DNA of 64,000 bases from Casimicrobium huifangae (lineage in GTDB: Bacteria > Pseudomonadota > Gammaproteobacteria > Burkholderiales > Casimicrobiaceae): positions 3,022,436-3,086,435 of the forward strand of contig NZ_CP041352.1 in assembly GCF_009746125.1 (NCBI RefSeq). The letters are read 5' to 3'. Under the pieces are notes generated by a model that worked only from the letters and a program-made list of their open reading frames with translations, was not told where the DNA came from and searched no databases. Numbering within the stretch: the first letter of the stretch is position 1; every line of letters starts with the position of its first letter. Positions 1-64,000 of the stretch are shown one piece after another. The position numbers and the translations under genes are program-made.

Positions 1-1
1 C

Positions 2-256
2 TGGGTGACACTCGCCGCCACCGCCGCCGGTGAACGTGTACTTGACTCAACGAGCGGCCCTCACCAGGGCATCCTGCCGGCGGCAATCGAGCGACTCAGC
101 GACTGGCAGCGCGAGGCCTTGACTGCGGCGCTCGAGCCCTTGCTGGCACAACTTGACATCACAACTCTGGATTCCGCCGCAGATACTCCGCTGGCCGAAA
201 TTCTTGACACCGGCGGACGACGGCCGCGCGCCCGCCGGCAAAGTCGCCCACGATGA
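2..256 (+). CDS. MarR-like transcriptional regulator, C-terminal fragment (partial)
   Basis: This reading frame is open from the left edge, so only the last 84 residues are visible. The pattern (LAATAAGERVL, then a proline/histidine-glutamine turn, then LSDWQREALTAALEPLLAQLDI) resembles the wing end and the long C-terminal dimerisation helices of MarR-family regulators, followed by an arginine-rich tail. The winged-helix DNA-reading part lies outside the window, so this is a pattern match and not a domain assignment. Its stop codon overlaps the start of the next gene in an ATGA arrangement (253-256), so the two are translationally coupled and the regulator may control the downstream glycosyltransferase gene. 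Confidence 0.6.
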   Translation, partial: WVTLAATAAGERVLDSTSGPHQGILPAAIERLSDWQREALTAALEPLLAQLDITTLDSAADTPLAEILDTGGRRPRARRQSRPR

Positions 257-1818
257 CGTCCCGTGCAGGCGGCGCGCTGCAGCGATTGCTGGCGAGCCTT
301 TCTGGCCTGCTCGCCGGATTGCGGACTGCTTTTGCACGAAGCACCGACGGCCGCAGCACACCGCCAACTCGCCCGCACGCGTTGCCGTCACCCGTCAGCG
401 TGGTAATTCCGGCCTTGAACGAGGAACGCCGAATCGCCGACGTCGTGCGTTATGCATTGTCCGATACAGCCTGCACAGAAGTCATTGTGATCGACGACTG
501 CTCAATTGACGCCACGCACGAGCTGGCTGAGGCTGCGGGCGCACATGTGCTGACCAGCTCGATGCTGGGCAAGGGCGAGTCAATGCTTGACGGGCTTAAT
601 GCCGCCGCACACGACATCGTGGTCTTCCTTGATGGCGATCTTGCCGGCATGCAGCCGGAGATAGTCAGCCGGCTCGCCGAGCCAATTCGCGCGGGCCGTG
701 CTGATCTCGTCAAGGCCGCTTTCGGACGTGCGGCCGGTCGCGTTACCGAGCTCACTGCAAAACCGATGTTGCGTGTCTTTTTCCCGGAGCTGGCGCGGCT
801 GGCGCAGCCACTGGGTGGCATCGTCGCCGCCCGCAAGGCGCTACTGCGTCAGCTCAAATTTGAGGCAGGTTACGGCGTGGACGTCGGCATTCTGATTGAC
901 GCGCATCGGTCCGGCGCCCGCATCGAGGAAGTGGATATCGGCACCATCGATCACGAGAGCCAGTCGCTCACCGCCCTCGCCGATATGGCGGTAGAGATTC
1001 ACCGGGTAATTCTTGACCGGGCTGCGACGGCCGGCCGCGTAACCATCGATCACCTGCAGGCGATGTTCGAAGTGCAGAGGCAGGAGCGGGCGTCGTTTGA
1101 GCGCACCGTGCAACGCATCCGGCCCAATAGCCGTGTGGTTTTGATCGATCTCGACACTGCCATCTGCGCTGGCAACCTTCATGTCAATATCGCCAACGCC
1201 CTGGGTCTCCCGGCGCCGTTGGCAGATGCCACACGCCATGACGGGGGTGACACTGGTCGCTTGAACGCATCGCTGCTCCGCTTCGTCCCCCAGGAAAAAC
1301 TGCTGGCCGTTGCCGGCGGTCTGGTAATTGACGTCCGGGCCATTGGTGTCATCAACACACTCAAGCGGCGTGGTTATGTAGTGGGTCTGGTGAGCGGCTA
1401 CTGTCACTTACTGGTTGATACGCTCCGCAAACGCTTGTTCGCCGACTTCACGATCGCCAGCGATGTCACGTTCAGCAATATGGTCTGCGATGGCACCCCG
1501 CTACAAAATATTGCGTTCACCCGCATCGGTGGCGGCTGTTTACGTCATGGCGAGTGTGCGTCGAATGTCATCGCCCATCTGCGGGCACTCGACGATGCGC
1601 GGTTGCCGATGCGGCTGATCGCGGTGAGTGGGACGACAGGACAATGGGTGAACTGCCCGCCGTCCACGGTAGATGCGCTTATCGTTGTCGGCAGTGGGGT
1701 GCCGGATGGCCTGGCCAGCGGCCGCCCGCCGGCGCGCTGGATCAACTCGCTGGCCGACTTGCCCGCTGCGCTGGCGCCGTTTGACCAGCCTGCAGCGCTG
1801 GAAGATGCGGTCGCCTAG
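253..1818 (+). CDS. Glycosyltransferase family 2 fused to a HAD-like phosphatase domain
   Basis: 521 residues. The N-terminal half is a GT-A fold glycosyltransferase: VIPALNEE at residues 51-58, the nucleotide-binding DDCS at 81-84 and a DGDL metal/sugar-nucleotide motif at 127-130. It resembles dolichyl-phosphate-mannose and glucosyl-3-phosphoglycerate synthases. From about residue 294 a HAD-like domain follows, with DLDTA (299-303) in place of the usual DxDxT/V and a serine motif SGYCHLL (381-387). I cannot place the conserved HAD lysine and acidic motif IV with confidence, so phosphatase activity is uncertain. The fusion suggests synthesis of a phosphorylated glycoside and its dephosphorylation in one chain, as in bifunctional mannosylglycerate enzymes; that is inference. 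It starts inside the stop codon of the MarR-like gene. Confidence 0.75.
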   Translation: MTSRAGGALQRLLASLSGLLAGLRTAFARSTDGRSTPPTRPHALPSPVSVVIPALNEERRIADVVRYALSDTACTEVIVIDDCSIDATHELAEAAGAHVLTSSMLGKGESMLDGLNAAAHDIVVFLDGDLAGMQPEIVSRLAEPIRAGRADLVKAAFGRAAGRVTELTAKPMLRVFFPELARLAQPLGGIVAARKALLRQLKFEAGYGVDVGILIDAHRSGARIEEVDIGTIDHESQSLTALADMAVEIHRVILDRAATAGRVTIDHLQAMFEVQRQERASFERTVQRIRPNSRVVLIDLDTAICAGNLHVNIANALGLPAPLADATRHDGGDTGRLNASLLRFVPQEKLLAVAGGLVIDVRAIGVINTLKRRGYVVGLVSGYCHLLVDTLRKRLFADFTIASDVTFSNMVCDGTPLQNIAFTRIGGGCLRHGECASNVIAHLRALDDARLPMRLIAVSGTTGQWVNCPPSTVDALIVVGSGVPDGLASGRPPARWINSLADLPAALAPFDQPAALEDAVA

Positions 1819-1839
1819 CGCAGCAAGCCACCCGCGGAA

Positions 1840-3111
1840 TCAGGTCGGAAGCGCCCAGAAGCAGATGATTGCCACGAAAGTCGGCCCTGCCGCAGCAGCC
1901 AGCAGCCACAAGGGACTGATGTGTTCGTCGTCGAAGAAACCTTTGAGGATGGCGTAGCCTGCGGGGTTTGGCGCGTTGGCGATCACCGTGAGGCCGCCAC
2001 CAGTGACGGCACCCGCGACCAGCATGTATTTGAACTCCGGTGTCAGCCCGGAAACCAGCGAGCCCAGGTAGGTCAGCGCCGCGTTGTCGGTGATGGCCGT
2101 CAGCGCCGTGGCGCCGAAGTACACCTGATCCGGGGACATCTTGAGCAGCAGCGGCTGCAGCCACCATTGCTGCATGCCACCAAGCACCACCAGTCCAGCC
2201 AGGAAGAAGCCCACCATCAGTGCCTCACGCAGGATCAGGCGGTCCTGGTGCTGCGGGTAGGCGCTGGCGATACCCAGAAAGAGCAGCAGGATGCCCATGA
2301 ACAGCGCCGGGTGGTGCGCGAACACCACCACGCCGGCAAGCAGCAGCACATGCGTGACACACACGGAAAACGGCACCCGCCCTTCGGACGCTCCATCCGA
2401 CGTACTGCGCAGCGGCCGCAGCTCATTGAAAAACAGCGTCGCCGCCACCGCCGCGTTGATCGCCACCGCCAGTGCGGCACGCCAGCCAAATTGACTGATC
2501 ATGAAGCCGATGTTCCAGTCCCACTTGGCAGCCACCATCAGCACCGGGGGCGCGGCGTAAGGAGTCAGCACACCGCCGATCGACACGTTGACGAACAGCA
2601 CGCCCAAGGTGGCGTAGCGCAGCCGCGCCGAGAGCCCCGCCTTGTAGAAGCGGTCGCGCAGCATGAACGCGCCCAGCGTCATTGCAGCAGGCTCGGTAAT
2701 GAACGACCCGAGCAGCGGCACCACGGTCAGGATAATCCAGTAAAACGCTACCGCCCGCGGCAACGGCAACATGCGCGACAGCCCCGTCACCGCCAGCTTG
2801 GCTACATGCAGCACCGGTTTGCTGGCTGCCACCACCATGATCGCGATGACGAACAGCGGCTCGGTGAAATTGCGCCCATCAATGTAGTCAGTGCCGGCCT
2901 TCATGCCGCCGGTGACGAACAGAAAAATCAGCAGCGCACCAGACCACAGGCCGAACACCGCCTCGACTTCTCCGAGCAGGTGAAACAGGCCTTCATGCTT
3001 TGGAAACCGGTGGCCGAGCGACGCAATCTTTGGCGCCAGGAAGGTGTGCAAGATCGCCAGCACAAACAGCACGGCGGCAACGGTCTCGGTGGTGGTTGGA
3101 TTCATCGGCAT
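1840..3111 (-). CDS. Putative Na+/H+ antiporter (PF07399-like membrane protein)
   Basis: 423-residue polytopic membrane protein with about ten or eleven hydrophobic segments. Conserved stretches such as SFITEPAAMTLGAFMLRDRF, GGVLTPYAAPPVLMVAAKW and ALTAITDNAALTYLGSLV match the putative Na+/H+ antiporter family that belongs to the ion-transporter superfamily; buried polar residues in ITEPAA and TDNAAL are the likely ion sites. It is convergent with the glycosyltransferase gene, with a 21-base gap. The second methionine (codon 3) is an equally possible start. Substrate and direction of transport are family-level inference. Confidence 0.75.
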   Translation of the reverse strand: MPMNPTTTETVAAVLFVLAILHTFLAPKIASLGHRFPKHEGLFHLLGEVEAVFGLWSGALLIFLFVTGGMKAGTDYIDGRNFTEPLFVIAIMVVAASKPVLHVAKLAVTGLSRMLPLPRAVAFYWIILTVVPLLGSFITEPAAMTLGAFMLRDRFYKAGLSARLRYATLGVLFVNVSIGGVLTPYAAPPVLMVAAKWDWNIGFMISQFGWRAALAVAINAAVAATLFFNELRPLRSTSDGASEGRVPFSVCVTHVLLLAGVVVFAHHPALFMGILLLFLGIASAYPQHQDRLILREALMVGFFLAGLVVLGGMQQWWLQPLLLKMSPDQVYFGATALTAITDNAALTYLGSLVSGLTPEFKYMLVAGAVTGGGLTVIANAPNPAGYAILKGFFDDEHISPLWLLAAAAGPTFVAIICFWALPT

Positions 3112-3380
3112 CCCGGTCGATCAACGAAGCATGAAATTGGTGCACGCTGAGCTGCCGTGCGGCGCCGCCACGCGCGCTTGCCAGCTACTTGGGCGACAAG
3201 ATTATTGTAGGCATTGCAACAGCTCGCTCCCCATGCGTCAAAGATGGGGAAAACCCATGAAGTCAGGGTGTTTTGACAACCATACAATTCGGGCCAAGGT
3301 CGAAAAGAAGCAGTACGGACCGCAGCATTGCCCACCGTTCCGGTGGCGAGCCCAATCACTCAAGCACTCAAGGAGAGAGC

Positions 3381-4469
3381 ATGCAACGTCGTGATTTTCT
3401 AACCAAGGCGGCAGCCAGCGCGGCCACCGGCGGCGCCATCCTCGGCGCCCCCGCCGTCATCGGCCAGGCGCCGGCAGTCCGCTGGCGTTTGACGTCGGCA
3501 TTCCCGAAGTCACTGGACACGATTTACGGCGCTGCGGAAGTCTTCGCGCAGGAAGTCAGCAAGGCGACCGGCGGCAAGTTCCAGATCTCGGTGCACGCCG
3601 CTGGCGAAATCGTGCCAACGCCGGGCCTCGTTGATGCCGTGCAGAACGGCACCGTTGAAGCCGGCCATACCGCCCCGTATTACTACTTCGGCAAGGATGA
3701 GACGTTCGCCCTCGGCTGCGCGATTCCGTTCGGGCTCAACAGCCGCCAGATGAGCGCCTGGATGTTCGAAGGCAATGGCCTCAAGCTGATGCGCGAGTTC
3801 TACGCCAAATACAACATGATCAACTTCCCAGGTGGCAACACCGGCGCGCAGATGGGCGGCTGGTATCGCAAGGAGATCAAGACCGCGGCCGACCTCAAAG
3901 GTCTCAAGTTCCGCGTCGGTGGCTTTGCGGGCAAGGTTTGCGAGCGCATGGGCATGGTGCCGCAGAACATCCCCGGCGGTGAGATTTACCAGGCACTGGA
4001 AAAAGGCACCATCGATGCCGCCGAATGGGTCGGTCCGTACGATGACCAGAAGCTCGGCTTCAACAAGGTAGCCCCGAACTACTACTACCCCGGCTGGTGG
4101 GAAGGCGGCCCGCAGCTCGACTTCTTCATCAACCAGAAGGCTTGGGATTCGCTCAACGGCGAATACAAGGCGATCGTCGAAGCCGCTGCCTCGCACGCCC
4201 ACGTGATCATGCAGGCGCGCTACGACGCACGCAACCCGGCGGCCCTGAAGCAACTGGTCGCCGGCGGCACCAAGCTGCATGCATTCAGCGATGAGATCAT
4301 GAACGCGGCGTTCAAGGCATCGATGGAGCTTTACGCAGAAATCTCGGCGAAGAACGCCAACTGGAAGAAGGTCTACGACGACTACGCCAAGTTCCGCGCT
4401 GACCAGAATCTCTGGTTCCGCTTCACTGAAGCGCGTTTCGACCGCTTCATGCAGTCGCAAAAGCTGTAA
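3381..4469 (+). CDS. TRAP transporter substrate-binding protein DctP, copy 1
   Basis: 362-residue periplasmic binding protein of a tripartite ATP-independent transporter. The start at 3381 is chosen because AGGAGAG lies 4-10 bases upstream and because the protein then begins with a twin-arginine-like signal (QRRDFLTKAA), followed by a hydrophobic stretch and GAPAVIGQ. Diagnostic features are GLKFRVGGFAGKV (the conserved arginine that binds the ligand carboxylate) and GGEIYQALEKGTIDAAEWVG, followed by KVAPNYYYPGWWEGGPQ. This subtype includes alpha-keto acid and lactate binders, so a small organic acid is the likely ligand. A close paralogue follows 250 bases downstream. The permease genes are nearby but on the other strand. 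Confidence 0.92.
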   Translation: MQRRDFLTKAAASAATGGAILGAPAVIGQAPAVRWRLTSAFPKSLDTIYGAAEVFAQEVSKATGGKFQISVHAAGEIVPTPGLVDAVQNGTVEAGHTAPYYYFGKDETFALGCAIPFGLNSRQMSAWMFEGNGLKLMREFYAKYNMINFPGGNTGAQMGGWYRKEIKTAADLKGLKFRVGGFAGKVCERMGMVPQNIPGGEIYQALEKGTIDAAEWVGPYDDQKLGFNKVAPNYYYPGWWEGGPQLDFFINQKAWDSLNGEYKAIVEAAASHAHVIMQARYDARNPAALKQLVAGGTKLHAFSDEIMNAAFKASMELYAEISAKNANWKKVYDDYAKFRADQNLWFRFTEARFDRFMQSQKL

Positions 4470-4489
4470 CCCGCTCGCGATAGCCGCAC

Positions 4490-4521
4490 AGCCCGCACGG
4501 CGCAAGCCCTGCGGGCTTTTT
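4490..4521 (+). terminator. Rho-independent terminator after the first dctP copy
   Basis: The arms AGCCCGCA (4490-4497) and TGCGGGCT (4510-4517) pair perfectly around a 12-base loop and run into a T tract. It separates the two tandem binding-protein genes into different transcripts or attenuates read-through. The same stem sequence recurs after the second copy, so the terminator was duplicated with the gene. Confidence 0.85.
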
Positions 4522-4721
4522 GTTGCTTACAAACATGACGAACTGACTGGCTGTCCAAGCCACCGCCCGACGGATGCGACGTACGCTTGTCCAGATGAAT
4601 TGACACCGCGCAAACTGCGGTCGCCGACGCTCCCTAAAATCTGTTGCAATGGCGCCCCTCGCATGGGGCGTTGTTGTTGTCTGTTTCGCCGTGACCGCGT
4701 CACGGCAGTTTTGGAGTTGCT

Positions 4722-5810
4722 ATGAAGCGTCGTGATTTTTTGAGCAAGGCAGCCGCGACTGGCGCCACGGCCGGTGCCATCCTGGGCGCCCCGGCCGTCA
4801 TTGGCCAATCCCCGGCCGTCCGTTGGCGCCTGACGTCGGCGTTCCCGAAGTCGCTCGACACCATTTATGGTGGTGCGGAAGTGTTCGCCCAGCAGGTCAG
4901 CAAGATGACCGGCGGCAAATTCCAGATTTCGGTGCACGCATCGGGCGAAATCGTGCCGACGCCCGGCGTGGTGGACGCGGTGCAGAACGGCACCGTGGAA
5001 GCGGGCCACACCTGCGCTTACTACTACTTCGGCAAGGACGACGCTTTTACGCTCGGCTGCGCCATTCCATTCGGTCTCAACAGCCGCCAGATGAGTGCGT
5101 GGATGTACGAAGGCAACGGCATGAAGCTGATGCGCGAGTTCTACGCCCGCTACAACATGCTCAACTTCCCGATGGGTAACACTGGCGCCCAGATGGGCGG
5201 CTGGTATCGCAAGGAGATCAAGTCACTCGCCGATGTGAAGGGTTTGAAATTCCGTGTCGGCGGCTTCGCTGGCAAGATTTGCGAGCGCCTCGGCATGGTG
5301 GCGCAGAACATTCCCGGCGGCGAGATTTATCAGGCCCTGGAAAAAGGCACCATCGACGCTGCTGAATGGGTCGGCCCGTACGATGACCAGAAACTCGGCT
5401 TCTCGAAAGTGGCGCCGAACTATTACTACCCCGGCTGGTGGGAAGGCGGCCCGCAGATTGATCTCTACGTCAACCAGAAGGCATGGGATGCACTGACGCC
5501 GGAATACAAGGCGATCGTCGAGGCGGCCGCATCGCACGCTCACGTCGACATGCAGGCGAAGTACGACGTGAAGAATCCTGTTGCGCTCAAGCAGCTGGTT
5601 GCCAGCGGTACCAAACTGCATGCCTTCAGTGACGAGATCATGAACGCGGCGTTCAAGGCGTCGATGGACATGTACTCCGAGCTGTCGGCCAAGAACCCGG
5701 CGTGGAAGAAGATCTACGAGGATTTCTCGAAGTTCCGCAGCGATCAGAACCTCTGGTTCCGCTTCACTGAGGCGCGTTTCGACCGCTTCATGCAGTCGCA
5801 AAAGCTGTAA
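4722..5810 (+). CDS. TRAP transporter substrate-binding protein DctP, copy 2
   Basis: 362 residues, the same length as the preceding copy and nearly alignable without gaps, including the Tat-like signal (KRRDFLSKAA), FRVGGFAGKI, GGEIYQALEKGTIDAAEWVG and the identical end RFTEARFDRFMQSQKL. It is a tandem duplication. Differences concentrate around ligand-facing positions (for example CAYYYFGKDDAF against APYYYFGKDETF, and IDLYVNQKAWDAL against LDFFINQKAWDSL), so the two copies may bind different acids; this is inference. It has its own upstream region (4522-4721) and terminator. Confidence 0.92.
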   Translation: MKRRDFLSKAAATGATAGAILGAPAVIGQSPAVRWRLTSAFPKSLDTIYGGAEVFAQQVSKMTGGKFQISVHASGEIVPTPGVVDAVQNGTVEAGHTCAYYYFGKDDAFTLGCAIPFGLNSRQMSAWMYEGNGMKLMREFYARYNMLNFPMGNTGAQMGGWYRKEIKSLADVKGLKFRVGGFAGKICERLGMVAQNIPGGEIYQALEKGTIDAAEWVGPYDDQKLGFSKVAPNYYYPGWWEGGPQIDLYVNQKAWDALTPEYKAIVEAAASHAHVDMQAKYDVKNPVALKQLVASGTKLHAFSDEIMNAAFKASMDMYSELSAKNPAWKKIYEDFSKFRSDQNLWFRFTEARFDRFMQSQKL

Positions 5811-5842
5811 CCGCTTTCACGATCTCTCCGCAGTTCACATGC

Positions 5843-5875
5843 AGCCCGCACGGCGTTCGCCCTGCGGGCTTTTTT
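5843..5875 (+). terminator. Rho-independent terminator after the second dctP copy
   Basis: AGCCCGCA (5843-5850) pairs with TGCGGGCT (5863-5870), followed by six T residues. The stem is identical to the one after copy 1. It lies between converging genes. Confidence 0.88.
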
Positions 5876-5905
5876 GCGCCCGCCAGGCCTCGGGAGGGAT
5901 ACGAG

Positions 5906-6649
5906 TCAGAAGTTCTCGTCGGCTCTCAGATAGCGCCACTGGCCGATCGGCAAATCACCGAGCAGCACGCCGCCGATGCGGATGCGCTTCAACGCCACGA
6001 CTTTCAGACCAACCAGTTCACACATGCGACGGATCTGGCGTTTCTTGCCTTCGCGCAGGATGAAGCGGAGCTGGTCCTCGTTTTGCCACCAGACCTTCGC
6101 GGGCTTGAGCGCCGCGCCGTCGAGTGCGAGACCGTGGTTCAGGCGACGCAGCTCGGCATCGGGCAGGCGTCCGCCGCGCAGCGACTGCACGCGCACGAGA
6201 TATTCCTTCTCCACGCCGGAGTCCTCGCCAATCAGCTGCTTCGCGACGCGACCGTCCTGCGTCAACACCAGTAGTCCAGTCGAGTCGATATCGAGCCGCC
6301 CGGCGGGCACCAGGCTCTTCAACTGCTCGCGCTGAAAGCGTAGCGGCGCGCGATCCTCACGCCAGCGGTTCTCCGGGCGAACCAGGACGACCGCGGGTTC
6401 GTAGCCATCCTCCGCCTGGCCACTGACATAGCCGATCGGCTTGTTAATGAGCACGGTGACGCGACTCGCCTGCTCAGCGGCGGCCGCGCGTACGATGGAT
6501 ATCTTCTGATGCGGCAGCACTTTCTGACCGAGTACTGCGGGCGCACCATCAACATGCACCCAACCCTGCTCGATCCACGCATCGGCCTCACGTCGTGAAG
6601 CGAGCCCGAGCTCGCTCATGCGCTTGGAGAGTCGGACAGGTTCAGTCAT
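5906..6649 (-). CDS. rluF: 23S rRNA pseudouridine synthase, RsuA/RluF family
   Basis: About 247 residues when started at the internal ATG at 6649, where an S4 RNA-binding domain begins directly (RLSKRMSELGLASRREADAWIEQGWVHVDG). The upstream extension looks non-coding. The catalytic block GRLDIDSTGLLVLTQDG carries the essential aspartate of the RsuA/RluB/E/F class, and REGKKRQIRRMCELVG is the second conserved block. The enzyme isomerises a uridine in ribosomal RNA. The length and the IRIGGVLLGDLPIGQWR tail favour RluF over RluB, but the exact target base is not proven by sequence. It sits between the TRAP binding proteins and the TRAP permeases without an obvious functional link. Confidence 0.85.
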   Translation of the reverse strand: MTEPVRLSKRMSELGLASRREADAWIEQGWVHVDGAPAVLGQKVLPHQKISIVRAAAAEQASRVTVLINKPIGYVSGQAEDGYEPAVVLVRPENRWREDRAPLRFQREQLKSLVPAGRLDIDSTGLLVLTQDGRVAKQLIGEDSGVEKEYLVRVQSLRGGRLPDAELRRLNHGLALDGAALKPAKVWWQNEDQLRFILREGKKRQIRRMCELVGLKVVALKRIRIGGVLLGDLPIGQWRYLRADENF

Positions 6650-6701
6650 GACGCGATCAGATGAATTGGGATGAGGAGATGGGTGGATCGTCGACACAAA
6701 A

Positions 6702-6729
6702 ACAAAGAGCACCCGCGGGTGCTCTTTGT
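6702..6729 (-). terminator. Terminator of the TRAP permease operon
   Basis: A perfect 28-base palindrome with arms ACAAAGAGCACCCG and its complement, followed on the minus strand by a T-rich run. It lies directly downstream of dctM and also just upstream of the pseudouridine synthase start. Confidence 0.85.
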
Positions 6730-6746
6730 CAGGGCGGGAAGGTAGT

Positions 6747-8582
6747 CTACTTCTTCCCTTCTTCCTTTTTCACAGCGTCGAGGATCGCCTTCATGGCGTC
6801 GTCCTCGCTCTTGCCGCCTGCAGGTGCGGCGGGTTCGGCCGGAACCGCCGGCGCAGCGCCGGGCGCGGGGCTGTTGGCAGGGGGCGTGCCCTGCTTGAAC
6901 AATTCGTCCATGCTGCGCTCCTTATCCTGGCCTTTTTCTTCCGCGGGCTGTTCGATCTTCACCTTGTCGAGATCGACCTTAACCTCTTTGTCGAGGCCGC
7001 CGGACACGATTCCGGGGAACGCGATGATCAGACCAACCATCACAATCTGAATCAGCACAAACGGCACCGCACCCCAGTAAATCTGCATGGTGGTGACGGG
7101 ATGCACCAGTTTCTTGGTGATGCGGTCGGTGTATTCCTTCACCGGCGCCACACTGCGCAGGTAGAACAGCGCGAAACCAAACGGCGGGTGCATGAACGAA
7201 GTCTGCATGTTGACGCCAAGCAGCACACCGAACCAGATCAGGTCGATGCCCAGCTTCTCTGCCACCGGGCCCAGCAGCGGCACCACGATGAACGACAGTT
7301 CGAAGAAGTCGAGGAAGAACGCCAGCACGAAGATCAGGATGTTCACCACGATCAGGAAACCCACCTGGCCGCCCGGCAGGCCGGTCAGCAGATGCTCAAC
7401 CCACTTCGGACCATCGACCCCCTGGAACACCAGACTGAAGATGGTGGAACCAATCAGGATGAACACCACGAAGCAGGACAGTTTCACGGTGGTATTGAGC
7501 GCCTGCTTGAGCAGGCTGAAGCTGAGGCGGCCGCGTGCGACTGCCATCACCAGGGCGCCGATGGCGCCCATCGCGCCCCCTTCGGTCGGTGTGGCGATGC
7601 CGAGGAAGATAGTACCGAGCACCAGGAAAATGAGCAGCAGCGGCGGGATCAGAACGAAAGTCACTCGCTCAGCCATGCGGGAAAGCAGGCCCCAGCCCGT
7701 CAGCTTGTTGACCACGGCCGCAACAAACGCGATCAACACACCAACGCACATTGCTACGACAATCGTTTCATCGAGCGGCACGGAGAGTGGCGGTTGCCCC
7801 TTCCACCAGGTCAGGATGGCGCCGTAGTTCTGGGCAAAGACAACCGCGGCGGTCGTCGAGATGATGGTCAGAGCCAACAACGAGGGCAGGCCGGACTTGC
7901 CGTTGTCTTCGCGGATGGTGCGGGCTTCCGGTGGCAACGCTGGCACCCAGGCCGGCTTGATGAAGGCAACGCCGATCACGTACAGCGCGTACATGCCGGT
8001 CAGAATGAAGCCGGGAATGAACGCACCCTTGTACATGTCGCCTACGCTGCGACCGAGTTGGTCCGCCAGAATGATCAGCACCAACGACGGCGGGATGATC
8101 TGCGCCAGCGTGCCGGAGGCGGCAATGACACCACTCGCCAGGCGCCGGTCGTAGCCGTAACGCAACATGATCGGCAGCGAGATCAGCCCCATTGAGATCA
8201 CCGAAGCCGCCACCACGCCGGTGGTCGCAGCAAGCAGCGCGCCGACGAAGATCACGGCGAAGGCGAGACCGCCACGTACCGGGCCGAACAACTGACCAAT
8301 GGTGTCGAGCAAATCCTCGGCCATGCCACTTCGTTCGAGGATCAGCCCCATCAATGTGAAGAACGGAATCGCCAGCAGCGTCTCGTTCTTCATGATGCCG
8401 AAAATCCGCAACGGCAGTGCTTGCAGCAGCGACTCGGGCAGGATGCCCAGTTCGATGCCGATGAAGCCAAAGAACAACCCGCAGGCACCGAGGCTGAATG
8501 CCACCGGGAAGCCGAACAGCAGGAAGACGATCAGGCCCGCGAACATGATCGGGGCCATATTGTTGATGATTGCTTGCAGCAT
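6747..8582 (-). CDS. dctM: TRAP transporter large permease DctM with charged C-terminal tail
   Basis: 611 residues, larger than the usual 430 or so of DctM. It has the family blocks GVVAASVISMGLISLPIMLRYGY and LAQIIPPSLVLIILAD in the first half and PTEGGAMGAIGALVMA and NMQTSFMHPPFGFALFYL in the second; a longer central loop accounts for part of the extra length. The last 85 residues are hydrophilic, rich in Lys, Glu, Ala and Pro, with no membrane segment. It forms the ion-driven translocation channel with the small permease just upstream (14-base gap). Together with the paired binding proteins at 3.4-5.8 kb it probably forms one organic-acid importer. Confidence 0.93.
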   Translation of the reverse strand: MLQAIINNMAPIMFAGLIVFLLFGFPVAFSLGACGLFFGFIGIELGILPESLLQALPLRIFGIMKNETLLAIPFFTLMGLILERSGMAEDLLDTIGQLFGPVRGGLAFAVIFVGALLAATTGVVAASVISMGLISLPIMLRYGYDRRLASGVIAASGTLAQIIPPSLVLIILADQLGRSVGDMYKGAFIPGFILTGMYALYVIGVAFIKPAWVPALPPEARTIREDNGKSGLPSLLALTIISTTAAVVFAQNYGAILTWWKGQPPLSVPLDETIVVAMCVGVLIAFVAAVVNKLTGWGLLSRMAERVTFVLIPPLLLIFLVLGTIFLGIATPTEGGAMGAIGALVMAVARGRLSFSLLKQALNTTVKLSCFVVFILIGSTIFSLVFQGVDGPKWVEHLLTGLPGGQVGFLIVVNILIFVLAFFLDFFELSFIVVPLLGPVAEKLGIDLIWFGVLLGVNMQTSFMHPPFGFALFYLRSVAPVKEYTDRITKKLVHPVTTMQIYWGAVPFVLIQIVMVGLIIAFPGIVSGGLDKEVKVDLDKVKIEQPAEEKGQDKERSMDELFKQGTPPANSPAPGAAPAVPAEPAAPAGGKSEDDAMKAILDAVKKEEGKK

Positions 8583-8596
8583 GATGATGGGTTCCC

Positions 8597-9202
8597 TTAC
8601 GCCTTGCTGCCTTGCGCGTTGGCCTCGGCCAGACGACGGATTTCTTCAGCCAGCTCTTCTTCAGCCGACTTCTCACCCTTCTTGGCGGTCGGGTCGTCGA
8701 TCAAGCCTTTCAGAAAGGCGAAACGCTTGATCAGCTCGGAAAATGCCTGCAGCAGCAGCAGCGAAAAACCCAGTGGCAGCATGGCGTACACCGGCCACAG
8801 GATCAGCCCGCCGGCGTTCGCTGAAGTCTCACCGGAGCGCAACGCCTGCAGAAACCAGGGCATCGAGAACCAAAGCACCGCGAAGCAGACCGGCAGCAGG
8901 AAGAGCACGAAGCCGATGATGTCGATCCAGATTTGCCCGCGTTTGGAAAAGCGGCCCGAGACTACGTCGATGCGTACATGCTCGTTGTTCAGCAGTGTGT
9001 AACCCGCTGCCAGCAGGAAGGATGTCGCAAACAAATACCACTGCACTTCGAGAAAAGCGTTGGAGCCGATGTCGAATGCCTTGCGTACGATGGCATTGAC
9101 ACAACTGATGACTGTTGAAGCAAAGATCATCCACATCATCAACCAGCCGATCCCGGTGTTGAGCTTGTCGACGGCTTTGCTTAGTGCAAGCAGGCCCTGC
9201 AT
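8597..9202 (-). CDS. dctQ: TRAP transporter small permease DctQ
   Basis: 201 residues with four hydrophobic segments, the usual topology of the DctQ subunit. Recognisable features are NAFLEVQWYLFATSFLLAAGYTL and NEHVRIDVV near the second segment. The C-terminus carries an acidic and alanine-rich helix (AEEELAEEIRRLAEANAQ). It is the first gene of a two-gene operon with dctM. The protein acts as the inner-membrane partner of the large permease. Confidence 0.93.
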   Translation of the reverse strand: MQGLLALSKAVDKLNTGIGWLMMWMIFASTVISCVNAIVRKAFDIGSNAFLEVQWYLFATSFLLAAGYTLLNNEHVRIDVVSGRFSKRGQIWIDIIGFVLFLLPVCFAVLWFSMPWFLQALRSGETSANAGGLILWPVYAMLPLGFSLLLLQAFSELIKRFAFLKGLIDDPTAKKGEKSAEEELAEEIRRLAEANAQGSKA

Positions 9203-9309
9203 TTGTTAACTCCCCGTTTGTTGCATTGCAAGAAATTCTTGCCGGATTCAAACGCTTTGCATACGGCGTTTACCCGCGTGATGCCATGCACAATGATTTG
9301 ATCGACAAC

Positions 9310-9340
9310 AAAAAAAGCGCGGTCAGCGGTTGCACCGCGC
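9310..9340 (-). terminator. Rho-independent terminator of pmbA
   Basis: GCGCGGT (9317-9323) pairs with ACCGCGC (9334-9340). Read on the minus strand the hairpin ends in seven T residues (9310-9316). It is about 30 bases beyond the pmbA stop codon. Confidence 0.85.
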
Positions 9341-9368
9341 AAGTTTGCGTTGTTTGGTCAGTACGTGG

Positions 9369-10703
9369 TCAGGTACCAGCGATCTGCATCGACTCGATCA
9401 GCAGCGAGCCCACCAGTTTCGAGCCGCGACGGTCAATGTCGTCGCCGATGGCAACGATACGCTGATACAGATCGAGCAGGTTGCCGGCGATGGTGATCTC
9501 TGACACCGGATAGGCGATCTCGCCGCCCTCGACCCAGAAGCCGGCGGCCCCGCGCGAATAGTCGCCAGTCACTGGATTGACGCCCTGCCCCATCAGCTCG
9601 GTGACGACAAGACCGCGCCCCATTTGTCTGGCCAGCACAGCGGTATCGCCCCGCATCGTCGGCGTCACCAGCAGATTGTGATTGCCGCCGGCATTGCCGG
9701 TGGACTGCATGCCGAGCTTGCGCGCCGAATAAGCAGAGAGAAAGTAGCCCCGCACGACGCCCTTTTCGATGATGCTGCGCCGCTGGCAGGTGACGCCCTC
9801 CTGATCAAACGGCGAGCTGGCGTAGGCCTGCGCAATGAACGGATCGTCCACGATATCGACCAGCGGTGCAAACACCGGCTTGCCCATGCTGTCGAGCAGG
9901 AACGAGGTCTTGCGATACAGCGAGCCGCCAAACAGCGCGCTGATCGCGTGACCAATAAAGCCGCCGGCGATTTGTGGTGTCAGCAGCACTGGTGCGCTTT
10001 GCGTGGCCAGCTTGCGCGGGTTGAGGCGCGCCACAGCCCGCTCGCCCGCCTTGCGCCCGACCGCCTCAGCAGCCTCAAGCGCATTTGGCACGCGATGCGA
10101 GGTGTACCAGTCGTCGCGCTCCATGTTGTCGCCATCGGTGGCGACCATTGCGCAGCCGATGTAGTGCGCGCTGCCCTTGTAGCCGCTGCAAAAGCCGTGC
10201 GAGTTGGCATAGACGAATTCCGATTCGCTGGCGCTGACCGACGCACCTTCGCTGTTGTCAATGCGCTCATCGACAGCGAAGCCGGCATCCTCACAGCGCT
10301 TGGCAATCGCAATGGCCGAATTGGCATCGATCGCCCACGGGTGATAGAGGTCAAGATCAGGAATATCTTTCGCCATCAGTGCGGCATCGGCCAGGCCGGC
10401 AAACGGATCGGGGCTGGTGTATTTGGCGATGGTCAGCGCCTTGTCGACGGCGGCGTTGACTGCATCCGGCGAAAAGTCACCGCTGCTCGCGTTGCCTTTG
10501 CGGCCGTCAACGTAAACGGTCACGCTGAGCCCTTTGTCGACGTTGTGCTCCAGCGTTTCCAGTTCGCCCAGCCGCACCGTCACGTTGAGCCCATTCCCCT
10601 GCGTCACCTCGGCTTCGGCCTGATCGGCACCATCGCGGCGGGCACGGTCCAGCGCAGCGAGCGCGACATCACGGAGAGCATCGGACGAGAGGGCAAAAGA
10701 CAT
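9369..10703 (-). CDS. pmbA: Metalloprotease TldE/PmbA
   Basis: 444 residues from the ATG at 10703; the five-codon extension upstream would need a TTG start. Conserved family features include VTVYVDGRKGNASSGDFS in the N-terminal domain, NSHGFCSGYKGSAHYIGCAMV in the middle and FDQEGVTCQRRSIIEKGVV and ARQMGRGLVVTELMGQGVNPVTGDYSRGAAGFWVEGGEI towards the end. PmbA (TldE) pairs with TldD to form a hexameric peptidase that trims modified peptides and antitoxins; TldD itself carries the metal site. tldD is not in this window. It is divergent from darP across a short inverted-repeat element. Confidence 0.93.
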   Translation of the reverse strand: MSFALSSDALRDVALAALDRARRDGADQAEAEVTQGNGLNVTVRLGELETLEHNVDKGLSVTVYVDGRKGNASSGDFSPDAVNAAVDKALTIAKYTSPDPFAGLADAALMAKDIPDLDLYHPWAIDANSAIAIAKRCEDAGFAVDERIDNSEGASVSASESEFVYANSHGFCSGYKGSAHYIGCAMVATDGDNMERDDWYTSHRVPNALEAAEAVGRKAGERAVARLNPRKLATQSAPVLLTPQIAGGFIGHAISALFGGSLYRKTSFLLDSMGKPVFAPLVDIVDDPFIAQAYASSPFDQEGVTCQRRSIIEKGVVRGYFLSAYSARKLGMQSTGNAGGNHNLLVTPTMRGDTAVLARQMGRGLVVTELMGQGVNPVTGDYSRGAAGFWVEGGEIAYPVSEITIAGNLLDLYQRIVAIGDDIDRRGSKLVGSLLIESMQIAGT

Positions 10704-10734
10704 GGCAGCAGCAGGCAAAAGACGGTCGACAAGG

Positions 10735-10893
10735 GAAGCGCTGAATAAGTCCCCGCGAAGCTGCGCGCGGCGGATCGGGATGGATGGCGAGGCGCAAAAC
10801 GCAGTCGTAGCGGGGCTACGACGAGGCTTTGCAACGAAACCAGCCGCCCGAGTCCGTCGATGCGCGGCTCGCGAGGGACTTGTTTAGCGCTTC
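10735..10893. mobile_element. MITE-like element with about 27-bp terminal inverted repeats
   Basis: The left end GAAGCGCTGAATAAGTCCC and the complement of the right end, GAAGCGCTAAACAAGTCCC, match at 17 of 19 positions, and the match continues into CGCGA after one extra base. The 159-bp element carries an internal perfect hairpin (GTCGTAG / CTACGAC, 10804-10822) and no credible coding frame. I see no clear target-site duplication. It fills the divergent pmbA-darP intergenic region and must therefore contain or abut both promoters. No second copy is present in the window. Confidence 0.7.
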
Positions 10894-10931
10894 TCAAGCA
10901 TAGCCGAGTGGCCTTGCGGCAAAATCGTGGC

Positions 10932-11444
10932 ATGGCCCGCCCCCCGAAGAATCCACGTCCGGTCGTCGACGAACCGTCGAAGACGCAGCTCAAGAAGAAC
11001 ATGCACGCGCTGCAGGAGCTGGGCGAAACCCTCACCACGCTAAGCCGTGATCACCTCGATCAGCTCGATTTGCCCGAAGCCCTGCGCGACGCGCTCGACG
11101 AGCTGGAACGCGTGGGCAAGCACGAAGCGCGGCGCCGGCACATGCAGTTCATCGGCAAGCTGATGCGCGACGTGGACCCGGAGCCGATCCGCGCCCAGAT
11201 TGATCGCTGGGAAACCGGCACCCGGGCCAACAAGACCGCGTTCAAGGCCAGCGAGCGCTGGCGCGAGCGGCTGATCGCCGAACCCGATGCGCTGAGCGAG
11301 TTCCTCACGGCGCAGCCCGAGGTTGACCGCGAGGAGCTGGCAACCCTGATCGGCAAGGCTCGCACGCAGGCGGCGCGTGGCGAGGCGCCAGCGGCATCAC
11401 GGCAGGTGTTTCGCGTGGTCTATCGCGCGATGACAAAAATCTGA
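10932..11444 (+). CDS. darP: Ribosome-associated protein DarP (YjgA/DUF615 family)
   Basis: 170 residues from the ATG at 10932; upstream codons run into the inverted-repeat element and are unlikely to be translated. The protein is almost entirely helical and charged. The pattern SKTQLKKNMHALQELGETL, then LPEALRDALDELERVGKHEARRRHMQFIGKLMRD is characteristic of the YjgA family. In E. coli this protein binds late 50S assembly intermediates. Partnership with divergent pmbA is common in proteobacteria. The next gene, mog, follows after 24 bases and may be cotranscribed. Confidence 0.92.
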   Translation: MARPPKNPRPVVDEPSKTQLKKNMHALQELGETLTTLSRDHLDQLDLPEALRDALDELERVGKHEARRRHMQFIGKLMRDVDPEPIRAQIDRWETGTRANKTAFKASERWRERLIAEPDALSEFLTAQPEVDREELATLIGKARTQAARGEAPAASRQVFRVVYRAMTKI

Positions 11445-11468
11445 ACAGTAAAACGGCGGGCTGGCAAC

Positions 11469-12068
11469 GTGTTTGACGCAGTAAAAATTGGGGTTGTCTC
11501 CATTTCCGATCGCGCCTCCACTGGCGTCTACGAGGACAAGGGCATTCCGGCGTTACAGGAGTGGCTGGGCGCCGCACTCAGGAATCCGGTCAATTGGGCA
11601 ACGCGGCTGATCGCTGACGAGCAGCCGCTGATCGAATCAACGCTGGTGGAGCTTTGCGACGTCGAGCACTGCGATCTGGTGCTCACTACCGGCGGCACCG
11701 GACCGGCGCGACGCGACGTCACGCCGGAAGCCACGCTGGCGATTGCGCACAAGGTGATGCCGGGCTTCGGCGAGCAGATGCGGCAGATCAGCCTGCACTT
11801 TGTGCCGACCGCGATCCTGTCACGGCAGGTGGCGGTGATCCGCAGTAACGCGCTGGTGATCAACCTGCCGGGCCAACCCAAGAGCATCAGGGAGACGCTG
11901 GAAGGGCTGCGCGATGCCGACGGCAAGGCCAGCGTGCATGGCATCTTCGCTGCGGTGCCCTATTGCATCGACCTGATCGGCGGCCCCTACATCGAAACCA
12001 ACGACACCGTCTGCAAGGCGTTCCGTCCGAAAAACGCGATCCGGCCGGCGCCAGCAGCGTCGAATTGA
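11469..12068 (+). CDS. mog: Molybdopterin adenylyltransferase Mog
   Basis: 199 residues starting at a GTG codon (11469). It has the MoCF fold signature: IGVVSISDRASTGVYEDKG at the N-terminus and TTGGTGPARRDVTPEAT, the glycine-rich loop and conserved aspartate that bind molybdopterin. SALVINLPGQPKSIRETLEG-like sequence follows (NALVINLPGQPKSI). Mog activates molybdopterin by adenylation before molybdenum insertion. The length and the full TTGGTG...RRDVTPEAT block favour Mog over MoaB. The gene ends 17 bases before the first copy of the 120-bp palindrome family. Confidence 0.92.
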   Translation: MFDAVKIGVVSISDRASTGVYEDKGIPALQEWLGAALRNPVNWATRLIADEQPLIESTLVELCDVEHCDLVLTTGGTGPARRDVTPEATLAIAHKVMPGFGEQMRQISLHFVPTAILSRQVAVIRSNALVINLPGQPKSIRETLEGLRDADGKASVHGIFAAVPYCIDLIGGPYIETNDTVCKAFRPKNAIRPAPAASN

Positions 12069-12085
12069 ACGCCGCGCACCGGTAT

Positions 12086-12205
12086 CAGCTTTTCCGCGAA
12101 ACCCCCATTTCAACTGGGCTGTCAGCCACAATTACCCAAAACTCGACTTTTATCGATTTCGGTTATTTAGCCCACATCCAATGGGGGTCTGATCAAAAAG
12201 TTGCT
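12086..12205. repeat. Intergenic imperfect palindrome family, copy A
   Basis: 120-bp element that begins CAGCTTTT and ends AAAAAGTTGCT. Inner pairs are ACCCCCATT with AATGGGGGT (9 bp, perfect) and GGGCT with AGCCC; the centre reads AAAACTCGACTTTT. It lies between converging mog and a lipoprotein gene and reaches into the lipoprotein stop codon. The other copies are at 25239, 34259, 44459, 55193 and 61285, with a half copy at 38097. Confidence 0.9.
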
Positions 12206-12548
12206 AGCGCCAGTGACCGGGTACCCAGTAGTGCCCGCGGTAGTCACGATGCCAGTAGCCGGTGTTCCATGTGCGGTAGCCGGCTGGCGGCAAGGTCCAG
12301 TGCCCACGGTTCCACAGGTAGCGGCCACCCACCCAGCTGTAGTAGCCGCCAATCCACACATAGCCAGCACCGGGCGTCGCCGGGATCGGCTCCACATAGG
12401 CGGCCGGCGGCGGCGTATCGACATAGACGATCGGGCCAGGCACCCGCGCTGCAACGACGCAGCCGGTGAGTACGGCGGCGGCGGCAACGCTGAGCAGTAT
12501 CGAGCCGAGCGGGCGAATGGACAGGGGTGAAATTGAACGAATGCGCAT
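12204..12548 (-). CDS. Small lipoprotein with YXWG-type repeats
   Basis: 114 residues from the ATG at 12548. The N-terminus is a lipoprotein signal: a positive stretch, a hydrophobic core and the lipobox LTGC. The mature part is proline-rich and then has aromatic repeats (YVWIGGYYSWVGGRYLWNRGHW, then TWNTGYWHRDYRGHYWVPGHW in pieces), typical of the WXXGXW repeat family found in outer-membrane-anchored proteins. The biochemical role of this family is not known to me. The stop codon lies inside the end of repeat copy A. Confidence 0.85.
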   Translation of the reverse strand: MRIRSISPLSIRPLGSILLSVAAAAVLTGCVVAARVPGPIVYVDTPPPAAYVEPIPATPGAGYVWIGGYYSWVGGRYLWNRGHWTLPPAGYRTWNTGYWHRDYRGHYWVPGHWR

Positions 12549-12632
12549 GAGGGCCTCCTGTGCGGGGCATTTCCCGCGTTGACTCCCTGCCAACGAACGG
12601 CGTCAACGCGAGGTTGACGCCAGATACCACTG

Positions 12633-13811
12633 TTACTTTTGCTTACGCAGATTGGTCGAAATTGCGAACGGCTGCCATTCGCGCAGACCGCTGACGCGAC
12701 ACGTCGCCACCACCAGCGTTGCCAGCAGCAGCGCGGCCATCGCGTTGTGCGCAGTGGCCAGCACGATCGGCTGGTCGAGCAACACCGTGGCGATCCCGAT
12801 GCCGATCTGAGCCAGCAGCACCAGCTTGATCAGGATTGCCTGCTGCCTGAGCGCGGCGTGCGCGCGCATCAGCGCCAGCGCTGCTGCGATCACGACGACG
12901 GTGGTGATCAGCGCTCCCCAGCGATGCGCCCAGTGAATGGCACGCAATGCCTCTATCGACAGAAAGCTGCCATCTGGATTGCGCCCCAGCGCGCGCGCGA
13001 ATGCAAATCCCTCGGCCCAATCCACCTGCGGCGTCAGGCTGCCGTTGCAGCCAGGGAAATCGGCACAGGCAAGCACTGCGTAGTTGGTGCTGACCCAGCC
13101 GCCCAGAAATATCTGCACCGTCAGCACGGCGAGCGCCAGCCAAGCCAGCACGCGAGTACGGCCGGATACAGCCACCGTCATCGCCCGGGTGTCGCCCTCG
13201 CGCTGTCGTTGCCGCGTCCAGAACCAGAGCAGCATCGCCAGCAGCAGCATGCCGCCCATCAGGTGCGCCGTCACCACGATGGGCATCAGTTTCAGCGTGA
13301 CTGTCCACTTACCGAACATACCCTGCGCGATTACCACGACCAGCAACAGCGCCGGCCAGTACCAGTTCACCGGTGTCGCAGCATCAGTCAGTGTTGCGCC
13401 GGAACGGCGGCGCTGCGCGAGCAGCGCCCGCACGAACATCACCAGGATCAGCGCACCGATGAACGACGCCAGGTAGCGATGGAGCATCTCGATCCACGCC
13501 TTGCCGTGGCTCACCGGCCCGTGCGTACCGCCCTGCTCGGCAATCGCCTGATTGATCTGCGCACTGGCCTGTGCTGGCAGCAACTGGCCATAGCAGCCGG
13601 GCCAGTCCGGGCAGCCAAGGCCGCTGTCGGTCAGACGGACAAAGCCGCCGAATACGATCAGGTCGAAGGTGAGGAACGCGACCAGTGCGACCAGTCGCCC
13701 CCAGCGCAAGCGGAAGCCAAACCAGAGCGCCAGCAGCAGCAGCGCCACCCACATGATCGCGTTGACCGTGGACAGCGAGAATTGCCAGATGATTGGCTCG
13801 GACGAAGGCAT
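12633..13811 (-). CDS. ctaA: Heme A synthase (CtaA/COX15)
   Basis: 392 residues from the ATG at 13811 (an upstream TTG would add 12 codons). Eight predicted membrane segments and the conserved FGGFVRLTDSGLGCPDWPGCYG block near the N-terminus, EMLHRYLAS, VTAHLMGGM and, in the second half, ACADFPGCNG and IHWAHRWGAL. The paired histidines bind heme and the cysteine-rich loop is typical of the proteobacterial type. The enzyme oxidises the C8 methyl of heme O for aa3 oxidases. ctaB and the cox genes are not adjacent here. Confidence 0.93.
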   Translation of the reverse strand: MPSSEPIIWQFSLSTVNAIMWVALLLLALWFGFRLRWGRLVALVAFLTFDLIVFGGFVRLTDSGLGCPDWPGCYGQLLPAQASAQINQAIAEQGGTHGPVSHGKAWIEMLHRYLASFIGALILVMFVRALLAQRRRSGATLTDAATPVNWYWPALLLVVVIAQGMFGKWTVTLKLMPIVVTAHLMGGMLLLAMLLWFWTRQRQREGDTRAMTVAVSGRTRVLAWLALAVLTVQIFLGGWVSTNYAVLACADFPGCNGSLTPQVDWAEGFAFARALGRNPDGSFLSIEALRAIHWAHRWGALITTVVVIAAALALMRAHAALRQQAILIKLVLLAQIGIGIATVLLDQPIVLATAHNAMAALLLATLVVATCRVSGLREWQPFAISTNLRKQK

Positions 13812-13900
13812 GGGCAGTTCGGTGTGTGCAGCCTGCAGGCGAGGCAAACCGCAATTTTAGGCGCGGCCAACACAGCACGGGCACGCGCGCGTTCCGCCCC

Positions 13901-15364
13901 TCACCCGCGGCGGTCAGCGCCACCCTGGTAGTAAACCCGCTTCGCCGCGTACATGGCATCGTCCGCCGCCCGCAGGGCGCGATCAAGCTCGCCGGCGCGC
14001 TCACAGACGGCGGTGCCAATCGAGAATGACAGCGCCGGTCCCTGGTAGAACTGGTTGTTCAGCTCGACCACGAGTTTCAGGCTCTCCATCAGGGTCGCCA
14101 TTTCGATGGCGGTGTGACGCGGCAGCAGGCAGGCAAATTCATCACCCCCAACCCGGGCTACCTGCGCGGTATCGCCCAGGGCTTTCTTCAGCGCTTCGCC
14201 CGCACGACGCAGCAGGGCATCGCCAGCGGCGTGACCAAACTCGTCGTTGGCACGCTTGAGGCCGTTCAAATCGACGGCCAGCACACCCACCGGGAACGGT
14301 CCACGGCGGTTGAGCCGGGCGATTTCATCGTCGTAGAAAGCGCGGTTGCGCAGCTTGGTCAGCGCATCGTGCTTGCCGAGGAATTCAAGGTAGGACTCTG
14401 CCTTCTTGCGTGCCGTAATGTCGGTCAGTGCAACCTGCACCAGATCCCAGTCTGCCTCATGGCCCGGCAGCACCGCCCATTGCATGTGCAGATTGATGGC
14501 ATCGCCGCGCAGCGAGTAGTTAAGCGTTTCGCGCGACTGGAACAGATTGCCATGCCAGCAGTCGAGCAGTTGCTCGGCGAACGAACGCCCCATTTCATCG
14601 CGAAAGATCTCCGGCAGCCGCGCCAGCAGCTCGTCCTTGCTGCTCGCGCCAAACAGGTTGAGGGTCTGGCGGTTGACATCCACGACGCGAATACGCTCCA
14701 TGCAGGACTGCACAAACTCGGGATGCACGTCGACAAAGGTGCGGAAGTCGGTAATGCCCTGCTCGCGCACATCATCGAGCAGCGATTTCACCTCGCTGAA
14801 GTCTTCCACCCACAGCGATACCGGCGACAGGTCAAACAGCCCCCGGGCATAGGCCTCGTTGCTGGCGGCCGCCTGCCGCGCCCGCTTCTCGGCAGTGAAG
14901 TCCTCGATCGCCATCAGCATGCGATCCCACGGGCGGGCCGCATCAGCCAGCCGGTTGACGTTGAGCCGGATGTCGAGGCGGCTGCCATCGAGTGCGTAGT
15001 TGATGGTCTCGGTGCGATAGGACAGAGCCCCGTTCCACAGCTGGCTGATTTCAGCGATCGCCGCGTTCTGGTCGCTGTTGTCGAAAATGCGGTCGCCGGC
15101 CGCCAGCAGCGCATCGAGATCCTTTGCGCCGTAGAGATCAAGGGTGCGCTGATTGACCTTGAGCACCCGAATTCGCGAAAAATACTTGCCGATCGCTGCC
15201 GGATCGTCGGTCAGGAAGCGGCGAATGTCGGTCACGCCGTCGCTGCGCCACGATTGCAGCAGCTCGTAGACCCCGCTGAAGTCCTCCAGCCAGAGTGACA
15301 CGGGCGCCAGATCAAAGAGCGGATCGGGAGCAGCGGGATCAGTGGATGAAGCAGACGACAACAT
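13901..15364 (-). CDS. Diguanylate cyclase with two tandem PAS-like domains
   Basis: 487 residues from the ATG at 15364; longer starts would overlap the divergent ubiB gene. Two PAS-like sensory modules are internal duplicates: LFDLAPVSLWLEDFSGVYEL and LFDLSPVSLWVEDFSEVKSL open each copy, and both contain the RIRVxxVNxxTLxLxGA pattern. The C-terminal GGDEF domain has RVGGDEFACLLPRH, with intact active-site GGDEF, so it probably makes c-di-GMP. I see no EAL domain and no membrane segment, so it is a soluble sensor. The signal is unknown. It diverges from ubiB with 66 bases between the starts. Confidence 0.9.
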   Translation of the reverse strand: MLSSASSTDPAAPDPLFDLAPVSLWLEDFSGVYELLQSWRSDGVTDIRRFLTDDPAAIGKYFSRIRVLKVNQRTLDLYGAKDLDALLAAGDRIFDNSDQNAAIAEISQLWNGALSYRTETINYALDGSRLDIRLNVNRLADAARPWDRMLMAIEDFTAEKRARQAAASNEAYARGLFDLSPVSLWVEDFSEVKSLLDDVREQGITDFRTFVDVHPEFVQSCMERIRVVDVNRQTLNLFGASSKDELLARLPEIFRDEMGRSFAEQLLDCWHGNLFQSRETLNYSLRGDAINLHMQWAVLPGHEADWDLVQVALTDITARKKAESYLEFLGKHDALTKLRNRAFYDDEIARLNRRGPFPVGVLAVDLNGLKRANDEFGHAAGDALLRRAGEALKKALGDTAQVARVGGDEFACLLPRHTAIEMATLMESLKLVVELNNQFYQGPALSFSIGTAVCERAGELDRALRAADDAMYAAKRVYYQGGADRRG

Positions 15365-15430
15365 CGCGCCATTGTCGTCGTGGTCATGGCGAAAGACAAC
15401 CGGGAAAGTACGGCCCCATAGAATCAGGGC

Positions 15431-16978
15431 ATGCGTCTCTTCCGTCTGGCAAAAATTGTTGCCGTCTTTCATCGCTACGGGCTCGACGAGTTCGTGCTGC
15501 ACGATGCTCCCAATCCCCTGCTGCGCGGCCTCGGCAAACTGCTCGGTGCGCGCAGCCACAGCATGCCGCGCGGCGAGCGGCTGCGCCGTGCGCTGGAGTC
15601 ACTGGGCCCGATCTTCGTCAAATTCGGGCAGGTGCTGTCCACCCGGCCCGATCTGATCCCACCCGACATCGCCAGCGAACTCTCGCGGCTGCAGGACCGC
15701 GTGCCACCGTTTCCGGCCGAGGACGTGCGCCGCGTGCTCGAGGCCGCCTACGGCCGCCCGGTCGAGCAGGTGTTCGCCAGCTTCGACTGGCAACCCGTGG
15801 CCAGCGCCAGCGTGGCGCAGGTGCATTTCGGCTCGATCCAGCTCAAGGAGGGTGATACCTTCGAATCACGCGAGGTCGCCATCAAGGTGTTGCGGCCCAA
15901 CATCAAGCCCGTGATCGAGAGCGACATGGCGCTGTTGCGTGTGCTCGCCGGCTGGGTTGAAAAGTTCAGTGCCGATGGCCGGCGCCTGAAGCCACGCGAA
16001 GTGGTCGCCGAGTTTGACAAATATCTGCACGACGAACTCGATCTGGTGCGCGAAGCCGCCAACTGCTCACAACTGCGCCGCAATTTCGCCGGCTCGCCGC
16101 TGCTCTACATGCCCGAGGTGCACTGGGACTGGTGCGAGCAGAACGTGATGGTGATGGAGCGCCTGCACGCGACGCCGGTGAGCCAGGTGGATACCCTGCG
16201 CGAGGCAGGTGTTGACATCAAAAAGCTCGCGCGCGATGGCGTGGAAATCTTCTTCACGCAAGTGTTCCGCGATGGTTTCTTCCATGCCGACATGCATCCG
16301 GGCAATATCGCCGTGCGCACCGATGCGGCGCATCTGGGCCAGTATGTCGGTATGGACTTCGGCATCGTCGGCACGCTGACCGATGTTGACCGCCGCTATC
16401 TCGCGGAGAACTTCCTTGCGTTCTTCCGTCGCGACTACCGCCGGGTGGCGACGGCGCACATCGAATCAGGCTGGGTACCGCCGGGCACCCGCGTGGACGA
16501 GCTGGAAAACGCCGTTCGCAGCGTCTGCGAACCGATCTTCGACCGGCCGCTGGCCGACATCTCGTTCGGCAAAGTGTTGATGCGGCTGTTTCAGGTGTCA
16601 CGCCGCTTCAACGTCGAGATTCAGCCGCAGCTGGTGCTGCTGCAAAAGACGCTGCTGAACGTGGAAGGGCTTGGTCGCCAGCTTGATCCCTACCTCGATC
16701 TCTGGGCCACAGCGCAGCCATTCCTCGAAAAATGGATGCGCGATCAGGTCGGCCCCGAGGCGATTGTGAAGCGCCTGACCGAACAGGCACCTTATTTGTC
16801 GTCGGCGCTGCCGCAGTTGCCAAGACTGATTCATCAGGCGCTGGAGCGGCGCGCCGAGCCGCCGGCACCGGTCATCATCCACACGCGGTCACTGTGGACC
16901 AACGTCTGGCTCGCCATCATCGCTTTCTGCCTGCTGGCCATTCTGGGCACGCTGTGGATATCGCTGCTGCTGGAATGA
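15431..16978 (+). CDS. ubiB: Ubiquinone biosynthesis ATPase/kinase-like protein UbiB
   Basis: 515 residues. It has the KFGQ signature of the UbiB/ABC1 group (residues 64-67, in [20 protein letters not shown]), the alanine-rich loop SASVAQV and the downstream HADMHPGN and DFG motifs. A C-terminal hydrophobic segment ([19 protein letters not shown]) anchors it in the membrane. UbiB supports the hydroxylation steps of ubiquinone synthesis. Other ubi genes are not adjacent. The next gene starts 19 bases downstream. Confidence 0.95.
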
Positions 16979-16997
16979 ATCACGGCGCGGCAGACGA

Positions 16998-18326
16998 ATG
17001 ACGCCGCTGTCGCTCGATCAGCCTTGGGGACGCGGCTATCGCGTCTCCCATGAGCACGCATACGCTGGCGACGCGCCGCTTCCGACTTCAAACTTCCTGC
17101 CACGCGGCCTGGGTCGCAGCTATGGCGATCTTTGCGTCAATGACGGCGGCACCTTGCTGCACAACTTCCGGCGTGACCGGCTGCTAGCGTTCAACAACGT
17201 AAGCGGTGTGCTGAGTTGTGAGAGCGGCGCGACACTGGCCGATATCGCCCAAGTGATGTTGCCGCGCGGCTGGTTTCTGCCCGTCGTGCCCGGTACGCGC
17301 TACGTAACGGTGGGCGGCGCAATTGCCAACGATGTGCATGGCAAGAATCATCACGTTGCGGGCAGCTTTGGCGGCTTTGTCGAATCGTTGACACTCGCTC
17401 GTAGCGATTGCGCCACTGCCGTTCGTATTTCGCCCGACCACCCGCGATTCGCAACAACTGTCGCCGGTTTGGGCCTAAGCGGGCTGATGCTCGACACTGA
17501 TATTCGACTCAAACGAATCCCCGGCCCCGGCATCGAGCAGGAGATTCGTCTCTTCGGCGGCAGACGCAGCGGCGCCGGTATTGACGGCTATCTCGAACTC
17601 GACGCCGACAGCAAGCCGTGGGAATACACCGTTGGCTGGATCGACACGCTGGACCGTGATCTGCGCGGCGTGTTCTTTCGTGGCCGACATTGCGACGGTC
17701 CCGACGAATGGCTCGCGCCGCAACCGGCGCGACTCACGGTGCCAATCGATGCGCCGCAATGGGTGCTCGGCCGCTGGAGTGCCAGGGCCTTCAACGCGCT
17801 GTACTACCGGCTGCACGCGACCAAGACCGCGCAGCGATCGGTGATCCCGATCTGGCCGTTCTTCTTCCCGCTCGACGCCGTGAACGGGTGGAACCGCGCC
17901 TATGGCCGCCGCGGCTTCATCCAGTATCAGTTCGTGGTGCCCACGCTGGCAGCACGCGAGACAGTGCCGCGAATCCTCGCGCATCTGCGCGAGGCGGGCG
18001 TGGCCAGTTACCTCGCCGTGATCAAAACGTTCGGCGATGTACCCTCGCCCGGCATCATGAGCTTCCCGATGGCGGGCACCACGGTTGCGCTCGATATCCC
18101 GGCGCCCGATGAACGTGACCGCCGTGCGCTGGATCGGGCTGATGCGATGGTCGCCGATGTCGGCGGTCGCGTCTACCCGGCCAAGGACGCGCGCATGTCA
18201 GCGGCGATGTTCCAGCGCTTCTTCCCGCGCTGGCGCGAGCTGGAGGCCGCGCGCGACCCGGCGATCTCGTCGTCGTTCTGGCGCCGCGTCACTGCAGATG
18301 TTCATCAGAAAGGACCGCAGACATGA
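16998..18326 (+). CDS. FAD-dependent oxidoreductase, DprE1-like
   Basis: 442 residues. The N-terminal FAD-binding domain shows PRGLGRSYGDLCVNDGG and VVPGTRYVTVGGAIANDVHG, with GKNHHVAGSFGGFVESL following, the same layout as decaprenylphosphoryl-ribose oxidase DprE1; the histidine in DVHGKNHH corresponds to the flavin-contact region. The C-terminal half resembles the D-arabinono-lactone oxidase type substrate domain. It overlaps the next gene, a DprE2-like reductase, by ATGA, so the pair probably epimerises a polyprenyl-linked sugar by oxidation and reduction. The exact sugar in this organism is unknown. Confidence 0.85.
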   Translation: MTPLSLDQPWGRGYRVSHEHAYAGDAPLPTSNFLPRGLGRSYGDLCVNDGGTLLHNFRRDRLLAFNNVSGVLSCESGATLADIAQVMLPRGWFLPVVPGTRYVTVGGAIANDVHGKNHHVAGSFGGFVESLTLARSDCATAVRISPDHPRFATTVAGLGLSGLMLDTDIRLKRIPGPGIEQEIRLFGGRRSGAGIDGYLELDADSKPWEYTVGWIDTLDRDLRGVFFRGRHCDGPDEWLAPQPARLTVPIDAPQWVLGRWSARAFNALYYRLHATKTAQRSVIPIWPFFFPLDAVNGWNRAYGRRGFIQYQFVVPTLAARETVPRILAHLREAGVASYLAVIKTFGDVPSPGIMSFPMAGTTVALDIPAPDERDRRALDRADAMVADVGGRVYPAKDARMSAAMFQRFFPRWRELEAARDPAISSSFWRRVTADVHQKGPQT

Positions 18327-19096
18327 GCGGCAACATTGCGTCGACAGCAAAGTCAACGACGGCGGCAACAGCGCGCGAAGTTGTAGTAGTCGGTGCCACC
18401 TCCGCCGTTGCCCAGTCGGCAATCCGGCTGTGGGCAGCACGCGGCGCAACGCTGGCACTGGTCGGGCGCAATCAAGATGCGCTGGATCGCGTGGCGGCAG
18501 ATGCGCGCATGCGTGGCGCAGCGTCGGCCAGCACCCATGCCGGCGATCTTGCTGACCTTGTCTTCATCGAGAGCCTCTGCGCGACCACAACGCCGGCCGT
18601 TGCGCTGGTCGCGCACGGCAGTCTCACCGATTCAGCGCATGCCGAAACCAGCGCCGAATATCTTGACTACGAGCTCACACTCAATTTCGTCAGCGCCGCG
18701 CAGTGGGCGCAGCGGCTGGCACTTGCATGCGAGCGCGCGGGCGGCGGCACGGTGGTGGCGATTTCCTCCGTCGCGGGTGATCGCGGGCGCGGCAGCAACC
18801 ACGCCTACGGCGCCGCCAAGGCGGGGCTCACCGCGTTCTGCTCGGGCCTGCGTGCGCGTATGGCCACGCGCGGCGTGCACGTCGTCACCGTCAAGCCGGG
18901 TTTCATCGATTCGCCGATGACCGCGCACATCACAAAGAAAGGCGCCCTGTGGGCCACGCCCGAAGCCATCGCCGAAGGCGTCCTGAAAGCGATCGACAGG
19001 CAGCGCGACGTGGTCTATCTGCCGGGATTCTGGGCATTGATCATGCTGATCATCAAGCATGTACCCGAGCGGATTTTCAAACGACTGAAGTTCTGA
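18323..19096 (+). CDS. Short-chain dehydrogenase, DprE2-like
   Basis: 257 residues with a Rossmann start (VVVGATSAVAQSAIRLWAARGA), a serine before the catalytic pair (ISSVAGDRG) and the Tyr-Lys motif YGAAK. The hydrophobic, basic C-terminus (FWALIMLIIKHVPERIFKRL) matches the membrane-associating end of DprE2-type 2-keto reductases. Translational coupling with the DprE1-like flavoprotein supports a two-step epimerase. It converges on a sodium-solute symporter gene. Confidence 0.85.
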   Translation: MSGNIASTAKSTTAATAREVVVVGATSAVAQSAIRLWAARGATLALVGRNQDALDRVAADARMRGAASASTHAGDLADLVFIESLCATTTPAVALVAHGSLTDSAHAETSAEYLDYELTLNFVSAAQWAQRLALACERAGGGTVVAISSVAGDRGRGSNHAYGAAKAGLTAFCSGLRARMATRGVHVVTVKPGFIDSPMTAHITKKGALWATPEAIAEGVLKAIDRQRDVVYLPGFWALIMLIIKHVPERIFKRLKF

Positions 19097-19120
19097 CCAC
19101 GATGCCCGGAACTTGCCGCG

Positions 19121-20581
19121 CTACGCCTGCCCTTCCGGTGACCCAACGAAGTGGTGCACGTGACCGCGATGGTTTTCAATCCACTGCGGCGCCAGCGAGC
19201 CGATCAGCATCCCGGTCAGTGACGCAAGGACGCCCGCGAGCTGCTGCGGGAACGCCTCCCCCCAACCCGGCAACAGCATGACGGCGAGCCAGACCAGCAC
19301 GCCGAGAATGATCGATGCGATCGCGCCTTGCGTGGTGGCACGCTTCCAGTAGAGGCCAAAGACCAGCGGGACAAAGGCGCCGACCAGCGTCACTTGATAC
19401 GCACCGGACACCATGTCGTAAATCTTGGTGCCGCGCGATGCCATCGCGTAGCCAAGTACCATGACCGAAAACACCAGCACGGCGATGCGCATGGCTTTCA
19501 GTGTCTGCTGGTCACTCATGTGTTTGTTCCAGTGCTTGTAGACGTTTTCGATGAACGTCACACTTGGCGCAAGCAGAGTCGCCGACGCACAGGACTTGAT
19601 GGCGGAAAGCAGCGCGCCGAAGAAGATGACCTGCGCCACGAACGGCATGTGTTCGAGCACCAGCGTGGGCAGGATCTTTTGCGTGTCGCCTTTCAGCAAC
19701 TCGGCGGTCTGCTCGGGCATGATGATCAGCGCAGCCACCACCAGGAACATCGGCACGAAGGCGAACAGCAGGTAGCAGATGCCGCCGATCACGGGGCCGC
19801 GCGTGGCAGCCTTGATGTCCTTGGCGGACATCACGCGCTGGAACACGTCCTGCTGCGGAATCGAACCGAGCATCATGGTGATTGCTGCGGCGAAGAAAAA
19901 GATCATGTCCTTCGCGTTCGGCTCCGGGAAGAAGCGGAACATGTCCTTGCTCTGCGCGTAGTCGATCACCTTGTCGGCGCCGCCGGCCATGTGGCCGGCC
20001 ATGACGGCAATGATGGACAGCCCCACGACCAGCACAATCATCTGGATGAAGTCGGTCAGCGCCACGCTCCACATGCCACCGAACAGCGTGTAGATCAGGA
20101 TGGAGGCAACCCCGATCACCATGCCCCATTCGAAGCTGATGGCGCCATGCGAGAGGATGTTGAACACCAGACCGAGGGCCGTGACCTGCGCCGCGACCCA
20201 GCCGAGATAGCTCAGCATGATGATGATCGAACAGAGGATTTCCACCGATTTGCCGAAGCGCTGACGGTAGTAATCGCTGATGGTGAGCAGCGTCTGCTTG
20301 TAGAGCTTCGCGGCGAAGAACAGGCCGACGAAAATCAGGCAGAACGAGGCGCCGAATGGGTCCTCAACCACGGTACCCAGATTACCCTGCACGAACTTGG
20401 CGCCGATGCCCAGCACCGTCTCGCTGCCGAACCAGGTCGCGAACGTCGTGGTAACGATCATGATCAGCGGCAGATGGCGACCGGCAATGGCGTAGTCCGC
20501 CGTGTTCTTCACCCGCTTCGCCGCCCACAGGCCAATACCGATCGTCACCAGCAGATAGAGAAAAACGAACGCAAGCAGCAT
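19121..20581 (-). CDS. Sodium:solute symporter (SSS family)
   Basis: 486 residues, about thirteen membrane segments. Family motifs include YAIAGRHLPLIMIVTTTFATWFGSETVLG at the N-terminus and GGMWSVALTDFIQMIVLVVG, with the DFIQ that is strongly conserved in SSS carriers, and SIPQQDVFQRVMSAKD. The substrate cannot be told from sequence; close relatives carry proline, pantothenate or monocarboxylates. It is a single gene, divergent from the TPP-riboswitch operon. Confidence 0.9.
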   Translation of the reverse strand: MLLAFVFLYLLVTIGIGLWAAKRVKNTADYAIAGRHLPLIMIVTTTFATWFGSETVLGIGAKFVQGNLGTVVEDPFGASFCLIFVGLFFAAKLYKQTLLTISDYYRQRFGKSVEILCSIIIMLSYLGWVAAQVTALGLVFNILSHGAISFEWGMVIGVASILIYTLFGGMWSVALTDFIQMIVLVVGLSIIAVMAGHMAGGADKVIDYAQSKDMFRFFPEPNAKDMIFFFAAAITMMLGSIPQQDVFQRVMSAKDIKAATRGPVIGGICYLLFAFVPMFLVVAALIIMPEQTAELLKGDTQKILPTLVLEHMPFVAQVIFFGALLSAIKSCASATLLAPSVTFIENVYKHWNKHMSDQQTLKAMRIAVLVFSVMVLGYAMASRGTKIYDMVSGAYQVTLVGAFVPLVFGLYWKRATTQGAIASIILGVLVWLAVMLLPGWGEAFPQQLAGVLASLTGMLIGSLAPQWIENHRGHVHHFVGSPEGQA

Positions 20582-20756
20582 GCCTTACCCCTGAATCGCC
20601 TCAATTACCGCAGAGGCCGGATGACGTTCAGCGCGCCCGGCCCGGCGCCATGCGGCACACCGCCGCCAGCGCTCGAATTTTGAACAGGCGCAAGTGTACG
20701 GGTTTGCGCGCCGCTACAATTCGCATCCGGACATGCAGATTGCATGCCCACCAACG

Positions 20757-20840
20757 CTAGGGGTGCTCGGCGGCGCAAGCCACCGGGCTGAGATGACACC
20801 CTGGAACTTGATCAAGGTAATACTTGCGCAGGGAAGCGTC
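20757..20840 (+). promoter_or_regulatory. TPP riboswitch (THI element)
   Basis: The TPP aptamer motifs appear in order: AGGGGTGC (P1/P2 side), GGCTGAGATGACACCCT (20786-20802, including the conserved CUGAGA pyrimidine-binding turn), then GAACTTGATCAAGGTAATAC (20804-20823) and GCGCAGGGAAGC. A possible promoter -10 TACAAT lies at 20715-20720. Thiamine pyrophosphate binding would shut down expression of the downstream receptor and transporter. The exact mode, hiding the ribosome site or terminating, is not resolved because no clear U-tract terminator follows. Confidence 0.95.
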
Positions 20841-20913
20841 GCAGATATCAGTCCGCACCGTTTCTGGTCGGGCCATTCGTGCACTTGACCCTGCCGTCGA
20901 TTCAGGACTTTCG

Positions 20914-23103
20914 ATGGCAACTACTTTCACTCCCTCCCCCATCACTGCCGTCGCGGCGGCTGTCGCCACTGCGCTCGCCACCACGAACGCAGTCGGCCAG
21001 ACGACCACATCGTCACCGCAGCGCGTGGACACCGTCACCATCACGGCCAAATCGGCACCGGTGCTCGACATCGACAACGCCGATGTCGGTGGCTTCAGCG
21101 CGCCGCTTGCCAAGACGCCGCAAAGCGTTACCGTGATCGGCGCCGATCTGCTGGCGGGCACCGCGACGCAATCACTGTCCAACCTGCTCAAGCTGGATGC
21201 CTCACTCGCCGACGCTTACAACACTACGGGCTACATCGAAAGCCTGTCGGTACGCGGCTTTCTGCTTGATCAGGCCGGCAACTTCTGTCGCAATGGCCTC
21301 GCCATTTCGAACTACGCGCCCATTGCACTGGAAAACAAGGAACGCATCGAAGTGCTCAAAGGGGTCGCCGGTTTGCAGTCGGGCGTGTCGGCGCCAGGCG
21401 GCCTGGTGAACTATGTCACCAAGGCTCCGCTCAGGGACGCATTCACCACCGCGACGCTTGCCACCGACGAACGCGGCGGTGCCAGGGTGCATGTGGATAG
21501 CAACGTGATGCTCGGCAGCATCGGTGCGCGCCTGAACGTGGCAGCTGAACGCCTGCGCAACCAGTTTGATCGCGCCGGTGGCGACCGCCAGTTTGCCAGC
21601 CTCGCGCTGGCGACCCAACTGTCAGCGCAAACATCGCTGAGTGCGGACTTTGAATATCACCGCAAGAGCCAGCCGTCGGTCCCCGGCCTCGGCCTGCTGG
21701 ATCGCGACGGTGATGGCGGCGGCGACACCCTGCCCGCGCCCGTCAATCCGCGACTCAATCTGAACAACCAGTCATGGTCCCTGCCGTTCCAGGCGAAGGT
21801 CACTACGGCAGAACTTGCTCTCAAGCACCGCTTCAATGCCGACTGGAGCGCCCGTGTCGCAGCGAATGTGCAGCAATCGCGCATCAATGATCGCCTGGCC
21901 TTCCCGGATGGCTGCTCCAACGCACCAACCTACGTGTATCCCGGCCTCTGCGCCAACGGCGATGTCGATGTGTATGACTTCCGTAGCGAAGGCGAAAAGC
22001 GCAAGGTGGCAAGCTGGGACGCATCGGTTGCCGGGCGCTTCAATGCCCTGGGCGTACGCCATGACGCGCGTTTCGGCCTGTCTGGCCGCAGCGTGCGCAA
22101 TGATCTGCCGCCGACGCAGGCCTACAACTACGTCGGCAGCACCAACATCTTCGCCCCGGTCGCACTGCCGGCGGACCCTTCGCTTACCGAACTCAACACC
22201 AACAGTCGCGAGCGCGCGGTAGAGGGCTACGCGTCGCTGCAGAGCGATCTGGGCGCGCAATTGCAGTCGTTTGCGGGCGTGCGTGTGTCCCGCCTGCATC
22301 GCGCCAGCGAGCGAAGCGATGGGTCGCGCGCGGTTGCCTACGATCAGACGGTCGCCACACCCTGGGCCGGCCTCGCCTGGTCGCCTTCCAGCGCCACCAT
22401 GCTCTATGCGTCGTGGGGCCAGGGCGCCGAGCTGGAGGCGGTGCCGAACCGGCCGTCGCGCTTTGTGAACTACGGCGAAGCGCTGCCGGCGCTCAAGAGC
22501 AAGCAGGTCGAGATCGGTGGCAAGTGGCAGTTGAATCCGCGCATGCTGCTAACCGCCGCTGCGTTCAGTATCGACAAGCCTTACGCTGACGACGTCGCGA
22601 CAACGAGCGGGATTCCGCGCCGCGTTGCTGGCGGCAAGGAAGCGCGCCACCGTGGCGTCGAACTTGCCGCGACTGGCCGCCTCGACGAAGCGCTTTCGCT
22701 GCAGGCGAGCCTGATGCTGCTCGACGCGAAGTACACCCGCGCGGTTGATCCGGCACTCGTCGATCAGCGCGTGACCAACGTGCCGCGCAGCAAGGCATCG
22801 CTGTTTGCCGATTACAAGGTCGCCGCCGTCCCCGGCCTGGCGCTCAACGCACTCGCCACGTACGAATCCGGCAAGACTGCCACGGCGGACGGCAGCGTGG
22901 CGCTGCCCAGCGCGTGGCAACTGGATGCAGGCGTGCGCTATCAGGTCAAACTGGCCGGAAAGTCCACGCTGTGGCGGCTCAACGTGGAAAACCTGACCAA
23001 TCGCGTTTACTGGCGGGAAGCGCCGACCACCTACTGGGGCGGCGTCTATCTCTTCCCATCGACGCCTCGTACCGTGCGGGCGAGTGTGACGGTGGACTTC
23101 TAG
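20914..23103 (+). CDS. TonB-dependent outer-membrane receptor, probably for thiamine
   Basis: 729 residues from the ATG at 20914; an upstream TTG in the riboswitch is rejected. A signal peptide (ITAVAAAVATALATTNAVGQ) is followed by a TonB-box-like VDTVTITA, a plug domain (TPQSVTVIGADLL, IEVLKGVAGLQSGVSAPGGLVNYVTK) and a 22-strand type barrel that ends in phenylalanine (RASVTVDF). The plug resembles ferri-siderophore receptors, but the TPP riboswitch directly upstream and the PnuT-type gene directly downstream point to thiamine or a thiamine precursor as the ligand. Confidence 0.93.
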   Translation: MATTFTPSPITAVAAAVATALATTNAVGQTTTSSPQRVDTVTITAKSAPVLDIDNADVGGFSAPLAKTPQSVTVIGADLLAGTATQSLSNLLKLDASLADAYNTTGYIESLSVRGFLLDQAGNFCRNGLAISNYAPIALENKERIEVLKGVAGLQSGVSAPGGLVNYVTKAPLRDAFTTATLATDERGGARVHVDSNVMLGSIGARLNVAAERLRNQFDRAGGDRQFASLALATQLSAQTSLSADFEYHRKSQPSVPGLGLLDRDGDGGGDTLPAPVNPRLNLNNQSWSLPFQAKVTTAELALKHRFNADWSARVAANVQQSRINDRLAFPDGCSNAPTYVYPGLCANGDVDVYDFRSEGEKRKVASWDASVAGRFNALGVRHDARFGLSGRSVRNDLPPTQAYNYVGSTNIFAPVALPADPSLTELNTNSRERAVEGYASLQSDLGAQLQSFAGVRVSRLHRASERSDGSRAVAYDQTVATPWAGLAWSPSSATMLYASWGQGAELEAVPNRPSRFVNYGEALPALKSKQVEIGGKWQLNPRMLLTAAAFSIDKPYADDVATTSGIPRRVAGGKEARHRGVELAATGRLDEALSLQASLMLLDAKYTRAVDPALVDQRVTNVPRSKASLFADYKVAAVPGLALNALATYESGKTATADGSVALPSAWQLDAGVRYQVKLAGKSTLWRLNVENLTNRVYWREAPTTYWGGVYLFPSTPRTVRASVTVDF

Positions 23104-23126
23104 CCCATCGTTGACATTGCAGCGCC

Positions 23127-23744
23127 ATGCTCGACACCGCCTTCACCCTGCTCGGCACCGCCGTCACCTGGCTGGAGGTGATCGCCTTCGTGCTGGCGCT
23201 GGCCAACATCGCCTGCAACGTGTTCGAGATCCACTGGGGCTGGCCGCTGACCATCATCGCCAGCGTCCTTTACGCATGGCTGTTCTACGCCAGCAAGCTG
23301 TATGGCGAGGCCGGTGTCAATGTCTTCTTTGCCGTGGCCGCGCTGTGGGGCTGGTGGCAGTGGCTGCGCGGTCATCGCGCCGGGTCGAGCGCGCCGCTCC
23401 GGATCGCGCGACTGGACTCGCAGGGCGTCGCAATCACGGTGGCCGGTTGGGCCGTCGCCTGGCTCGGCTGCGCGCTGCTGCTGCGCGCGATCACTGACTC
23501 CGACGTGCCCTGGGCCGACGGTTTCGTCACCGCCGGCAGCGTAGTGGGTACCGTGCTGTTGGGCCGCAAGTTCATCGAGAACTGGCCGATCTGGCTGATC
23601 GTCAACGCCGCCAGCGTGGCGCTATTCGCCTACAAGGGGCTCACGCTCACGGTGGTGCTGTACGTGATCTTTTTCGGCCTGGCGATCTGGGGCTGGATCG
23701 GCTGGCGAGAACGGCTGGCGCGCAGCGAAATGGTGTCACGATGA
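23127..23744 (+). CDS. pnuT: PnuC-family vitamin transporter, probably thiamine (PnuT)
   Basis: 205 residues with about seven membrane segments. NIACNVFEIHWGWPLTIIASVLYAWLFY and KLYGEAGVNVFFAVAALWGWWQW are the conserved first half of PnuC carriers; the aromatic-rich WGWWQW lines the substrate path. PnuC proteins carry nicotinamide riboside, riboflavin or thiamine by facilitated diffusion with trapping by phosphorylation. The TPP riboswitch, shared transcript with the TonB receptor and overlapping kinase gene argue for thiamine. The assignment to thiamine is contextual, not seen in the residues. Confidence 0.85.
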   Translation: MLDTAFTLLGTAVTWLEVIAFVLALANIACNVFEIHWGWPLTIIASVLYAWLFYASKLYGEAGVNVFFAVAALWGWWQWLRGHRAGSSAPLRIARLDSQGVAITVAGWAVAWLGCALLLRAITDSDVPWADGFVTAGSVVGTVLLGRKFIENWPIWLIVNAASVALFAYKGLTLTVVLYVIFFGLAIWGWIGWRERLARSEMVSR

Positions 23745-24295
23745 CGCCCAAACTCATCTGCATTCTCGGTGCCGAAAGCACCGGCAAAACGACACTCGCG
23801 CAGCAACTGGCCGTGCACTTTGATTGCCCCTGGGTGCCCGAGTATCTGCGCGCGTTCTGCGATGAACGAGGCCGTACACCGTATCGCGATGAGCAGGCCC
23901 TGATTCTGGAGACGCAGCACGTCCACGAGCTGGTAGCAGCGGCCAAGGCGCGAGCCGCTGCGCCGCATGCTGCGGGTACGTCGGGACTGCCCTTTGTTTT
24001 CTGCGACACCGCGCCGCTGACCACGGCGATCTACAGCGACTATGTGTTTGGTGATGGCTCGCTCTACGCCCGCGCAAGAGCGTTGCACCAGCGCTACGCG
24101 CTGACGCTGCTCTGCATGCCCGATCTGGGCTGGGTGGCCGATGGTTTCCTGCGCGACAGCGCCGATGCGCAACTCAAAATCCACGACATGATGACGCGCG
24201 AGCTCACCACGCTCGGGCTGCCGTTCGCGCAGGTGAAGGGAGGCGGTAACTTGCGCCTTGATGAAGCAGTGAAGGCGCTGACGCGTTCGAGCTAG
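23741..24295 (+). CDS. NadR-like P-loop kinase, candidate thiamine kinase
   Basis: 184 residues, starting four bases inside the end of the PnuT gene. The Walker A motif is GAESTGKTTL near the N-terminus, and FCDTAPLTTAIYSDY is a Walker B-like segment; the rest resembles the ribosylnicotinamide kinase domain of NadR (AAA_28). No nucleotidyltransferase domain is present. In NAD uptake this kinase traps nicotinamide riboside imported by PnuC. In this TPP-regulated operon it more likely phosphorylates thiamine, which would make import irreversible. This reassignment is inference from context. Confidence 0.82.
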   Translation: MTPKLICILGAESTGKTTLAQQLAVHFDCPWVPEYLRAFCDERGRTPYRDEQALILETQHVHELVAAAKARAAAPHAAGTSGLPFVFCDTAPLTTAIYSDYVFGDGSLYARARALHQRYALTLLCMPDLGWVADGFLRDSADAQLKIHDMMTRELTTLGLPFAQVKGGGNLRLDEAVKALTRSS

Positions 24296-24335
24296 CAAAT
24301 ACGCGCGGGAGATGGGTCAAATTCGGATTGCCAGT

Positions 24336-24623
24336 TCACATTCGTGAATCGCCAACATAATCCTCGCGCGACCACCATGGAATCCAGCCAACTGGCGCTC
24401 GGCCCTTCAGCGCGACGAACAGAAACACCGTGAACAAATACACGGACCCGCCCATTGTCAGATACAGGCGAAGCGGCCAGTTGGAAGGCCAGCCTTCTTT
24501 CGCAATCGCAGCGGTTCCGCCAACAACCGCGACCAAAGCGAACGCGACAAAGACCCACGCCAAGCCACGAACTGCCGGGTGCACGCGCTGCCCGGACCAT
24601 GGTGGACGACTGGAACTATTCAC
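24336..24623 (-). CDS. Small predicted membrane protein, function unknown
   Basis: 95 residues, GTG start at 24623 with a GGGGCAGG ribosome-binding stretch about six bases upstream. Two hydrophobic segments (GLAWVFVAFALVAVVGG and LRLYLTMGGSVYLFTVFLFVAL) are separated by a short loop with KEGWPSNWP, and the end is hydrophilic (PWWSREDYVGDSRM). I do not recognise the family. It lies alone between the end of the thiamine operon and the YqaA gene. Confidence 0.6.
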   Translation of the reverse strand: MNSSSRPPWSGQRVHPAVRGLAWVFVAFALVAVVGGTAAIAKEGWPSNWPLRLYLTMGGSVYLFTVFLFVALKGRAPVGWIPWWSREDYVGDSRM

Positions 24624-24726
24624 TGCAAACCTGCCCCGACGAGAACATTAAGCAGGCGATCCTACCGCGTTACAGGGCGATCGTCGAGCGCACGGGCCCT
24701 CTTGCAATCCCGCCGCCTGCGGCAAA

Positions 24727-25221
24727 ATGCCCCGCATGGAAGCGTGGTTTGCGAGTGTGTTGCAGTGGCTGGCGTTGCCGCAGTTTGGACTGTCCACCGT
24801 GTTTGTCGTGGCACTGGTGTCGGCGACGCTGCTGCCCATGGGGTCCGAACCGGCGGTATTCGGCCTGATCAAGCTGAATCCTGAACTCTTCTGGCCAGCG
24901 ATTCTGGTTGCCACAGCGGGCAACGCGCTCGGCGGCGCCATCAACTGGTGGATGGGTTTTGGCGCCAAGCGCGCCTATGAGAGCTACAAGCATTCATCGG
25001 TGCAGGCCAAGGCGCTGGCGTGGCTCGAACGGCTCGGCCCGCGGGCCTGCTTCTTTGCGTTCCTGCCCATCATTGGCGACCCGCTGGCCACCGTCGCAGG
25101 GTGGCTCAAGCTGCCGTTCTGGCCGTGCTTTCTGTGGGGCGGGCTCGGCAAATTTCTGCGCTACGTGGTGATGACGGCGGGCGCACTGTGGATCTGGCCG
25201 GGGCAATTTCAGATCGGTTAG
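24727..25221 (+). CDS. YqaA/DedA-like membrane protein
   Basis: 164 residues. The core VSATLLPMGSEPAVFGLIKL and ATAGNALGGAINWWMGFGAKRA is the SNARE-associated (VTT/DedA) pattern of the short YqaA subfamily; GPRACFFAFLPIIGDPLATVAGWLKLPFW continues it with the conserved glycine and proline turn. Start ambiguity is nine bases (ATG at 24727 or 24736). Members are inner-membrane proteins implicated in lipid flipping or membrane homeostasis; the role of YqaA itself is not established. Confidence 0.85.
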   Translation: MPRMEAWFASVLQWLALPQFGLSTVFVVALVSATLLPMGSEPAVFGLIKLNPELFWPAILVATAGNALGGAINWWMGFGAKRAYESYKHSSVQAKALAWLERLGPRACFFAFLPIIGDPLATVAGWLKLPFWPCFLWGGLGKFLRYVVMTAGALWIWPGQFQIG

Positions 25222-25238
25222 CGGCGCGCACCAGGCAT

Positions 25239-25356
25239 CAGCTCGGTGCTGAGATGCCCATTCGATAAGGGCTCAGCCTGCGATTTGGCACAATGTCGAC
25301 TTTGCCATGAAATTTGCATTGAGCCCTCGTCCAATGGTCTTTTCAGAAGAAAGCTG
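25239..25356. repeat. Intergenic imperfect palindrome family, copy B
   Basis: 118 bp between two converging genes. Ends CAGCT and AAAGCTG; inner pairs CCATT with AATGG and a perfect seven-base GGGCTCA with TGAGCCC; centre GTCGACTTT, where the left side has drifted (CAATGTCGAC). Spacing of all landmarks matches the other copies. Confidence 0.88.
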
Positions 25357-25378
25357 ATGGAGCTGATGGTGAAGATCG

Positions 25379-26047
25379 CTATTTCGGCGCGCTGACTCCC
25401 GCCTTTGCTTTTGCCGGCTGCAACTCGGCGGGCGCAATCAAATCCCGCAAGGTGCCCAGCGCGAGCGCCACAAAGGCCACCGCGCACAGGCGATAGGTCA
25501 GTTTGGCCCACTGCTGGCCGGAGCGGGCGAACAGGCGGTCCACAATGGCCGCACAGACGAACGCCCAGACCACCGATGACACCATGAAGCCGGCGAAGAA
25601 GATGCCGTAATCGGTGGCTGAAGGTTCGTGTACGCCGACAGCGCCCATCGCGCTGCCGAGCGCGGCCCAGTAGGCAATGTTCTGCGGGTTGGTGACCGAG
25701 AGCAGCACGCCGGCCCGCGTCGCCGAGCGCTGCGTGACACCGGCATCGCCGGCCACCAAGAACTCCACGCTCGCAGCCCGCCACGCATCACGGGCAAGCC
25801 ACAGCAGATACAGCGTGCCCGCCACGCCAATCGGCCAGCGCAGCCAGTCGAGCTGCAGCAGGAGCCCGATGCCGACCAGTCCAAGCACCGCCCACAGCGC
25901 GTCACCGACCAGCGAGCCCAACTGCACCCCCAGTGCAGGTCGGTAGCCACCGCGCACGCCCTGACGCACCGTCTCGGCGAACACGGCACCAGGGGCGGCA
26001 TTGAAGATCAGACCCAGAAGAAAGGCGGAGATGAACAGCGTGGTCAT
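25379..26047 (-). CDS. LysE/RhtB-family amino acid exporter
   Basis: 222 residues with about six membrane segments. The N-terminal block GLIFNAAPGAVFAETVRQGVRGGYRPALGVQLGSLVGD is the hallmark of the LysE superfamily, and LLSVTNPQNIAYWAALGSAMG carries the conserved NPxN-like loop. Substrate is unknown: these carriers export lysine, threonine, homoserine or other metabolites. The C-terminal tail (QPAKAKAGVSAPK) is hydrophilic and unusual in length. No LysR partner is adjacent. Confidence 0.88.
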   Translation of the reverse strand: MTTLFISAFLLGLIFNAAPGAVFAETVRQGVRGGYRPALGVQLGSLVGDALWAVLGLVGIGLLLQLDWLRWPIGVAGTLYLLWLARDAWRAASVEFLVAGDAGVTQRSATRAGVLLSVTNPQNIAYWAALGSAMGAVGVHEPSATDYGIFFAGFMVSSVVWAFVCAAIVDRLFARSGQQWAKLTYRLCAVAFVALALGTLRDLIAPAELQPAKAKAGVSAPK

Positions 26048-26404
26048 GGCAATGGGTAATGGCTTGGCTGGTATTTGCGCAGGCGTAGACCGGCCGCCCT
26101 GGCCGGATCGTCACCGAACGCCGGCCGACCGGTGACCGTCGCCAACGCGGCAACGGCCTTGCGACCTGCCAAGTACCCGCAAGCGCCATGCCGGGGTATC
26201 CGCACCAATTTCGGGCGCAAATCCGTCGCAGTCGCACCGGTCCGATTTGTTGGTTGTACGCTCAACTATGGAAAATGATTTGCAGCATCAGCAAACAATG
26301 ACAAATGTCAATTTGCGATGCGCAAGCCGGTAATATTCGGCCCTGCATCAGGACATGAGACATCTTACATCGGATCATTCTTATGTCTATATCGTTGTAA
26401 CTGT
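26048..26404. other. Intergenic region with no recognisable gene
   Basis: About 357 bases between the LysE start and the first gene of the GTPase module. The first half is GC-rich without coding frames I trust; the second half (from about 26240) is A+T-rich and is the likely promoter region of the downstream operon. I see no hairpin terminator and no copy of the 120-bp repeat. Confidence 0.55.
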
Positions 26405-27271
26405 ATGTCATCTACGCGCAAAACGCGCGATCCTGTTGGCGGCGAACCACGCTGCCCACCGCAAGACCAAAGCTGGAAATCCTGGCTGAAGAACGCCGAC
26501 ATCATGAAAAAGTGCTTGAAAGTTTCGACCGAAAACCTGCCTTCCACGCTACGGAAGCCGTTCGAGACGATCCTTGGTGTCGCGCAAACGCGGAGCATGG
26601 CCGACTGGAGTTTTGCGCCAGCGGCAAGTGCCGACCTCGTCTGCTGCGTGCCGGGCATGCTGGATGCGGACACCGCACAGGCGCGCAACCAGGTCCGCCT
26701 GTGGATTGCTTCGCAAAGTGACGCCGGGCCGCATCTGCGCGACGGTGACGTAGTTCTCGCCCCCGACAACATTCGCCTGGTCACCCTGCTGTCGGCGCTG
26801 GATATGGCTGCGCTGCGCCTGCTCGACTCGTCCATTTACCCACACCTCAACGATTCGCCAAGCCAGCAGGAGCAGCGCGCCGAACGCGCTGACAACCGCG
26901 GCAGTGACAACCGGCGCACCCGCTACTCGCTCAGTTACTGGCCGGTACTTTCCGGCAACTTCCGCTCACGCGCGTACCAGAACGCAGCCGCGATGCTGAG
27001 CAAGCGCGCGATGACAGTCACCGAGCTTGCCCGCGCCAGCGGCCTGAGCGAGCAATCTGCATCGGCGCTGGTGGATGAACTGGCGCGTGTGCGCGCACTC
27101 AAGGCGATATCGCGAACCGACGCCCGCGGGCGCAAGCCGGCAAGCCGGCTGGGCAGCCTGTTCGCCGGGCGCAGCGCTGACGGCAGCCGCAGTGGCGCTG
27201 CCAGTGCCGCCGCAAGTGGCAGCGGCTTCCTTGGCCGTGTGCGCGCCTGGTTGTCGGGTGCACACGCCTGA
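26405..27271 (+). CDS. Winged-helix protein of a GTPase/Roadblock module
   Basis: 288 residues when started at the ATG at 26405; starts at 26318 and 26504 are also possible, and none has a strong ribosome-binding site. The A+T-rich sequence before 26405 reads poorly as protein. An N-terminal alpha/beta domain (DWSFAPAASADLVCCVPGML, LRDGDVVLAPDNIRLVTLLSALD) is followed by a winged-helix segment (MLSKRAMTVTELARASGLSEQSASALVDELARVRAL) and a serine/alanine-rich linker. It is the first gene of a four-gene operon with a Ras-like GTPase and two Roadblock proteins. I do not recognise the N-terminal domain. Confidence 0.75.
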   Translation: MSSTRKTRDPVGGEPRCPPQDQSWKSWLKNADIMKKCLKVSTENLPSTLRKPFETILGVAQTRSMADWSFAPAASADLVCCVPGMLDADTAQARNQVRLWIASQSDAGPHLRDGDVVLAPDNIRLVTLLSALDMAALRLLDSSIYPHLNDSPSQQEQRAERADNRGSDNRRTRYSLSYWPVLSGNFRSRAYQNAAAMLSKRAMTVTELARASGLSEQSASALVDELARVRALKAISRTDARGRKPASRLGSLFAGRSADGSRSGAASAAASGSGFLGRVRAWLSGAHA

Positions 27272-27312
27272 TTGGCGACCAATCGTCATCCCGAAAACCG
27301 GAAGCAATAGCC

Positions 27313-27876
27313 TTGTCCAGCGCACCCCGCATTGTCCTGTTCGGTCCGATGGGGATCGGCAAATCGACCGCCATCCGCACGCTTTGCGGTGAGCTGGCGG
27401 TCGATTGCGATGTGCCCAATCTTGACCTTGCCACATCAGCCAAAGAGACCACCACGGTCGGCGCTGACTACGGCGTCATTCACCTCGCCGAAGGGCAGGA
27501 GTTGCACATCTACGGCAGCCCCGGTCAGGAGCGCTTTGCCTTCATGCGAGAGTGGCTGATGTCGCTGGCGGTCGGTGCGGTCATCCTGGTCGATCTGGCT
27601 GATCACGGCGCGCTCGACAGCGCGCTGACGCTGATCCGCGAGGCCGAAGCCTCAGCAACCAGTCCGGTGGTGGCCGTAGTCATCGCGCGACCGGCCAGCG
27701 AGGAGCAGATTCAGGCGTTCGCGCAGACGCTGTCGACCCACGCTGATGCACCAGTGCCGGTGCTCAGCGCCGATGTTCGCGACCGCGAGCAGATGCTCGA
27801 TGTGCTCTCGCTGCTGTTCTCGATGATCAGCGTCGAGCTGGAAGAACCGTCGGAGGATGCATCCCATGTCGACTAA
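27313..27876 (+). CDS. Ras-like small GTPase (COG2229 / conservon CvnD type)
   Basis: 187 residues from a TTG start at 27313. G1 is GPMGIGKST, close to the N-terminus; the threonine pair in KETTTVGADYG is the switch I region; G3 is YGSPGQERFAFMREWL, the form seen in the single-domain GTPases of actinobacterial conservons. The expected NKxD base-recognition motif after the hydrophobic strand is not visible (VVAVVIARPASE), so nucleotide specificity may be altered. It overlaps the following Roadblock gene by eleven bases. It probably acts as a polarity or signalling switch with the two Roadblock proteins. Confidence 0.85.
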   Translation: MSSAPRIVLFGPMGIGKSTAIRTLCGELAVDCDVPNLDLATSAKETTTVGADYGVIHLAEGQELHIYGSPGQERFAFMREWLMSLAVGAVILVDLADHGALDSALTLIREAEASATSPVVAVVIARPASEEQIQAFAQTLSTHADAPVPVLSADVRDREQMLDVLSLLFSMISVELEEPSEDASHVD

Positions 27877-28309
27877 CAATCACGCAGGCAGCGCGGCCGC
27901 CCTGGCCATGACCATGAAAATTCCACCCGACAAGATCGCCCGTCTGACTGCCGAGTTCCACCGCTTTGCTGGCGAGCAACCCGATCTGCGCGCGTCGATG
28001 CTGGCAACCATCGACGGCTTCGAGATCGCATCGCACTGCCCGGATCAGAGCTTCCGTTCGCAGAACCTCGCCGCGATGGCGAGCTCGCTGGCTGCCATCT
28101 CGCGGGCAATCACCAAGGAAGTGGCATTTGATGGCTGTGACCGCATGCTGCTCGAATCGACCAGCGGCCGCATCGTCTTCCAGCCTGTGCAGGCGCTGGG
28201 CATCCCCTGTACGGTGTGTGTCGCCGTGTCCGCCGCGTCGCTGCTTGGTCGCACATTGTGGGCGCTGGATGCCTTTGTGGCGCACCTGAAACAACTGCCC
28301 GATAACTGA
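27866..28309 (+). CDS. Roadblock/LC7-domain protein 1
   Basis: 147 residues from the ATG at 27866, inside the end of the GTPase gene. The predicted fold is the Roadblock/LC7 sandwich: a helix, the strand pair ASMLATIDGFEIASHC, a long helix (FRSQNLAAMASSLAAISRAITKEVAF) and further strands (MLLESTSGRIVFQPVQALGIPCTVCVAVSAAS). Bacterial Roadblock proteins such as MglB act as activators or scaffolds for Ras-like GTPases. Tight coupling with the GTPase gene supports a complex. Confidence 0.85.
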   Translation: MSTNNHAGSAAALAMTMKIPPDKIARLTAEFHRFAGEQPDLRASMLATIDGFEIASHCPDQSFRSQNLAAMASSLAAISRAITKEVAFDGCDRMLLESTSGRIVFQPVQALGIPCTVCVAVSAASLLGRTLWALDAFVAHLKQLPDN

Positions 28310-28409
28310 CCGGCCCCAAAACACGCCGAACGCGCGCAAATGCAAACTCGCGTCGCGGTTGGTCATCAGAATCAAGAGTTTGCAGTATCGCTGCTTCACC
28401 GGAAAAAAC

Positions 28410-28769
28410 ATGGCAAACATCAACGAATCACTTGCAAGCCTTATGGACATTGACGGCGCCGCCTGCGCAGCCATCGTCGATAGCAACAGCGGCATGCTGC
28501 TGGGCAGTCAGGGCTCGGGCATGGACATCATGCTGGCGGCCGCCGGCAACACCGAAGTCGTCCGCGCCAAGATGCGCACGATGCAATCACTCAAACTTGA
28601 CGACACGATCGAGGACATGCTGATCACCCTCGGCAAGCAGTTTCACATCATCCGGCCGATCAAGGCGGCGCCGGGCCTCTTCATCTATCTGGTACTCGAC
28701 AAGAGCAAGTCGAACCTCGCACTGGCGCGCCACAAGGCCGCCGGCGTAGAAGCCGAACTGAAAATCTGA
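28410..28769 (+). CDS. Roadblock/LC7-domain protein 2
   Basis: 119 residues from the ATG at 28410. It is shorter than protein 1 and diverged from it: MDIDGAACAAIVDSNSGMLLGSQGSG, a central helix ending in VRAKMRTMQSL, then IEDMLITLGKQFHIIRPIKAAPGLFIYLVLDKSKSNLALARHKA, the usual last strands and helix of the fold. Two different Roadblock partners beside one GTPase would allow a heterodimeric or layered control unit. It converges on an MFS gene with only 16 bases between the stops. Confidence 0.85.
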   Translation: MANINESLASLMDIDGAACAAIVDSNSGMLLGSQGSGMDIMLAAAGNTEVVRAKMRTMQSLKLDDTIEDMLITLGKQFHIIRPIKAAPGLFIYLVLDKSKSNLALARHKAAGVEAELKI

Positions 28770-28785
28770 CGCGTCAGCGCGCCGG

Positions 28786-30030
28786 CTACCCGGCGCTTTC
28801 CGGGCGACGGGCCGGCACGACGTGCACGCCCGCCGCCAGTGCAACGCCAATCGCCAGCAACGCAGCCGCCAGCAGGTACGCTGCGCCGGGCACGCCGTAG
28901 CCTTTGCCGGCACCGATCGCCCACGACAGCACGTACGAGAACAGTAGCGGGCCGATCAGACCGGTCAGCCCCATCAGGCTCGAATTGGCGCCCTGCAGCT
29001 GGCCCTGATGCTCCGCCGCCACTTCGCGCGTCATCAGCGCCTGCGCTGCCGGCCCGAACAGCCCCATGAAGGCACCGAACGGAATGCCAGCCCAGAACCA
29101 GTGCCCCTGCGGCGCCAGACCGTAGATGGTCAGTGCAGCAACCCCCGAGGCAAGGCCTGCCAGCAGCGCCTTGCGCTCACCGATGGCCTTCACCACTTTG
29201 CCGACCAGTCCGCCCTGCACAATGATGCTGGCCACACCGACCATCGCCAGCGTAAAACCCACCATCTTTGCGTCCCAGCCAAAACGGTAGCCCGCATGCA
29301 GCACGAAGGTGACAGGCAGCACATGGTGCGCCAACAGATAAAGCGTATTGATCATCGACAGCCGCTTCAGCAGCGGCGTGGAGTTGAGCAGCTTCAACGC
29401 ACCAAACGGATTGGCGTCCTTGATGCGGAAGGCGCTGCGCTTTTCGGACGGCAATGATTCAGGCAACACGAAAAAGCCGTAAGCCGCATTGATCAGCGCA
29501 ATGCCACCGGCAATCCAGAACGGCAGGCGTGGGTCCATCGCGCCGAATACGCCGCCCAGCAAGGGCCCGAGCACGAAGCCTATGCCCCACGCCGCGCCGA
29601 GCATGCCGAACTTTGCAGCGCGCTGCTCGGGTGGCGTCACGTCGGCGATGTAGGCACCCGCCGTGGACATGTTGGCCATGGTGATACCGCCGATCACCCG
29701 TGCCACGAACAGCCACACGAGCGAGGGCGCCAGCGCGGCAAAGAAAAAATCCAGCGCCAGACCGAAGCAGGAGATCAGAATCACCGGGCGCCGGCCGAAG
29801 CGGTCGGACAGCGCGCCAAGCACCGGCGAAAAGATCAGCTGCATCAGCGCCCAGCTCATCGAGAACAGGCCGTTGATCTCGGCCGCGTGCGCCGCGTCAC
29901 CCGCAAACTGCTCAATCAGCTTCGGCAGCACCGGGATCACCACGCCGATGGCAATCACATCCAGCAACACCACCGCGAAGATGAACGCGAAGGCGGGTTG
30001 CAGCCGCTGCGTCGCCACGGCGTTGCTCAC
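28786..30030 (-). CDS. MFS efflux transporter, TetA-like (DHA1 family)
   Basis: 414 residues, twelve membrane segments, from a GTG start. The motif GALSDRFGRRPVILIS between segments 2 and 3 is motif A of drug:H+ antiporters, and GITMANMSTAGAYIADVTPPEQRAAKFG is typical of the TetA (class A/C) group. Drug specificity cannot be read off. Its GTG overlaps the stop of the upstream ThDP-enzyme gene, so the two are cotranscribed. Confidence 0.9.
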   Translation of the reverse strand: MSNAVATQRLQPAFAFIFAVVLLDVIAIGVVIPVLPKLIEQFAGDAAHAAEINGLFSMSWALMQLIFSPVLGALSDRFGRRPVILISCFGLALDFFFAALAPSLVWLFVARVIGGITMANMSTAGAYIADVTPPEQRAAKFGMLGAAWGIGFVLGPLLGGVFGAMDPRLPFWIAGGIALINAAYGFFVLPESLPSEKRSAFRIKDANPFGALKLLNSTPLLKRLSMINTLYLLAHHVLPVTFVLHAGYRFGWDAKMVGFTLAMVGVASIIVQGGLVGKVVKAIGERKALLAGLASGVAALTIYGLAPQGHWFWAGIPFGAFMGLFGPAAQALMTREVAAEHQGQLQGANSSLMGLTGLIGPLLFSYVLSWAIGAGKGYGVPGAAYLLAAALLAIGVALAAGVHVVPARRPESAG

Positions 30031-31766
30031 AGACTCTTTGCCTTGCGCGCGTTCTCCGTGATGGTATCGAGGCTGGCGCCGGGTGTGAGATCCTGCGGAT
30101 CGACCGTGAGCTCAATCACCACAGGCTTCTTCGCGTTACGCGTGAAGGCGAGCGCCTCGGCAAAGGCAGCGTCAAACTCGGTGTTGGTGGTGACCGTGAA
30201 ACCCTTGCCACCAAAGCTTTCGCCGTACTTGGCGAAGTCGGGGTTCACCAGCTGGGTGCCGTACACCCGCGACGGATGCTCGCGCTCCTGATGCATGCGG
30301 ATGGTGCCGTACATACCGTTGTTGAACACGATGCAGATTGGCGCACCGCCGTACTGCACGGCAGTGGCCAGCTCCTGCGAGGTCATCATGAAGTCGCCAT
30401 CGCCGGCGACGTTGATCGACGTGCGTTCGGGCGCCACGATCGACGCCATCACCGCAGCGGGCACGCCGTAACCCATGGCGCCGCTGGTGGGTGCGAGCTG
30501 CGATTTATCGCAATGCTCGATGCCGGCATACGGCCAGAAGCGATGCGCCCAGGTGGCAAAGTTGCCAGCGCCGTTGGTGACGATGCTGTCCTTCGGCGCC
30601 AGACGCTTCAGCGTCTGCACCACTTCCCACAGATTGAGCTTCGCCGGTGTAGCACGATTCTTGTAGAGCGGCGGCAGGCCACGCCAGGCAGCGAGATCGG
30701 CTTGCACTTCAGCGAGCGCGGCTTTGCGCGACGCCGCCTTGATTTCATCGAGTTTCGTGCCCGCCATCGCAGCCGCGAACTCCGCCACACCTGCTGCAAT
30801 CATGACGTCCGCCTGATACACGCGACCCAATTCATTGGGGTCACCGTGCACGTGGATCATCGTCTGCTTCGGCGTCGGCACCTCAAACAGCGTATAGCCC
30901 GAGGTGGTCATCTCGCCGAGCCGCGCACCGATGGTCAACACCACGTCGGCGTTCTTGATGCGGGCGAAGAGCTTGGGGTTGATGCCGATGCCGACGTCGC
31001 CAGCGAAGTTCGGATGGCTGTTGTCGAGCGTGTCCTGAAAGCGGAATGCGCAGCCGACCGGCAAGTCGTTCGCCTCCGCAAACTCGCGCAGTTGCTTCGC
31101 GGCCGCACGCTTCCAGCCGTAACCGCCAACGATCACGAACGGCCGCTCGGCGCCCGCAAGCAGCTCACGCACACGCGCCACATCGGCGTTACCCGGATGC
31201 GACTGCACGGCGCGATACGGCCGCGCCTCGGCGACGCTCGCGGTCGCGGCGAGCATGTCCTCCGGCAGCGCCAGCACAACAGGCCCCGGGCGGCCACTGG
31301 TCGCAATCTGGAAGGCGTGCGCCATGTATTCCGGAACGCGGGCGGCGTCGTCAATCTGCGCGACCCACTTCGCCATCGGCCCGAACATGCGGCGATAGTC
31401 AACTTCCTGAAACGCTTCGCGCTCGACGAAGTCATTGCCCACTTGCCCGACCAGCAGAATCATCGGCGATGAATCCTGAAACGCCGTATGCACGCCAATT
31501 GCGGCATTGGTGGCGCCGGGTCCTCGGGTGACCAGGCAGATGCCTGGCTTGCCGGTGAGCTTGGCGTAGCTCTCGGCCATGAACGCCGCGCCGCCCTCCT
31601 GCCGGCAAATCACGAAGCGGAAGTCTTCCTTGTGCTGGTAGAGGCCATCGAGCACTTCGAGGTAGCTTTCACCGGGCACGCCGAAGGCGGTGTCAACACC
31701 GTGGGTAATCAATGCATCGGCGATCAGATGACCACCGGAACGGGAGGGGAATGCAGAAGTCGTCAT
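30027..31766 (-). CDS. ThDP-dependent enzyme, acetolactate synthase large-subunit-like
   Basis: 579 residues from the ATG at 31766. The catalytic glutamate is in CRQEGGAAFMAESYAKLTG, the FAD/structural middle domain has VIVGGYGWKRAA, and the ThDP-binding motif is GDGDFMMTSQELATAVQYGG followed by FNNGMYG. This is the pyruvate oxidase/acetolactate synthase superfamily. No small regulatory subunit follows, so it is probably not the biosynthetic IlvB; a catabolic carboligase or decarboxylase is equally possible. Cotranscription with a TetA-like exporter is unusual. Confidence 0.88.
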   Translation of the reverse strand: MTTSAFPSRSGGHLIADALITHGVDTAFGVPGESYLEVLDGLYQHKEDFRFVICRQEGGAAFMAESYAKLTGKPGICLVTRGPGATNAAIGVHTAFQDSSPMILLVGQVGNDFVEREAFQEVDYRRMFGPMAKWVAQIDDAARVPEYMAHAFQIATSGRPGPVVLALPEDMLAATASVAEARPYRAVQSHPGNADVARVRELLAGAERPFVIVGGYGWKRAAAKQLREFAEANDLPVGCAFRFQDTLDNSHPNFAGDVGIGINPKLFARIKNADVVLTIGARLGEMTTSGYTLFEVPTPKQTMIHVHGDPNELGRVYQADVMIAAGVAEFAAAMAGTKLDEIKAASRKAALAEVQADLAAWRGLPPLYKNRATPAKLNLWEVVQTLKRLAPKDSIVTNGAGNFATWAHRFWPYAGIEHCDKSQLAPTSGAMGYGVPAAVMASIVAPERTSINVAGDGDFMMTSQELATAVQYGGAPICIVFNNGMYGTIRMHQEREHPSRVYGTQLVNPDFAKYGESFGGKGFTVTTNTEFDAAFAEALAFTRNAKKPVVIELTVDPQDLTPGASLDTITENARKAKSL

Positions 31767-31784
31767 ACGTGTAAGCTTAACCAA
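31767..31784. promoter_or_regulatory. Eighteen-base divergent start-to-start interval with palindromic -10-like box
   Basis: The ThDP-enzyme start (31766, minus) and the MFS start (31785, plus) are separated by 18 bases containing TAAGCTTA (31772-31779), which is its own complement. On each strand TAAGCT ends seven bases before the start codon, so both could be leaderless transcripts from one symmetric box. No convincing -35 is visible on either side. Confidence 0.4.
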
Positions 31785-33050
31785 ATGAGCAGTTCCATCG
31801 CCGCGCCCGAGGCGACATTTCGGGCCGAGGCGACGACCATCAGCGTTGTCAGCCTCGCCCACGGCACCTCCCATTTTTTCCAGCTTCTGCTACCGCCGCT
31901 GTTTCCGTGGCTGGCGACCGAGTTTTCGCTGTCGTTCGCCCAGCTCGGCACGCTGGCCAGCCTGTTCTATCTGGTCTCTGCCCTCGGACAGGCCGCGGCG
32001 GGTTTCATCGTCGATCGCGTCGGTGCGCGCGTGGTGATGTTTGGCGGGCTGACGCTGTTTGCCATTGCAGCACTGACTGCCGCGATGGCGGACGGCTACG
32101 CACTGCTGGTGGTTGCATCAATACTGCTTGGCATCGGCAACTCGCCATTCCATCCGGTGGATTTCAGCATCATCAACCAGCGGATTTCGAGCGAACGCAT
32201 CGGCCATGCCTACAGCGCGCACGGCCTCAGTGGCACGCTGGGCTACGCCTCGGCGACCTTTGTCATGGTGATGCTGGCGCAGGTGTTTGGCTGGCGTTAT
32301 GCGCTCGGCAGCGCAGCCGTCTTCGCCCTCGGCGTGCTGGCGGTGGCCGTGACTTTCCGCGACGCGATCGACACCCGGCACACCATCCACAAGGCGACCG
32401 CAGCCGCTGCCGCAGGTGGCGGGGCAACATCGCACACGGCATCCAGCTTCGGCTTTTTGCGGCATCCGGTGGTCTGGCTCTGCTTTGCATTCTTCTTCGT
32501 CATTACCTTCAGCAATTCAGCGATCCAGAATTTCTCGACGCCAGCATTGCAGGCAACCGCTGGCCTCAAACTGACGCTGGCGGCCACCGCGCTGACCGGC
32601 TACCTCGTCTGCAGCGCGATCGGGCAGCTCGCCGGTGGCTTCGCCATCAGCCGCCAGTGGGCTGACCCGGAGCGCATCATCGCCACCGCCCTGAGTGGCT
32701 CGGCAATCCTGCTGATCGTCGCGGCGACCGGCGTGGCGGGTAGTGTCGGCACGCTGCTGCTGGTGATGCTCGCCGGCCTCGGTACCGGCGTGGCCGGGCC
32801 ATCGCGCGACTTGCTGATCAAACGGGCAACACCTGCTGGCGCCACCGGGCGCGTCTATGGCACGGTCTACTCGGGGCTCGATGCTGGTCTCGCCGTGTCG
32901 GCGCCGATCTTCGGCTGGCTGATGGACCATGATTTGCCGCGCTCGATCTTCTTCGGCGCTGCGACGGCGATGCTGGTGGCCATGCTGATCGGACTGGCCA
33001 TCGGGCAAGTCACCCGCCGGCAGCGCGAGCAGCCGTCCGCAGCCTCGTGA
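31785..33050 (+). CDS. MFS transporter, fosmidomycin-resistance (Fsr)-like
   Basis: 421 residues from the ATG at 31785, which directly precedes the first membrane segment block SLAHGTSHFFQLLLPPLFPWLATEF, a signature of the Fsr subfamily. Motif A is GFIVDRVGARVVMFGG, and ILLGIGNSPFHPVDFSIIN is the matching loop with the proline-histidine-proline signature. Likely a drug or metabolite exporter. It overlaps the next MFS gene by four bases (GTGA). Confidence 0.88.
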   Translation: MSSSIAAPEATFRAEATTISVVSLAHGTSHFFQLLLPPLFPWLATEFSLSFAQLGTLASLFYLVSALGQAAAGFIVDRVGARVVMFGGLTLFAIAALTAAMADGYALLVVASILLGIGNSPFHPVDFSIINQRISSERIGHAYSAHGLSGTLGYASATFVMVMLAQVFGWRYALGSAAVFALGVLAVAVTFRDAIDTRHTIHKATAAAAAGGGATSHTASSFGFLRHPVVWLCFAFFFVITFSNSAIQNFSTPALQATAGLKLTLAATALTGYLVCSAIGQLAGGFAISRQWADPERIIATALSGSAILLIVAATGVAGSVGTLLLVMLAGLGTGVAGPSRDLLIKRATPAGATGRVYGTVYSGLDAGLAVSAPIFGWLMDHDLPRSIFFGAATAMLVAMLIGLAIGQVTRRQREQPSAAS

Positions 33051-34219
33051 GTCGCGCTACCGAAAACGAACATCGCAGCGAGCGGCGGTACGTCCACGCC
33101 TTCACCTTCGGCAACTTCCTGATCGGCACCGGTGTCATGCTGGCGCCGGGATTGCTGATGGTGCTGTCCGGCGATCTCGGCACCAGCGTGCCGCAGACGG
33201 CATTGCTAATCACCGTCGCGGCAGTAGCAATGTGCATCGGCTCGCCGGTGCTGGCCACGCTGACCTCACGCGTTGATCGCCGCACTGTGCTCGCCGGCTC
33301 GCTGACGCTCTATGCGATCGGGCACGCGCTGTGTGCATTTGCGCCCAGTCTGACCGTGCTGATCGTGGTGCGGACAATCACGCTGCTGGGCGCCGCAGTG
33401 TTCACTCCGCAAGCGGCAGCAACACTTGGGATCGTCATCGCGCCGGAGCGCCGGGCGGCGGCGATCACTGCGGTCTTCCTCGGCTGGTCAGTCGCCTCGG
33501 TGGCCGGCAGCCCACTGTCGGCATGGCTCGGTGCGCACCTCGGCTGGCGCCAGACGTTTGGCCTGTTCGCCGCACTTTGCGTGCTCGGCGTGATATGGGT
33601 GCTTCGTGTGGTGCCCGCCGGGCTGCACGGCACGTCACTCTCACGCGACGCGTGGCGGCAGGTAGTGCAGCACCCGGCGCTGATCGCGATTCTGGTCGTT
33701 ACAGCGGTATCGGCATCCGGCCAGTTCACCACCTTCGCCTACATCGCGCCGTTTGTTGCGCACACGCTCGACCCGTCACCGAATACGCTGTCACTGGCAC
33801 TGGTGCTGTTCGGCCTCGCGGGTGTGATCGGCAACGTCTGGGCGACGCGGCGCATCGGCACCGCGGGCCCGACGTCGAACGTGACGCTGTCGCTGTGGTC
33901 GATGTGCGCCGGCATGCTGGTGCTGGCCGCCGCTGGTGCTTCGTGGGCGGGCTTTGTGCTGGGTGCACTGGCCTGGGGTGGCGGCGTGTTCGCCAACAAC
34001 TCCTCGCAACAGGCGCGACTGGTGGCCGCCTCGCCCGCGCTCGCTGGCGCCAGCATTGCGCTCAACACCAGCATGATCTATCTGGGGCAGGCGATCGGCA
34101 CCTCGCTTGGCGGCGCCGTGATCGCCGGCAGCAGCTACAGCACGCTGCCGGTGGTCGGTGCCGTGGTACTACTGGCAGCGCTGGCGCTGTCGTGGCGGGC
34201 GGAGCGGCGCAACAGGTAA
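33047..34219 (+). CDS. MFS transporter, DHA1 family
   Basis: 390 residues from a GTG start at 33047 within the previous stop. Twelve hydrophobic segments; VLATLTSRVDRRTVLAGSL is motif A and LGAAVFTPQAAATLGIVIAPERRAAAI is the fourth segment and loop. It resembles arabinose/drug exporters such as AraJ and YdhP. Two different MFS genes in one operon may export related compounds. The gene ends 39 bases before repeat copy C. Confidence 0.88.
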   Translation: MSRATENEHRSERRYVHAFTFGNFLIGTGVMLAPGLLMVLSGDLGTSVPQTALLITVAAVAMCIGSPVLATLTSRVDRRTVLAGSLTLYAIGHALCAFAPSLTVLIVVRTITLLGAAVFTPQAAATLGIVIAPERRAAAITAVFLGWSVASVAGSPLSAWLGAHLGWRQTFGLFAALCVLGVIWVLRVVPAGLHGTSLSRDAWRQVVQHPALIAILVVTAVSASGQFTTFAYIAPFVAHTLDPSPNTLSLALVLFGLAGVIGNVWATRRIGTAGPTSNVTLSLWSMCAGMLVLAAAGASWAGFVLGALAWGGGVFANNSSQQARLVAASPALAGASIALNTSMIYLGQAIGTSLGGAVIAGSSYSTLPVVGAVVLLAALALSWRAERRNR

Positions 34220-34258
34220 CAGCGTCGCCGGCACCGCGCGCGAGATCCGCCGCAACGA

Positions 34259-34379
34259 AGCAGCTCAGCGGCAAAATCCTCGATTTAATTGGGCTCAGCG
34301 CTGCTTTTTGGCAAAAGTCGATATTTTGCGTTTCTGCCTTTGAGGCCCTTTACAACGGTACTTTGACAGAAAAGCTGCT
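34259..34379. repeat. Intergenic imperfect palindrome family, copy C
   Basis: 121 bp between converging genes. Outer arms AGCAGCT and AGCTGCT are perfectly complementary; the inner pair is GGGCTCA with TGAGGCCC (one bulged base); the centre is AAAAGTCGATATTTT. The A+T-rich composition differs from the flanking genes. Confidence 0.88.
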
Positions 34380-34429
34380 GAGTCAACGGCGATATGCGCG
34401 CCCGTGTATCAGCAGCTTGCCGTCAACGG

Positions 34430-37400
34430 TCAGGGCACCGTCGGTGTGATCGTCACCAGATAGTTCATGATCGCCGCGGCGTCACGCGTGGCGGCCGGGC
34501 CGACGGCGCCGGCAACCACGGCCGCCTGCGGCAGGCCGAGCATGAAGCGAAGGATCATCAGGCCATCGGTCAGTGCGTCGACGCTGCCGTTGTTGTCGAT
34601 GTCGAGCAGCGGACGGATGCTGTCGAGATGGGTCAACATGGCGGCGGCCGTGGTGCGTGTGGCGCCGCCCCCGAGCGCATTGGCGATCATGGCATTGCCG
34701 CGGTAACCAAGCAGGTAGCGCAGCATGATCACGGCGTCGGTTGCGCCAGCATAGCCGCCGTTGAGATCGACGTCGAGCGCACGCGGAATGCCGCAGTACG
34801 CCGACAACGCGGTCAAAGTGATGTTGTCGATACGCGCGCCCGCGAGACCCGTGGCGGAAACCGAACTGTCGGTGGCGACACGCCACTTCAGCCGTACCAT
34901 CTGGCCCGCCGCCGCAGCCGGCAGATTGATCACCGAGTTGATATACGTCGGCGCCGCCGTGGTGCCACCCGACAAACCGCTCCACGCCGAGCGGCTGGCG
35001 ATCGCGCTGCCGAAGCTGGCCGAAATCGTGCCCGTATAGCCCCCGGTCAGAAACGCGTTGCCGCCACTGGTGATGTCAGTGAACGCACCGCCATTGACGC
35101 TGTATTCGAGCACCATGCCATCGAAGTAGTTGCTGACGCCGCTTTCCAGGTTGTAGAGGTTGCGGAACGCCAGCTGCGCGCCACCCGCCGGCACCGCGAT
35201 AGCGGGCGAGATGAGCTCAGTGTTGCCCACGGCCGCAGCACTCGGTGCGACGGCGACGTTCGGGGTGCTGTTGACCGGTCCGGTCGCCACTGTCGTCCAC
35301 GCGGTCAGCCCGCCACTGATGGCGGTTGTCCAGCCACCCGGCAGCGCGGGTGCGGTCACGCCGTCGTAGGCTTCGATGAAATACGGCGCCGGGGTGCTGC
35401 CAAGGCGCATCGTGTAGCTCGCCGTGCCGAGATTGGTCGCGCCGTCCTGCAAGCTCAGGTTGAGCGTGATGTTGTCGCCACAGGTGCCAGCAGCCTTGAA
35501 GGTGAACGGCCGCGATACCGCCGCACCGCCGGCGATGACGCTGCCGTAGGTGGCGGCCGCGCTCGGATTGGTAACCCCGGCGTTGGCCTGCAACGTGGCC
35601 ACCAGATTGGTTGTGTTGGCGGTGCCGACGTTGACCAGGGGCAAGCTGACTGTCAGGCGCTCGCCGGGGTCTGCCGCGCTGTTCAATAGCACGGCGTCTT
35701 CCGCAGTGATCACTACCGGCAGCGCGGAGTTCACGATCGGCACCGGAGTGAGGCAGCCAGAGAAGGTTGCGACGCCACCGTTGGTCACCACCAGGCTGCC
35801 CGACGTCAGACTGTTGTAGCCGGCGAGGCGTGCCGTCGCGGTGTACGTTCCCGGCGACACTGCGGCGCTGTAGGTTCCCGCAGCCCCGGTGACGCGCAAA
35901 AAACCGCCGGTGATGGAGACGGTGACGCCGCTCACAGGTGCCGAGGTAGAGCAATTGGTGAGGGTACCGGAAATGGTGCCGCGCGGCGACGGCGTACAGG
36001 TCCCCGGCGCGAACTTGGCAATGCGGGTTCGCCATGCGGCCGACGCCGCACTCGCCTGGTACTCCTGCGTGAACCAGAAGGTGCAGTCGTCCACCGGGTC
36101 GAGCGACATCTGGCTGTAGTCGCCCCAGCGCGATGAAGCGGAAGTCTGCGCCCCCGAGCCAGCAATGATGCTCTGCTCGCCGCTGACCAGGCCGGTACCG
36201 GCGGCGTCGGTGCCAAGCCGCGCGGCATAGCGGATCGACGGCGAAACCGAACTGCTGGATACGCTGTAGCCCAGCGCGATGTCGCCCTGATGGTTCATGG
36301 CAACACTACCCATCCAGCGGTGGGCAGTGTCGGCAGCGCCGCCATCGAATGTCTGCGCCTCGCGGACGCTGAAGGCACCAGTCGGCGTGCTGCGGCGCAA
36401 ATCGTAGAAGCGAACCGCCGCGCGATACGCCGGGTAGGTTGCAGCATTGACCGTGTGGGTCATCACCAGCGACTCGCTGGTGCCGAGATTGCGATAGCCC
36501 AGACGGAACATCAGGCGATCTTCGAGAGCGTCAAGGCCCACTGTAGTGGACGGCTGCGGCACCACGCTCCGGGTGGTGGCGGAGCCTGGCCGCGGGTCAA
36601 ACGCCGGCACCGTCAGCGGGCTGCCAGTCCGTTCGGTGAACGTGGAGTTGGCGGGCGTCGCGAAGTCAACCTTGAAATCAAAAATGCGCAGTTGATCGGC
36701 AGGGTCGCCAAACTCGACCGCCTGGAAGTAGGCGAACGGCGCTGGCGCCCCGGCTGGCGGCAGCGCCAATCCATCAAGACTGCCCGGCAAGATACCGCCA
36801 ATGCCGTAGGTGCCGTTGACACCACCCGGCGGGAACAGCACTGCCGTGTCAAAGTAGACAAAACTTGCCGTCGGATCGCCGGCCAGCATCTTGGCACGGT
36901 CAAACGCAAACACGCCAGACTGCTGAAACGCCGTACCGGCCTGGTTGAACTGGTTGTCGGTCATGTAGTAGCCATCGGGCCACAGGCCGAACTTCGGATA
37001 GTCGTTGAACTTGTTGTTCGGCATCTGGAAGTCGTACAGGTAGTACGCGCCAGTCGGGTCGGGCGTCTTCGAGATGGCAATGAGCTGGTGATTGTTGGGG
37101 TCCGCCAGCGTGCAGAACTGGCTGATCAGCCAGCGATCGGCGAGCTGGTCGTACAGCACGACCGGATCGCCGTCGTTCGCCGTACGGCAGGCGCCTGACA
37201 GCGTGCCGAACAGTGTTGAAAACGGAATGGTCGCCGTCAAGGCTGCACCTGCGCGGTCCCAGACGCGAAACGCCGAGTTGACCGCCTGCACGTAATGGTT
37301 GGGGCCGACTGCACCCGTGGTGTCCGGCGGCAGGAAGCCCTGGCCGATGGCCGTGGTGTCAGTGAACACGATGCCGTCGAACTGCACAGTGGCCGGATTG

Positions 37401-37783
37401 GGCAGGTTGCGGATCGGCGCCCGGGTCTGCTCCGACCACAGCGCGCCGTCTGGCTTGCCGGCCATCGACTTGTCGGCCACCCGCATCGGACGACGGTTGC
37501 TCGAGTTGATCGTTTCGTAAAAAGGGTCCGACGCCAGGCGCTTGCGCAACACGCCGGTCGGCACGTCGGTCATTTCCGCAACCGGCACTGACTCGCCAAA
37601 GTGGAGCACCTGTCCGGTGTAGAGCCCCCGCGAGGCCGCCAGCGCCATCTGCTCGGCGGTGGGCTTGGTCGGATTGATGAACGGTGCGTTGGTCTGCGCC
37701 TGTGTACCGGCCAGCGTCACCACGGCAAGCGCGGCGGCTGCAACGCGCCGTAGACCCCGGTGGACAAGGATTGCTTTTGTCAT
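34430..37783 (-). CDS. Large secreted protein with beta-propeller-like, carboxypeptidase-regulatory-like and dockerin-like parts
   Basis: 1117 residues from the ATG at 37783, which gives a classical signal peptide (VHRGLRRVAAAALAVVTLAGTQAQ) cleaved after AQA or TQAQ. The first 500 residues contain FLPPDTTGAVGPNHYVQAVNS and Asp/Gly-rich strands that look like a beta-propeller. Around the middle, GTISGTLTNCSTSAPVSGVTVSITGG begins a carboxypeptidase-regulatory-like beta sandwich. The last 120 residues have two calcium-loop, dockerin-like repeats (DVDLNGGYAGATDAVIMLRYLLG and DIDNNGSVDALTDGLMILRFMLG). No catalytic motif is evident. Probably extracellular; function unknown. Confidence 0.8.
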   Translation of the reverse strand: MTKAILVHRGLRRVAAAALAVVTLAGTQAQTNAPFINPTKPTAEQMALAASRGLYTGQVLHFGESVPVAEMTDVPTGVLRKRLASDPFYETINSSNRRPMRVADKSMAGKPDGALWSEQTRAPIRNLPNPATVQFDGIVFTDTTAIGQGFLPPDTTGAVGPNHYVQAVNSAFRVWDRAGAALTATIPFSTLFGTLSGACRTANDGDPVVLYDQLADRWLISQFCTLADPNNHQLIAISKTPDPTGAYYLYDFQMPNNKFNDYPKFGLWPDGYYMTDNQFNQAGTAFQQSGVFAFDRAKMLAGDPTASFVYFDTAVLFPPGGVNGTYGIGGILPGSLDGLALPPAGAPAPFAYFQAVEFGDPADQLRIFDFKVDFATPANSTFTERTGSPLTVPAFDPRPGSATTRSVVPQPSTTVGLDALEDRLMFRLGYRNLGTSESLVMTHTVNAATYPAYRAAVRFYDLRRSTPTGAFSVREAQTFDGGAADTAHRWMGSVAMNHQGDIALGYSVSSSSVSPSIRYAARLGTDAAGTGLVSGEQSIIAGSGAQTSASSRWGDYSQMSLDPVDDCTFWFTQEYQASAASAAWRTRIAKFAPGTCTPSPRGTISGTLTNCSTSAPVSGVTVSITGGFLRVTGAAGTYSAAVSPGTYTATARLAGYNSLTSGSLVVTNGGVATFSGCLTPVPIVNSALPVVITAEDAVLLNSAADPGERLTVSLPLVNVGTANTTNLVATLQANAGVTNPSAAATYGSVIAGGAAVSRPFTFKAAGTCGDNITLNLSLQDGATNLGTASYTMRLGSTPAPYFIEAYDGVTAPALPGGWTTAISGGLTAWTTVATGPVNSTPNVAVAPSAAAVGNTELISPAIAVPAGGAQLAFRNLYNLESGVSNYFDGMVLEYSVNGGAFTDITSGGNAFLTGGYTGTISASFGSAIASRSAWSGLSGGTTAAPTYINSVINLPAAAAGQMVRLKWRVATDSSVSATGLAGARIDNITLTALSAYCGIPRALDVDLNGGYAGATDAVIMLRYLLGYRGNAMIANALGGGATRTTAAAMLTHLDSIRPLLDIDNNGSVDALTDGLMILRFMLGLPQAAVVAGAVGPAATRDAAAIMNYLVTITPTVP

Positions 37784-38399
37784 TGTGTGTGCCCATGCGT
37801 TGCCGCGAGGCTGGTTCTTACCCCATGGCAATTGAACTCGGCAAAAAATTGAACCCCGATACTGATCGCGAATGTTGGAGTGGCATCGCGGCAGGTCATT
37901 GCTGCTGCCGTTCGCGACATTCGCGCCGTGTCTTTGCTTCTTTGTGTCGCTCTGATTCTTGCAGACATCCACTGATGGGAGTAAGGTTTTCTTGCGTCGG
38001 CGGAGTGCGGTGCGCACGCCTCACGGCCCGCAGCAGATGACAGCGGGCGGTGAGGCGCATGTACGCGGGCCGCCCGTCGAGTCGCACGAATGCAACAGGT
38101 CGACTTTCGCTGAAAATATGCTCCAAGCCCATATCCGACGCGCTTTCACGCAAAAAGCTGTCCACGCATTGCAGGCAGGTGTTCTGTGCCCGGTTAGCGA
38201 AAAAATCGCGCGCAACCGTAAAAACATCTGATAGAACACCCGATGTTCGCGCAACAACCGGCCAAAAGCCCGTTGAACAGCGAACCGACTCGTTGCAAAC
38301 CGCGCAACACAGGGGCACAGAAAAGTGATGTGCCGGTTGGCAGTGCAGTCGTGACCGTTAGTTCCAAAAACAACTTTTACGCTGCAGGTCACCATCACC
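37784..38399. other. Long divergent intergenic region holding a half copy of the palindrome family
   Basis: About 616 bases between the secreted-protein start and the TonB-like gene. Apart from the half repeat at 38097-38160 I see no gene with a believable start or codon pattern. The last 250 bases are A-rich in short runs and must carry the TonB-like promoter. An untranslated leader or small RNA cannot be excluded. Confidence 0.55.
38097..38160. repeat. Half copy (copy G) of the palindrome family
   Basis: Only the right arm is recognisable: GGTCGACTTT at the centre, CCAAGCCC about 16 bases on, CTTTCACG near the end, and the terminus AAAAAGCTG. The spacing equals that of the full copies. The left arm is replaced by unrelated GC-rich sequence, so this is a truncated or decayed copy. 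Confidence 0.75.
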
Positions 38400-39491
38400 A
38401 TGTCTACCTACGAATCGGCCGCATTGTGGAGTGCGACGCCGCTCGCCTCTGACGAAAAAAAGCTCGCCTCCACCGGTCTTTCGGTGCGCCAGCGCAAGCT
38501 GCTCTCCCTCCTCACCCAGCCCGTCACTGCCGACCAGCTCGCGCAGAACATCGCGCTGCCGGTAGAGGAGATTCATCACGCGCTGGAACGCTTTGCCAAA
38601 CTTGGGCTTGCCACGACCGACGCCAGCAGCGGTGACCCGATGCAGTTGCGAATGCAGCGCGCATCGTCCGGCACCGGCTCATCCAAAACACCGCTGTTCG
38701 TCGGCATCGGCGCTGCCGCGCTTGCCGCAGTCGCCGTTGTGTGGTGGCTGATGAGCGGCTCCTCGGCGCCCAAGTCGTCCGCGCCAACGCCGGCCACGCA
38801 ACCGGGCGCTGCTCCGCAGGCGGCGGCACCGCGTGCGCCTGCGGCGACCGGCTCACTCGACTCGGCTGACATCGCGCTGCCACGAAGCGGTGCCGCTGCC
38901 GTCGCTGCGGCGGCGCCGACGACGACGCCAAATGCGCGCGAAATCGCCGCCAGGGAAAAGGAAGCCGCCAAAGAGGCTGCAAAGGAAGCGGCACGCGAGG
39001 CCGCCAAAGAGGCGGCTGCTACCGCCAAGGCCGCAGCGGCCCAGCAGGCCAAGGCAGCGCCAGCGACGCAAGCAGCAGCAGCAACCAGTGCACCGGCTGC
39101 CACCACCACTGCGGCCGCCCCGGCGCAAACCCCGCCCGCAGCTGCCCAGACACCGGCTCCGGCCCCGGCGCCAGTCGCCGCAGCACCGGTCGCCACGACG
39201 CCGGCGGCTGCGCCCGCTGCCGCACGTCCGGCGCCAGCGCCGGCAGCACGTGAAATCAAACTGGTCAATCGGGTCGAGCCGATCTTCCCGCGTGGTGTGG
39301 ATGCCGATCGCGGCACCGTTCGTGCGCGCCTGCAAGTGAATGCCAGCGGCGCCGTCACCGGTGTCGAAATCGTTGAAGCGAACCCGCGACGGGTGTTCGA
39401 TCGTGCCGTATCCGCTGCGTTGCAGCAGTGGCGTTATGAGCCCACCGGCGAAGCGTTCTCAACCATGGCGGAAATCAGCTTCAGCCGCTGA
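38400..39491 (+). CDS. TonB-family protein with N-terminal winged-helix-like cytosolic domain
   Basis: 363 residues. Residues 1-80 are cytosolic and contain LSVRQRKLLSLLTQPVTADQLAQNIALPVEEIHHALERFAKLGLA, a helix-turn-helix/winged-helix-like pattern. One membrane segment follows at about 99-116 (LFVGIGAAALAAVAVVWWL), then a long Ala/Pro-rich and Lys/Glu/Ala coiled stretch, and finally a TonB C-terminal domain (REIKLVNRVEPIFPRGV ... VTGVEIVEANPRRVFDRAVSAALQQWRYEP). Ordinary TonB has only a few cytosolic residues, so the extra N-terminal domain is unusual. No exbBD genes are adjacent. Confidence 0.85.
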   Translation: MSTYESAALWSATPLASDEKKLASTGLSVRQRKLLSLLTQPVTADQLAQNIALPVEEIHHALERFAKLGLATTDASSGDPMQLRMQRASSGTGSSKTPLFVGIGAAALAAVAVVWWLMSGSSAPKSSAPTPATQPGAAPQAAAPRAPAATGSLDSADIALPRSGAAAVAAAAPTTTPNAREIAAREKEAAKEAAKEAAREAAKEAAATAKAAAAQQAKAAPATQAAAATSAPAATTTAAAPAQTPPAAAQTPAPAPAPVAAAPVATTPAAAPAAARPAPAPAAREIKLVNRVEPIFPRGVDADRGTVRARLQVNASGAVTGVEIVEANPRRVFDRAVSAALQQWRYEPTGEAFSTMAEISFSR

Positions 39492-39558
39492 TGGGTGACT
39501 GACTGCGGCGCCGCGCGCGCCGCAGCACAACCTGCCGGCTACCGGCACTGCCGGCGAG

Positions 39559-40143
39559 CTACGCGCGGATGTCCTTCACCAGGGAGGCCAGTTGCTCCGG
39601 CGCGATCTCGATGTGTTGCGGATAGTTGGTGTGATCGCAGCCGAGTTTGACGCCCGCACCCGCCAGCAGCGCGGCACGCATCGGTGCAGTGAATTCAAAG
39701 CGCAGGAAGTGCACCGCTGAGGTCTTCTCGTCGGTCTCGCGATCGAGGTCTTCGTCGGCGATCGCGTACACACGCGGCTGACCTTCCACCTCAACAAACA
39801 TGCGATCCTCGACATCAATCAGGCGTGCCAGCTCACGCCGGCGCTCGTTGATGTCAGCGTACTCGATCAGCATCGTCGCCTTCCAGTTGCTGCCATCCGG
39901 GATCAACGGGTTGTAGGCATCAAGCTCGCTCTGGATGCCTTCTTCCTCGAAGATCTTCTCGACGCGCAGCATCTCCTGAATCTGATACTGGATCGTCTCG
40001 CGATCTTCAAACTGCAAGGTGATGTGTTCACCCAGATGCACAGTGCGCGCGCGGCGGTGTGCGATCAGTTTCGGTTTGTTTTCCTTGAGGTACTTGCTGT
40101 AGGCCTCGAGGGTCATGAGGTCGGAGTGGGTCAGTGCTGCCAT
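39559..40143 (-). CDS. DUF3501 family protein
   Basis: 194 residues from the ATG at 40143 (a GTG two codons upstream is the alternative). The N-terminal helix-rich stretch (THSDLMTLEAYSKYLKENKPKLIAHRRARTVHLGEHITLQFEDRETI) and EMLRVEKIFEEEGIQSELDAYNPLIPDGSNWKATMLIEY match DUF3501. The molecular function is unknown, but this family is repeatedly found next to a rubrerythrin and a GlpC-like Fe-S oxidoreductase, as here, and is probably part of an oxidative-stress unit with them. Confidence 0.88.
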   Translation of the reverse strand: MAALTHSDLMTLEAYSKYLKENKPKLIAHRRARTVHLGEHITLQFEDRETIQYQIQEMLRVEKIFEEEGIQSELDAYNPLIPDGSNWKATMLIEYADINERRRELARLIDVEDRMFVEVEGQPRVYAIADEDLDRETDEKTSAVHFLRFEFTAPMRAALLAGAGVKLGCDHTNYPQHIEIAPEQLASLVKDIRA

Positions 40144-40168
40144 ATCCACAATTTGCTTGCTAAGTTGG

Positions 40169-41521
40169 TTACTTCGAAAGACCGTAAGCCTTCGCGATCA
40201 GGCTGATCGGATGTGCCAGCTCGGGCTTGACGTCACCAAACTGCCCTTCGCGAATGCCCTGCTCGATGTGATGTCCTGACAACTGGCAATCCGACGAGAT
40301 GTATTTGGGCGCGTTGCTCATCATCGCGCGGAACACCGGCTTGCCGATCTTCATCGCGGTCTTGTGATGCTCTTTCTTCACGCCGTAGGTGCCGGCGTGG
40401 CCCGAACAGCGCTCCACCGTGTTGACCGTGGTGCCGGGCACCAGCTTCAACATCTCCTCGGTCTTCTTGCCGACGTTCTGCACGCGGCTGTGACAGGGAA
40501 TGTGATAGCTCACCGCACCCAGTTCGGCTTTGAAATCGGTCTTCAGCAAGCCGTCCTTCTGTCGCGCGATCAGGTACTCAAACGGATCCCACATCGCGTC
40601 CTGCACCGCTTTCGCATCCGCGTTGTCGGGCATCAAGAGCGGAATCTCCTGCTTGAACATCAGCGTGCACGATGGAATCGCCGTGAGAATCGCGTAGCCC
40701 TCACGTGCGTATTTCGCGAGCACCGGCAGATTGAACGACGCGAGTTCCGCGACGCCATCCAAGTCGCCCAGCTCCAGCTTTGGCATGCCGCAGCACTTTT
40801 CCTTGTTGACGATTTCGTACGGAATGTCGTTGTGCGCGAGCACGGCCAGCAGGTCCATGCCGATGCCGGGCTCGTTGTAATTTACATAGCAGGTCGAAAA
40901 GATTGCGACCTTGCCGGGGGTGCGTTCGCCGTTCTTTGCCGGAGCAGCAGTCTTCGGCGCGGCTTTGGCCTGCGAACGGAATTTTTTGGTGGCGAGCGAC
41001 GGGATCCAGGCGTCCTTGTCGACGCCGAGCTGGCTCTCCATCACACCGCGACCAAACGACGAATGGTTCACCGCATTGGCCACCTGCACCACAATCGGGA
41101 TGCCAGCGAATTTGCCCTGCGTGTCAGTCGATGCCAGGAACTTCTCGGCGGCGCGCACTTCGCCCTTTTTGTACTTGACGGCCTTGGCACGCAGCATCAG
41201 GTGCGGGAAGTCCACGTTCCACTCATGCGGCGGCGTGTACGGGCACTTCGTCATGTAGCAGACGTCACACAGATAGCACTGGTCCACCACCTTCATGTAG
41301 TCGGCCTTGGCGACGCCGTCGACTTCCATCGTCGACGATTCGTCAATCAGGTCGAACAGCGTCGGGAACGCATTGCACAGGCTCACGCAGCGGCGGCAGC
41401 CGTGGCAGATGTCATAGACGCGCTCAAGCTCGTGGTTGAGCTTGTCTTCGTTCCAGAAGTCCGGGTTCTTCCAGTCGATCGGGTGGCGTGTCGGCGCCTC
41501 AAGATTGCCTTCGCGTGACAT
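40169..41521 (-). CDS. Fe-S oxidoreductase with two CCG domains (GlpC/HdrD-like)
   Basis: 450 residues. Two cluster-binding cysteine sets are visible near the N-terminus: ICHGCRRCVSLCNAFP and CYLCDVCYMTKCPYTPP. Two cysteine-rich CCG domains follow, with FSTCYVNYNEPG plus NKEKCCGMPKLE in the first and IPCHSRVQNVG plus ERCSGHAGTYG and SSDCQLSGHHIEQG in the second. This is the architecture of GlpC and HdrD-like electron carriers, which transfer electrons between a flavoprotein and a membrane or heme partner. It lies 25 bases upstream of the DUF3501 gene and probably supplies electrons to rubrerythrin. Confidence 0.9.
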   Translation of the reverse strand: MSREGNLEAPTRHPIDWKNPDFWNEDKLNHELERVYDICHGCRRCVSLCNAFPTLFDLIDESSTMEVDGVAKADYMKVVDQCYLCDVCYMTKCPYTPPHEWNVDFPHLMLRAKAVKYKKGEVRAAEKFLASTDTQGKFAGIPIVVQVANAVNHSSFGRGVMESQLGVDKDAWIPSLATKKFRSQAKAAPKTAAPAKNGERTPGKVAIFSTCYVNYNEPGIGMDLLAVLAHNDIPYEIVNKEKCCGMPKLELGDLDGVAELASFNLPVLAKYAREGYAILTAIPSCTLMFKQEIPLLMPDNADAKAVQDAMWDPFEYLIARQKDGLLKTDFKAELGAVSYHIPCHSRVQNVGKKTEEMLKLVPGTTVNTVERCSGHAGTYGVKKEHHKTAMKIGKPVFRAMMSNAPKYISSDCQLSGHHIEQGIREGQFGDVKPELAHPISLIAKAYGLSK

Positions 41522-41546
41522 TAGCTTGGTTCTCCGTGGTGAGAAG

Positions 41547-41816
41547 GACGTCGCGCGCTTTGCGCGCTAAGACGACGGCGTGCGCTGCGCGCCGCCTAGG
41601 ACGACGCTCGCATTTGCTCGCTAGGACGCAAGGTTGCGATACGCCACGCCCCAATCAACGAGTCGCATTACGCTACACGTCGACGGGAGACAGCCATCGG
41701 CCATCTGCTCGCGTCCTAGGCCAGCCGCAGGCGCCGCCGCCGTCCTAGGCCGGGCCGCATGGCCCAGGCCGTCGTCCTGGCACGCGCAGCGTGCGTCGTC
41801 CTGCGCTGCGCAGCAG
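41547..41816. repeat. Inverted array of CTAGGACG-plus-hairpin repeats
   Basis: The core CTAGGACG or a one-base variant recurs about eight times. It is in direct orientation at roughly 41547-41625 and in inverse orientation (CGTCCTAG, GTCCTAGG, GTCGTCCTGG) at 41711-41800. Between cores lie short GC-rich hairpins of varying sequence (GCGCGCTTTGCGCGC, GGGCCGCATGGCCC, CACGCGCAGCGTGCG). Unit length is about 22-32 bases. The array fills the gap between the rubrerythrin gene and the Fe-S gene of the same operon, so it would be transcribed. Confidence 0.7.
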
Positions 41817-41819
41817 CGC

Positions 41820-42239
41820 TTAGTCTTGCAGCGCTTCCAGCGCCTTTTGATAGCGATTGGCGTGCGAGCGTTCGGCCTTGGCCAGCGTCTCAAACCAGTC
41901 GGCGATTTCGTCGAAGCCTTCTTCGCGTGCCGATTTGGCCATGCCGGGGTACATGTCGGTGTACTCGTGCGTTTCGCCAGCGACCGCGGACTTCAGGTTG
42001 TCGCGCGTGGCGCCGATCGGCATATCGGTCGCCGGATCACCCACCATTGCGAGGTAGTCGAGGTGACCGTGGGCATGACCGGTTTCGCCTTCGGCAGTGG
42101 AGCGGAACAGCGCTGCCACGTCGTTCTGGCCTTCAACGTCCGCCTTGTTTGCGAAGTAGAGGTAACGGCGATTGGCCTGGCTTTCGCCGGCGAACGCGTC
42201 TTTCAGGTTCTGATGGGTCTTCGTACCTTTGAGGTTCAT
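41820..42239 (-). CDS. Rubrerythrin (ferritin-like, without rubredoxin domain)
   Basis: 139 residues. The diiron four-helix bundle ligands are in [52 protein letters not shown] and [14 protein letters not shown], which give the usual ExxH and E...ExxH pattern. The C-terminal rubredoxin-like CxxC domain is absent. It probably reduces hydrogen peroxide with electrons from the Fe-S oxidoreductase gene that follows in the same direction. The 300-base gap to that gene is occupied by the CTAGGACG array. The start has a good ribosome site (AGGAGTGCACCT). Confidence 0.92.
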
Positions 42240-42316
42240 AGGTGCACTCCTGTTGATCCAGATTTGGCCCGACCGTCGTCAGGCTCAGATCGAAGTATCA
42301 CCCGTTCAGTAATCGC

Positions 42317-42353
42317 CTGTGACGATTTTTTTGCATCATTCTGATCGTCACAG
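42317..42353. promoter_or_regulatory. Ten-base inverted repeat upstream of rubrerythrin
   Basis: CTGTGACGAT (42317-42326) is repeated as its complement ATCGTCACAG (42344-42353) with a 17-base spacer containing seven T residues. Its position about 80-115 bases upstream of the rubrerythrin start suits an operator for an oxidative-stress regulator. The T run lies in the loop rather than after the stem, so it is not a usual terminator for the epimerase gene. Confidence 0.4.
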
Positions 42354-42421
42354 CCGATCACACACGTCTTGGCGCCACGCATGGTTGCGTCCGTGCAGGC
42401 CCGCCTGACGGCAGCGCCGGG

Positions 42422-43372
42422 TTACCCGTGCAGGAAGCCCAGCTCGTGCAACGCTGCCCGCAACGCGTCCTCCAGCGGGGTGACTGGCGTTTCGCCAATC
42501 ATCGCCTGCAAGGCACCGCCATCGAGCGCATGCGGTACCTCCCACAAATAGCGCATTTCGGTAATTTCGCGCAGGATCGGCACCAGTGGCGAGATGGCGC
42601 GCAGCAATGGCCAAGGCATCCCGCCCACCCGCAGCGGGCGACCCGCCACCCGTCCGAGGGCCGCGCACAGTTCGTCGCCGGTCAGCGTGTAGCCCGGGAA
42701 GTGCAATCGCAGGTGTGCCGGCAGGTTCGCGCGCACGGCGGCAACGGCGACGAATGCGCGTGCGAGGTCAGGCAGGTATGCCCACGCATGCGTAACGTCG
42801 CCGCGTCCGGGGTAAGTCAGGCGCCCCTTGCCGATTGACTTGGTGATGGTGTTATCGAACCAGTTGCCGACGCCCCCACCGATGAATTCGCCAGCACGGA
42901 TGACGACCGATTGCACACCACGATGGGCCGCCGCGTCCGCGAGCGCCTGCTCCATGGCAATCCGCACCTGGCCCTTGCGCGTGGTCGCGCGCTGCGGCGT
43001 GTCTGGCAGCAACCGCGCGGGCATGTTGGCGCCGAAGTTATAGACGTTGCCGGGGAACATCAGGCGCGCATGCAGCGTGGCAGCGAGCGTGATTGCTGCC
43101 TGCAGCATGGGCAGTGCCTGTTGCGGCCAGCGCGTGTACGGCGGGTTGGCCGCAAACACCACGACATCCGTTGTCCCTACCGCTCGGCGAATGACCTCGG
43201 TGTCATCCACCGCGGCCTCGATCTGCCGCACCAGCGGACTGACAGGCTCACCGCCGGACCGTGGCTTGCGGGCGACTGCGTACGTGGTCCAGCCGGCAGC
43301 GGCGAAGGCTTTCACCAGCTCGCGACCGAGGCGTCCATTGCTGCCCAAAATGACGGCGGTGTTGCTCACTTC
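42422..43372 (-). CDS. NAD-dependent epimerase/dehydratase-like (atypical SDR) protein
   Basis: About 316 residues from the GTG at 43372, which has GGTGA five bases upstream and places the Rossmann motif (AVILGSNGRLGRELVKAF) directly at the N-terminus; an in-frame TTG at 43453 has no ribosome site. Other features are VVVFAANPPYTRW, MFPGNVYNFGANMP (the region of the SDR Ser/Tyr site) and VVIRAGEFIGGGVGNWFDNTI. The canonical YxxxK is not evident, so catalysis may differ. It diverges from a LysR regulator that may control it. Confidence 0.8.
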   Translation of the reverse strand, partial: EVSNTAVILGSNGRLGRELVKAFAAAGWTTYAVARKPRSGGEPVSPLVRQIEAAVDDTEVIRRAVGTTDVVVFAANPPYTRWPQQALPMLQAAITLAATLHARLMFPGNVYNFGANMPARLLPDTPQRATTRKGQVRIAMEQALADAAAHRGVQSVVIRAGEFIGGGVGNWFDNTITKSIGKGRLTYPGRGDVTHAWAYLPDLARAFVAVAAVRANLPAHLRLHFPGYTLTGDELCAALGRVAGRPLRVGGMPWPLLRAISPLVPILREITEMRYLWEVPHALDGGALQAMIGETPVTPLEDALRAALHELGFLHG

Positions 43373-43527
43373 GTTCACCCGTGGTCGCCGGCCGCCGCAG
43401 GCGACTGGCGTTTGTTGCGATGATGACGGGAGATTATTGAGAGGCTGAGACAATAAAACAATTACATATCATTGCAATCCAGCTATTCACTATCGTATAA
43501 CGTGCATCAAAAGCTGCGATCCCGACC

Positions 43528-44442
43528 ATGCCACCGATCCAACCTGCCTCGCCGCCGTTTGACTGGGCGCTGCTGCCCAGTTTTCTTGCCGTAATTGAGC
43601 ACGGCAGCCTGCTGCGCGCGTCTCGGGCGCTGAAGCAGTCGCAGCCAACCCTCGGCCGCCATATTGAAGCCCTGGAAACGCAGCTAGGTGTAAGCCTGTT
43701 CGAACGCACCGGGCGCGGACTGCTGCCAACGGCTGAGGCGCGCGTAATCGCCGAGCACGCGCGCGGCATGCAGGCCAGCGCCGATGCGCTGACACGCGCA
43801 GTCTCCGGCAGCGGGCAGACGGCGCGCGGCACGGTGCGCATCACCGCAAGCCAGATCGTCGCTGCATTCGTGCTGCCACCGCTCCTTACAAAGCTGGCAC
43901 AGGAGGCGCCAGAAGTCCAGATCGAAGTGGTCACCAGCAACGAGGTGAAGAACCTGCTGCGTCGCGAGGCGGACATTGCGATTCGCATGGTGCAACCGGC
44001 ACAGGGCAGCCTCGTCGCGCGCAAGCTCGGCGAAGTCGCCGTCGGCGCCTTTGCCCATCGCCACTACATCAAACGCTACGGCGCCCCTGCCACGCCCGAC
44101 GAGCTGCTGCAGCACCGTCTGATCGGCTTCGACACCGACGACACCATGCTGCGCGGCTTCCGCATGCTCGGCGCAGACGCCACCCACGAGTCATTCGCAT
44201 TGCGCAGTGACGATCACGTCATGCACTGGGAGGCGATGCGCGCCGGCTACGGCATCGCATTCACCACGACGTATCTCGCCGGACGTGACCCCGGCGTGCA
44301 GCGCTTGCTGCCGGACCTGCCGATTCCGCCGCTACCCGTCTGGCTGACAACCCATCGCGAAATTCACGGCAGCGCCCGAATCCGCACGGTGTTCGACTTT
44401 CTCGCCCGGACGCTGCCGCCGGCGATGGGCATCACATCGTGA
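43528..44442 (+). CDS. LysR-family transcriptional regulator
   Basis: 304 residues. The N-terminal helix-turn-helix is FDWALLPSFLAVIEHGSLLRASRALKQSQPTLGRHIEALETQLGVSLFERTGRGLLPT, followed by the two-lobed effector domain from about residue 95 (RGTVRITASQIVAAFVLPPLL). It diverges from the epimerase-like gene across an A+T-rich region (43440-43527) that probably contains its operator. The effector is unknown. Confidence 0.93.
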   Translation: MPPIQPASPPFDWALLPSFLAVIEHGSLLRASRALKQSQPTLGRHIEALETQLGVSLFERTGRGLLPTAEARVIAEHARGMQASADALTRAVSGSGQTARGTVRITASQIVAAFVLPPLLTKLAQEAPEVQIEVVTSNEVKNLLRREADIAIRMVQPAQGSLVARKLGEVAVGAFAHRHYIKRYGAPATPDELLQHRLIGFDTDDTMLRGFRMLGADATHESFALRSDDHVMHWEAMRAGYGIAFTTTYLAGRDPGVQRLLPDLPIPPLPVWLTTHREIHGSARIRTVFDFLARTLPPAMGITS

Positions 44443-44458
44443 CGCAATCTGGCGGATA

Positions 44459-44576
44459 CATCTTTTTCATGAAAGCACCATTCAATAAGGGCTATGAGCA
44501 TGTTTTAAGCAAAAGTCGACTTTATTGACTTTTATGGTTGAAGCCCAAATAAAAAGGGCATTTTGGATGAAAGCTG
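44459..44576. repeat. Intergenic imperfect palindrome family, copy D
   Basis: 118 bp between two co-directional genes, 17 bases after the LysR stop. The left terminus has drifted to CATCTTTTTC; the right end is GAAAGCTG. GGGCT pairs with AGCCC and the centre is a perfect AAAGTCGACTTT. ATTCAATAAGGGCT before the centre is shared almost exactly with copies B and E. Confidence 0.9.
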
Positions 44577-44660
44577 CTTTGTCCATCACAACGATTTGAT
44601 GCGGGTTTGCGCAGCAGAATTGCCGTTGCTGCGACGCAGAAATCGCATAAAATTTGGGCA

Positions 44661-46289
<1,629 letters not shown>

Positions 46290-46299
46290 TTAGCGAATT

Positions 46300-46326
46300 G
46301 TGGGAGCGGCTCCGCCGCGACTCCCG
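46300..46326. repeat. REP-like short palindrome
   Basis: GGGAGCGGC pairs with GCCG...CTCCC around a TCC loop, just after the helicase stop codon. The TGTGGGAGCGGCTCCGCCGC wording is typical of REP elements spread in many proteobacterial genomes. Confidence 0.6.
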
Positions 46327-46421
46327 GCAGCAAACGCAGGTCGCGGCATAGCCGCTCATGCATTGGGCGAGCGGCGTACATTGCCGCGTTAGCATTGATC
46401 GAAACCAACCGAGTTTCATCA

Positions 46422-46901
46422 ATGCCCTCCCTCTCCCCATCCGCGCAGAAAGTGCAAGACTGGCTCGCCGCCAACGGCAGCGCCGCACAAGTCATCGAGC
46501 TCGAACATCCCGGCCGCACCGCCGCCGAAGCCGCGGCACTGCTCAAGTGCGACGTTGCGCAGATCGCCAAAAGCATCATCTTCCGTAACGCGGCGGACGG
46601 CACATCGGTGCTGGTGATCACCAGCGGCGCCAACCGCGTCGACGAGAAGAAAGTCACGGCACTCACCGGCATCACGCTCGCCAAAGCCGACGCCAACTTC
46701 GTGCGAGAACAGACCGGCTACGCCATCGGCGGCGTGCCACCCATCGCCCACGCCAGACCCGGCACCATTGTCATGGACGAAGACCTGTTCCGCTTCGCTA
46801 CGGTGTTCCCGGCAGGCGGCACGCCGCATGCGATGTTTGAGGTTGCGACCGAGGAGTTGGGGCGGCTTAGTGGGGCGCGGGTGGGCGCGGTTCGTGTTTA
46901 G
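46422..46901 (+). CDS. YbaK/EbsC-type aminoacyl-tRNA deacylase
   Basis: 159 residues from the ATG at 46422. ELEHPGRTAAEAAALLKCDVAQIAKSIIFR and GYAIGGVPPIAHARPGTIVMDEDLFRFATVFPAGGTPHAMFEV carry the YbaK/ProX editing-domain pattern, including the conserved lysine and the GGxPP loop. Such proteins clear mischarged tRNA, most often Cys- or Ala-tRNA(Pro). Which tRNA this subfamily edits is not determined. No tRNA synthetase is adjacent. Confidence 0.88.
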   Translation: MPSLSPSAQKVQDWLAANGSAAQVIELEHPGRTAAEAAALLKCDVAQIAKSIIFRNAADGTSVLVITSGANRVDEKKVTALTGITLAKADANFVREQTGYAIGGVPPIAHARPGTIVMDEDLFRFATVFPAGGTPHAMFEVATEELGRLSGARVGAVRV

Positions 46902-46909
46902 AGCCGTAG

Positions 46910-46935
46910 GGTGGATGCGCGCAGCGCTATCCACC
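46910..46935. repeat. GGTGGAT...ATCCACC palindrome
   Basis: GGTGGAT (46910-46916) pairs with ATCCACC (46929-46935) around GCGCGCAGCGCT. It is a common type of dispersed proteobacterial repeat and lies eight bases after the YbaK stop. Confidence 0.6.
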
Positions 46936-46988
46936 AGGCAGCGGTGCCACGGAGCTCCGGATAACGCTATGTTTGTCCGGTCTACTAG

Positions 46989-47261
46989 CTATTTGCTCGC
47001 AACGTAAATTCCGGTCACGAAAACTGCTGCGAGCCACGCAGCAAAAATACCTGAAGCAAATCCTGGGTTCGCCAAAGTTATCGCGCCTCCCAGAAAACTG
47101 AGGGTAGCCAGAGCAAGTAGGTAACCTGCCGCCCAACGATTCTTCTTTGATGGAGTATTGTCCCCGTAGTGGGTCAACACTTTTGCATTCGGTTCGAAGC
47201 GCAGGATCGCCGACACAAGCAACAGCAATGCCCCGCCGATAAACATCACAATCATTGTCAT
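46989..47261 (-). CDS. Small predicted membrane protein, function unknown
   Basis: 90 residues with a strong ribosome-binding site (GGGAGGCGCT before the ATG at 47261). Three hydrophobic segments (MIVMFIGGALLLLVSAIL; WAAGYLLALATLSFLGGAITL; FAAWLAAVFVTGIYV) are joined by a polar loop with the charged pair FEPNAKVLTHYGDNTPSKKNR. I do not recognise the family. It lies between two short palindromic repeats. Confidence 0.72.
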   Translation of the reverse strand: MTMIVMFIGGALLLLVSAILRFEPNAKVLTHYGDNTPSKKNRWAAGYLLALATLSFLGGAITLANPGFASGIFAAWLAAVFVTGIYVASK

Positions 47262-47318
47262 AGCGCCTCCCTTTTCTCAGTTGCTACAGCATAAGCGAGA
47301 AGACATCTTACGCAAAAC

Positions 47319-47384
47319 GTAGGCTGGGTTGAAAACCCAGCGCGCCCCTCGGCAAGCAATTCGCTGGGTCGCGACCCAGCCTAC
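47319..47384. repeat. GTAGGCTGGGT inverted-repeat element
   Basis: 66 bp. The ends GTAGGCTGGGT and ACCCAGCCTAC are complementary over 11 bases, and each end itself folds (GGCTGGGTTGAAAACCCAGC; GCTGGGTCGCGACCCAGC). This wording is a frequent dispersed intergenic repeat in environmental proteobacteria. It sits just before the cytochrome c stop codon. Confidence 0.7.
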
Positions 47385-47394
47385 AAGATTGGTA

Positions 47395-47766
47395 CTACTT
47401 CAACGTCGCCAAATACTCCGCCAGATCAAGCCGATCTTTTGCTTCGTCTACCGAGTAGCCCATGCGCTGGCCCGGAATCAGGGCTTCGGGGTTGGTGAGC
47501 CAACGCTGCAGTAGCGCGACGTCCCACACGATCTTGCTGGCCTTCAGGGCGGACGAGTAGTCATAGTCCTTCACGCTGCCCGCCTTGCGGCCAACGACGC
47601 CGCGGTGTTTCGGGCCAACGCGATTTTCTTCAACACTGTGACAGCCGATGCAGCGATTTTCGTAGAGCGTCTTGCCGCGCACGGCATCTGCGGACACGCT
47701 GGTGCTGAGTGATGCGCTGAGCACCGCGAACGGCAACACGAGGATTAACGAGAGCTTCGTTGGCAT
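47395..47766 (-). CDS. Small periplasmic cytochrome c
   Basis: 123 residues from the ATG at 47766. A signal peptide (TKLSLILVLPFAVLSASLSTSVSA) precedes the mature protein. The single heme site is CIGCH, and the distal ligand is the methionine in PGQRMGYSV; the segment VGPKHRGVVGRKAG is usual in c5/c550-like class I cytochromes. It is a periplasmic electron carrier. No oxidase or dehydrogenase is next to it, so its partner is unknown. Confidence 0.9.
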   Translation of the reverse strand: MPTKLSLILVLPFAVLSASLSTSVSADAVRGKTLYENRCIGCHSVEENRVGPKHRGVVGRKAGSVKDYDYSSALKASKIVWDVALLQRWLTNPEALIPGQRMGYSVDEAKDRLDLAEYLATLK

Positions 47767-47791
47767 GGCGTTGACTTTCTGTGGCGAGAAT

Positions 47792-47822
47792 AAAAAAGGA
47801 CGACCGGGAAGAGCGGTCGTCC
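47792..47822 (-). terminator. Rho-independent terminator
   Basis: GGACGACCG (47798-47806) pairs with CGGTCGTCC (47814-47822), and on the minus strand the hairpin ends in six T residues. It lies upstream of cytochrome c and downstream of the ferritin-like gene, so it ends the latter transcript. Confidence 0.88.
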
Positions 47823-47882
47823 AGCGGGGAGAGGCGTCGAGCAATTGATCCGTTCCGACTGCCCTGCGGTGTGTCGTTCATG

Positions 47883-47911
47883 GTTCGACAAGCTCACCAC
47901 GAACGGAGGTG
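47883..47911. repeat. TTCGACAAGCTCACCACGAACGG repeat fragment
   Basis: GTTCGACAAGCTCACCACGA is a very widespread dispersed repeat sequence in environmental bacterial genomes. A second related piece (GGGCGAAGTCGAAGGGTCAC) follows at about 47937. They lie between the ferritin-like gene and the terminator. Confidence 0.5.
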
Positions 47912-47988
47912 AGTGGTGAGTGCAGCCTTTAGTCCTGGGCGAAGTCGAAGGGTCACCGCGAATGGAAGTGCTAGTTGAGGCTACTGAG

Positions 47989-48591
47989 TTACGCGCCGAA
48001 CGAAAGCGCCATCGCGGGCAACGGCCGGCCCAGCGCGTTGGCGAGGATCGACCAGTGCATCGTCTCGTCGGCTGCGAGGCGGGCGGCGACTTTGGCGAGC
48101 GCCGTGTCCTTGAACGACGGGATCACGCCGAGGTAGGCGTTGGTGGCGCCCAATTCCAGGCGAGCGGCGAGATCGAGCACGTCGGCCTGATTCTTGAGCG
48201 CACCGGCGTTCAGTGCCTTCGCATAGTCGTCGAGCTTCTTTTCTTCGACCGGCTTGCCGCCAAGCTTCTGGATGGTGGCGATCAGCGCGTCGCGATGCGC
48301 CTTGTGGTGCGACTGGAACGACACCGCAATGTCGAGCACCGGCTTCTGCAGCAAGCCACTACTGGCACCGAGCTGGTAGGCGTTGATCGCTTCGTGCTCC
48401 AACCCGAGCGCGACGTTCAAGATGCCGACGTCGGCCGCGGTATTGCCCGCCATGCCTTGTCCGGCTTGCGCCAGCGCACTGTTGCCAGCAAGCAGCGCCA
48501 CGGTGCTTGCGGAGAGCGTTGCGGTGGTAGCCAGAAAGCGGCGGCGTGACGAAACACGTGACGACGCCTCGCCATTGACGATAGTGTTCAT
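47989..48591 (-). CDS. Ferritin-like protein with Tat signal peptide
   Basis: 200 residues from the ATG at 48591. The N-terminus has a twin-arginine motif (SSRRRFLATTATLS) and a hydrophobic segment ending ALAQA, so the protein is exported folded. The mature part has the helices of the ferritin-like superfamily with GLEHEAINAYQLGASSGLL, SFQSHHKAHRDALIATI, RLELGATNAYLG and LAADETMHWSILANALG, with repeated Glu/His ligands that could hold two metals. It is similar to the DUF4439/dessication-type ferritin-like proteins. The metal and function are unproven. Confidence 0.85.
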   Translation of the reverse strand: MNTIVNGEASSRVSSRRRFLATTATLSASTVALLAGNSALAQAGQGMAGNTAADVGILNVALGLEHEAINAYQLGASSGLLQKPVLDIAVSFQSHHKAHRDALIATIQKLGGKPVEEKKLDDYAKALNAGALKNQADVLDLAARLELGATNAYLGVIPSFKDTALAKVAARLAADETMHWSILANALGRPLPAMALSFGA

Positions 48592-48669
48592 GTTGCACTC
48601 CTTGTGCGTGGGGAAAGTTGGTTGACGCCGTGCCTTACGCATGCCGTTGGCATCCGGTTTTGTTATGCA

Positions 48670-48809
48670 TGCAAGCCTCCCCTGCAACGCAGGGGAGGTG
48701 TCGCAGAGCGACGGAGGGGTTGGTCGCCTTATCGCCGTGCTTGCGTGACGCCACCTACCCCTCTGTCGGCTGCGCCGACATCTCCCCCGCCGCGCAGGGG
48801 CAACTTGCA
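48670..48809. repeat. 140-bp composite inverted-repeat element
   Basis: TGCAAGCCTCCCCTGC at the left (48670) is complementary at most positions to GCAGGGGCAACTTGCA at the right end. The left end also folds on itself (CCTCCCCTGC with GCAGGGGAGG). Inner GAGGGGT and ACCCCTC also pair. The element fills the divergent interval before the acetyltransferase gene, without a coding frame. Confidence 0.7.
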
Positions 48810-48835
48810 CGGCTTGTTTCGTTATCATTTTGTGT

Positions 48836-49318
48836 ATGACTACATTTGCAATCACCACCGCCACCCGCGATGACGTTCGCGATATCGAAGCGCTCGTGCG
48901 CGAGCTTGCCGTTTACGAAAAGCTGGAACACCTGATGGTCAGCACGCCGGCTGACTTCGAGCGTGAACTGTTTGGGCCGAACGCGGTGATCGAGTGCATC
49001 ATGGCTAAGGAGGATGGCCGCGCCGTGGGCTTTGCGCTGTACTTCCACAATTTCTCCACCTTCCTCGGGCGTCGCGGGCTGTACCTTGAAGACCTGTTCG
49101 TCAAGCCGGAATGTCGCGGCAAAGGTTACGGCAAGGCATTGCTGGTGCGACTCGCGCAGATCGCGGTGGAGCGCAATTGCGGGCGCTTCGAGTGGAGCGT
49201 GCTGGACTGGAACCAGCCTTCGATCGATTTCTACGAGGCGATGGGCGCGAAGATACTGCCCGACTGGCGAATTGTGCGCACTACCGGTGATTCACTGGCC
49301 GCGCTGGCGGCGAAGTGA
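48836..49318 (+). CDS. GNAT N-acetyltransferase (spermidine/spermine acetyltransferase-like)
   Basis: 160 residues from the ATG at 48836. The acetyl-CoA loop is VKPECRGKGYGKALLVRLAQIA, with the usual R/Q-x-x-G-x-G/A form, and YLEDLFV precedes it. EWSVLDWNQPSIDFYEAMGA is the end typical of the SAT1 group. The substrate is an amine or amino acid that cannot be named from sequence. The next gene, another GNAT, starts 15 bases downstream. Confidence 0.88.
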   Translation: MTTFAITTATRDDVRDIEALVRELAVYEKLEHLMVSTPADFERELFGPNAVIECIMAKEDGRAVGFALYFHNFSTFLGRRGLYLEDLFVKPECRGKGYGKALLVRLAQIAVERNCGRFEWSVLDWNQPSIDFYEAMGAKILPDWRIVRTTGDSLAALAAK

Positions 49319-49333
49319 GCCGCACATGAAGGG

Positions 49334-49918
49334 ATGACAGCAATGACGATGCGTATCGTCCGGCCAACACTTGACCACCTGCCTGCCTACGTTGCTGCGC
49401 TGCGTCAGGGCTATTCGCCCGACAACGTGCGCGGCGCTGTCGCGGCGCAGGAGATACTTGCCCGCATCGACGCCGATGCAACACGGTTCATCGACAGCAT
49501 GGAAGACCGCGAGGCGAAAGGCCCGCTGGTGACCCTGCCCGACGGCAGTCAGGTCAACCGCATTCCGGGCTTCAACCGGTGGATGTGGGACGATGATCCG
49601 GAAGCGCCGTTCTGCGGCAGTATCAGCGCGCGCTGGCAGCCCGGCACCGCAGCGCTACCGCGGCATGTGCTGGGCCACGTCGGCTACTCGGTGGTGCCGT
49701 GGAAGCGCCAGCGCGGGTACGCAACACAGGCGCTAACGCAGATGCTGCTGGAAATTCGCGAGCTCGGTTTGCCGCATATCGACATCACCACCGACCCCGA
49801 CAATCTGCCGTCGCAACGCGTGATCCTGGCCAACGGTGGCGTGTTCGTGGAAGCGTTCACCAAGCCGGCGGCGTTCGGCAACCATGCCGGGTTTCTGTAT
49901 CGGATCGCGCTCGCCTGA
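49334..49918 (+). CDS. GNAT-family N-acetyltransferase
   Basis: 194 residues; ATG codons at 49334, 49343 and 49349 are all possible, and GAAGGG best fits the start at 49343. HVLGHVGYSVVPWKRQRGYATQALTQMLLEI contains the acetyl-CoA pocket (R-x-R-G-Y-A), followed by ITTDPDNLPSQRVILANGGVF, the usual Asn-x-x-S motif. It differs from the preceding GNAT in sequence, so this is co-location rather than duplication. Substrate unknown. Confidence 0.87.
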   Translation: MTAMTMRIVRPTLDHLPAYVAALRQGYSPDNVRGAVAAQEILARIDADATRFIDSMEDREAKGPLVTLPDGSQVNRIPGFNRWMWDDDPEAPFCGSISARWQPGTAALPRHVLGHVGYSVVPWKRQRGYATQALTQMLLEIRELGLPHIDITTDPDNLPSQRVILANGGVFVEAFTKPAAFGNHAGFLYRIALA

Positions 49919-49930
49919 GCACGAGAAATC

Positions 49931-50869
49931 TCAGCGACTGAAGTAGTCACGCACCGACAGGGTGTACTGCGTGCCGCTGATGGCGATCTCGGCCGGTGCG
50001 CCCATCGGCAGTGTCACTTTCGCCGGAATGTGGCCAAACGGGAAGCCAGTCAGCACCGGGCACGGCGCGATTTCGCGCAGGGTTTCGATCGCCTCGACCA
50101 GACTGTACGGATAGCGCATGCCGGCGGCCGGTTCGCAGTCGGTAAACGCGCCCAGGATGATCGCGCGCTGGCGGTCGAGAATACCGGCGTGCTTGAGCTG
50201 CCAGAACATCCGTTCCACGCGATAGGGCGCCTCGCCAATGTCTTCCAGCAGCAGGATGCCGTCGTCGATCTGCGGCATGAAGGGCGTGCCGACCAGGTGA
50301 GTGATCATCGCCAGATTGGTGCCCCACAGCGTGCCGCGCACGGCGCCATTGCCGTGATCGACGTCGCTGGTTGCGGTCGGGTAGACGTAGCGATCCGACG
50401 ACAGCAGCGCGACGAAGTGACGTTCGGCAAAGTTCCTCGCGTCGTCGTTCTCGGTCTGCGCAAACTCGCCGGCAGTCACCGGCCCGGCGAAGGTGACATA
50501 GTTCGCACGCGCCAGCGCGGCGAGAGAAAAGGCGGTCACGTCGCTGTAGCCGCAAAACACTTTTCGGGATGCAGCGACGTCGCTCCAGTCGATGCGATCC
50601 AGCAGACGCGAAAGTCCATAGCCGCCACGCGCAAACAGCACCACGTCGGCCTCGCTCGCCAGCGCCCGATGCAGCGACGTCAACCGTTGGCCATCGTCGC
50701 CCGCGAAGTAGCGCCACTGTGCGGTGGCGTCAATTTCATCGTCAATGTGGGTGCCGAGCAGCGCGAGCCGCTCGCGGCCACGGCGCAGGCGCTCTGCATC
50801 GACGCTGCCGGAGAGCGCGATGGTTGCGAAGGCAAAGGGAATGGCGGGGCGTGACGGGCAGATCGACAA
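49931..50869 (-). CDS. S66-family LD-carboxypeptidase / MccF-like peptidase
   Basis: 312 residues from a TTG start at 50869, with AAGAGA upstream. The serine nucleophile is in the turn VFCGYSDVTA, and VVLFARGGYGLSRLLD and GILLLEDIGEAPYRVERMFWQL with the conserved glutamate are typical of S66 peptidases (LdcA, MccF). It either trims murein tetrapeptides in recycling or cleaves peptide-nucleotide antibiotics; sequence alone does not decide. The usual N-terminal GD motif is shortened. Confidence 0.88.
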   Translation of the reverse strand: MSICPSRPAIPFAFATIALSGSVDAERLRRGRERLALLGTHIDDEIDATAQWRYFAGDDGQRLTSLHRALASEADVVLFARGGYGLSRLLDRIDWSDVAASRKVFCGYSDVTAFSLAALARANYVTFAGPVTAGEFAQTENDDARNFAERHFVALLSSDRYVYPTATSDVDHGNGAVRGTLWGTNLAMITHLVGTPFMPQIDDGILLLEDIGEAPYRVERMFWQLKHAGILDRQRAIILGAFTDCEPAAGMRYPYSLVEAIETLREIAPCPVLTGFPFGHIPAKVTLPMGAPAEIAISGTQYTLSVRDYFSR

Positions 50870-51041
50870 GGAATTCTCTTAGTCGGTGACGACAACGATA
50901 CGACAAGCGTATCAGCGTGGTTGTTTTGTGACGCAAATCACCAAGCCAGCGGGCGCGCTGTGGGATATTAGGACGACGGCGGACTCAATGCACCTGCCGC
51001 CTGTCTCCGATTGGTACTCCAGCCACAAGGCTCGCTGACGC

Positions 51042-52211
51042 ATGCACACGAAGCCACTCCCCGCAACCCGCACGGGAATCCGTCTCCGCCAACTGGCGAT
51101 GCTGTGTTCGTTGCCGCTGCTGGGCTTGCTCCACACGACGAGTGTGGGCGCGCAAGCGCCACAGCCGCCCATCTTCATCGGGCAAAGTATCGCCACCTCG
51201 GGTAGTCTGGCCGAGCATGGTCGCGGCATCGTGCTTGGCGTGCTGGCGCACATCGAGGAATTCAACCGCGCGGGCGGTGTTGTCGGCCGTCACATCGAGC
51301 TGCGCACATTGGATGATGCCGGTGACAGCGCCAAAGCTACTGCCAATAGCCGTTCGCTGGCCGCCATGCCGGACGTACTGGCACTGTTCTCTGGCGCTGA
51401 GGGCGGGCCCTGCGTGGCTGGACTGCAGGTGGCCACGGAGCTGAAGATCCCGCAGGTTGGCTGCGCGGCCGGCTCCCCTGATCTGCGCGAGCCATTCAAC
51501 CGCTACAGCTTTCCGATCCGCGCAGCACACTACAACGAGTTCGAGCGCCTGATTGCCAGTGCGTTGCAGCTCGGCGAGAAACGTATTGGTTTTCTTTACT
51601 CGCCCAACCCCAATGGCGAAAAGCACCTGGCCAACGTACGCAAGCTGCTCGCGGCCAAAGGCGAGACACTGGCGCTGGCACTTCCGCTTGATGCCAAAGC
51701 AACACCCGAAGAACTGGCGAAGAAAATTTTTGACGCGAAGATCGACGTCGTGTTCAACCACGGCAGCTACAGCACGATCGCGGCGATCTTCAAGGCCGAC
51801 CGCAAATTCGAGCGGCAGACGCGCTTCATGGCGGTCAACTCGGGCGCGCAGCAGATGGTGAAGCTGCTCGGCGAGGACGCGCGCGGACTGGTGTTCACCC
51901 AGGTAGTGCCGTTCCCTTGGGCACGCACCCCCAATATCGTGCGCGACTATCGCGTCGCGCTGGAGAAGGTGGCACCGAAGGCGGAGCCGAGTTTCAGTTC
52001 ACTGGAGGGCTACATCAACGCGCGCGTGCTGACGCTGGCGCTGCAGCGTGCAGGGCCACGCGTAACGCGCGAATCACTGGTGAGTGCGCTGGAGGGTTTG
52101 CGTGAGACTGATCTTGGCGGATTGCGGCTGCGCTACGGCCCGAATGACCGTACCGGGCTGAGCTACGTCGATACCGTCGTAGTCAAAGGCAACGGACAGT
52201 TCGTGCACTGA
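51042..52211 (+). CDS. Branched-chain amino-acid-type ABC transporter substrate-binding protein
   Basis: 389 residues with a long signal region (LRQLAMLCSLPLLGLLHTTSVGAQ). The mature part is a Peripla_BP_6 type I fold: PIFIGQSIATSGSLAEHGRGIVLGVLAHIEEFNRAGGVVGRHIELRTLDD, then SPNPNGEKHLANVRKLL and SSLEGYINARVLTLAL. This is the LivJ family, but no permease or ATPase genes are beside it, so it is an orphan binding protein that may feed a system elsewhere. Ligand unknown. Confidence 0.88.
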   Translation: MHTKPLPATRTGIRLRQLAMLCSLPLLGLLHTTSVGAQAPQPPIFIGQSIATSGSLAEHGRGIVLGVLAHIEEFNRAGGVVGRHIELRTLDDAGDSAKATANSRSLAAMPDVLALFSGAEGGPCVAGLQVATELKIPQVGCAAGSPDLREPFNRYSFPIRAAHYNEFERLIASALQLGEKRIGFLYSPNPNGEKHLANVRKLLAAKGETLALALPLDAKATPEELAKKIFDAKIDVVFNHGSYSTIAAIFKADRKFERQTRFMAVNSGAQQMVKLLGEDARGLVFTQVVPFPWARTPNIVRDYRVALEKVAPKAEPSFSSLEGYINARVLTLALQRAGPRVTRESLVSALEGLRETDLGGLRLRYGPNDRTGLSYVDTVVVKGNGQFVH

Positions 52212-52264
52212 CACCGCACTGCGGTGAGGGAGCGGCCAGCGCCGCTCCGTCTGCCTGCGACGGG

Positions 52265-55120
52265 TCAGCCGAGGTTCTTGCGCTGCGCGGTGATCTTTTC
52301 CAGCGTGGCGCTGAAACCGGCAAGACGTTCCTTCTCCTGAGCGACCACCGCCGCCGGTGCCTTGTCAGCAAAGGCCGGGTTGCCGAGCTTGGCGGTGGCC
52401 TTGGTGACTTCGGCCGTCAGGCGGGCAATCTCCTTGTCGAGGCGGGCGCGTTCGGCCACCGGATCAACCTTGATTTCGAGCATCAACCGGAAGTCACCAA
52501 CCACCTGCACAGGGGCGTCGTTAGCTGGCAGCGCGTCAACAATGCGCACTTCCGAAAGCTTCGCCAGCGCGGCGAGATAAGGCGCGAATTCGCGCAGCGT
52601 TACCGCATCTCCCGTCGCGATTAGAGGTACGCGTTCTGCCGGCGAGATCTTCATCGTGCTGCGCAGCGTGCGGCACGAGGTGACCAATTCCTTGAGCACC
52701 GCCATCTTTGCATTCGCCTCGGCGCTGATGCGTTCGGCGCCGTACTTCGGGAACGGCTGGGTGCTGATTGACGCGCCAGACTTGCCCGCCAGCGGTGCCA
52801 CCTTTTGCCACAGCTCCTCGCTGATGAAAGGCATGATCGGGTGCGCCAGACGCAGTGTGGCTTCCAGCTCGCGTACCAGCACGCTGCGGGTGCCGCGTGC
52901 GGCGGCGGCATTGCCTGCCTTGTCGGCATCAGTGATTTGCACCTTGGCGCATTCCACATACCAGTCGCAGTATTCGTCCCACACGAACTCGTAGAGCGCC
53001 TTGGCGGCGAAATCAAAGCGGTAGCTGTCGAGGCCTTCGGCGATGTCGCGCTTGGCGATCTGCAGGCGGCCGAGCAGCCAGCGGTCGACGAACGACAGGC
53101 TCTGCTCGCCGCCGTCAATGCCGCAATCTTTGCCTTCCACATTCATCAGCACAAAGCGGGTGGCGTTCCACAGTTTGTTGCAGAAGTTGCGGTAGCCCTC
53201 GCAGCGGCTCAGGTCGAAGTTAAGCGTCATCGACATGTTGCTCAGCGACGCGAAAGTGAAGCGCACCGCGTCGGCGCCGTAAGCCGGGATGCCGGTCGGG
53301 AAGTTCTTGCGGATGTACTTCTCCGCCTTCTCCTTGTGCGACGCGAGCATCAGGCCAGTGGTGGACTTGGCCACCAGTGGCTCCAGCTCAATGCCATCAA
53401 GCAGGTCGATCGGGTCAAGCACATTTCCCTTCGATTTGCTCATCTTGTTGCCTTCGGCGTCGCGCACCATCGCATTGATGTAGACGTCGCGGAAGGGCAC
53501 TTTGTCAGTAAAGTGCAGCGTCATCATCACCATGCGGGCGACCCAGAAGAAGATGATGTCGTTGCCGGTGACGAGCACGTTGCTCGGCAAATACGCGCTG
53601 TCCTTTTCAAAGCGCGCCTGGTCTGGCCAGCCGAGCGTGGTGTGACACACCAGCGCGGAGGAGAACCAGGTGTCGAGCACGTCCGGGTCACGCGTGAGTG
53701 GTTTGCCGCCACTCTGCTTCAGTGCATCGGTCTCGCTGCGTGCGACATAAACCTTGCCATCGGCGTCGTACCACGCCGGAATCTGATGCCCCCACCAGAG
53801 CTGGCGCGAGATGCACCAGTCCTGGATGTTCTCCAGCCAGTGGTTGTAGGTCTGCGCCCAGTGTTCGGGGAAGAAGCGGATGTCACCCTTCTTCACCGCT
53901 TCCAGCGCGCGGCCGGCAAGGCCCTTCTCGTGCTTCGCGGTCGGCTTGCTGGTGGCGACAAACCACTGATCGGTGAGCATCGGTTCGACGATCTGGCCGG
54001 TGCGCTCGCACACCGGCACCATGTGCTTGTGCGGCACGGCCTTTTCGAGGAAGCCCTGCGCTTCGAGGTCTCTCAGCACCGCCTTGCGCGCATCGAAACG
54101 GTCCATGCCCTGATAGGCCTTGGGGCCGTTCTCGTTGACGTGGGCGTCGAGCGTGAAGATGGTGATCAGCGGCAGGTTGTGCCGCAGCGAGCAGGCGTAG
54201 TCGTTGAAGTCGTGGGCACCGGTGATCTTCACGCAGCCGGAGCCGAATTCGCGATCAACGAAATCATCCGCGATGATCGGAATGCTGCGATTCATCAGCG
54301 GGATGTCGACCATCTTGCCGATCAGATGCTTGTAACGCTCGTCCTCGGGATGCACCGCGAGAGCGCCGTCGGCCATCATCGTTTCCGGCCGCGTGGTGGC
54401 GATGTGCATGCCCCGGACGCCGTCGATCGGGCCGTGCGTGAACGGGTAGAGGATGTGCCACATGTGGCCGTCGCGCTCGACCGATTCCACTTCGAGATCG
54501 CTCACGGCGGACTGCAGCACCGGGTCCCAGTTCACCAGGCGCTTTCCGCGGTAGATGAGCCCTTCCTCGAACAGTTTGACGAACGTCTCCACCACGCCTT
54601 TCGACATGTGGCTGTCCATCGTGAAGTAGCCCTGGTTGGCGCCGCTGGCATCAGCGAAGCTCCAGTTGGCCGACGCGCCGAGGCGACGCATCTGCCGAGT
54701 GATGGTGGAGCCGGATTGCTCCTTCCACTGCCACACGCGTTTGGTAAATTCATCGCGGCCGAGGTCGTGGCGCGAGCTGCCTTGCGCCTGCAACTGCCGC
54801 TCCACGACGATCTGCGTGGCGATGCCGGCGTGATCGGTGCCAACGACCCAGTTGGTGTTGTCGCCCTTCATCCGGTGGTAGCGGATCATGGTGTCCATCA
54901 GCGTCTGCTGGAAGGCGTGGCCCATGTGCAGCGTGCCAGTCACGTTCGGTGGCGGCAACTGGATGGTGTAGCCCGGCTTCGACGCGTCGCCACTGGGGAC
55001 GAAATAGCCCGCGCTCTCCCAGACCGGATACCACCTGGATTCAATGGCTTTCGGTTCGAATGACTTGGAGAGGGAATCGAGCGCGCTTTGGGCGGCCGGG
55101 CTGTTGGCAGTGGCGGACAT
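52265..55120 (-). CDS. valS: Valyl-tRNA synthetase
   Basis: 951 residues, the full length for the enzyme. The class I signatures are HMGH (residues 65-68 in [16 protein letters not shown]) and KMSKS (559-563). The editing domain (about 200-350) contains [17 protein letters not shown]. The last 70 residues form the valine-type coiled-coil arm ([19 protein letters not shown]). The gene precedes holC/pepA region genes in the order common to beta- and gammaproteobacteria. Repeat copy E lies upstream of its start. Confidence 0.97.
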
Positions 55121-55192
55121 GGCGACAAAAACGCCGCGACGGGCGCGGCAGCATTGAATTAGCGGAAGCGAAAATTGTAACCGCGAGAGTTA

Positions 55193-55310
55193 CAGCTTTT
55201 CCGTAAAAGCTTTATCCAATAAGGGCGAGATCGCCAATTTTTTCAAAAGTCGATATTTGCCGTTTTACCGCTCGCAGCCCAATTTTAATAAGGATTTCAA
55301 CAAAAAGCTG
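55193..55310. repeat. Intergenic imperfect palindrome family, copy E
   Basis: 118 bp between valS and a hypothetical gene, both on the minus strand. Ends CAGCTTTT and AAAAGCTG are perfectly complementary over eight bases; GGGC pairs with GCCC; ATCC pairs with GGAT; the centre reads AAAAGTCGATATTT. Its own reverse complement aligns to the forward strand of copy F, so the element is a full-length palindrome. Confidence 0.92.
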
Positions 55311-55387
55311 CACGCCTCGATGTGCGGTGCGTTGACCGAGCCTGATTGGCAGCGGCGGTTTCAACGCCCTGCCACCCAAGACGCGAC

Positions 55388-56032
55388 TTAACGCCGCTTC
55401 GACAACTGCTCGCGCAAACGCGCGATCTCGCCATCCACGGCGCGGGAAACGACGTCGCGCACCTGCGTTGACGTGTCTTCGGCGACCTGATCAGCGATGT
55501 CGCGGGCAATGTCGGCCAGCGCCACCGTCAACGACTCACGCAAATGCGTTTTCAGCGAACCGGCAGCATGTAGCTCAAGTTGCTGCATGACCTGGCTGTA
55601 GACGCTGTGGCGCATTTCCTCCAGCCGGCTGATCAGCAATGCGTTGAATTGCTCGCGGGCGCTGGCCCCGCTGGCCGTGTTCGGCGCCGCGGCAATGGGC
55701 GTGTGTGGCGTTGTATCGCGCAACGCCGGCGGCGGGCCAACGCGTGGCGCAGCATTCGCGCTGGCGGCACTGCCCGGCGCCGCAGACGACGCGGGCACCG
55801 ATGGAGCGGGCGGCGCCGGTTTACGCACAGTGGGCACAGCAGCTGTTGCCGGCGCCGGCTGCGTGCGGGCAATCGCCGGCGGTGCGGCCAGCGTGGGACG
55901 CGGTGCCTCGGTATCGCCAATCTCGATCTCTTCGACAATCAGATCGGTCAGCACCGGCAATTCTTCCGGTACGCGCTGACGCATCATGCGGTCAGCTTGC
56001 GCAAGCAGATCTTTGGCGGCGGGCGTGCTCAT
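55388..56032 (-). CDS. Conserved-type hypothetical protein between valS and holC
   Basis: 214 residues. The N-terminal 40 residues (AAKDLLAQADRMMRQRVPEELPVLTDLIVEEIEIGD) could be a short interaction segment. Residues about 45-115 are an Ala/Pro-rich linker, and the C-terminal 90 residues form an amphipathic coiled region (LLISRLEEMRHSVYSQVMQQLELHAAGSLKTHL ... TQVRDVVSRAVDGEIARLREQL). No catalytic motif and no signal peptide. A protein of similar build often sits at this place in betaproteobacterial genomes, but its role is not known to me. Confidence 0.72.
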   Translation of the reverse strand: MSTPAAKDLLAQADRMMRQRVPEELPVLTDLIVEEIEIGDTEAPRPTLAAPPAIARTQPAPATAAVPTVRKPAPPAPSVPASSAAPGSAASANAAPRVGPPPALRDTTPHTPIAAAPNTASGASAREQFNALLISRLEEMRHSVYSQVMQQLELHAAGSLKTHLRESLTVALADIARDIADQVAEDTSTQVRDVVSRAVDGEIARLREQLSKRR

Positions 56033-56144
56033 GCAAACATTATGCGCGCAAAAGTGTCGGTAGAAAGCCCGCGTCTTGGGCTGTCTGCAATGCTGTTGTC
56101 ATCAGCGTGCTGCCCTGTCGCCAGCGGGCGACGAGACCACCGCG

Positions 56145-56567
56145 CTAGTTCGCCTGCATCACCGTATGCGTCAGCGGATAGCCGCGTTCTTTGTAGAACT
56201 TCCAGCGTTCCCGCCCGGCAGTGGCGCCCTCGTCATCACGTCCGATGATCTCGAACATGCGCTCGAAGCGGGCGAAGAATGGCGGCGGCTCGGTGCCAAG
56301 ATTGATCAGCACGTCGATCGCGCCGCTGTGCTCGCGCGCGTGGTCGACGATGATCGGCGTCTTCGCCGCATGCGGCGAGGCCAGGTTGACGTGCGGCAGG
56401 AACCCTTCGGGCTCCAGTTCCCAGAGCAGCTTGTCCAGCGTTGCGGTGGCGGCGGCATCGGGTGTCACCACCCGCACCCGCCGCCCCTGCGCATAGGCCT
56501 TCGCCACCAGCTTCGCGGTCGCCGACAGCGGATTGGCAACGCCGGAGTAGAAGCTGATTTCGGTCAT
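56145..56567 (-). CDS. holC: DNA polymerase III chi subunit
   Basis: 140 residues. EISFYSGVANPLSATAKLVAKAYAQGRRVRV and PDAAATATLDKLLWELEPEGFLPHVN are the chi pattern, followed by PIIVDHAREHSGAIDVLINLG and FERMFEIIGRDDEGATAGRERWKFYKERGYPLTH. Chi bridges the clamp loader and single-stranded DNA-binding protein. Position between valS and pepA is canonical. Confidence 0.93.
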   Translation of the reverse strand: MTEISFYSGVANPLSATAKLVAKAYAQGRRVRVVTPDAAATATLDKLLWELEPEGFLPHVNLASPHAAKTPIIVDHAREHSGAIDVLINLGTEPPPFFARFERMFEIIGRDDEGATAGRERWKFYKERGYPLTHTVMQAN

Positions 56568-56626
56568 TGCTTCAGCGAGCAGTGAGCATGTAAACGGTGA
56601 TCGACGCCATACTCACTGCGCATCGC

Positions 56627-58102
56627 TCACTTTTCGTTGGCCATCACATAGTCAACCAGTGCTGCGACCGGACGACCAGTTGCGCCCTTCTCCTTGCCCG
56701 AGCCCTTGTAGGCCACGCCAGCGATGTCGAGATGCGCCCAGTCGTACTTTTTGGTGAAACGCCACAGGAAGCAGGCGGCGGTGATCGCCCCGCCTTCGCG
56801 ACCGGCCACGTTGGCCATGTCGGCAAAGTTGGAGTTGAGCGCTTCCTGATAGTCCTCCTCCAGCGGCATGCGCCAGAAGCGGTCGTTCATCTTCTTGCCG
56901 GCGGCGAGGATGTCATCCGCGAGCTTGTCGTTGCTGGCGAACAAGCCGGCGTTGTGACTGCCCAACGCAACCACACAGGCGCCGGTCAGGGTGGCAATGT
57001 CGATCACCGCCTTCGGCTTGAAGCGCTCGGCGTAGGTCAGCGCGTCGCAGAGGATCAGACGGCCTTCGGCATCGGTGTTGAGCACTTCGATGGTCTGCCC
57101 GCTCATGCTCTTGAACACGTCACCGGGTTTGGTGGCCTTGCCCGACGGCATGTTTTCGCAGGCGACGACGAGACCGACGATGTTCTGCTTGGGCTTCAGT
57201 TCGGCCACCGCTTTCATCACGCCGAACACCGTGCCGGCACCGGACATGTCCCACTTCATGTGGTCCATGTCACCCGCCGGTTTCAGCGAGATGCCGCCGG
57301 TATCGAAGGTGACGCCCTTGCCGACAAACACCGTCGGCGCGTCACCCTTCTTGCCGCCGCTGTATTCAAACACGATGAAACGTGGCGGCTCTTCACTGCC
57401 GTTGGTCACCGAAAGGAACGAGCCCATGCCCAGTTTTTCGATCGCCTTGCGATCCATCACAGTCACCTTGAGGCCGTGCGACTTGGCGAGCTTCTTCGCT
57501 TCGTCGCCCAGGCGTGTCGGCGTGCAGTGATTGGCCGGCAGATTGCCGAGGTATTTGGTGAACTCGATGCCGTGCGTCATCGCCACTGCGTTCTTGAGCG
57601 CCGCCGGTGCGGCCTTGGCCGCAGCCTCCGGCATGCCGAAGCGCACGCGCTTGAGGGCAGGTTTCGGCTTGGTGCTGGTGCCCTTGGTTTCATCAAAGCG
57701 GTAGGTCGCGTCGGAGACACCCAGCACCATCTGCTGCATGGCATCAACGGCACCTTCTGCCAGCGGGAATACCGTCAGCTCGGCCTGCTCCAGCTCAACT
57801 GCACACGCTGCCAGGGCGCGGCCCGTCGCACGCGCGTCCTTGGCGCTCAGCGCGTTGCCACTGCCAGCACCGTAGACGACAACGCGGGCGGCACTCACAC
57901 CTGTCAGATTGAACAGCGGCAGCACCGCGCCGGCGCGCCCGGCAAACGACGCGGCTTTCACCGCCGCAGCCAGCGCACCCTTGCTGGCCTTGTCGATGTC
58001 CTGCGCCGCCCAGGAGAGCTTCTGGCCCTCGTGTACGGCAACCGCGACGACATCGGTCTTGGTATTGGACGGATGGTCGGCGCGCAGCGAAAAGTCGATC
58101 AT
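56627..58102 (-). CDS. pepA: Leucyl aminopeptidase (cytosol aminopeptidase)
   Basis: 491 residues. The metal-binding core is VGKGVTFDTGGISLKPAGDMDHMKWDMSGAG and the signature NTDAEGRLILCDALTYAERF is intact, so it should be an active M17 enzyme with two metals. It removes N-terminal residues and, in relatives, also binds DNA. It diverges from lptF with an 86-base gap and is followed by holC. Confidence 0.95.
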   Translation of the reverse strand: MIDFSLRADHPSNTKTDVVAVAVHEGQKLSWAAQDIDKASKGALAAAVKAASFAGRAGAVLPLFNLTGVSAARVVVYGAGSGNALSAKDARATGRALAACAVELEQAELTVFPLAEGAVDAMQQMVLGVSDATYRFDETKGTSTKPKPALKRVRFGMPEAAAKAAPAALKNAVAMTHGIEFTKYLGNLPANHCTPTRLGDEAKKLAKSHGLKVTVMDRKAIEKLGMGSFLSVTNGSEEPPRFIVFEYSGGKKGDAPTVFVGKGVTFDTGGISLKPAGDMDHMKWDMSGAGTVFGVMKAVAELKPKQNIVGLVVACENMPSGKATKPGDVFKSMSGQTIEVLNTDAEGRLILCDALTYAERFKPKAVIDIATLTGACVVALGSHNAGLFASNDKLADDILAAGKKMNDRFWRMPLEEDYQEALNSNFADMANVAGREGGAITAACFLWRFTKKYDWAHLDIAGVAYKGSGKEKGATGRPVAALVDYVMANEK

Positions 58103-58188
58103 GGTTCGATCTTCCTTATTACAAAAATGGTTCAGTAGGTAAACTCTGCAATTATCGCCAAAGCGCCCGCGCGCTCCGCCGCCCCCCC

Positions 58189-59313
58189 ATGATCTTCCGA
58201 CGCGCCCTGCTGCGCGAGCTGACCACCAACGCGATCTATGTCTTCGTGGTGCTGGTGGCTATCCTTGTCACGCAATTCCTGATCAAGCTGATCGGCGCAG
58301 CCTCCGCTGGTTCGTTGCCGACCGATGGTCTGATTCCGCTGGTGGGCTTTCGCCTGATCTCGCAGCTGCCGCCGCTGATCGTGATCGCCATGTTCGTGTC
58401 GATCCTGCTGACGCTTTCCCGCGGGTGGCGCGACAGTGAGATGGCGATCTGGATGTCGAGCGGGCAAAGCCTGCTCTCCTGGGTGCGGCCGGTACTCACT
58501 TTCGCGTTGCCGATGCTGGTGATCGCGATGGTGCTGTCGACCGTGCTGTCGCCATGGGCCGAGCGGCGCTCGATTGAGTACCGGCGGATTCTCGAGGCGC
58601 GCGACGAGCTGTCGGTGCTTGCCCCGGGACTCTTTCAGGAACTGCGCAAGACCAAGCAGGTGTACTTCGTTGAAGGTGTCAACCTGATCGACGGCACCAT
58701 CAAGAACGTCTTTGTGTTTGCCGACGACCCCAATGGGCAGTGGCTGGTGCGTGCGTTGCAAGGCTTTCTCTACCAGGACAAGACCGGTGACCGCTACGTG
58801 ATCCTCGAAAAGGGCAATCGCGTAAAGCACACCAGCGCACAGGCGGGGCCCAACGAGTACGAATTTGCCAGTTTTGATCGCTACGGCATTCGCATGACGG
58901 GCAACGAGGTCAAGGATGATCCGCTGGAAGAACGCGCCAAGGACACCATTGCCTTGCTCCAGGAGGGCACGCCATCGGGCCTCGGTCAGGTGTTTTACCG
59001 GCTTTCCGTCCCCATCGCGGGTATCGCGCTGGCGCTACTGGCAATCCCGCTGGCATACGTCAATCCGCGGCTGGGGCGGTCGATCAATCTGATCATCGCG
59101 ATCCTGCTGCTGATGATCTCGCTGAACGTGATGAACATCATTCAGGCGCAGATTGACCAGCAGCGCATCGGGCTGATCGCAGCCCTGCTGGTCTTTCATC
59201 TGTCGCTGGCAGCCATCGTTGCCGGCGTCTTCTACTATCGGTACCGGGGTGCGGTGTTCATCTGGCGCAGCCGCACGCAAGCCACGACCACCGACCACGG
59301 AAGCGCGGCATGA
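58189..59313 (+). CDS. lptF: LPS export permease LptF
   Basis: 374 residues with three membrane segments in each half and a periplasmic beta-jellyroll between. FRRALLRELTTNAIYVFVVLVAILVTQ is the N-terminal transmembrane start and ERRSIEYRRILEARDELSVLAPGLF leads into the periplasmic domain. LptF pairs with LptG and LptB to lift lipopolysaccharide out of the inner membrane. Its stop overlaps the lptG start in ATGA. Confidence 0.95.
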   Translation: MIFRRALLRELTTNAIYVFVVLVAILVTQFLIKLIGAASAGSLPTDGLIPLVGFRLISQLPPLIVIAMFVSILLTLSRGWRDSEMAIWMSSGQSLLSWVRPVLTFALPMLVIAMVLSTVLSPWAERRSIEYRRILEARDELSVLAPGLFQELRKTKQVYFVEGVNLIDGTIKNVFVFADDPNGQWLVRALQGFLYQDKTGDRYVILEKGNRVKHTSAQAGPNEYEFASFDRYGIRMTGNEVKDDPLEERAKDTIALLQEGTPSGLGQVFYRLSVPIAGIALALLAIPLAYVNPRLGRSINLIIAILLLMISLNVMNIIQAQIDQQRIGLIAALLVFHLSLAAIVAGVFYYRYRGAVFIWRSRTQATTTDHGSAA

Positions 59314-60377
59314 AAACGCTGAGCCGCTACCTGGCAAAGGAAGTCGCCGCCTCTACGCTGCTGGTATTGGCGGCGCTGCTGATGCTATGGGTGTTTTACG
59401 ACCTGCTCGCCGAACTGGGCTCGCTGCGCGCATTGAATGCCGCGCAGTTTCTGGTGCTGGTGGCGGCAACCATCCCCGGTCACCTTTATGAACTGTTGCC
59501 GGTGGCTGCGCTGATCGGTACCCTGTTCGCACTGGCACAACTGGCCAGCAACAGCGAGTATGGCGTCATGCGTACGTCCGGCGTGTCGGTGCTGCAGGTG
59601 GCCATGGTGCTGTTCGGTGTCAGTCTGGTTGTCGCCGGCGCTGTATTCGTGATTGGTGAATATGTGGTGCCTCGCGCCGAGCAGCTGGTGTTGCGCGTGC
59701 GCGCGTTTGCCGGCGCTCGCCCCTACGTCGCACGTGCCTTTGAATCTGGGTTCTGGTTCAAGGACGGCAACACATTCATCAACATCGGCAGCGTGCTGCC
59801 GGATGGATCGTTGCGCAAGGTACGCGTGTTCGAGTATCGCGACGCCACGCATCTCGGGCGAACCATGACTGCCGAGGCGGCGACCTTCCTCGGCGGCCAG
59901 CAATGGACGCTTGATCGTGTGACCGAAACCAGCTTTGGTCGCGAGGTCACAGTGTCGCAGAGTGACAAGGCCGAATGGCGCTCGGTGCTTACACCGAACA
60001 TGCTGTCGGTGCTGCAGGTTGAACCGGGACGGCTGTCGATCAGCGGCCTGTGGGAATACATCGCGCACTTGCAGGCAAACCGGCAGGATTCGCGACGGTT
60101 CGAAGTCGCGCTCTGGGGAAAGTTCTTCTACCCGCTCGCCACCTGCGTGCTGGTGCTGCTGGCGCTGCCGTTCGCCCAGATCCAGCAGCGCGCCGGCGGC
60201 GTCGGTATGCGTATCTTCGTTGGCATCCTGCTCGGCTTGGTGTTCATCGTGTTCAACCGGCTGTTTTCCTATCTCGCGCTGCTGCACGAGTGGCCGCCAT
60301 TCCTCGGCGCGATGCTGCCCGGACTGATCTTCCTGTCTGCTGCGACGGCGATGATTTACCGGCTGGAGCGAAGGTAA
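59310..60377 (+). CDS. lptG: LPS export permease LptG
   Basis: 355 residues, homologous to LptF with the same six-segment and jellyroll layout: MKTLSRYLAKEVAASTLLVLAALLMLWVFYDLLAELG at the start, then a periplasmic domain with FWFKDGNTFINIGSVLPDG. The end (LALLHEWPPFLGAMLPGLIFLSAATAMIYRLER) is typical. It is the partner of LptF in the LptB2FG transporter. It is followed by a bidirectional terminator shared with rpmA. Confidence 0.95.
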   Translation: MKTLSRYLAKEVAASTLLVLAALLMLWVFYDLLAELGSLRALNAAQFLVLVAATIPGHLYELLPVAALIGTLFALAQLASNSEYGVMRTSGVSVLQVAMVLFGVSLVVAGAVFVIGEYVVPRAEQLVLRVRAFAGARPYVARAFESGFWFKDGNTFINIGSVLPDGSLRKVRVFEYRDATHLGRTMTAEAATFLGGQQWTLDRVTETSFGREVTVSQSDKAEWRSVLTPNMLSVLQVEPGRLSISGLWEYIAHLQANRQDSRRFEVALWGKFFYPLATCVLVLLALPFAQIQQRAGGVGMRIFVGILLGLVFIVFNRLFSYLALLHEWPPFLGAMLPGLIFLSAATAMIYRLERR

Positions 60378-60412
60378 CGGCGACGTCCGACACCGCGAAT
60401 GCAGCAGACAAC

Positions 60413-60438
60413 AAAAAAGCACCCGAGGGTGCTTTTTT
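60413..60438. terminator. Bidirectional terminator between lptG and rpmA
   Basis: AAAAAAGCACCC (60413-60424) and GGGTGCTTTTTT (60427-60438) are fully complementary around two bases. A run of A on one side and T on the other allows termination of both converging transcripts. Confidence 0.93.
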
Positions 60439-60476
60439 GATTTGCGCGAGAGTTTTGCCTTCTCGCGAAGAGCGCG

Positions 60477-60749
60477 TTACTCAGCAGCAGCTGCCAGCGG
60501 AACGATGTTCGCGTACTTGCGATTCTTCTCGCCCTTGATCACGAACTGCACCGTACCGGTGACCGTCGCGAACAGCGTGTGATCCTTGCCCATGCCGACG
60601 TTGACGCCCGGATGGATGGTGGTACCACGCTGGCGCATGATGATGGTGCCGGCGTTGATCAGTTCGCCGCCATAGGACTTGACGCCCAGGCGTTTCGATT
60701 CGGAATCGCGACCGTTGCGTGTTGAGCCGCCGCCTTTTTTATGTGCCAT
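60477..60749 (-). CDS. rpmA: 50S ribosomal protein L27
   Basis: 90 residues. [20 protein letters not shown] followed by [45 protein letters not shown] is the L27 signature. The N-terminal tail reaches the peptidyl transferase centre. It follows rplU by 12 bases and is cotranscribed with it. The GTPase gene obgE, often next, is not here. Confidence 0.97.
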
Positions 60750-60761
60750 GACTGACTCCTG

Positions 60762-61118
60762 TTAGTTGCTCGCAGCGGCTTCGGCTTTGGCAAGTTCCTT
60801 GCCGTCGGCGCCGTAGATTGCCGAGAACTGCACCTCGGTGTAGCCCTGACGATGGCCCTGGCTCTTGCGATAGTGCTTGCGACGACGCATCTTGAAGATG
60901 CGAACCTTGTCGCCCTTGCCGTGCTCGATGACCGTTGCATCGACTTTTGCCCCTGCGACGAGGGGCGCGCCAAACACCACATCAGCGCCCGCACCAACGG
61001 CGAGCACTTCACTGAAAGTGATGGTTGCGCCGATGTCTGCAGGTATCTGTTCTACCTTTAATTTTTCGCCAGCGGATACGCGATACTGCTTCCCGCCGGT
61101 TTTTATGACCGCATACAT
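60762..61118 (-). CDS. rplU: 50S ribosomal protein L21
   Basis: 118 residues from the ATG at 61118, where [25 protein letters not shown] begins; the 14-codon upstream extension would start in the leader and is rejected. [15 protein letters not shown] ends the conserved part, with a short AKAEAAASN tail. It binds 23S rRNA. The promoter is at 61187-61215. Confidence 0.97.
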
Positions 61119-61186
61119 GGATAACAAACCTTTGATTTGATTGACTTTCCCGGCGCGCAATACGTGCTACGTGCAGAGAGCCGACG

Positions 61187-61215
61187 ATTATAGCGTGGGC
61201 CAATGCGAGGAGCAA
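61187..61215 (-). promoter_or_regulatory. Sigma-70-type promoter of rplU-rpmA
   Basis: On the minus strand a -10 box TATAAT (complement of ATTATA at 61187-61192) is preceded by TTGCTC (complement of 61210-61215) with a 17-base spacer. The start codon lies about 70 bases downstream. Repeat copy F begins 70 bases upstream of the -35. Confidence 0.75.
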
Positions 61216-61284
61216 GCGCACGAGTCGCGACCGCCATGCTCGACGGCAATGAGCAGACTGATCGACAGTTGACTGCCAACGATA

Positions 61285-61400
61285 CAGCTTTTCAACGAAA
61301 TTACCAATTTAATTGGGCTGACAGCATAAATATGGCAAAGTCGACTTTCATAATATTTGCGCTTTAAGCCATGTAAAATGGTCGTTTCATTAGAAAGCTG
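61285..61400. repeat. Intergenic imperfect palindrome family, copy F
   Basis: 116 bp between the divergent rplU promoter and ispB. Ends CAGCTTT and AAAGCTG are perfect complements over seven bases; inner ACCA pairs with TGGT and GGCT with AGCC; the centre is a perfect AAAGTCGACTTT palindrome. It is the best reference for the family together with copy E. Confidence 0.92.
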
Positions 61401-61550
61401 ATAGCTAGCTACCGGCCAGGCAAAGCAGCAAGACACACTTGCCGACTGCAACGGCGAAATGGCGGCGGCCGCTAGCAGCGTCGCAAACGCATGCCCGATA
61501 TCGGAGCACGCCGTCAGTCACTACTCACCCCGCTGGCTACAATTTGCTGT

Positions 61551-62618
61551 ATGTACTCTGAAGTCGTTGGCTCTCGCCCCGTGCAAGCCGTGCCACCTGT
61601 AGCCCCAGCGGAACGCACGCCGGGCCAGTCTGGCCGGACGGCTGCCGGATTGCAGCGGCATCTGCAGGCGGAATTGGGCGCGCTCGACACCCGGTTGCGT
61701 GCCACGCTGGATTCGGACGTTGCACTGATTCGCGCCATTTCAGACTACATCGTTTCTGCGGGCGGCAAGCGCCTGCGGCCGGTGCTGGTGTTTCTGTCGG
61801 CGCAGGCCTTGGGCACCAATCCACTGTCGCCACTGGTCATCGACCTCGCGGCCACGGTGGAGCTGATCCACACCGCCACGCTGCTGCATGATGACGTCGT
61901 GGACGAATCCGACCTGCGCCGCGGTCGTGCCACCGCCAACGCCGAATTCGGCAATGCTGCCAGCGTGCTGGTGGGCGATTTCCTTTACAGCCGGGCGTTT
62001 CAGGTCATGGTTGGCACCGGCAAGCTGCGCGTGCTGGAGCTGCTGTCTGAAGCCACCAACCGCATCGCTGAAGGCGAAGTGATGCAGCTGATGGCGCTGG
62101 GTCGGCTCGACCTGAGCGAAGCGGACTATATGCAGGTCATCGAGGCCAAGACCGCCAAGCTGTTCGAGGCGGCCGGTGCGCTGGGGGCTATCGCTGCCGG
62201 CGCTGACGCGCGCACCGAGCGCGCGATGTCTGAATACAGCCGGCGACTCGGCGTGGCCTTCCAGATTGCCGACGACGTGCTTGACTATCGCGGCGAAGCC
62301 AGCACGCTCGGCAAGAGCCTCGGGGACGACCTGGCAGAAGGCAAACTGACACTGCCCATCATCCTTGCACTGCAACGCGGCAGCGACGCAGGCAAGGCAC
62401 TGGTGCGTAGCGTTTTGTCAAAACCGCATGCCGTGGAGCCTGAACAGTTCCAGCAGGTCATGGAGGTGCTCGAGTCCTGCGGCGCGCTGGATAGTTCGCT
62501 GGCGCGGGCCCAGAGCGAAGCGCAGGCCGCCGCAGCGGAGATTGCCACGCTGCCAGATAGCGCAGCCAAGCAATGGATGCTAGAATTATGTTCTTACGCA
62601 GTTAAACGCAACGTCTGA
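61551..62618 (+). CDS. ispB: Polyprenyl (octaprenyl) diphosphate synthase
   Basis: 355 residues from the ATG at 61551. SAGGKRLRPVLVFLSAQALG, LLHDDVVDESDLRRGRATAN (first Asp-rich motif), FQIADDVLDYRGE (second) and DDLAEGKLTLPIILAL are the trans-prenyltransferase signatures. The product supplies the ubiquinone side chain, consistent with ubiB elsewhere in the window. A -10-like TACAAT (61538-61543) is only seven bases before the ATG, so the mRNA may be leaderless. Divergence from rplU-rpmA is the common arrangement. Confidence 0.94.
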   Translation: MYSEVVGSRPVQAVPPVAPAERTPGQSGRTAAGLQRHLQAELGALDTRLRATLDSDVALIRAISDYIVSAGGKRLRPVLVFLSAQALGTNPLSPLVIDLAATVELIHTATLLHDDVVDESDLRRGRATANAEFGNAASVLVGDFLYSRAFQVMVGTGKLRVLELLSEATNRIAEGEVMQLMALGRLDLSEADYMQVIEAKTAKLFEAAGALGAIAAGADARTERAMSEYSRRLGVAFQIADDVLDYRGEASTLGKSLGDDLAEGKLTLPIILALQRGSDAGKALVRSVLSKPHAVEPEQFQQVMEVLESCGALDSSLARAQSEAQAAAAEIATLPDSAAKQWMLELCSYAVKRNV

Positions 62619-62696
62619 GTTGTCAGCAGACGTCTGAATCGTCAAACTGCTTCGGCTGCGATGCCTGTACACGGCACCGATCAGTCGAGTCCAAGT

Positions 62697-62773
62697 CGGG
62701 GTGTAGCTTAGCCTGGTAGAGCGCTACGTTCGGGACGTAGAGGCCGGAGGTTCGAATCCTCTCACCCCGACCA
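62697..62773 (+). tRNA. tRNA-Pro (anticodon CGG)
   Basis: 77 nt. The acceptor stem CGGGGTG pairs with CACCCCG, followed by A and an encoded CCA. The D-arm has AGCTTAGCCTGGTAGAGC, the anticodon arm CTACG/CGTAG with loop TTCGGGA gives anticodon CGG (reads CCG), and the T-arm contains GGTTCGAATCC. It is in the intergenic region after ispB. Confidence 0.97.
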
Positions 62774-62969
62774 ATTCCATTCTTCCCAAGTCAATAGCGC
62801 GGTCAGCCTGTCTGCCTGGGCGTTTGCGCGCACACGTCGTCACGACTCGCCGGTCGTAGGCGCGAAGCCTCTGCGCTCCGGCGTTGTGTCCGTGCCGCGC
62901 TACTGGCTGCCGCGGCCTCAATGCAATGCCCGGCAAGCACTCGCCCCCCTCGCAGCTAGTCTGTACGGC

Positions 62970-63806
62970 CTAAACCGTCGCCAGCGCCATCAACCCCGAG
63001 GCCGTGTTGGAAATCGGGATGTGATAGTTGCTGTGGATCTTCTTCAGCGTGCCCGGCACCGCTGCGCGCGCTGCGAGCCACATCAACAGCTCCACGCCCT
63101 GCGTACCGGTCTTTTCCACCAGTTCATGGATCGAGAACTGCGTCGCCCACGCCGGGTCGTGGATCATGCTGTCCATGAACTTGAGATCGAAGTCCTTGTT
63201 GATGAAGCCAGCACGTTCGCCGTCCAGCTGGTGCGACAGGCCGCCCGTGCCGATCACCACCACCTTCTTGTTGCTGTCCCAGCTGCGAATCGCATCACCC
63301 ACCGCCTGACCGAAGGCATAGCAACGCCTGGCTGAAGGCAGCGGGAATTGCACGGTGTTGATGCAAACCGGCACTGCCGGGATCGGACACGGGCTTTGCG
63401 GCCAGAAGAGTTTCAGCGGAATGGTGAACGCGTGATCCACCAGCATCTCCTGGCAGGTGGTGATGTCGAACTCGCGATCAATCAGCTTGTTGATCAGGTG
63501 CCACGACAGATCAACGTCGCCGCGCGTCGGCGCCAGTGTGGGGATGCCCCAGCCCTCGTCCGCGTTGTGATATTCGGGCGCGGCGCCGACCGAGAAGGTC
63601 GGCATCTTGTCGAGGAAGAAGTTCAGGCCGTGATCGTTGTAAAGGACGACCGCAACATCTGGCTTGGTCTCGTCAAGCCATTTCCGCACGGGGATGAAGC
63701 CATCGAAAAACGGCTTCCAGTACGCATCCTGCTGCAGGTTTTTCGCGATCGCGCCCCCGATCGCGGGGACGTGGGACGTGGTGAGCATGCCGACAATTTT
63801 TGCCAT
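62970..63806 (-). CDS. ligB: Protocatechuate 4,5-dioxygenase beta subunit (class III extradiol, LigB)
   Basis: 278 residues. MLTTSHVPAIGGAI with the first metal histidine, VVLYNDHGLNFF with the second, DVDLSWHLINKLIDREFDITTCQEMLVDHAF and GTGGLSHQLDGERAGFI match the LigB catalytic subunit. It cleaves protocatechuate or a related catechol acid (gallate) with ferrous iron. The alpha subunit gene lies just upstream on the same strand, truncated by the window edge, so the pair forms one enzyme. Confidence 0.9.
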   Translation of the reverse strand: MAKIVGMLTTSHVPAIGGAIAKNLQQDAYWKPFFDGFIPVRKWLDETKPDVAVVLYNDHGLNFFLDKMPTFSVGAAPEYHNADEGWGIPTLAPTRGDVDLSWHLINKLIDREFDITTCQEMLVDHAFTIPLKLFWPQSPCPIPAVPVCINTVQFPLPSARRCYAFGQAVGDAIRSWDSNKKVVVIGTGGLSHQLDGERAGFINKDFDLKFMDSMIHDPAWATQFSIHELVEKTGTQGVELLMWLAARAAVPGTLKKIHSNYHIPISNTASGLMALATV

Positions 63807-63838
63807 GTGATTTCTCTGCTTATCCTTGGTTGGTCGGC

Positions 63839-64000
63839 TTAGGCATACGCCTTGAGTTTGGCCTTGAACTCGTCCACGGTCATGCCAGTCTGCAACGCGC
63901 CGATGTCCTGCATGTTGAGGCCGAGGATGCCGGCGAATTTCGCGAGGTAGTAGGCGTTGCCGCCAGCACGGATCAGGCCGAGCACATCGCGACCGCGGAT
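63839..64000 (-). CDS. ligA: Protocatechuate 4,5-dioxygenase alpha subunit, C-terminal part (LigA)
   Basis: The last 53 residues are visible up to the window edge: GRDVLGLIRAGGNAYYLAKFAGILGLNMQDIGALQTGMTVDEFKAKLKAYA. This matches the end of the small alpha subunit of LigAB-type enzymes. It is separated from the beta-subunit start by 32 bases on the same strand and would be its operon partner. Confidence 0.88.
   Translation of the reverse strand: MRGRDVLGLIRAGGNAYYLAKFAGILGLNMQDIGALQTGMTVDEFKAKLKAYA

Follow-up and report, generated by a model that had tools for sequence, protein, structure and literature searches.

Upstream of valS in Casimicrobium huifangae lies an imperfect palindrome of about 118 bp that recurs several times in the 64-kb stretch of DNA analysed here (the window), and the question raised by this locus is what kind of entity such a repeat family represents. 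An earlier note, made from the letters of the window, had proposed either a non-autonomous mobile element or a structural DNA/RNA unit. Its description of an abundant intergenic family, present in all gene orientations and lacking an Rfam match, stands, whereas the readings as a mobile element or an RNA unit are not supported. The even spacing, the selection confined to sequence blocks, the restriction to one genus and the turnover of the motif between species are absent from that note.

Abundance, placement and spacing of the copies

A profile built from element sequences alone recovered 6/6 window copies at the places claimed for them, each on both strands and with E values from 1e-16 to 1e-22. 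The ends, the GGGCT/AGCCC blocks and the core lie in register, as had been claimed, with conservation ending beyond about ±60 bp. The settings are as varied as described, copies A to C being convergent, D and E co-directional, and F divergent:

Copy A, 12085..12204, unstranded: convergent gap downstream of mog (molybdopterin adenylyltransferase)
Copy B, 25238..25357, unstranded: convergent gap between a VTT-domain gene and a LysE-type gene
Copy C, 34260..34378, unstranded: convergent gap between an MFS transporter gene and a large peptidase-like gene
Half copy, 38093..38161, unstranded: model positions 2-70 of 122, 30.5 bits, ending near the dyad centre
Copy D, 44458..44577, unstranded: co-directional gap between a LysR-family gene and a DEAD-box helicase gene
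Copy E (main feature), 55192..55311, unstranded: full 118-120 bp dyad element, profile match
Copy F, 61284..61401, unstranded: divergent gap between rplU-rpmA (L21/L27) and a polyprenyl synthetase gene

Copy E is flanked by valS (52265-55120, minus strand) on one side and by a gene at 55388-56032 (minus strand) on the other, and adjoins the likely valS promoter, with a TACAAT about 13 bp past its GCTG end. An element upstream of valS was found across much of the genus: the position of copy E is also occupied in genomes G011, G013, G015, G001, G004 and G005, by letter variants of the element in G012 and G014 and, as judged by eye, in G010 and G006.

The core AAAGTCGACTTT occurs seven times in the window with up to two mismatches, against 1.0 expected, and 32 times exactly in the 4.466-Mb genome, against one occurrence of the reversed control. 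The flanks of the core matches first read revealed full copies in 15/15 cases, and in 1.33 Mb of C. huifangae sequence 20/20 exact cores and 31/32 one-mismatch cores lay inside copies. An 864-kb sample contained 93 copies, the reversed control yielding only one match at E up to 10, and the best 150 of 919 candidates in a genome-wide search were scored and were all strong. Contiguous C. huifangae stretches of 334 kb, with 31 copies, and of 400 kb, with 30 (61 in 734 kb), extrapolate to about 370 copies, copy number and spacing being drawn from parts of three genomes; on this extrapolation the hundreds predicted genome-wide are borne out. An estimate of about 200 copies per genome, obtained from stretches picked for known matches, was superseded by this figure.

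In four unbiased segments, all copies (87/87) were intergenic according to gene calls from a simple hexamer caller written for the analysis, in agreement with the intergenic location claimed before. An element was present in 21% of convergent gaps, 11% of divergent gaps, 12% of tandem gaps outside operons and 1.5% of gaps within operons. Copies lay at a median of 20-30 bp from a gene 3' end, and had a GC content of 0.46 against 0.62. Spacing was far more even than under random placement, for which a coefficient of variation (CV) of about 0.93 is expected; the observed values were 0.468 (C. huifangae, 334 kb), 0.467 (C. huifangae, 400-800 kb), 0.367 (G011:C3) and 0.496 (G015:C4). Against random choice among real intergenic gaps, p was ≤0.0036 in every segment, the window's own region entering this comparison as a 213-kb sub-segment with a CV of 0.507. 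None of the 66 spacings in three segments fell below a quarter of the mean, where 14.6 would be expected at random. Even spacing is, by itself, no proof of an architectural role. At the level of the whole chromosome, the GC skew of C. huifangae flips sign between about 1.8 and 2.5 Mb, so that the replication origin is probably near contig position 0, and the second half of the genome seems to have known copies at a somewhat higher density (69 vs 47).

Anatomy of the element and type of conservation

The element is organised around the core AAAGTC|GACTTT, beyond which pooling of both arms gives conserved blocks GGGCT at ±25 to 29, CCCATT at ±36 to 41, GAAA at ±44 to 47 and, outermost, CAGCTTTT at ±52 to 59, whereas positions ±12 to 15 are occupied by A or T only, interchangeably. 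Besides the main dyad at 0, each arm has local dyads of its own, centred at ±33.5 and ±48.5, which in copy E are placed as follows:

Central dyad, 55246..55257, unstranded: AAAGTCGATATT, for the consensus AAAGTCGACTTT
Left local dyad, centre -33.5, 55210..55226, unstranded: consensus gCCCATT..AtTGGGCt, from the profile
Right local dyad, centre +33.5, 55277..55293, unstranded: position from the profile
Left outer dyad, centre -48.5, 55195..55211, unstranded: consensus aGCTTTTtg.tGAAAgc, from the profile
Right outer dyad, centre +48.5, 55292..55308, unstranded: position from the profile

Seven species variants share these dyads (0, ±33.5, ±48.5) despite differences in their letters. Examples of local dyads are CCCATT..AtTGGGC in C. 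huifangae and CGAC..GGTCG in G012, and the variant of G010 and G014 has GCC.Ta..tGG together with a TTTTC-type core replacing GTCGAC. Across species the A/T profile remains in phase, with r of 0.63-0.91 and a best shifted match of ≤0.38. A 10.5-bp helical period was not seen, since the best cosine period was 9.25-9.5 bp, accounting for about a quarter of the variance, and power at 10.5 bp was 0.01-0.05; given blocks without a clean 10.5-bp period, wrapping of the DNA is only a suggestion. The motif holds about 92 bits of information, several times the roughly 13.6 bits that would mark about 370 sites, and more than one ordinary reader needs. This excess suggests several readers per site, in keeping with the five local dyads, and suggests that the element first spread by copying and then stayed under selection for a long time.

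The conservation is of the double-stranded DNA type and not of the RNA type. That the whole element is a palindrome is true of the consensus but not of the single copy, which is as similar to its own reverse complement (0.544) as to that of another copy (0.543), and the self-symmetry excess of copies was not significant (p=0.33). Arms formed 24.9 pairs within a copy and 24.1 between copies (p=0.20), and no Watson-Crick covariation was detected at any mirror or within-arm position pair of 85 full copies, which thus lack the compensatory changes that the earlier note had named as a test. RNAalifold returned no consensus structure, neither a consensus hairpin nor a T-run was found, and the Rfam search that had also been suggested gave no covariance-model match for the element. 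With neither compensatory changes nor a consensus RNA structure, the proposed RNA unit was not borne out. Three of the six window copies folded with z below -3.8, the other copies behaving like shuffles or no better. A within-copy pairing excess was found in the set from other genomes and vanished within single species; it was likely due to the mixing of species of differing consensus. Elsewhere in the window, a TPP riboswitch lies at 20749-20851; its position ahead of a thiamin-related or transport gene is as expected.

Site retention, motif turnover and mobility

At intact synteny, 6/6 C. huifangae sites were retained in G011, a genome with orthologous proteins about 90% identical to those of C. 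huifangae, and 6/8 G011 sites were retained in C. huifangae. Two sites missing in C. huifangae and present in G015 were most simply lost in the C. huifangae lineage, with no obvious replacement. Regarding the other window copies, A has an orthologue at G011:C3:83949 and B has orthologues in G011 and G015; the G011 site corresponding to C carries a weak copy, and that of D a divergent one. Copy F is retained in G011, G013 and G004, and missing from G015, G001 and G012. Same-site copies in related species are no more alike than different-site copies. Among the few orthologous pairs (nine, seven and six), agreement at orthologous vs unrelated sites was 0.318 vs 0.273 for spacers and 0.756 vs 0.726 for blocks between C. 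huifangae and G011, and 0.298 vs 0.274 for spacers and 0.699 vs 0.718 for blocks between C. huifangae and G015. Spacers at chance level and retained blocks indicate purifying selection on each site, and this block-only persistence is not the neutral decay of a dead repeat.

Several gene-content differences were observed next to copies. The large peptidase-like gene (34260-38161 region), flanked by copy C and the half copy, is absent there in G011, whose matching site has one weak element, and G011 lacks the five-gene block beside copy B (25379-28769), having the element with the flanking genes immediately on either side. Elements as gene-gain hot spots were considered and rejected, synteny breaks being not clearly commoner than at other non-operonic gaps. 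The valS gene of G012 is 94% identical to that of C. huifangae, nearby G012 genes being less alike; judging from these sequences, transfer is a possible explanation, and the element upstream of it (G012:C28) bears the motif of G012 itself despite the likeness of valS.

Only a single betaproteobacterial genus was found to carry the repeat family. Most of its 17 genomes were strongly enriched in exact cores and exact ends, and 31 genomes from six further genera of the same taxonomic family stayed at background level, as did 142 other genomes sampled from the class; G016, the deepest genus genome, had no clear copy. In a collection scan, the C. huifangae type of element was confined to MAGs of Burkholderiales/Betaproteobacteria, two of them apparently from the genus itself; at the sensitivity of the searches, plasmid, phage and viral collections yielded no copy. 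In G012 the motif has changed at nearly all copies seen, the C. huifangae model recognising 1/12.

Mobility was equally not borne out, as there are no close copies and the same sites are occupied in other species; the option of a structural DNA unit, which had been offered beside it, is supported. Pairwise identity of the 85 full copies had a median of 0.56 and a maximum of 0.695, the latter within the range of independent-column simulations, and a standard deviation of 0.042 against 0.032-0.038 in those simulations. Inverted ends are present, and neither a target duplication nor a precise empty site, the orthologous evidence suggested earlier for a mobile element, was recognised in the gaps compared. 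Another repeat of the window served as control:

Control MITE-like repeat, 10734-10894, about 160 bp: inverted ends GGAAGCGCTGAATAAGTCC/GGGACTTGTTTAGCGCTTC, likely 4-bp CAAG duplication

This repeat and two more copies have a median identity of 0.85, the orthologous G011 gap is empty, and a similar insertion is found elsewhere in G011. As these signals were detected, recent mobility of the element would have been seen by the same method, and recent transposition was rejected for the lack of close copies and of a clear insertion footprint. Most genomes have Y1_Tnp genes whether or not they carry the element, and G008 has the element and no Y1 match.

Proposed function and competing explanations

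We consider it slightly more likely than not that proteins dock on the element as double-stranded DNA, in a C2-symmetric assembly of several dimers that acts at the scale of the chromosome, on its domains or topology. The central dyad would hold one dimer and each arm two, at ±33.5 and ±48.5, and the A/T tracts, whose positions are fixed (±12 to 15 above all), would lend themselves to bending. Purifying selection keeps every site individually; the sites, about every 8-13 kb in non-coding gaps, would provide organisation at the scale of supercoil domains, with domain boundary, condensation or topology control as possible roles, and site letters and the putative cognate protein would co-evolve from species to species. 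The protein, the occupancy by dimers, the bending and the chromosome role are what we infer; an even, genome-wide and gene-avoiding placement near supercoil-domain size makes a chromosome-organising role the most likely one. Several points count against the docking reading. A 10.5-bp helical period is not seen, and two sites were lost in the C. huifangae lineage with no obvious replacement. A site of 92 bits is hard to generate de novo, and the element must therefore have been spread by copying at some time. Even spacing could also stem from another process, such as transposition immunity.

That process belongs to an explanation that we regard as unlikely, in which the element would be ancient, non-autonomous and MITE-like, its blocks transposase-binding sites and its spacing a relic of target (transposition) immunity. 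Hundreds of dispersed, intergenic, AT-rich copies (GC 0.46 vs 0.62) with inverted ends and an information content that implies past copying are consistent with it, and immunity would yield spacing without close neighbours; however, no pair exceeds 0.695 identity, blocks are kept while spacers are saturated at orthologous sites, plasmid, phage and viral copies were not found, and no convincing precise insertion or duplication was seen, whereas the control MITE has 0.85 identity, an empty site and a likely duplication. Target immunity could explain the spacing but not the block-only conservation of orthologues, unless the host later adopted the sites. It is quite unlikely that the copies are strong wrapping sites for DNA gyrase (or another topoisomerase), like BIME-2 or the Mu SGS, at one per supercoil domain. 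The length and two-fold symmetry fit the 130-bp gyrase motif (PMC6379681), the spacing resembles that of the 400-500 supercoil domains of the E. coli chromosome (PMC3820752), and there is a mild preference for convergent gaps (21% vs 11-12%), but the motif is a degenerate 10.75-bp GC periodicity, while the element has a power of 0.01-0.05 at 10.5 bp and is dominated by base-specific blocks that change between species. Gyrase as the reader is possible, with a published motif mismatched in period and specificity (PMC6379681).

Sites for a global transcription regulator, or bidirectional transcription terminators, are decidedly improbable: the short distance to gene 3' ends (median 20-30 bp) and the likely valS promoter beside copy E speak for them, but a third of the copies occupy convergent gaps, where there is no promoter, the consensus has neither a hairpin nor a T-run, and neither function predicts even spacing. 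Even spacing, genus-specific letters and hundreds of copies would suit self-recognition sequences for natural DNA uptake, which we nevertheless consider very improbable for a 118-bp dyad that is intergenic in 87/87 cases, known uptake sequences being short, non-palindromic and often in genes (PMC1939737). The least probable explanation is an RNA or single-strand hairpin repeat of the REP/REPIN/ERIC type; despite the palindromic consensus and the three window copies with z below -3.8, compensatory changes are lacking between and within arms, RNAalifold gives no structure, the other window copies fold like shuffles or worse, and Y1 transposase genes do not clearly track the element. This reading is already largely refuted by the arm-swap test.

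With respect to known systems, ERIC/YPAL-type repeats are near-identical hairpin-forming copies. The element is like them in length and overall palindromic layout, and is set apart from their descriptions by an identity of 56% and the lack of hairpin selection. The matS/MatP, parS/ParB and SlmA sites are dispersed palindromic protein sites under selection that act at chromosome scale, and are 13-20 bp long and regional. Likewise, the element consists of selected, dispersed palindromic double-stranded DNA sites, but these are about 118 bp long with five dyads, chromosome-wide and evenly spaced. REPINs comprise two invariant 16-mers with compensatory hairpin changes and random extragenic placement (PMC3116915). 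As in REPIN/REP/BIME and RAYT systems, there are hundreds of intergenic copies of inverted symmetry per genome whose type varies by species; in contrast to REPIN/REP-RAYT, the copies lack compensation, close relatives and a clear Y1 link, and are spaced evenly. The E. coli gyrase motif is a 130-bp, two-fold symmetric sequence with 10.75-bp GC periodicity, which, together with the Mu strong gyrase site, resembles the element in size (about 120-130 bp), symmetry and arms alternating AT and GC (PMC6379681); the element differs in lacking that period and in its strong base-specific blocks, the letters of which turn over between species. Uptake sequences of Haemophilus and Neisseria (USS/DUS) have also been reported to be evenly spaced, and are short, non-palindromic and often within genes (PMC1939737). 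The element shares their even spacing and lineage specificity, but its exact core 12-mer lay only inside full elements (20/20), and copies were intergenic in 87/87 cases.

The element is real and unusual. No described class of repeat or site known to us unites such a length with an anatomy of five dyads, selection at each site, even spacing and a motif that turns over from species to species. If a known protein binds it, the element would be a new variant of the sites of that protein, and if its function differs, a selected, evenly spaced 118-bp intergenic element would still be outside the classes of bacterial repeats that we know of. It would also offer a rare natural case of hundreds of long, putative binding sites changing letters together between related species, useful for the study of protein-DNA co-evolution. 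Bacterial chromosomes are thought to be split into supercoil domains of roughly 10 kb, with boundaries mostly seen as stochastic or transcription-driven. A genus-specific architecture system, in which about 370 five-dyad 118-bp sites, placed every 8-13 kb and read by a co-evolving putative protein, would mark supercoil-scale domains by sequence, is a plausible but still tentative view. If true, a selected element at about supercoil-domain spacing would be the first sign of sequence-laid boundaries or anchors, and would open the question to direct testing.
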